Under the pieces are notes generated by a model. That model made no database searches and had not been told where the DNA came from. It was given only the letters and a program-made list of their open reading frames with translations. Source: Planctomycetota bacterium (GTDB lineage: Bacteria; Planctomycetota; Planctomycetia; Pirellulales; Pirellulaceae). Taken from it: a stretch of 14,793 nucleotides of DNA. How positions within the stretch are numbered: the stretch's first letter is position 1; every line of letters begins with the position of its first letter. Of this stretch, positions 1-14,793 are shown piece after piece. Made by a program: the position numbers and the translations under genes. The DNA is taken from NCBI GenBank assembly GCA_026692885.1, contig JAPLNJ010001062.1, positions 1 to 14,793 on the forward strand. Reading direction: 5' to 3'.

Positions 1-82
1 GGCGCAGGACGGGGGACCGGTCCACGCCAACCGAGCGGCGCCATTCTAGACTAGTTCCCTCCCCTTTACAATTTGGCGTATC

Positions 83-221
83 GGCCTTGATCATAACGTT
101 GCAAACTGCGGTCAGTGCTGGCGTCGTAGCCGAAGTCGTGAGACTTCGGTTTTGGCCGCTTCGCCCCCAAGTCTCACGACTTCGGCTACTGCTAGCGTTT
201 CGCGAGGTTACGATCAAGGCC
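83..221. mobile_element. MITE-like element, copy 1, with 8-bp target duplication
   Basis: A 139-base element bounded by ggccttgatc (83-92) and gatcaaggcc (212-221). The terminal inverted repeats extend imperfectly for about 23 bases. It is flanked by a perfect 8-base direct repeat, ggcgtatc, at 75-82 and 222-229, which is the expected footprint of transposition. The interior is a second palindrome with perfect 21-base arms at 126-146 and 169-189. There is no transposase, so it would need one supplied in trans. The right-hand duplication includes two bases of the mutL stop codon, so mutL is left intact. A related copy lies at 6422-6571. Confidence 0.8.
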
Positions 222-227
222 GGCGTA

Positions 228-2165
228 TCACATCCGCTTGAATCGCTTGTCGAGTTCTTCCCGGGTGAACACCAAGGCCGTGGGGCGGCCGTGGGGACAA
301 TGGTGCGTGTCCTGGAACAAGTGCCGCTGCTCCAGCAGCGCGGTGACTTCCTCGGGTGTGAGCCGATCGCCCGCCTTGATCGCCGCCTTGCACGAGATCA
401 TGTGCAACATTTCGTCCAGCAAGTCCCGTTTCTGCGGCGGTTGGTCGCTGGTCAACAACTGGGCGATCAACTGCCGCAGCACCTCCGTCGGGTTGAAATT
501 GGCCAGCATCGCGGGATAGCTGGAGACCAGGACTGTGTCGCCACCAAACGGCTCGATCTCGATGCCCAATTGCGTCAGCGTCTGGCGGGCCTCCAACGCG
601 GCCGCCGCCTCGGCGGGCGTCAAGGAGACGGGTTCGGGCACCAACAGCCGCTGCCGCTCCAGGTGCCCGGACAAGACCTTTTCCCGCAACTGCTCGTACA
701 GAATCCGCTCGTGCAGGGCGTGCTGATCGATGATCACCACACCTGCCTCGTTCTCCGTGATCAAGTAGCGATTGTGGACTTGCAGGCCCCCACGACCTCC
801 GACAGACGGCGGCAGGGACGTCTGAGGACCGGTCACACTGTCCGGGACCACCGGCTGCGACGTTGGCGGAGCGCCGGGGTCGGCGTGGTGGAGTGCCGCT
901 GCTGCGAGTCCCGCACCACCACCTTCCGGAAACGGCCGGAACTCGGGGACGCGGCGGTCGCCGAACCCATAATTCAGGCCCAGTGTGGCCTGTCGCGCCG
1001 GCATTTCCGGCTGACCTGCAGCTGCGGCAGGCGGAGCCGCGCGGCCGGTCGCCAACTGGCCTGTGGCCCATTGGACCAGTTCTTGCCGATGCCGATCGGC
1101 CTGCGTTGGGTCGTGTGCCCCCGCCGGGGTGTCCTCGACCGGCCGCGGCAACGCGGTCCCGACGTGCGGCGTCAGATCGGTGGTGAGGAATTTCTTGCGC
1201 AGCGCGCCCAGCACCTGGCTGTAAATGCGACCGCCGTCCTGGAAGCGGACTTCCAGCTTCGTGGGATGCACGTTCACGTCGACGGAATTTGCCGGGATCT
1301 CCAGACGCAGAAAGACAGCTGGGTAACGGCCGGTCAACAACAGGCCGCGATAAGCCTCGGCCAACGCATGCTGCAACGCCCGATCGCGGATATGCCGCCC
1401 GTTCAGGAACAGGTACTGCATGCGGTTGTCGCCGCGGCTGAACGTAGGGTTCACGGCCAGGCCGTTGAGCCGGATCTGGCCGTCGTCGCTTTCGACCGGA
1501 ATCAGCGCCTCGCCGATCTCCGTGCCGAACAGCATCGTGATCCGCTCCCGCCAGTTGTCGACCGGTGGCAGATCATGGATCGGCTGATCGTTGTGCCGCA
1601 GCGTGAAGTGGACTCGTGGGTAGGCCAATGCGATTCGGGTGAAGGCTTCGCTGATGTGTCCCATTTCGGTCGGCGTGGTGCGCAGGAACTTCCGCCGCAC
1701 GGGCATGTTGCAGAACAATTGCCGGACTTCGACCAGTGTCCCCACGGGGCAGCCGCAAGGCACCACCGGTCCCAGCTGCCCGCCGAGCACTTCCAGCTCA
1801 GCCCCAGCCGACTGGTCGGCCGTACGGCTCCGCAGTCGCAGATGGCTGACTTCCGCGATCGAGGCCAGGGCTTCCCCTCGGAAACCGAGCGTGCGCACGT
1901 CGAACAGATCATCCGCGTCGCGAATCTTGCTGGTCGCATGGCTGGCCACGGCCAGCGGTAACTGATCCGCGGAGATGCCGCAGCCGTTGTCGACCACGCG
2001 AATCAACTCGGTGCCACCCTTCTCCACGGCCACATCGATTCGCGTGCAGCCGGCGTCGACCGCATTCTCCAGCAACTCCTTGACGACGCTGGCCGGCCGC
2101 TCGATCACTTCGCCGGCGGCGATCTTGTTGATCACGCTGGGTGTCAGTTGTTTGATCTCAGGCAT
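228..2165 (-). CDS. mutL: DNA mismatch repair protein MutL (endonuclease type)
   Basis: Mismatch-repair ATPase that links mismatch recognition by MutS to strand incision and removal. The 645 residues fit the MutL family. The N-terminal GHKL ATPase is clear: KELLEN with E30 and N34, DNGCG at 59-63, GFRGEAL at 94-100, and the NMPVRRKFL motif at 153-161. A low-complexity Ala/Pro/Gly linker follows (about 350-455). The C-terminal domain carries DQHALHERILYE from D480, which matches the DQHA(X)2E(X)4E nuclease motif, SCKAAIKAG from about 591, and CPHGRPT at 623-629. QRLLVP at 505-510 fits a beta-clamp-binding motif. These are marks of a MutL with its own nicking activity, as in organisms without MutH. 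The ATG at 2165 gives the family's usual N-terminus; no strong ribosome binding site is seen. It follows the toxin gene by 74 bases. No mutS is in the window. Confidence 0.97.
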   Translation of the reverse strand: MPEIKQLTPSVINKIAAGEVIERPASVVKELLENAVDAGCTRIDVAVEKGGTELIRVVDNGCGISADQLPLAVASHATSKIRDADDLFDVRTLGFRGEALASIAEVSHLRLRSRTADQSAGAELEVLGGQLGPVVPCGCPVGTLVEVRQLFCNMPVRRKFLRTTPTEMGHISEAFTRIALAYPRVHFTLRHNDQPIHDLPPVDNWRERITMLFGTEIGEALIPVESDDGQIRLNGLAVNPTFSRGDNRMQYLFLNGRHIRDRALQHALAEAYRGLLLTGRYPAVFLRLEIPANSVDVNVHPTKLEVRFQDGGRIYSQVLGALRKKFLTTDLTPHVGTALPRPVEDTPAGAHDPTQADRHRQELVQWATGQLATGRAAPPAAAAGQPEMPARQATLGLNYGFGDRRVPEFRPFPEGGGAGLAAAALHHADPGAPPTSQPVVPDSVTGPQTSLPPSVGGRGGLQVHNRYLITENEAGVVIIDQHALHERILYEQLREKVLSGHLERQRLLVPEPVSLTPAEAAAALEARQTLTQLGIEIEPFGGDTVLVSSYPAMLANFNPTEVLRQLIAQLLTSDQPPQKRDLLDEMLHMISCKAAIKAGDRLTPEEVTALLEQRHLFQDTHHCPHGRPTALVFTREELDKRFKRM

Positions 2166-2239
2166 GGAATCCGTTCGCCATCAAGCAGGCCGGCGAGGCC
2201 GGCGTCTGGTCCATCTCGATTAAGATCGGTGTACCGGCT

Positions 2240-2542
2240 CTATCCGGTAATCCTGGGTTCCCGCCGTGCTCCGTGCCAGACCGTCAGTATTTCGACACGC
2301 CGCTCTTCCTCGATCACCCGGTAGAGTATGCGGTACTTCCGGCAAAGCACTTCGCGGATGTCGCGGTGCCGAGAGCGCCGATACACGGCCCCCATGAACG
2401 GATGATTCATAAGCAGGTCGATGCGGGCCACGATTTCGTCGCCGACGCGTTCCGCCGCAACCGGACTGTCTTGCGCAATGTGCGATACAAGATCTTGGAG
2501 GTCCTTCAACGCCGGATCAGTCCAGACTATCTTGCAGACCAT
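2240..2542 (-). CDS. type II toxin, RelE/ParE family
   Basis: A 100-residue basic protein with the RelE/ParE toxin pattern: an N-terminal strand (KIVWTDPALKDLQDLV), a helical hairpin rich in Ala, Glu and Arg (about 20-48), the P-x-MG-x-x-YRR turn near 48-56, then IREVLCRKYRILYRV and VEILTVWHGARR strands. Members of this fold either inhibit DNA gyrase (ParE) or cleave mRNA at the ribosome (RelE); the sequence alone does not decide which. Its ATG lies inside the antitoxin gene, a 16-base overlap that suggests translational coupling, with antitoxin first as is usual. Sequence and context together make the call strong, but activity is inferred. Confidence 0.88.
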   Translation of the reverse strand: MVCKIVWTDPALKDLQDLVSHIAQDSPVAAERVGDEIVARIDLLMNHPFMGAVYRRSRHRDIREVLCRKYRILYRVIEEERRVEILTVWHGARREPRITG

Positions 2543-2712
2543 GAGGTAACCATCCGCCTGACTTCCTCATGCGGTGTGACGCGCCCGGCTTCCGCGGCCT
2601 CCTCGCCCTTACGGATGGCCGCGAGCAGAGCAACCTCCTCGCTGATCTCGTCCAGAGTCAACGTCTCGGGCAGACTGCGCACGATCTCAATGACGAGTTG
2701 CTTATTGGTCAT
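2527..2712 (-). CDS. antitoxin partner of the RelE/ParE toxin
   Basis: A 61-residue acidic, mostly helical protein. The N-terminus (about 1-25) is hydrophobic and acidic (IVRSLPETLTLDEISEEVAL). The C-terminal half (RKGEEAAEAGRVTPHEEVRRM) resembles the tails of short antitoxins paired with ParE-type toxins, where the tail wraps around the toxin. I cannot place it firmly in a named antitoxin family and see no clear DNA-binding fold. Its start codon overlaps the response-regulator stop in an ATGA arrangement, and its 3' end overlaps the toxin start by 16 bases, so all three genes look co-translated. The call rests on size, order, overlap and the toxin next door. Confidence 0.75.
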   Translation of the reverse strand: MTNKQLVIEIVRSLPETLTLDEISEEVALLAAIRKGEEAAEAGRVTPHEEVRRMVTSWSAR

Positions 2713-4133
2713 AAGTTAAACTTCTCCAGCTTGCGATACAGGGTCCGCGCCCCGATGCCCAGGATGTTGGCTGTTTCTTCGCGGTTGCCGTTGGTCAGCT
2801 TCAAGGTCTGTTCAATCGCCCAGCGTTCATACTCGGTGAACGGCTTACCGACCAAGCTCATCGGGCCTTCCAAGACCGCCACTTGGCGTTCGTCCACGGC
2901 GGCCAACTCCGAAGGCAGGTCATCGACATCCAAGAGACCGTCCATATCAAGTACAACCATCGTCTCCACGGCGTTCCGCAGGTGCCGCACGTTGCCCGGC
3001 CAGTCGTAGGCGAACAGGCGGCGGCTGACGGCCGGCGAGATGTTTTTGACCGACTTGTTGTGCCGTTTGGCGAAGAGCTTGCGGAAATGGTCTACCAACG
3101 GCAGGATGTCCTCCCGCCGCTCGCGCAGACTCGGCAGTTCGATCGTGATGACCTTGATGCGGTAGTACAGGTCGCGGCGAAATTCGCCGCTTTCGACCGC
3201 GTCTTCCAGGCTGCGGTTCGTCGCGGAGACGAGGCGCACGTTGACCGGAATGGGCTTGTTGTCACCCACGCGTGTCACCTGGTGCTCTTCGACGACCCGC
3301 AGCAGCTTGACCTGTGTGGACATCGGCATGTCGCCGACTTCGTCCAGGAACAGCGTTCCGCCGTTGGCATACTCAAATGCGCCCACCCGATCCGTGACGG
3401 CGTCGGTGAAGGCGCCTTTGACGTGGCCGAACAACTCGCTCTCCACCAAATTCTCGGCCACCGCGCGGGCGTTCAGCGGCACCATGCGTTTGTTCTTGCG
3501 CGACGGGCTATTCTGATGGATCGCCTGAGCAATCAGTTCCTTGCCGGTGCCGCTTTCGCCGGTGATCAAGACGGTGGCGTCGGTGGGCGCGATCCGCTTG
3601 ATGCGATCGATCACCGACTTCATCTTGTCACTGGTGTAGATGATGCCCTCGAAGCCGAACCGATCGTCCAGCCGCTGGGTCAACTCCAGGTTTTGTTGGG
3701 TCAGTTCCCGATTTTGCTGCCGGAGTCGGACCTCGTCCACGGCGTGTTCAAACACCACCCGCAGCCGATCGGCCGAGATGGGCTTCTCCAGAAAGTTAAA
3801 CGCACCATGCTGCATGGCCTCGACCGCCTTCGGCACGGAAGCGTGGCCCGTGACCATGATGACTTGGCTTTCGGGCAGCACTTCCTTGGCTCGCGCCAGC
3901 AGTTGCATCCCATCGACTTCGTTCATGACCAGGTCGGTGATCACGATCTCGTAGGTGTTCTGTTGGACCTGCCGCAAGCCCTCCGGGCCCGATGTGGCCA
4001 CGTCGCAGGGGAAACCGATGCGAACCAGAATCTCCGCCATGGTATGGGCGTGGGCACGGTCGTTGTCGACGATCAACGTGCGGATCGCCGCGGCGGGGGA
4101 GGTTTCGGAGTCAGAAGCTTTGCTTACCGTCAT
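2709..4133 (-). CDS. sigma-54-dependent NtrC-family response regulator
   Basis: A 474-residue two-component regulator that activates sigma-54 promoters. The N-terminal receiver domain (about 17-130) has acidic residues D23 and D25, phospho-acceptor D67 in ITDLVM, T95 and K117. A Gln-rich coiled linker covers about 134-155. The central AAA+ domain (about 160-395) has Walker A GESGTGKE at 192-199, Walker B LFLDE at 261-265, and FRRDLYYRI near 318-326 with likely arginine fingers. The sigma-54 contact loop reads GAFTDA (240-245) instead of GAFTGA. A Fis-type helix-turn-helix ends the protein (about 445-471). The frame stays open to 4406, but those extra residues are translated repeat DNA; MTVSKASD at 4133 is the sensible start. 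No histidine kinase is adjacent, so the input signal is unknown. The stop overlaps the antitoxin start. Confidence 0.93.
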   Translation of the reverse strand: MTVSKASDSETSPAAAIRTLIVDNDRAHAHTMAEILVRIGFPCDVATSGPEGLRQVQQNTYEIVITDLVMNEVDGMQLLARAKEVLPESQVIMVTGHASVPKAVEAMQHGAFNFLEKPISADRLRVVFEHAVDEVRLRQQNRELTQQNLELTQRLDDRFGFEGIIYTSDKMKSVIDRIKRIAPTDATVLITGESGTGKELIAQAIHQNSPSRKNKRMVPLNARAVAENLVESELFGHVKGAFTDAVTDRVGAFEYANGGTLFLDEVGDMPMSTQVKLLRVVEEHQVTRVGDNKPIPVNVRLVSATNRSLEDAVESGEFRRDLYYRIKVITIELPSLRERREDILPLVDHFRKLFAKRHNKSVKNISPAVSRRLFAYDWPGNVRHLRNAVETMVVLDMDGLLDVDDLPSELAAVDERQVAVLEGPMSLVGKPFTEYERWAIEQTLKLTNGNREETANILGIGARTLYRKLEKFNL

Positions 4134-4197
4134 GCCGCTGATGATACAACACAAACGACGTTTCGGGTACTGGGCTGCGGAGTCTGCATGGAAAGCC

Positions 4198-4635
4198 ACT
4201 GCGGTGAACAACTTGCGGTGGTTCAAGTCATCGAGGCTTCTCGTTCCGACGCTCTGCGTCGGAACGCAAGTCGCGGACGCTCTGCGTCCTTGGGCAAACG
4301 ACGCGGAGCGTCGAAATACTGGCGTTCCCACGCGGAGAGCCTGTGAAAGAATCGTAGGGTGGGCTGTGCCCACCCCTGTAAAGGTGTTAATCTCGTTTGA
4401 GTTCACGCTTTAGCGTGTCTTGTGCGGCGGGCATCGCCCGCTTGGCACGCTAAAGCGTGAACTCCAACAAGGCCCGACGCTACGGTTTCCCCAGAGAATC
4501 GCACATTTACAGGGGTGGGTGGGCTGTGCCCACCACCACTGCTTGTGCTTGGTGGGCACAGCCCACCCTACATTTTGGGCAACCATTGTCAGCTGATTTG
4601 ATTCTTTCACAGCCGCGGAGCATGGGAACGAGAGA
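4198..4635 (+). repeat. palindromic repeat copy A, split by an insertion
   Basis: A repeat made of several short hairpins, including gttccgacgctctgcgtcgg from about 4242 and related gacgctctgcgtc units. It matches copy B (9975-10128) in inverted orientation along its length, including the non-palindromic start actgcggtgaac versus actgctgtgaac. The copy runs 4198-4337, is interrupted by the element at 4338-4614, and resumes at 4621-4635 (catgggaacgagaga), which matches the end of copy B. The whole gene-free stretch 4134-4725 is this repeat, its insertion, and a short promoter region. In-frame translation through it produces the false N-terminal extension of the response regulator. Confidence 0.85.
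4338..4614. mobile_element. 277-base non-autonomous insertion with nested hairpins
   Basis: The ends carry a perfect 13-base inverted repeat, ctgtgaaagaatc at 4341-4353 and its complement at 4600-4612. A direct repeat of the target, cgcggag, lies at 4331-4337 and 4614-4620; the last base overlaps the element end, so 6 or 7 bases are duplicated. Removing the insert restores the palindrome as seen uninterrupted in copy B. Inside are perfect arms at 4354-4374 and 4551-4571, a further hairpin at 4518-4534 with 4551-4567, a pair at 4373-4382 and 4506-4515, and a 19-base pair at 4399-4417 and 4446-4464 containing cacgctaaagcgtg. There is no coding capacity for a transposase. Confidence 0.75.
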
Positions 4636-4649
4636 CACCTTTTCCACGC

Positions 4650-4678
4650 TTGAATGGTCCGCTTCTGCGGCTTATAAA
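4650..4678 (+). promoter_or_regulatory. candidate sigma-70-type promoter for the DUF4058 gene
   Basis: TTGAAT at 4650-4655 and TATAAA at 4673-4678 are separated by exactly 17 bases, matching the housekeeping consensus at 4/6 and 5/6 positions. The predicted transcript would start near 4685, about 40 bases before the ATG at 4726. The -35 box lies just outside the end of repeat copy A. This is pattern matching only. Confidence 0.5.
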
Positions 4679-4725
4679 CAGTAGCGTGTCGATGTCACTC
4701 GCCTCGAACTAAGTCAGGCTTCGTC

Positions 4726-5523
4726 ATGCAATGCCCTTTTCCTGGCATGGACCCGTACATCGAAATGTCTGGCCTGTGGGATGATTTTCACGCGGACATA
4801 ATTGCCGAAATCAAACGCGCGATCGCCCCCCAGTTACCTCCCCACTACGCGGTGCGCACCGGCGAACGGTACTATGTGGACGTTTGCTCGCCGACCGAAA
4901 TTGGAGCGGTGGACGAGACGCTCGTCCAATCCGACGCCAGCGTCGTGGCCGTCGCAGACCGTTCGAGGTCAGGCGGCGGCGCCGCGGTGTTGGAAGCTCC
5001 CGTGGAAACCGAAATCGCAGTCGAATTGGAATTCCGGGAGAAGTTTCTCGATATTCGCGAGATGCGTTCCGGACACATCGTCACGACCATCGAAGTCTTG
5101 TCGCCTTCCAATAAACGCGGCGGGCAGGGACGGCACCAATACCTGCTGAAACGCAACGCCTGCCTGCTCGGCGAAAGGAACTTCGTGGAGATTGACCTGC
5201 TGCGCGGCGGAACTCGCATGCCACTGGCGATCAACTATCCGGCGGGGGCCTACTTCGTGGCGTTGTTTCGGATGAACCGCCCCGGCAAATGCGGCCTGTG
5301 GCCGATCGGCTTGCGCGACCGGTTGCCGATCATCCCGGTTCCGCTCTTGCCCGGCGAGCATGACCTGCAACTCGATTTGGCGCCGCTGGTCAACTCGATC
5401 TATGTCGTCTCGAACTACGGACTCTCGATCAATTACGCCCTGCCGCTCTCGCCGAGACTAAGAGACGCAGAAGACGCGGCTTGGTTGGAGGCAACGCTTC
5501 GCTCGGCGGGATGCCTCACGTAG
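4726..5523 (+). CDS. DUF4058 family protein
   Basis: A 265-residue protein beginning MQCPFPGMDPYIE, the signature opening of DUF4058, a family of unknown function common in planctomycetes and cyanobacteria. Conserved stretches include ETEIAVELEFREKFLDIRE (about 94-112), IEVLSPSNK (122-130) and RNFVEIDLLRGG (151-162). The spacing of SDASVV (69-74), E123 in EVLSPS, and EIDLL near 155-159 recalls the Uma2 branch of the PD-(D/E)XK nuclease fold; that is my inference, not an established assignment. There is no signal peptide or membrane segment. The start is fixed by the family N-terminus. It converges on the TIM-barrel gene with only 7 bases between stop codons and no evident terminator. Confidence 0.9.
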   Translation: MQCPFPGMDPYIEMSGLWDDFHADIIAEIKRAIAPQLPPHYAVRTGERYYVDVCSPTEIGAVDETLVQSDASVVAVADRSRSGGGAAVLEAPVETEIAVELEFREKFLDIREMRSGHIVTTIEVLSPSNKRGGQGRHQYLLKRNACLLGERNFVEIDLLRGGTRMPLAINYPAGAYFVALFRMNRPGKCGLWPIGLRDRLPIIPVPLLPGEHDLQLDLAPLVNSIYVVSNYGLSINYALPLSPRLRDAEDAAWLEATLRSAGCLT

Positions 5524-5530
5524 GCTGCCG

Positions 5531-6367
5531 CTACCGCGGGAACTTGAGGTTGGTGAATTCCCGGACGCGGTTGGCGATGGCCGGCTCGACCGGCAGACGC
5601 TCCATGCTGCTGGCGCCGTAAAAGCCCACGATGCCTTGGGTGTGGTCCAGGATGTACTGGGCATCTTCCGGCTCGGCGATCGGGCCACCGTGGCACAGGA
5701 CCAGGATGTCCGGCCGGACCCGCTTGGCGGCATCGCACATCTCCTGGACCGACCGGGCTGATTCCTCCAGCGTCCGCGCGGTGCTCGCACCGATCGTGCC
5801 TTTGGTGGTCAGGCCCATGTGGGGAATCAGGATGTCCGCTCCCGCCTCGGCCATCGCCGCGGCTTCGTCGGGATTGAAGCAGTAGGGCGTCGTCAACAGG
5901 CCCATTTCGTGGGCCGTGCGGATCAGGTCCACTTCCAGGCCATACCCCATACCGGTTTCTTCCAGATTCACCCGCATCTTGCCGTCGAACAGGCCGACGG
6001 TGGGGAAGTTCTGGACGCCCGAAAAGCCGGCGGCGTCCACGTCACGCAGGAACAACTTCATCACGCGGAACGGATCGGTGCCGCAGACGCCCGCCAGCAC
6101 GGGCGTATGGAGGACCACCGGAATCACCTCCCGCGCCATGTCCATCACAATTGCGTTGGCATCGCCGTAGGGCAACAGTCCCGATAACGAGCCGCGGCCG
6201 GCCATCCGGAACCGGCCGGAGTTGTAGATCACCAGCAGGTCAATGCCGCCCGCCTCGGACATCTTGGCACTGAGTCCGGTGCCGGCGCCGCCGCCGACGA
6301 TCGCTCGGCCGGAGGCAACCTTTTGGCGTAACTTGGCGAGGACGTCATTGCGGGAAAACAGGGCCAT
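5531..6367 (-). CDS. PEP-hydrolase-like TIM-barrel protein (Tm-1 C-terminal half homologue)
   Basis: A 278-residue protein of the phosphoenolpyruvate hydrolase-like TIM-barrel family. Recognisable stretches are [21 protein letters not shown] (about 26-45), [24 protein letters not shown] (about 48-71), the NFPTVG turn near 120, [17 protein letters not shown] (about 175-191) and [14 protein letters not shown] (about 220-233). The fold suggests an enzyme acting on a small oxo-acid, but its real substrate is unknown. The ATG at 6367 has GGAG nine bases upstream. It lies downstream of, and on the same strand as, the Tm-1-like gene, in the order in which the two parts are fused in plant Tm-1. The 264-base gap between them is filled by repeats. 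Confidence 0.9.
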
Positions 6368-6394
6368 GATGGAAACTCCGTGGATTGGGGGTGG

Positions 6395-6630
6395 GTAGGT
6401 CAGGCTTTCCAGCCTGACGTCGGCCTTGATCGTAATGTTGTCAGGGCTAGCAACGCAGCGGGTGGCTGGTGGCTGAGCCTAAGCGAAGCCCCAGTCCACT
6501 GTTGCTGCGGCTTCGCCTAGGCTCAGCCACCAGCCACCCTGCTAGCATTTTGCAGGGTTACGATCAAGGCCCTGACGTCGTTAGGCCGGCCTTCGTTCTG
6601 TCAGACGTCAGGCTGGAAAGCCTGACCTAC
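6395..6630. repeat. palindromic repeat interrupted by a MITE
   Basis: Perfect 27-base inverted arms at 6395-6421 and 6604-6630, each itself a hairpin (caggctttccagcctg). The right arm ends one base from the stop codon of the Tm-1-like gene (6632-6634). Without the inserted element (6422-6571) and one target duplication, it would be a roughly 78-base hairpin with a loop containing aggccggcct. Read from the minus strand it forms just after the Tm-1-like gene and could act as a transcript-end or mRNA-stability hairpin; that role is inferred. Confidence 0.8.
6422..6571. mobile_element. MITE-like element, copy 2, with 8-bp target duplication
   Basis: A 150-base element with ends ggccttgatcgtaa (6422-6435) and ttacgatcaaggcc (6558-6571). 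A perfect 8-base duplication, ctgacgtc, flanks it at 6414-6421 and 6572-6579. The last 30 bases closely match copy 1 (83-221), including tgctagc and ggttacgatcaaggcc. The core is a different palindrome, with arms at 6460-6490 and 6509-6539 matching at 30 of 31 positions. It has no coding capacity. It sits inside the larger palindrome at 6395-6630, between two genes that probably share a transcript. Confidence 0.82.
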
Positions 6631-6631
6631 G

Positions 6632-7834
6632 TTATTTCTCCAAGAACTCGATCAATTTCCTGGCGGCGGCTTCGGCAAACTCCGGATCGTTGATGTGGCA
6701 GTCCAGCTCCCGGAGCTCGATCGCGCCGTGCTGCTGCCGGATGCCTGCCAACAGCGCCTGCCTCGCCTGCGGGTCGTCAAACGGTTGACCTTCGCAGTCG
6801 ATGGCGGACACGCCTCGTAACGGCACCAGCAACGCCGCAGGTCCGGTCGAGGCCGCCACCTTACGGCCGATTTCGCGGCCCAGTTCGGCATTCTCCTGGA
6901 CCGTGGTCCGCATCAAGGTCACCGTGGGGTTGTGCTGGTAGAACTGGCGGCTGCGGAACTTATCGGGTACGGTCTCCGGGGGGCCGAAGTTGACCATATC
7001 AATCGCACCGACCGACACGACTTGGGGTACGCCGCACCGGGCTGCCGCCGTCAGCCGGTTCGGGCCGGCGGTCAGGATGCCACCGACTAGTTCGTCCGCC
7101 AGTTCCGTGGTGGTGATGTCCAGCACGCCGGCGATCAAGCCATCGGCGATCAAGGACTCCATCGCCTGCCCGCCGCTACCCGTGGCGTGGAACACCAGGA
7201 CTTCGTAGCCAGCCTGTTCCAACACTTCGCGGGCGCGCAGCACACAAGCCGTGGTCACGCCGAACATCGTCGCGGCCACGACCGGCCGATCCTCGGCCGC
7301 GTCAGCGGCTTGGTGCAGAACCATGCCGGCCATGGCACTGGCGGCGTTGGCCAGAATCCGCCGACTGATCCGGTTCAGGCCAGCGATATCCACGACCGAA
7401 TTCAGCATCAGGATGTCTTTGTTGCCGACCCACGGGTGGACTTGACCCGAGGCCAGTGTGCTGACCATGACCTTCGGCACGCCGATCGGCAGCGTGCGCA
7501 TCGCGGTCGTGCCGATTGTGGTCCCGGCTGAACCGCCGAGGGCGAGGACACCGTCCAATTCGCCGCGTGCAAAAGCGGCCTGCACCAACTGGGCCGCTCC
7601 GGCCGCCGCCTGCGTTACCGCCGCACCGCGATCGCGATGCTCGAGCAGCGCCGCGAGCGTGGTCCCGGCCGCCGCGAACACTTGCTGGCGGGTCACCTCA
7701 CCCGGGAAAGCGGGCTGGCCGATGCAGCCAGTATCGACCACTGTCACCGGGACGCCCAAGGCCCGCAGGCGATCTCGCACGAACGCCGCTTCAGGGCCTT
7801 TGGTGTCCAACGTCGTCAGCAAATAGACGCTCAT
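6632..7834 (-). CDS. Tm-1-like ATP-binding protein (UPF0261)
   Basis: A 400-residue protein of the UPF0261/Tm-1-like family. The opening MSVYLLTTLDTKGPEAAFVR is typical. The glycine-rich stretch ALGGSAGTTIGTTAMRTLP (about 98-116), STLASGQVHPWVGNKDI (about 125-141), VVDIAGLNRIS (147-157) and HATGSGGQAMESLI near 205-220 fit the two-lobed ATP-binding fold. In tomato Tm-1 the equivalent domain binds ATP and inhibits a viral replication protein; the bacterial role is unknown. The ATG at 7834 has GAGG five bases upstream. The next gene on the strand is the TIM-barrel partner. The 275 bases upstream (7835-8109) hold no gene, only weak short inverted repeats such as 7861-7866 with 7885-7890. Confidence 0.92.
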   Translation of the reverse strand: MSVYLLTTLDTKGPEAAFVRDRLRALGVPVTVVDTGCIGQPAFPGEVTRQQVFAAAGTTLAALLEHRDRGAAVTQAAAGAAQLVQAAFARGELDGVLALGGSAGTTIGTTAMRTLPIGVPKVMVSTLASGQVHPWVGNKDILMLNSVVDIAGLNRISRRILANAASAMAGMVLHQAADAAEDRPVVAATMFGVTTACVLRAREVLEQAGYEVLVFHATGSGGQAMESLIADGLIAGVLDITTTELADELVGGILTAGPNRLTAAARCGVPQVVSVGAIDMVNFGPPETVPDKFRSRQFYQHNPTVTLMRTTVQENAELGREIGRKVAASTGPAALLVPLRGVSAIDCEGQPFDDPQARQALLAGIRQQHGAIELRELDCHINDPEFAEAAARKLIEFLEK

Positions 7835-8109
7835 CCGAACCTCGCTTGAGGGTTGATAACGGGCGCATGATACTGCCCCGGAAAGCGCCCTGCAATCGGC
7901 GTTCGAAAAACAATATTCCTGATTCCTGCTACCTGAGTTCCGGCCAAGAAGGAAGGCAGGAATACTTTATTCACTGGAGTGGGAGGGCGATTCTGGCCTG
8001 TTGGAAATGTCTTCTTGACTCACAATTCAGCGGCAAGGGCCTGATCAAGGCATTGATGGTCGAAACGGGACGTGTTTCTTTCGATGCCGATGGCGAGGTC
8101 CCCTGACAC

Positions 8110-9726
8110 TCACCGGAGCGGGTCGTAACCCAGCGGGCCAAACGTCGCTCCTGCTGGCGAAGCGGGAACGCTCGCTGGTCGGGCGGGGCCAAGTGTGTTG
8201 GGACGGTAGCCGCTGGCTGCGTTGGCGTCCGTCTGCACGGGCAGCGACCGTGAACGGAGCGGTGAGACCGACTGCGACGGATCAGGTGCGACAGGTTGAC
8301 CGCCAACGGCCGCCGGGCCGGATGGCAAAGCCTGGGCCGTGGACGGGAGGCCAGTTCCTTTCTGGCAATTTGAACACTGGCCATCCGGGCAGCAATTGGG
8401 CACTTCCAGGTATCCGTAGGAATAGAATTCGCAGTCGCTGGGAGGGGACGTCGTTTGTCCGGGACCGCACTGGGGAACTTGATGGGGATCGAGCGGGCCG
8501 ATCAGTTCCGGCGTTACCATGATCAGCAGTTCGACTTCGTTGACTCGTTCGGTAACTCGCGAGAATGCGCGGCCAACCCAAGGCAGGTCGGCCAGGAAGG
8601 GGATGCCTCGATTCTGCGACTCGACGCGATTCTGGATCAAGCCCGCCAAGGCCAGCGTCTGGCCGGCACGCATCTCCACGGCCGTGTCGACATGCCGCTC
8701 AGTCAGGGCCGGAACCCTGACGCCACTGATGTCGGTGCCACGCGCTTCATCAACTTCGCTCACGCTAGGGCGCACTTCCAGTCGGATCGTGCCATTCCCC
8801 AACACGACCGGAACGAACTCGATCTTAGTTCCATACTGTTTCCACTCTATCCCCATGGTGCCTAGGCCATTTGGAACGGGAACCGGAATCTCCCCACCCG
8901 AATTGAAACTGGCAGCACGCCCGCTCATTGTAACCACGGTTGGCTCCGCCAGTAATTTTACGAGATCATACTGACGCAACGCCTGCACAAAGGCGGTGAC
9001 TTTGGTACCGCTGCCAAGAATATTCAGTTGGACGGTCTCGGTCCCGATCACCCCGGCCGCACTTTCCGTGAGCGAGAAGTTGCTGGCAAGCACTGCCCAA
9101 TCGATACCCAGTTGCTTCAGCTTACTCCGGGAGACTTCCATGACCTTCACATGCAGTGCCACCTGCTGGACTCCTCCCACGGCGACGCCATTAATGACGT
9201 TCCGGTAGTACCCTTTTGCCAACAGGATGATTTCGTCCAGCATGGAAGCGCGCGGAACGAAACCTTTGATGTAGACCGTTTCGTCATTCAGCGGGCGGAC
9301 GTGGAGGGTCGCTTCGGGGAATTCGGTACGCAGTAAGTCGATAAGTTCCGCGGCGTTGCGAAGTACGATGACATCCACGGAGAAGAGGCTTCCCTTCTCG
9401 TCCCACAGATTCAATTGGGTCAGGCCGGGTTTGAGCGCCGAGACTTGGATTTGATGCGGGGACAGCGGGGTGGCCTGAATCACGCTCGGGTCGCTCACAA
9501 ACAGACGCGGTACCTTGTTTTCCAGGCTCAAGACGCGGCTGGTGTTGACCATCATATCCAACCGCTCGGCAGGTTTGCCAATGTGAAATGTCAGCGGCGA
9601 CGTCTCGACCGGTTCGGCGGAGAGCGGTCGGGCCAAGCCGAGAAGGCCGACCAGGATTCCCAGCGTGCGAACCGCGTGGCTTGCCCAACGGAAACGGAGC
9701 TGCGGGATAGTCGCATTGCTTTGCAT
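8110..9726 (-). CDS. cpaC: Tad/Flp pilus outer-membrane secretin CpaC (RcpA)
   Basis: A 538-residue secretin that would form the outer-membrane channel of a Tad (type IVc) pilus. A signal peptide spans about 18-37 (RTLGILVGLLGLARPLSA, then EPVE). The pilus-assembly N-terminal domain follows (about 47-122, with RVLSLENKVPRLFVSDPSV), then a BON/N1-like segment (about 125-195), and the secretin core to about 410, with VKLLAEPTVVTMSGRAASF, a GGEIPVPVP gate-like loop (277-285), MRAGQTLALAGLI and RGIPFLADLPWVGRAF. A long low-complexity tail has six Cys residues (420, 432, 445, 446, 451, 454). The frame is open to 9948, but the ATG at 9726 places the signal peptide correctly and has GGAAG just upstream. 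It lies 458 bases downstream of cpaB, across a repeat-filled gap. Confidence 0.92.
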   Translation of the reverse strand: MQSNATIPQLRFRWASHAVRTLGILVGLLGLARPLSAEPVETSPLTFHIGKPAERLDMMVNTSRVLSLENKVPRLFVSDPSVIQATPLSPHQIQVSALKPGLTQLNLWDEKGSLFSVDVIVLRNAAELIDLLRTEFPEATLHVRPLNDETVYIKGFVPRASMLDEIILLAKGYYRNVINGVAVGGVQQVALHVKVMEVSRSKLKQLGIDWAVLASNFSLTESAAGVIGTETVQLNILGSGTKVTAFVQALRQYDLVKLLAEPTVVTMSGRAASFNSGGEIPVPVPNGLGTMGIEWKQYGTKIEFVPVVLGNGTIRLEVRPSVSEVDEARGTDISGVRVPALTERHVDTAVEMRAGQTLALAGLIQNRVESQNRGIPFLADLPWVGRAFSRVTERVNEVELLIMVTPELIGPLDPHQVPQCGPGQTTSPPSDCEFYSYGYLEVPNCCPDGQCSNCQKGTGLPSTAQALPSGPAAVGGQPVAPDPSQSVSPLRSRSLPVQTDANAASGYRPNTLGPARPASVPASPAGATFGPLGYDPLR

Positions 9727-9767
9727 GGCTGGATCTTCCGTGACGCGAATTGAAGCTCGGCATCCAT

Positions 9768-9879
9768 GGACCAAGTTGGTCCGTTGGGGGGCCGTCCACA
9801 CCGCAGAGATGCACGTCCAAGCACCGCGACGGTGAGGTCTCGTTCTCTTATTCGAAGGTCCCGCAGGGAAATCCTCACC
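9768..9879 (-). promoter_or_regulatory. dyads in the cpaC upstream region
   Basis: Two signals lie just upstream of the secretin start. First, a near-perfect dyad at 9768-9782, ggaccaa-g-ttggtcc, about 42 bases before the ATG. Second, ggtgagg at 9831-9837 pairs with cctcacc at 9873-9879 and encloses a smaller gggacc/tccc-type hairpin. Read from the minus strand this could be a structured leader or an operator. No known riboswitch class is recognised. The whole gene-free stretch 9727-10184 holds these dyads plus the repeats at 9959, 9975-10128 and 10143-10169. Confidence 0.35.
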
Positions 9880-9958
9880 TAATGTGGGAGGTCCGCGCCA
9901 GGGCGGTGAGACAGACGCCGCACAACCCGCAGGTTGCGAACAATGCAACCGTGGGTGG

Positions 9959-9970
9959 GGCCTTGATCGG
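9959..9970 (+). repeat. solitary MITE terminus abutting repeat copy B
   Basis: ggccttgatcgg matches the end of the elements at 83-221 and 6422-6571 over its first 11 bases. It stands directly before repeat copy B. No matching gatcaaggcc end was found downstream, so this is either a remnant or an element whose other end has been lost. Confidence 0.4.
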
Positions 9971-9974
9971 AAGT

Positions 9975-10128
9975 TCTCTCGTTCCCACGCTCCGCGTGGG
10001 AACGCAAGTGTTTTGACGCTCCGCGTCGTCTACCCAAGGACGCAGAGCGTCCGTGGCTTGCGTTCCGACGCAGAGCGTCGGATCGAGAAAATCGAGGACC
10101 TGTACAACCGCAAGATGTTCACAGCAGT
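9975..10128 (-). repeat. palindromic repeat copy B (uninterrupted)
   Basis: The reverse-complement counterpart of copy A (4198-4337 plus 4621-4635). Shared parts include gttcccacgctccgcgtggg from 9981, the gacgctccgcgtc and gacgcagagcgtc hairpins, gttccgacgcagagcgtcgg near 10062-10081, and the non-palindromic tail up to gttcacagcagt (10117-10128). Sequence identity is high but not complete, so the duplication is not recent. It lies between cpaB and cpaC. Its minus-strand translation gives a spurious small ORF that should not be annotated as a gene. Confidence 0.85.
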
Positions 10129-10142
10129 GGGGACGCTCTACC

Positions 10143-10169
10143 GTAGGACGGATTGGCAACCCGCCCTAC
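10143..10169. repeat. short imperfect palindromic repeat after cpaB
   Basis: gtaggacgga (10143-10152) and cccgccctac (10160-10169) form an inverted repeat matching at 8 of 10 positions around ttggcaa. It ends 15 bases from the cpaB stop codon, so it could form a hairpin at the 3' end of that message. There is no T-tract for a classical terminator. Confidence 0.45.
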
Positions 10170-10184
10170 AACCGAACGCTCAAG

Positions 10185-11168
10185 CTATTTCTTCACGATG
10201 TCGGTCTCGCTGTGCTCCTGGTGCTCCGCTTGGTCGGATGGCTCCTGATCGGATGGATCCTGTTGCTCCGCTTGATCGGCTTGCACCCGGTCTGCCACCG
10301 GTCGCTTCCCGGTTGACACATCGCGTGCATCCCGGCGTTCTGAGGGCGAGTCTTCCGAAGACCAACGGAACTGCTTTTGTGGCGAACAGACAAGCATCGT
10401 CCAACGAGGCTGCTCCGCAGTACGTTTGGCCCCAGTGGCGGCCGAGGCAAGCGTGTGATCGGCCACCTCACCACGCCCCAACAGCTGCTGGTAGGAACAG
10501 CCTGTTGTCTCTTCCACGCTAATGTCATCGGGGCTACGCAGCGCCAGACGCAATTGGCCCAGTTCGGCCGCCATCAGCAGTTTTTCGGCTTGGTCAGGGG
10601 TCACCAACAAGGATGCTGCGCGGATGTCCAGGGGAGCGCTGTCGTGTTCGGCATTTCGGACTGTTTCGCTGTTCACCGCAAACACGCGAACCGCACGCAG
10701 GATGGTCTTCGAAATCGACTCTCGGTTACTGTTACTGCGAATGACAACCACCAAGTCGACTCGATCACCCGGCTTAACCAGATTAGAGACCGACGACTCC
10801 ATGTTCACTTTCACGGACACGACTCGGTACCCCAGCGGAACCTTAAGGGTTTCGTTGCTCTCCCCAGCCGCCAGGACTTTGCTCATCAGGATCGGTTCAC
10901 CTGGATAAAGTCGCGTGCGAGCGTGCGTATCGGCCAGTTTCTGCAGTTCCGAGACAGTTCCTTTGGGTAGCCGATTCCTGGGCCATTCGACCAACTCCAG
11001 CTTGTCGCCGTTCAACTCCTCGTTGATGTTGATCTCGTGTGTGGCGACCAAGATCTTGACCGAAGGAATTTCAGCTGTATTGTGGTTCTCGCCCATGTAA
11101 CGGGCCGCTCCGACAGCGGCTACCAAGCCGCAGGCAAGCGCGATCGCGATCAAAAGAACTGGCTTCAT
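10185..11168 (-). CDS. cpaB: Tad/Flp pilus assembly protein CpaB (RcpC)
   Basis: A 327-residue periplasmic protein that works with the secretin in Tad pilus assembly. A single N-terminal membrane anchor spans about 3-23 (VLLIAIALACGLVAAVGAA). An SAF domain follows (about 37-99, VKILVATHEININEELNGDKL to YPGEPILMSKVL). The RcpC core (about 108-212) carries VPLGYRVVSVKVNMESSVSNL, VKPGDRVDLVVV (131-142) and LLVTPDQAEKLLMAAELGQL. The C-terminal third is charged and low-complexity (EQQDPSDQEPSDQAEHQ). The frame extends to 11234, but ATG at 11168 is preceded by GAGGAG nine bases upstream and gives the proper anchor. It lies 40 bases after the prepilin peptidase gene. Confidence 0.93.
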   Translation of the reverse strand: MKPVLLIAIALACGLVAAVGAARYMGENHNTAEIPSVKILVATHEININEELNGDKLELVEWPRNRLPKGTVSELQKLADTHARTRLYPGEPILMSKVLAAGESNETLKVPLGYRVVSVKVNMESSVSNLVKPGDRVDLVVVIRSNSNRESISKTILRAVRVFAVNSETVRNAEHDSAPLDIRAASLLVTPDQAEKLLMAAELGQLRLALRSPDDISVEETTGCSYQQLLGRGEVADHTLASAATGAKRTAEQPRWTMLVCSPQKQFRWSSEDSPSERRDARDVSTGKRPVADRVQADQAEQQDPSDQEPSDQAEHQEHSETDIVKK

Positions 11169-11208
11169 GTTAGTTTCTCCTCGAGGGAAGCCCCGAAATC
11201 GGTAACTT

Positions 11209-11796
11209 CTAGACCAGCATGCCCGTCCAGGCAAAATACACGATCGTGCCGATTGTCATTGGAATTCCGTACGGCAGCAGCAACATTGTGCTCTTGCGAT
11301 CAGCCGCGATGGCGGCCAACTGGCTGGGATTCCGAATGATCAGGATTTCGTAGAACATGGACTGAAACTGGCTGGCGTGCTTACGCAGTCCGCCCAGCCA
11401 CCAAGCTTGGATCACGGCGATCACGGCACCGATAATCGCGGTCGCACAAAAGGCGTACATCGTGTGGGTCGGATGCACCCAGGCACCCACGCCGGCCAGT
11501 AACTTCACATCGCCGGCGCCCATGCCACCGATCGCGTAGGCCGGCAGCAGCAGGGCCAAACCCAAGAGTGTGCCGCCGAGGCTCCACATCAGCCCCTCCC
11601 AGCCAAAGGCCAGTGGGCTATAGATCCATCCGCTGATCACCAACGCGAAGGTGATCCAGTTCGGGACCTTCAACTTCACTCCATCAATGACTGCTGCCAC
11701 GACCAATACGACGCTGACCAACCAAAACGGCCAGTTGTGGGCTAACGCCGTTCCGAAATCGTCAAACTGGGGCACGACTACATCTCCTTCATACAT
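11209..11796 (-). CDS. prepilin peptidase, A24 family (TadV/CpaA)
   Basis: A 195-residue integral membrane aspartic protease that would cleave (and perhaps methylate) Flp-type prepilins. The two catalytic aspartates are visible: D38 in AAVIDGVKLKVPN and D96 in GMGAGDVKLL, the GxGD signature. About five or six hydrophobic segments cover 23-37, 48-62, 68-90, 106-128 and 174-192. There is no N-terminal zinc-binding methylase domain, as is usual for the short TadV type. ATG at 11796 is used here, but GTG at 11775 has AGGAG eight bases upstream and may be the true start, which would shorten the protein by seven residues. It lies between the 36-residue gene and cpaB in an evident operon. Confidence 0.92.
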   Translation of the reverse strand: MYEGDVVVPQFDDFGTALAHNWPFWLVSVVLVVAAVIDGVKLKVPNWITFALVISGWIYSPLAFGWEGLMWSLGGTLLGLALLLPAYAIGGMGAGDVKLLAGVGAWVHPTHTMYAFCATAIIGAVIAVIQAWWLGGLRKHASQFQSMFYEILIIRNPSQLAAIAADRKSTMLLLPYGIPMTIGTIVYFAWTGMLV

Positions 11797-11835
11797 TGAA
11801 ACTCACCAGAACAGCCGCCTCGTCTCCCGCTTCAA

Positions 11836-11946
11836 CTAAAAGCGTGCCAATTGCACGTAGGCAGTCATGGCAGCCACGAGCGTCGACAACAGTCCCAGCA
11901 ATTCTCCGAGGTTCGAGAAGGCGTGTTGCGAGAACATGGGGTACAT
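11836..11946 (-). CDS. 36-residue hydrophobic peptide at head of the pilus operon
   Basis: A short frame encoding a peptide that starts MYPMFSQHAFSNLGELLGLL and ends VQLARF. A hydrophobic helix covers about 13-32, enough to cross the membrane once. The ATG has AGGGAG eight bases upstream, one of the best ribosome binding sites in the window. The stop lies 39 bases before the prepilin peptidase ATG on the same strand. This is where an Flp pilin gene often sits, but I see no Flp processing site (Gly followed by a Glu-Tyr at positions 5-6 of the mature form), so I do not call it a pilin. It could also be a leader peptide. It is supported by its ribosome binding site and position only. Confidence 0.5.
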   Translation of the reverse strand: MYPMFSQHAFSNLGELLGLLSTLVAAMTAYVQLARF

Positions 11947-12024
11947 TGTTGGGACTCCCTAACATGAGTGAACAACGGGCATTCTTCGCAATCAAGATTA
12001 GCTTACGAAACGGATCGAGTAGGA

Positions 12025-12038
12025 AAACTGCGCAGTTT
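12025..12038. promoter_or_regulatory. perfect 14-base dyad upstream of the pilus operon
   Basis: aaactgcgcagttt is a perfect palindrome. It lies about 80 bases upstream of the start at 11946, between the divergent pilus operon and glycosyltransferase gene. It is operator-like in size and placement. A possible -10 hexamer, TAATCT on the minus strand, lies near 11995-12000, but no convincing -35 box was found. Confidence 0.35.
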
Positions 12039-12054
12039 AGGTGGCCGACACATG

Positions 12055-12213
12055 GGCCTTGATCGAAACGCTTCGAGTTGGTAACAGTCCGGGTGGCGGG
12101 CGGCCGAACCTAACTGCATAGCGCCACTTAGTTGCTCCCCATGATCTGTAACTGTCTGCGTAGAGACACGTTATGGCACTTCCAAGCTTGCATCGGTGGT
12201 TCCGATCAATGCC
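12055..12213. repeat. decayed relative of the ggccttgatc element
   Basis: ggccttgatcgaaacg begins at 12055. It is followed near 12089-12111 by gggtggcgggcggccgaacc, which resembles the core arm of the element at 6422-6571. A degenerate right end, ggttccgatcaatgcc, lies at 12198-12213. No target duplication survives. It accounts for much of the gene-free stretch 11947-12306; the remainder shows only the dyad at 12025-12038. Confidence 0.35.
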
Positions 12214-12306
12214 GGAAATCGGCTTTGACGCGCCTCGCCAATTCCGTGACAATGGCGCCGAGCTACCGCGTAGGAAACGCGGGCCACGGAACCACTGGCG
12301 GAAAGG

Positions 12307-13455
12307 ATGCCGAGAGTGCGGATCCTGGAGATTGTGTCGGGCAAACAACCGAACGGTGCGGTGCTACAGTGTATCGCCTTGATGCGGCAGCTGCTGCGCC
12401 GTGGGCACCAGTTGACGCTCGTGTGCCGGCCCGGAGCCTGGATTGCAGAAGAATTGGCGGGGGATCGGATCGAGATCGTGACCTCGGATCTCCATCGCTG
12501 GCCGCTGGACGAACTGCGTCGGCTGACAGGGGTGATTCGCGATCGCCGCATTGAGTTGCTGCACACGCACATGAGCCGTGCCCATTCGGTGGGCGTCCTG
12601 CTGCGTTGGTTCAGCGGAACCCCCTGTGTCGCCACCGCTCACTGCCGCACCTTCCAGCCGTTCTGGCGTTTTAACGACTTTGTGATTGCCAATTCGGAAG
12701 CGACCCGCCGATTCTACAGCCGCTGGGGTTTGGTCTCGCCGAGCCGCATCGAGGTCGTTCCGTACCTGATCGACGCGGATAATTTCTCCGGGGTCTCGCA
12801 TCAGGCCTGCGTCCGCTTTCGTCAGTCCCTGGGTGTCTCCGAGCAGACACCGCTGTTGGGGATCGTGGGCGACGTGTACCGGCGTAAGGGCCATCTGTAC
12901 GTCGTGCGTGCGATGCCGGAAATCCTGGCTGCTGTCCCCGCTGCGAGGCTGGTGATTGTGGGCAACGCGGTCCCCCAGTACCAAGCCCGAATCCTGCGCG
13001 AGGCCCGCCGGTTGGGCATCTCCGACAAAATCATCTGGACCGGCTATCGCAAAGATATCCCGGTGGTCATGAAGTCGCTGGATGTCTGCATCTCCGCGGC
13101 CTTGGAAGAGGCCCTGGGGCTGACGATGCCGGAGGCCATGGCCGCTGGGCGTGCCGTCGTGGCGACGAATGTGGGCGGCCTGCCGGAAAACGTCGTCGAT
13201 GGGGAGACGGGAATCCTGGTGCCGCCCGCCATGCCGCCCGCGTTGGCGGAGGCGATTGTGCGGCTGTTGACCGATTCCGCAGGCCGAGCCGCGTTCGGGC
13301 TGGCGGGCCAGCGCCGGGTGCGTGAGAGGTACCGGGCAGGCCGTGATGTGGACCGCATCGAGCAGATTTTCTCCCAGGTCGTCAAGCCGGCGCCGCTCGC
13401 GCTCCCGACTTGGCCCGCAGCGTTGGAAATCGGCGACGGTCGTAGCGTGCCCTAG
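12307..13455 (+). CDS. GT4-family glycosyltransferase
   Basis: A 382-residue GT-B-fold retaining glycosyltransferase, which would transfer a sugar from a nucleotide-sugar donor to a cell-surface glycan or lipid acceptor; the substrates cannot be read from sequence. The N-terminal half has RILEIVSGKQPNGAVLQCI (5-23) and a LLHTHMSRAHSVG stretch (84-96). The donor-binding half has GIVGDVYRRKGHLYVVRAM (185-203), LVIVGN (215-220) and an E-x7-E motif at E268 and E276 (EALGLTMPEAMAAGRAVVATNVGGLPE). There is no membrane segment, so it probably works at the cytoplasmic face. The ATG at 12307 matches the family N-terminus; a GGCGG lies five bases upstream. It is transcribed away from the pilus genes and converges on the DUF1570 gene, 14 bases between stops. 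Confidence 0.9.
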   Translation: MPRVRILEIVSGKQPNGAVLQCIALMRQLLRRGHQLTLVCRPGAWIAEELAGDRIEIVTSDLHRWPLDELRRLTGVIRDRRIELLHTHMSRAHSVGVLLRWFSGTPCVATAHCRTFQPFWRFNDFVIANSEATRRFYSRWGLVSPSRIEVVPYLIDADNFSGVSHQACVRFRQSLGVSEQTPLLGIVGDVYRRKGHLYVVRAMPEILAAVPAARLVIVGNAVPQYQARILREARRLGISDKIIWTGYRKDIPVVMKSLDVCISAALEEALGLTMPEAMAAGRAVVATNVGGLPENVVDGETGILVPPAMPPALAEAIVRLLTDSAGRAAFGLAGQRRVRERYRAGRDVDRIEQIFSQVVKPAPLALPTWPAALEIGDGRSVP

Positions 13456-13463
13456 CTCCGTGT

Positions 13464-13479
13464 CGGGAGTCAACTCCCG
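13464..13479. terminator. small palindrome between convergent stop codons
   Basis: cgggagt-ca-actcccg is a perfect 7-base inverted repeat that overlaps the stop codon of the DUF1570 gene and lies just after the glycosyltransferase stop. It could serve as a bidirectional transcript-end hairpin. The loop is very short and there is no T-tract, so this is weak. Confidence 0.25.
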
Positions 13480-14793
13480 TCGAGCCAACGGCGGGCGTGT
13501 TGTTCGGCCAACAGGCGATTGGGGAATGGGCGGACCGCGGTGGTGGCGGAATTGCGTTGCTCGGCAGTCACTTGTTCCAGGCACTCGCGGCACCATTTCT
13601 CGGCCTGCTCCGGCGTGTGGAACACGTTAGCTTCACGCCGCAACCGCCGGCCGACCGGAACACTGATCAACGCCGCAAAGTGGGGCCACTCGGCAAACGG
13701 GTCGACATAAGGCTGGCGTTTCAGATGCAGCAACAAGCGTCGCTCTAGCTCGGCCAGATCTTCGCCAAAACGGTCCTTGAACAATCGCACGTTCTCCGGA
13801 ATCACGCCCGGGGGAACGATGTGACCCGTGCTGGCCAGCGGGCCTAACCGGCTGGTATCCCGCAGGAACCGGTGGAACTCTTCACGCTGGTACTTGGCCA
13901 GATAATGCGTCAAGGCCCAGGCGGCCGCATAGCCCGTGGATGTCAAGCGAGCGGCCCCGATGGTCTGGGCCACCAACTGGCCATCGGCATTCTCGACCGC
14001 CCGCCCCTGAATGTACTGCTCCAGTTCAAACATCCGCAAGTCATTGACTTGCCCGATCTCCTTCCACTTCATCTGACGGTCGATGGTCGTCGGCGCGAGG
14101 AATTCCGCCAAGCCCTCGTTGAGCCACATCGGCCACTGGGACAGACGCTGTTGGACGCCGATGTTGTGGAGTATCTGGTGGGCACCTTCGTGCGCGATCG
14201 TAGAGATGGCCTGCTGCCGGGCCAAGTCCGGCTTGATCTGCCAGAGTTTGGTTTCCTCATACATCACGGTCCGGTTGCTCAACACGTCATAGTAGGCCAC
14301 GACGTCCAGGGGCATCGGGCGGTAGCGTTGAAACTCCGCTTCGGTGCGGAAGATGATGACGACCAAAGGCGTCTCGGGTGGCTGGACGTCGAGCTTCTGG
14401 GCCCGCATGTACCCGTCCACGCCGCGAAACATGGTTTCCAGAATGCGGCTGGTGGCTTCGGCGAACAGCTCGCTGCAGTCGTACACGTACAAGTACCGCA
14501 CGGTCTGCTTCGCCCGAAAGCCATTCGGCAAGGAACTCGTCAGCCGTTTGGCGATCGCGTCCTTGCTGAGTGGCTCGAAGGCCCGGTCCGTCTCGGTGGT
14601 GTCCTGGACGGCTCGTGCGGCCAGTGCTCCGTCAGGCAGCAACACGATGCGGTAGTCGCCGACCTGGACTCGGACCTGAGCCACCACCGCGTCGCCGTCT
14701 TGGTCGGCCGTAAGCACCTTTCGCGGAGTCCGGGCCGCGATCGGTCCCGGTGGAATCGGTAGGCCGAACAGGTGCGGATCCAGGGACCTCGGA
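13470..14793 (-). CDS. DUF1570 family metallopeptidase-like protein, 5'-truncated by window edge
   Basis: The frame is open to the window edge, leaving at least 440 residues; the true start lies outside. A GTG at 14717 could be taken as a start, but the residues before it (DPHLFGLPIPPGPIAART) look coding and no ribosome binding site precedes it. DUF1570 proteins are common in planctomycetes. The zinc-peptidase motif is intact: IAHEGAHQ around 14190 (HExxH) followed by WLNEGLAEF about 25 residues on, whose Glu is the likely third ligand, as in gluzincins. A second helical region with YAAAWALTHYLAKY follows. The substrate is unknown. An N-terminal export signal cannot be assessed. It converges with the glycosyltransferase gene. 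Confidence 0.88.
   Translation of the reverse strand, partial: PRSLDPHLFGLPIPPGPIAARTPRKVLTADQDGDAVVAQVRVQVGDYRIVLLPDGALAARAVQDTTETDRAFEPLSKDAIAKRLTSSLPNGFRAKQTVRYLYVYDCSELFAEATSRILETMFRGVDGYMRAQKLDVQPPETPLVVIIFRTEAEFQRYRPMPLDVVAYYDVLSNRTVMYEETKLWQIKPDLARQQAISTIAHEGAHQILHNIGVQQRLSQWPMWLNEGLAEFLAPTTIDRQMKWKEIGQVNDLRMFELEQYIQGRAVENADGQLVAQTIGAARLTSTGYAAAWALTHYLAKYQREEFHRFLRDTSRLGPLASTGHIVPPGVIPENVRLFKDRFGEDLAELERRLLLHLKRQPYVDPFAEWPHFAALISVPVGRRLRREANVFHTPEQAEKWCRECLEQVTAEQRNSATTAVRPFPNRLLAEQHARRWLDGS

Follow-up and report, generated by a model that had tools for sequence, protein, structure and literature searches.

Short mobile elements with common ends and differing palindromic cores, probable satellites of insertion sequences that encode a DUF6399 protein

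Precedents exist for REP sequences inside MITEs or palindromes. One is QMITE2 of Coxiella burnetii, a MITE of 150–190 bp with terminal inverted repeats (TIRs) and unique direct repeats of 7–11 nt, which its authors interpret as a MITE with small versions similar to REPs, the parent insertion sequence (IS) going unnamed in the available part of the paper (PMC5896051). Like several of the short elements with GGCCTTGATC ends that are described here and called shells, QMITE2 has a GTAG REP in its interior, and its REP-like small versions also occur alone, but the same part of the paper gives it one core type whereas the shells have many, and the likeness is one of general description (PMC5896051). 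The other precedent is that of REP dimers within host palindromes in A. variabilis, H. neapolitanus and T. roseum, which differ in having one REP family each and for which the accessible text mentions neither duplications nor a parent element (PMC3733652). Ordinary prokaryotic MITEs, as far as the source at hand describes them, are similarly short, with inverted ends, target duplications and a parent IS acting in trans (PMC10969869); here, by contrast, palindromes of many unrelated kinds, themselves repeats, lie within a single end type. The cargo of the shells also recalls REPINs and the REPs mobilised by RAYTs, in being REP-like, in several cases GTAG-tagged, and arranged in inverted pairs (PMC2817692, in part). 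The carrier differs, as it is here a putative DDE-type element with TIRs and 8–9 bp duplications, whereas RAYTs, in the portions of the sources consulted, are HUH enzymes that work without such duplications. No matching family is named in the available part of a paper on Thiomargarita MITEs (PMC4853749). A literature search with the GGCCTTGATC end letters gave only unrelated papers among the matches listed, judged by titles and abstracts, and none of the papers listed in further searches described shells whose REP cores can be exchanged.

The window, that is, the whole planctomycete-like stretch of 14,793 nucleotides that was analysed, contains two such elements (Table 1). Both are short, have terminal inverted repeats and a target site duplication, and have no transposase gene of their own, there being only 139 and 150 bp with palindromic cores of 64 and 80 bp. 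An earlier note on this DNA had claimed common ends, similar right ends and perfect 8-bp duplications for the pair, and all of this was borne out (8/8 at both elements): the last 33 bp are identical at 29 of 33 positions, and 17 of the first 20 bp agree as well. When up to one mismatch is allowed, the window has 13 occurrences of GGCCTTGATC where 1.2 would be expected, a count that 0 of 200 shuffles reached; a 19-nt pattern for the ends, allowing up to two mismatches, matches 5 times (0.01 expected). A possible third copy has 3 mismatches in its right end, read by eye, and no duplication; its core (TCTCGTTCCCACGC...) is of a kind also found inside an element of genome G003 (L292:1159-1344). 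Rfam matched nothing in the window at gathering scores, and element 1 as query had no match in a plasmid collection. A mechanical ORF begins within element 1 and reads on through it.

Table 1. Coordinates of features in the window.
Feature	Position	Strand	Remarks
Element 1	83..221	+	139 bp, ends GGCCTTGATC/GATCAAGGCC; end family also in relatives
Target duplication of element 1, GGCGTATC	left 75..82, right 222..229	.	8/8 match
Core of element 1	126..189	+	64 bp; two GTAG-tagged hairpins in inverted orientation
Right end of element 1, TGCTAGC...GATCAAGGCC	190..221	+	28/32 identical to the G003 right end after a DUF6399 gene remnant
Element 2	6422..6571	+	150 bp, ends as in element 1
Target duplication of element 2, CTGACGTC	left 6414..6421, right 6572..6579	.	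8/8 match
Core of element 2	6460..6539	+	80 bp; long palindrome whose arms of 35 nt are 94% complementary
Right end of element 2	6540..6571	+	26/32 identical to the DUF6399-associated right end of G003
GTAG-tagged palindrome, left member of pair around element 2	6395..6421	+	27/27 complementary to 6604-6630
GTAG-tagged palindrome, right member of pair around element 2	6604..6630	-	27/27 complementary to 6395-6421
Possible decayed third copy	9959..10099	+	141 bp; perfect left end; weak evidence

The core of element 1 has the make-up of a GTAG REP, with a tag followed by a hairpin and the units in an inverted pair. One unit consists of GTAG and a perfect 8-bp stem (CCGAAGTC/GACTTCGG, loop GTGA), and the second hairpin pairs at 7 of 8 stem positions. 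No copy of this core was found elsewhere in the window; a similar GTAG dimer stands free in G003 (L152:678-728). The core of element 2 begins with GGGTGG and has no GTAG tag. That the two cores are unrelated, as the earlier note held, agrees with a longest common word of 8 nt, which 9% of shuffles equal. In place of the arm lengths of 21 and 31 given there, the palindrome finder gave arms of 24 nt (96%) and 35 nt (94%), a little longer and with fewer perfect matches. Element 2 is itself inserted into a GTAG-tagged palindrome pair; neither this pair nor the GTAG tags in the core of element 1 appear in the earlier note. The left copy of its CTGACGTC duplication is also the tail of the left palindrome, and in genome G157 the corresponding gene pair lacks element 2, at a divergence too great to place the exact site.

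Outside the window, we scanned a genome collection with the two 10-bp ends alone and matched at least 120 stretches. Among the matches listed plus the window there were 128 end pairs, 5 of them too near a contig end, and 49 of the other 123 had a perfect 8- or 9-bp duplication, compared with 0.0 when one flank was slid. Thus the ends are paired with duplications elsewhere too; had they never been, the earlier note would have been refuted. Many listed matches that have no duplication resemble chance matches in coding DNA. The hosts of shells among the matches listed are Planctomycetota, Chromatiaceae, Magnetococcales and sulfate reducers, and shells with these ends house many other repeat palindromes in these distantly related bacteria. 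In a plasmid collection, two Chromatiaceae shells as queries matched only T. syntrophicum plasmids. Empty shells were nearly absent: 2.19 Mb, a total that counts overlapping loci, yielded a single convincing one of 80 bp, and there was a further 80-bp candidate with a duplication of 7/8.

For core clustering we took 105 elements shorter than 200 bp whose duplications matched at 7/8 or 8/9 or better, leaving out pairs judged by ends alone; 103 remained after removal of identical ones. Their interiors fell into 30 sequence clusters, many of them REP-like and 16 having at least two members. Two plasmids of T. syntrophicum hold six clusters, plus a seventh that rests on a doubtful 91-bp element, while six other genomes, and also the window, hold two apiece. 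The copies hence do not all carry one homologous core, even within single genomes, and the proposal of interchangeable cores is supported across the family, though its simplest form does not fit certain subfamilies with one homologous core, for example the 124-bp elements of T. intracellulare. In 20 regions of Desulfobacter latus, the duplicated short pairs likewise all have one core type; a long pair there (2.46 kb, duplication 7/8) was judged to be chance. It is highly improbable that the cores were never acquired and diverged in place from a single ancestral central palindrome. The short, foldback form of all shells and the one homologous core of subfamilies like that of T. intracellulare would suit such a history, but different clusters occur within one genome, the window cores share a chance-length word at most, and it is already contradicted by free copies, the palindromes found as shell cores also occurring outside shells.

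A full-length IS that shares the shell ends, which the earlier note had proposed to look for, does exist. It is about 1.8–1.95 kb long, has a single gene encoding a DUF6399 (PF19936) protein and makes a target duplication of 8 or 9 bp, which is perfect at 14 of 20 DUF6399 loci in long-contig genomes; copies with the ends of the shells are present in genomes other than that of the window (e.g. L181, L216 and L214). The protein has a weak N-terminal HTH match, a DDE core with a predicted RNase H-like fold and a C-terminal DUF6399 domain with an invariant Glu. D147, D201 and E474 are invariant in 34 of 34 DUF6399 proteins, as are D221 and H224, and we infer catalytic roles for the first three. 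From sequence and modelled fold, the protein is likely the putative DDE transposase of the IS with GGCCTTGATC ends. Homology searches gave totals of 2,507 and 3,383, possibly overlapping, and neither DUF6399 nor PF19936 was found in any paper by our literature search. The ISL3 profile PF01610 stayed below its cut-off, matching 1 of 10 proteins at E 0.01 with 19.6 bits against 23, and at E 0.1 it matched 2 of 34, this same protein having the best E value. The fold is similar to that of the ISCth4 transposase of the IS256 family; PF00872 is not among the 25 listed of the 30 families matched in the 34 proteins. We conclude, with a probability of roughly 0.87, that elements 1 and 2 are non-autonomous satellites (MITEs) of the IS family with the DUF6399 transposase. 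Varied cores, paired duplications and the same-ended IS likewise support the idea of a non-autonomous family hosting other palindromic repeats.

Insertion sequences of the IS1, IS256 and IS903 types make 8–9 bp duplications, and this length together with the GG ends would loosely fit a transposase of one of these types as the mover of the elements. This is extremely improbable, given that the same ends and duplications are carried by copies of the DUF6399 IS. Furthermore, of 16 host genomes 5 had PF03400 and 3 had PF00872, and an inward-facing family end pair was present at 0 of the 8 loci. PF13737 matched neither host genomes nor controls, so that its silence carries no weight. It is also improbable, if less so, that the elements are simple internal deletions of the IS whose cores are leftover IS sequence. 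As deletion derivatives should, 17 of 17 classified T. intracellulare elements combine a left-type with a right-type end, classes that rest on about 10 positions per end. Shells bearing REPs, however, are mostly right-right, as in 8/8 from L. purpurea and 12 of 21 from T. syntrophicum (5 half-undecided, 2 left-left, 2 left-right). The rule for end types is not clean, as 4/4 Thiorhodococcus shells are right-right though two of their cores are non-REP.

A clue to how satellites of the DUF6399 IS may have gained their cores comes from T. syntrophicum, where a DUF6399 IS sits inside a shell with a REP; an identical unit of this IS plus 42 bp of shell end lies elsewhere in the genome with its own duplication, so that shell ends seem to work with the DUF6399 transposase. 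The transposase may read only the terminal 20–32 bp, in which case two inverted ends could carry any interior. By pairing the ends of neighbouring or nested copies, it could then move the DNA between them, and REP-type palindromes, which are also free in such genomes, would repeatedly have become the interior and multiplied within the shell. We rank end-pairing first among the routes of cargo acquisition, at about even odds. One composite move of this type, the IS plus shell end, was seen.

With slightly less confidence, just short of an even chance, we hypothesize jointly that this is a previously unnamed IS family and that it runs modular mini-transposons across phyla, in which the ends of different copies are paired and REPs are captured, swapped and multiplied. 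The cargo REPs would probably be RAYT-made and, if this is true, one parasite hitchhikes on another. DUF6399, a protein family of unknown function, gains a likely function and leads to an IS family whose natural substrates are already at hand, while shells would offer REP-type palindromes a route to spread without a transposase of their own. The natural composite of T. syntrophicum makes end-pairing directly testable.

A more doubtful account has the RAYT, a Y1 HUH transposase, put REP dimers into the loop of a palindromic shell that the DUF6399 transposase then spreads. All 12 host genomes tested had Y1 transposase genes, cores lie roughly centrally in shells, both GTAG tags are kept in the core of element 1, and the REP dimers of A. 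variabilis and H. neapolitanus, in the text available, lie within other palindromes (PMC3733652). Yet a REP similar to the cores sought was found at only 1 of 30 Y1 loci (L152), empty shells are almost absent, and several cores, including that of element 2 and the CGTC type, have no GTAG tag, CGTC REPs reportedly having no dedicated transposase according to the part of that source consulted (PMC3733652). Template switching or other routes take up what remains beside end-pairing and REP insertion. No RAYT gene was found within a shell at the 30 Y1 loci, and at one locus (L165) a shell lies within the Y1 gene and interrupts it.

As the earlier note had described, the two elements of the window have common ends (GGCCTTGATC/GATCAAGGCC) and are flanked by target duplications, GGCGTATC and CTGACGTC. 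Their right ends are identical at 29 of the last 33 bp and their left ends at 17 of the first 20 bp. The statement that their cores are unrelated also held, as the longest word common to the two is no more than chance gives. The target duplication of element 2 is the tail of the left palindrome of a pair that encloses it.

Elements, palindromes and end-like sequences in the window
Feature	Position	Description
Element 1	83-221	139 bp; core of GTAG-tagged hairpins, an inverted pair
Element 2	6422-6571	150 bp; core a long palindrome without GTAG tag
Palindrome pair enclosing element 2	6395-6421 and 6604-6630	GTAG-tagged
Possible third element	9959-10099	perfect GGCCTTGATC end, then TCTCGTTCCCACGC palindrome, three-mismatch right end 141 bp on; may be a decayed shell, without duplication
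Solitary end-like GGCCTTGATCGAAACGCTT	12055-12100	46 nt with 72% complementarity to the right-hand part of element 2; may be a relic
Nested palindromes	4238-4640	densely packed; kinds TCTCGTTCCGACGC, GTAGGGTGGGCTGTGCCCACC, CACGCTTTAGCGTG

A scan of a genome collection for the two 10-bp ends spaced 101-131 bases apart returned at least 120 stretches. Among the matches listed, together with the window, 49 of 123 testable end pairs carried a perfect 8- or 9-bp duplication, versus 0.0 in a control in which the right flank was slid, and the printed flanks show that a true 9-bp class exists beside the 8-bp one. Hosts of duplicated copies, among the matches listed, were Planctomycetota, Chromatiaceae, Magnetococcales and sulfate-reducer genomes. 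Window-type right ends are rare: of 146 genomes from the order to which G003 belongs, the Pirellulaceae MAG nearest to the window, 2 have them. G003 also holds the closest match (76% identity) to the protein encoded at 6632-7834, which has matches in 180 of the 248 genomes searched in the class of G003, so that the window probably comes from a Pirellulaceae relative; family ends were absent from the syntenic gene pair of another genome, G157.

Across these shells, that is, short elements in which family ends enclose an interior, the ends are constant and the cores vary. When 103 distinct elements with duplications were clustered by the sequence of their interiors, 30 clusters resulted, 16 of them with at least two members, although the threshold may split related REPs (short palindromic repeats), which makes 30 an upper limit under this rule. 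Seven core clusters occur in the T. syntrophicum plasmids, one based on a doubtful 91-bp element, and two apiece in six other genomes and in the window. By eye, many cores are tagged palindrome pairs (GTAGTCAGG, GTAGGGTGGAC, GTAGGTTGGG, GTAGGGGC, GTGGGGCACG and the CGTC-type CCCGCCTTCGCGGGAATGACG). Shells of the same end type in G003 include one kind with a GTGGGGCACG core and another copy with a TCTCGTTCCCAAGC core and a duplication matching at 8 of 9 bases; the window, too, has palindromes resembling the latter core, at positions 4239 and 9977. The cargo is also found free: in two T. syntrophicum plasmids read whole, 38 of 67 GGTCCGC copies and 9 of 34 GAGTCCAAGG copies lay more than 250 bp from any inward-facing family end. 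REP-bearing shells have precedents in the REP dimers already described within palindromes (PMC3733652) and in QMITE2, a MITE whose core is a GTAG REP (PMC5896051); our literature searches found no description of one shell type with many cores. In KLAP164 (L008:1826-1946 and L059:7698-7818), a AACCCGAAGCG palindrome overlaps the terminal repeat by eye via a common GTAAC, and one inner end region is thereby replaced. A REP pair like GTAGTCAGG was also seen by eye within a different inverted-end element, CCTATCG...CGATAGG (L026:1790-1930), a hint that REPs may be cargo of further shell families as well.

We class the elements as MITEs of an apparently unnamed IS family, the likely parent, which encodes a DUF6399 (PF19936) protein; our literature searches found no mention of a DUF6399 parent. 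On the complete plasmid pTs417, a 1,916-bp element has the family ends, the duplication GTCCAACC and a sole annotated gene, for a 'DUF6399 domain-containing protein', in which Pfam recognizes a C-terminal DUF6399 and, below threshold, an N-terminal HTH. Of 30 host genomes or records, 19 contain DUF6399 (17 of them above the cut-off), as against 0 of 14 controls. The DUF6399 gene lies between two family ends in pTs417 and in 8 of the 20 draft regions retrieved, many of the remainder stopping inside the gene; these nine copies comprise three with perfect duplications, one with 7/8 and five with none. Perfect duplications flank 14 of 20 DUF6399 loci fetched from three genomes whose contigs measure 5.4-6.8 Mb, the others being one with 6/8, one with none and four without an end pair. 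The 1,916-bp copies have 8-bp duplications and two of the three 1,917-bp copies 9-bp ones. Two DUF6399 IS subtypes occur in one genome, with 9-bp (L309, L310) versus 8-bp (L299-L307) duplications. Of 119 genomes examined in one order, 15 contain end pairs and 19 contain DUF6399, with an overlap of 12 (p 2e-9, which is optimistic because the genomes are related). In G003, the right end that follows a DUF6399 remnant matches that of element 1 at 28 of 32 positions; the conserved TGCTAGC region therefore most probably represents the right end of the IS.

In T. syntrophicum, one locus (L302) has the IS inserted in a REP-bearing shell (178 bp without the IS), with the duplication within the shell. 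At a second locus (L298), the same IS is joined to the 42 bp extending to the right end of the L302 shell (1,958 bp identical), and a separate perfect duplication bounds this unit. This is most simply explained if the transposase used the left end of the IS and the right end of the shell as a pair. By inference from these sequences, shell ends would be live substrates and ends from different copies could combine.

All 17 classified T. intracellulare shells combine a left end with a right end, as should be expected of deletion derivatives. In REP shells both ends are mostly of the right type (8/8 in L. purpurea, 12/21 in T. syntrophicum), with an exception in Thiorhodococcus, where two non-REP cores also have a right-type end on either side. 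Paired right-type ends on REP shells fit cargo entry by end-pairing, the inverted copies lying on either side of a REP, and they also fit the insertion of a REP into a foldback shell. Y1 transposases, HUH-type enzymes linked to REPs, occurred in all 12 hosts tested, yet a REP like the tested cores stood at only 1 of 30 Y1 loci, and we therefore rank end-pairing slightly first. In Thiorhodococcus mannitoliphagus, a shell-sized end pair (L165:1701-1832) lies exactly between two Y1 transposase gene fragments.
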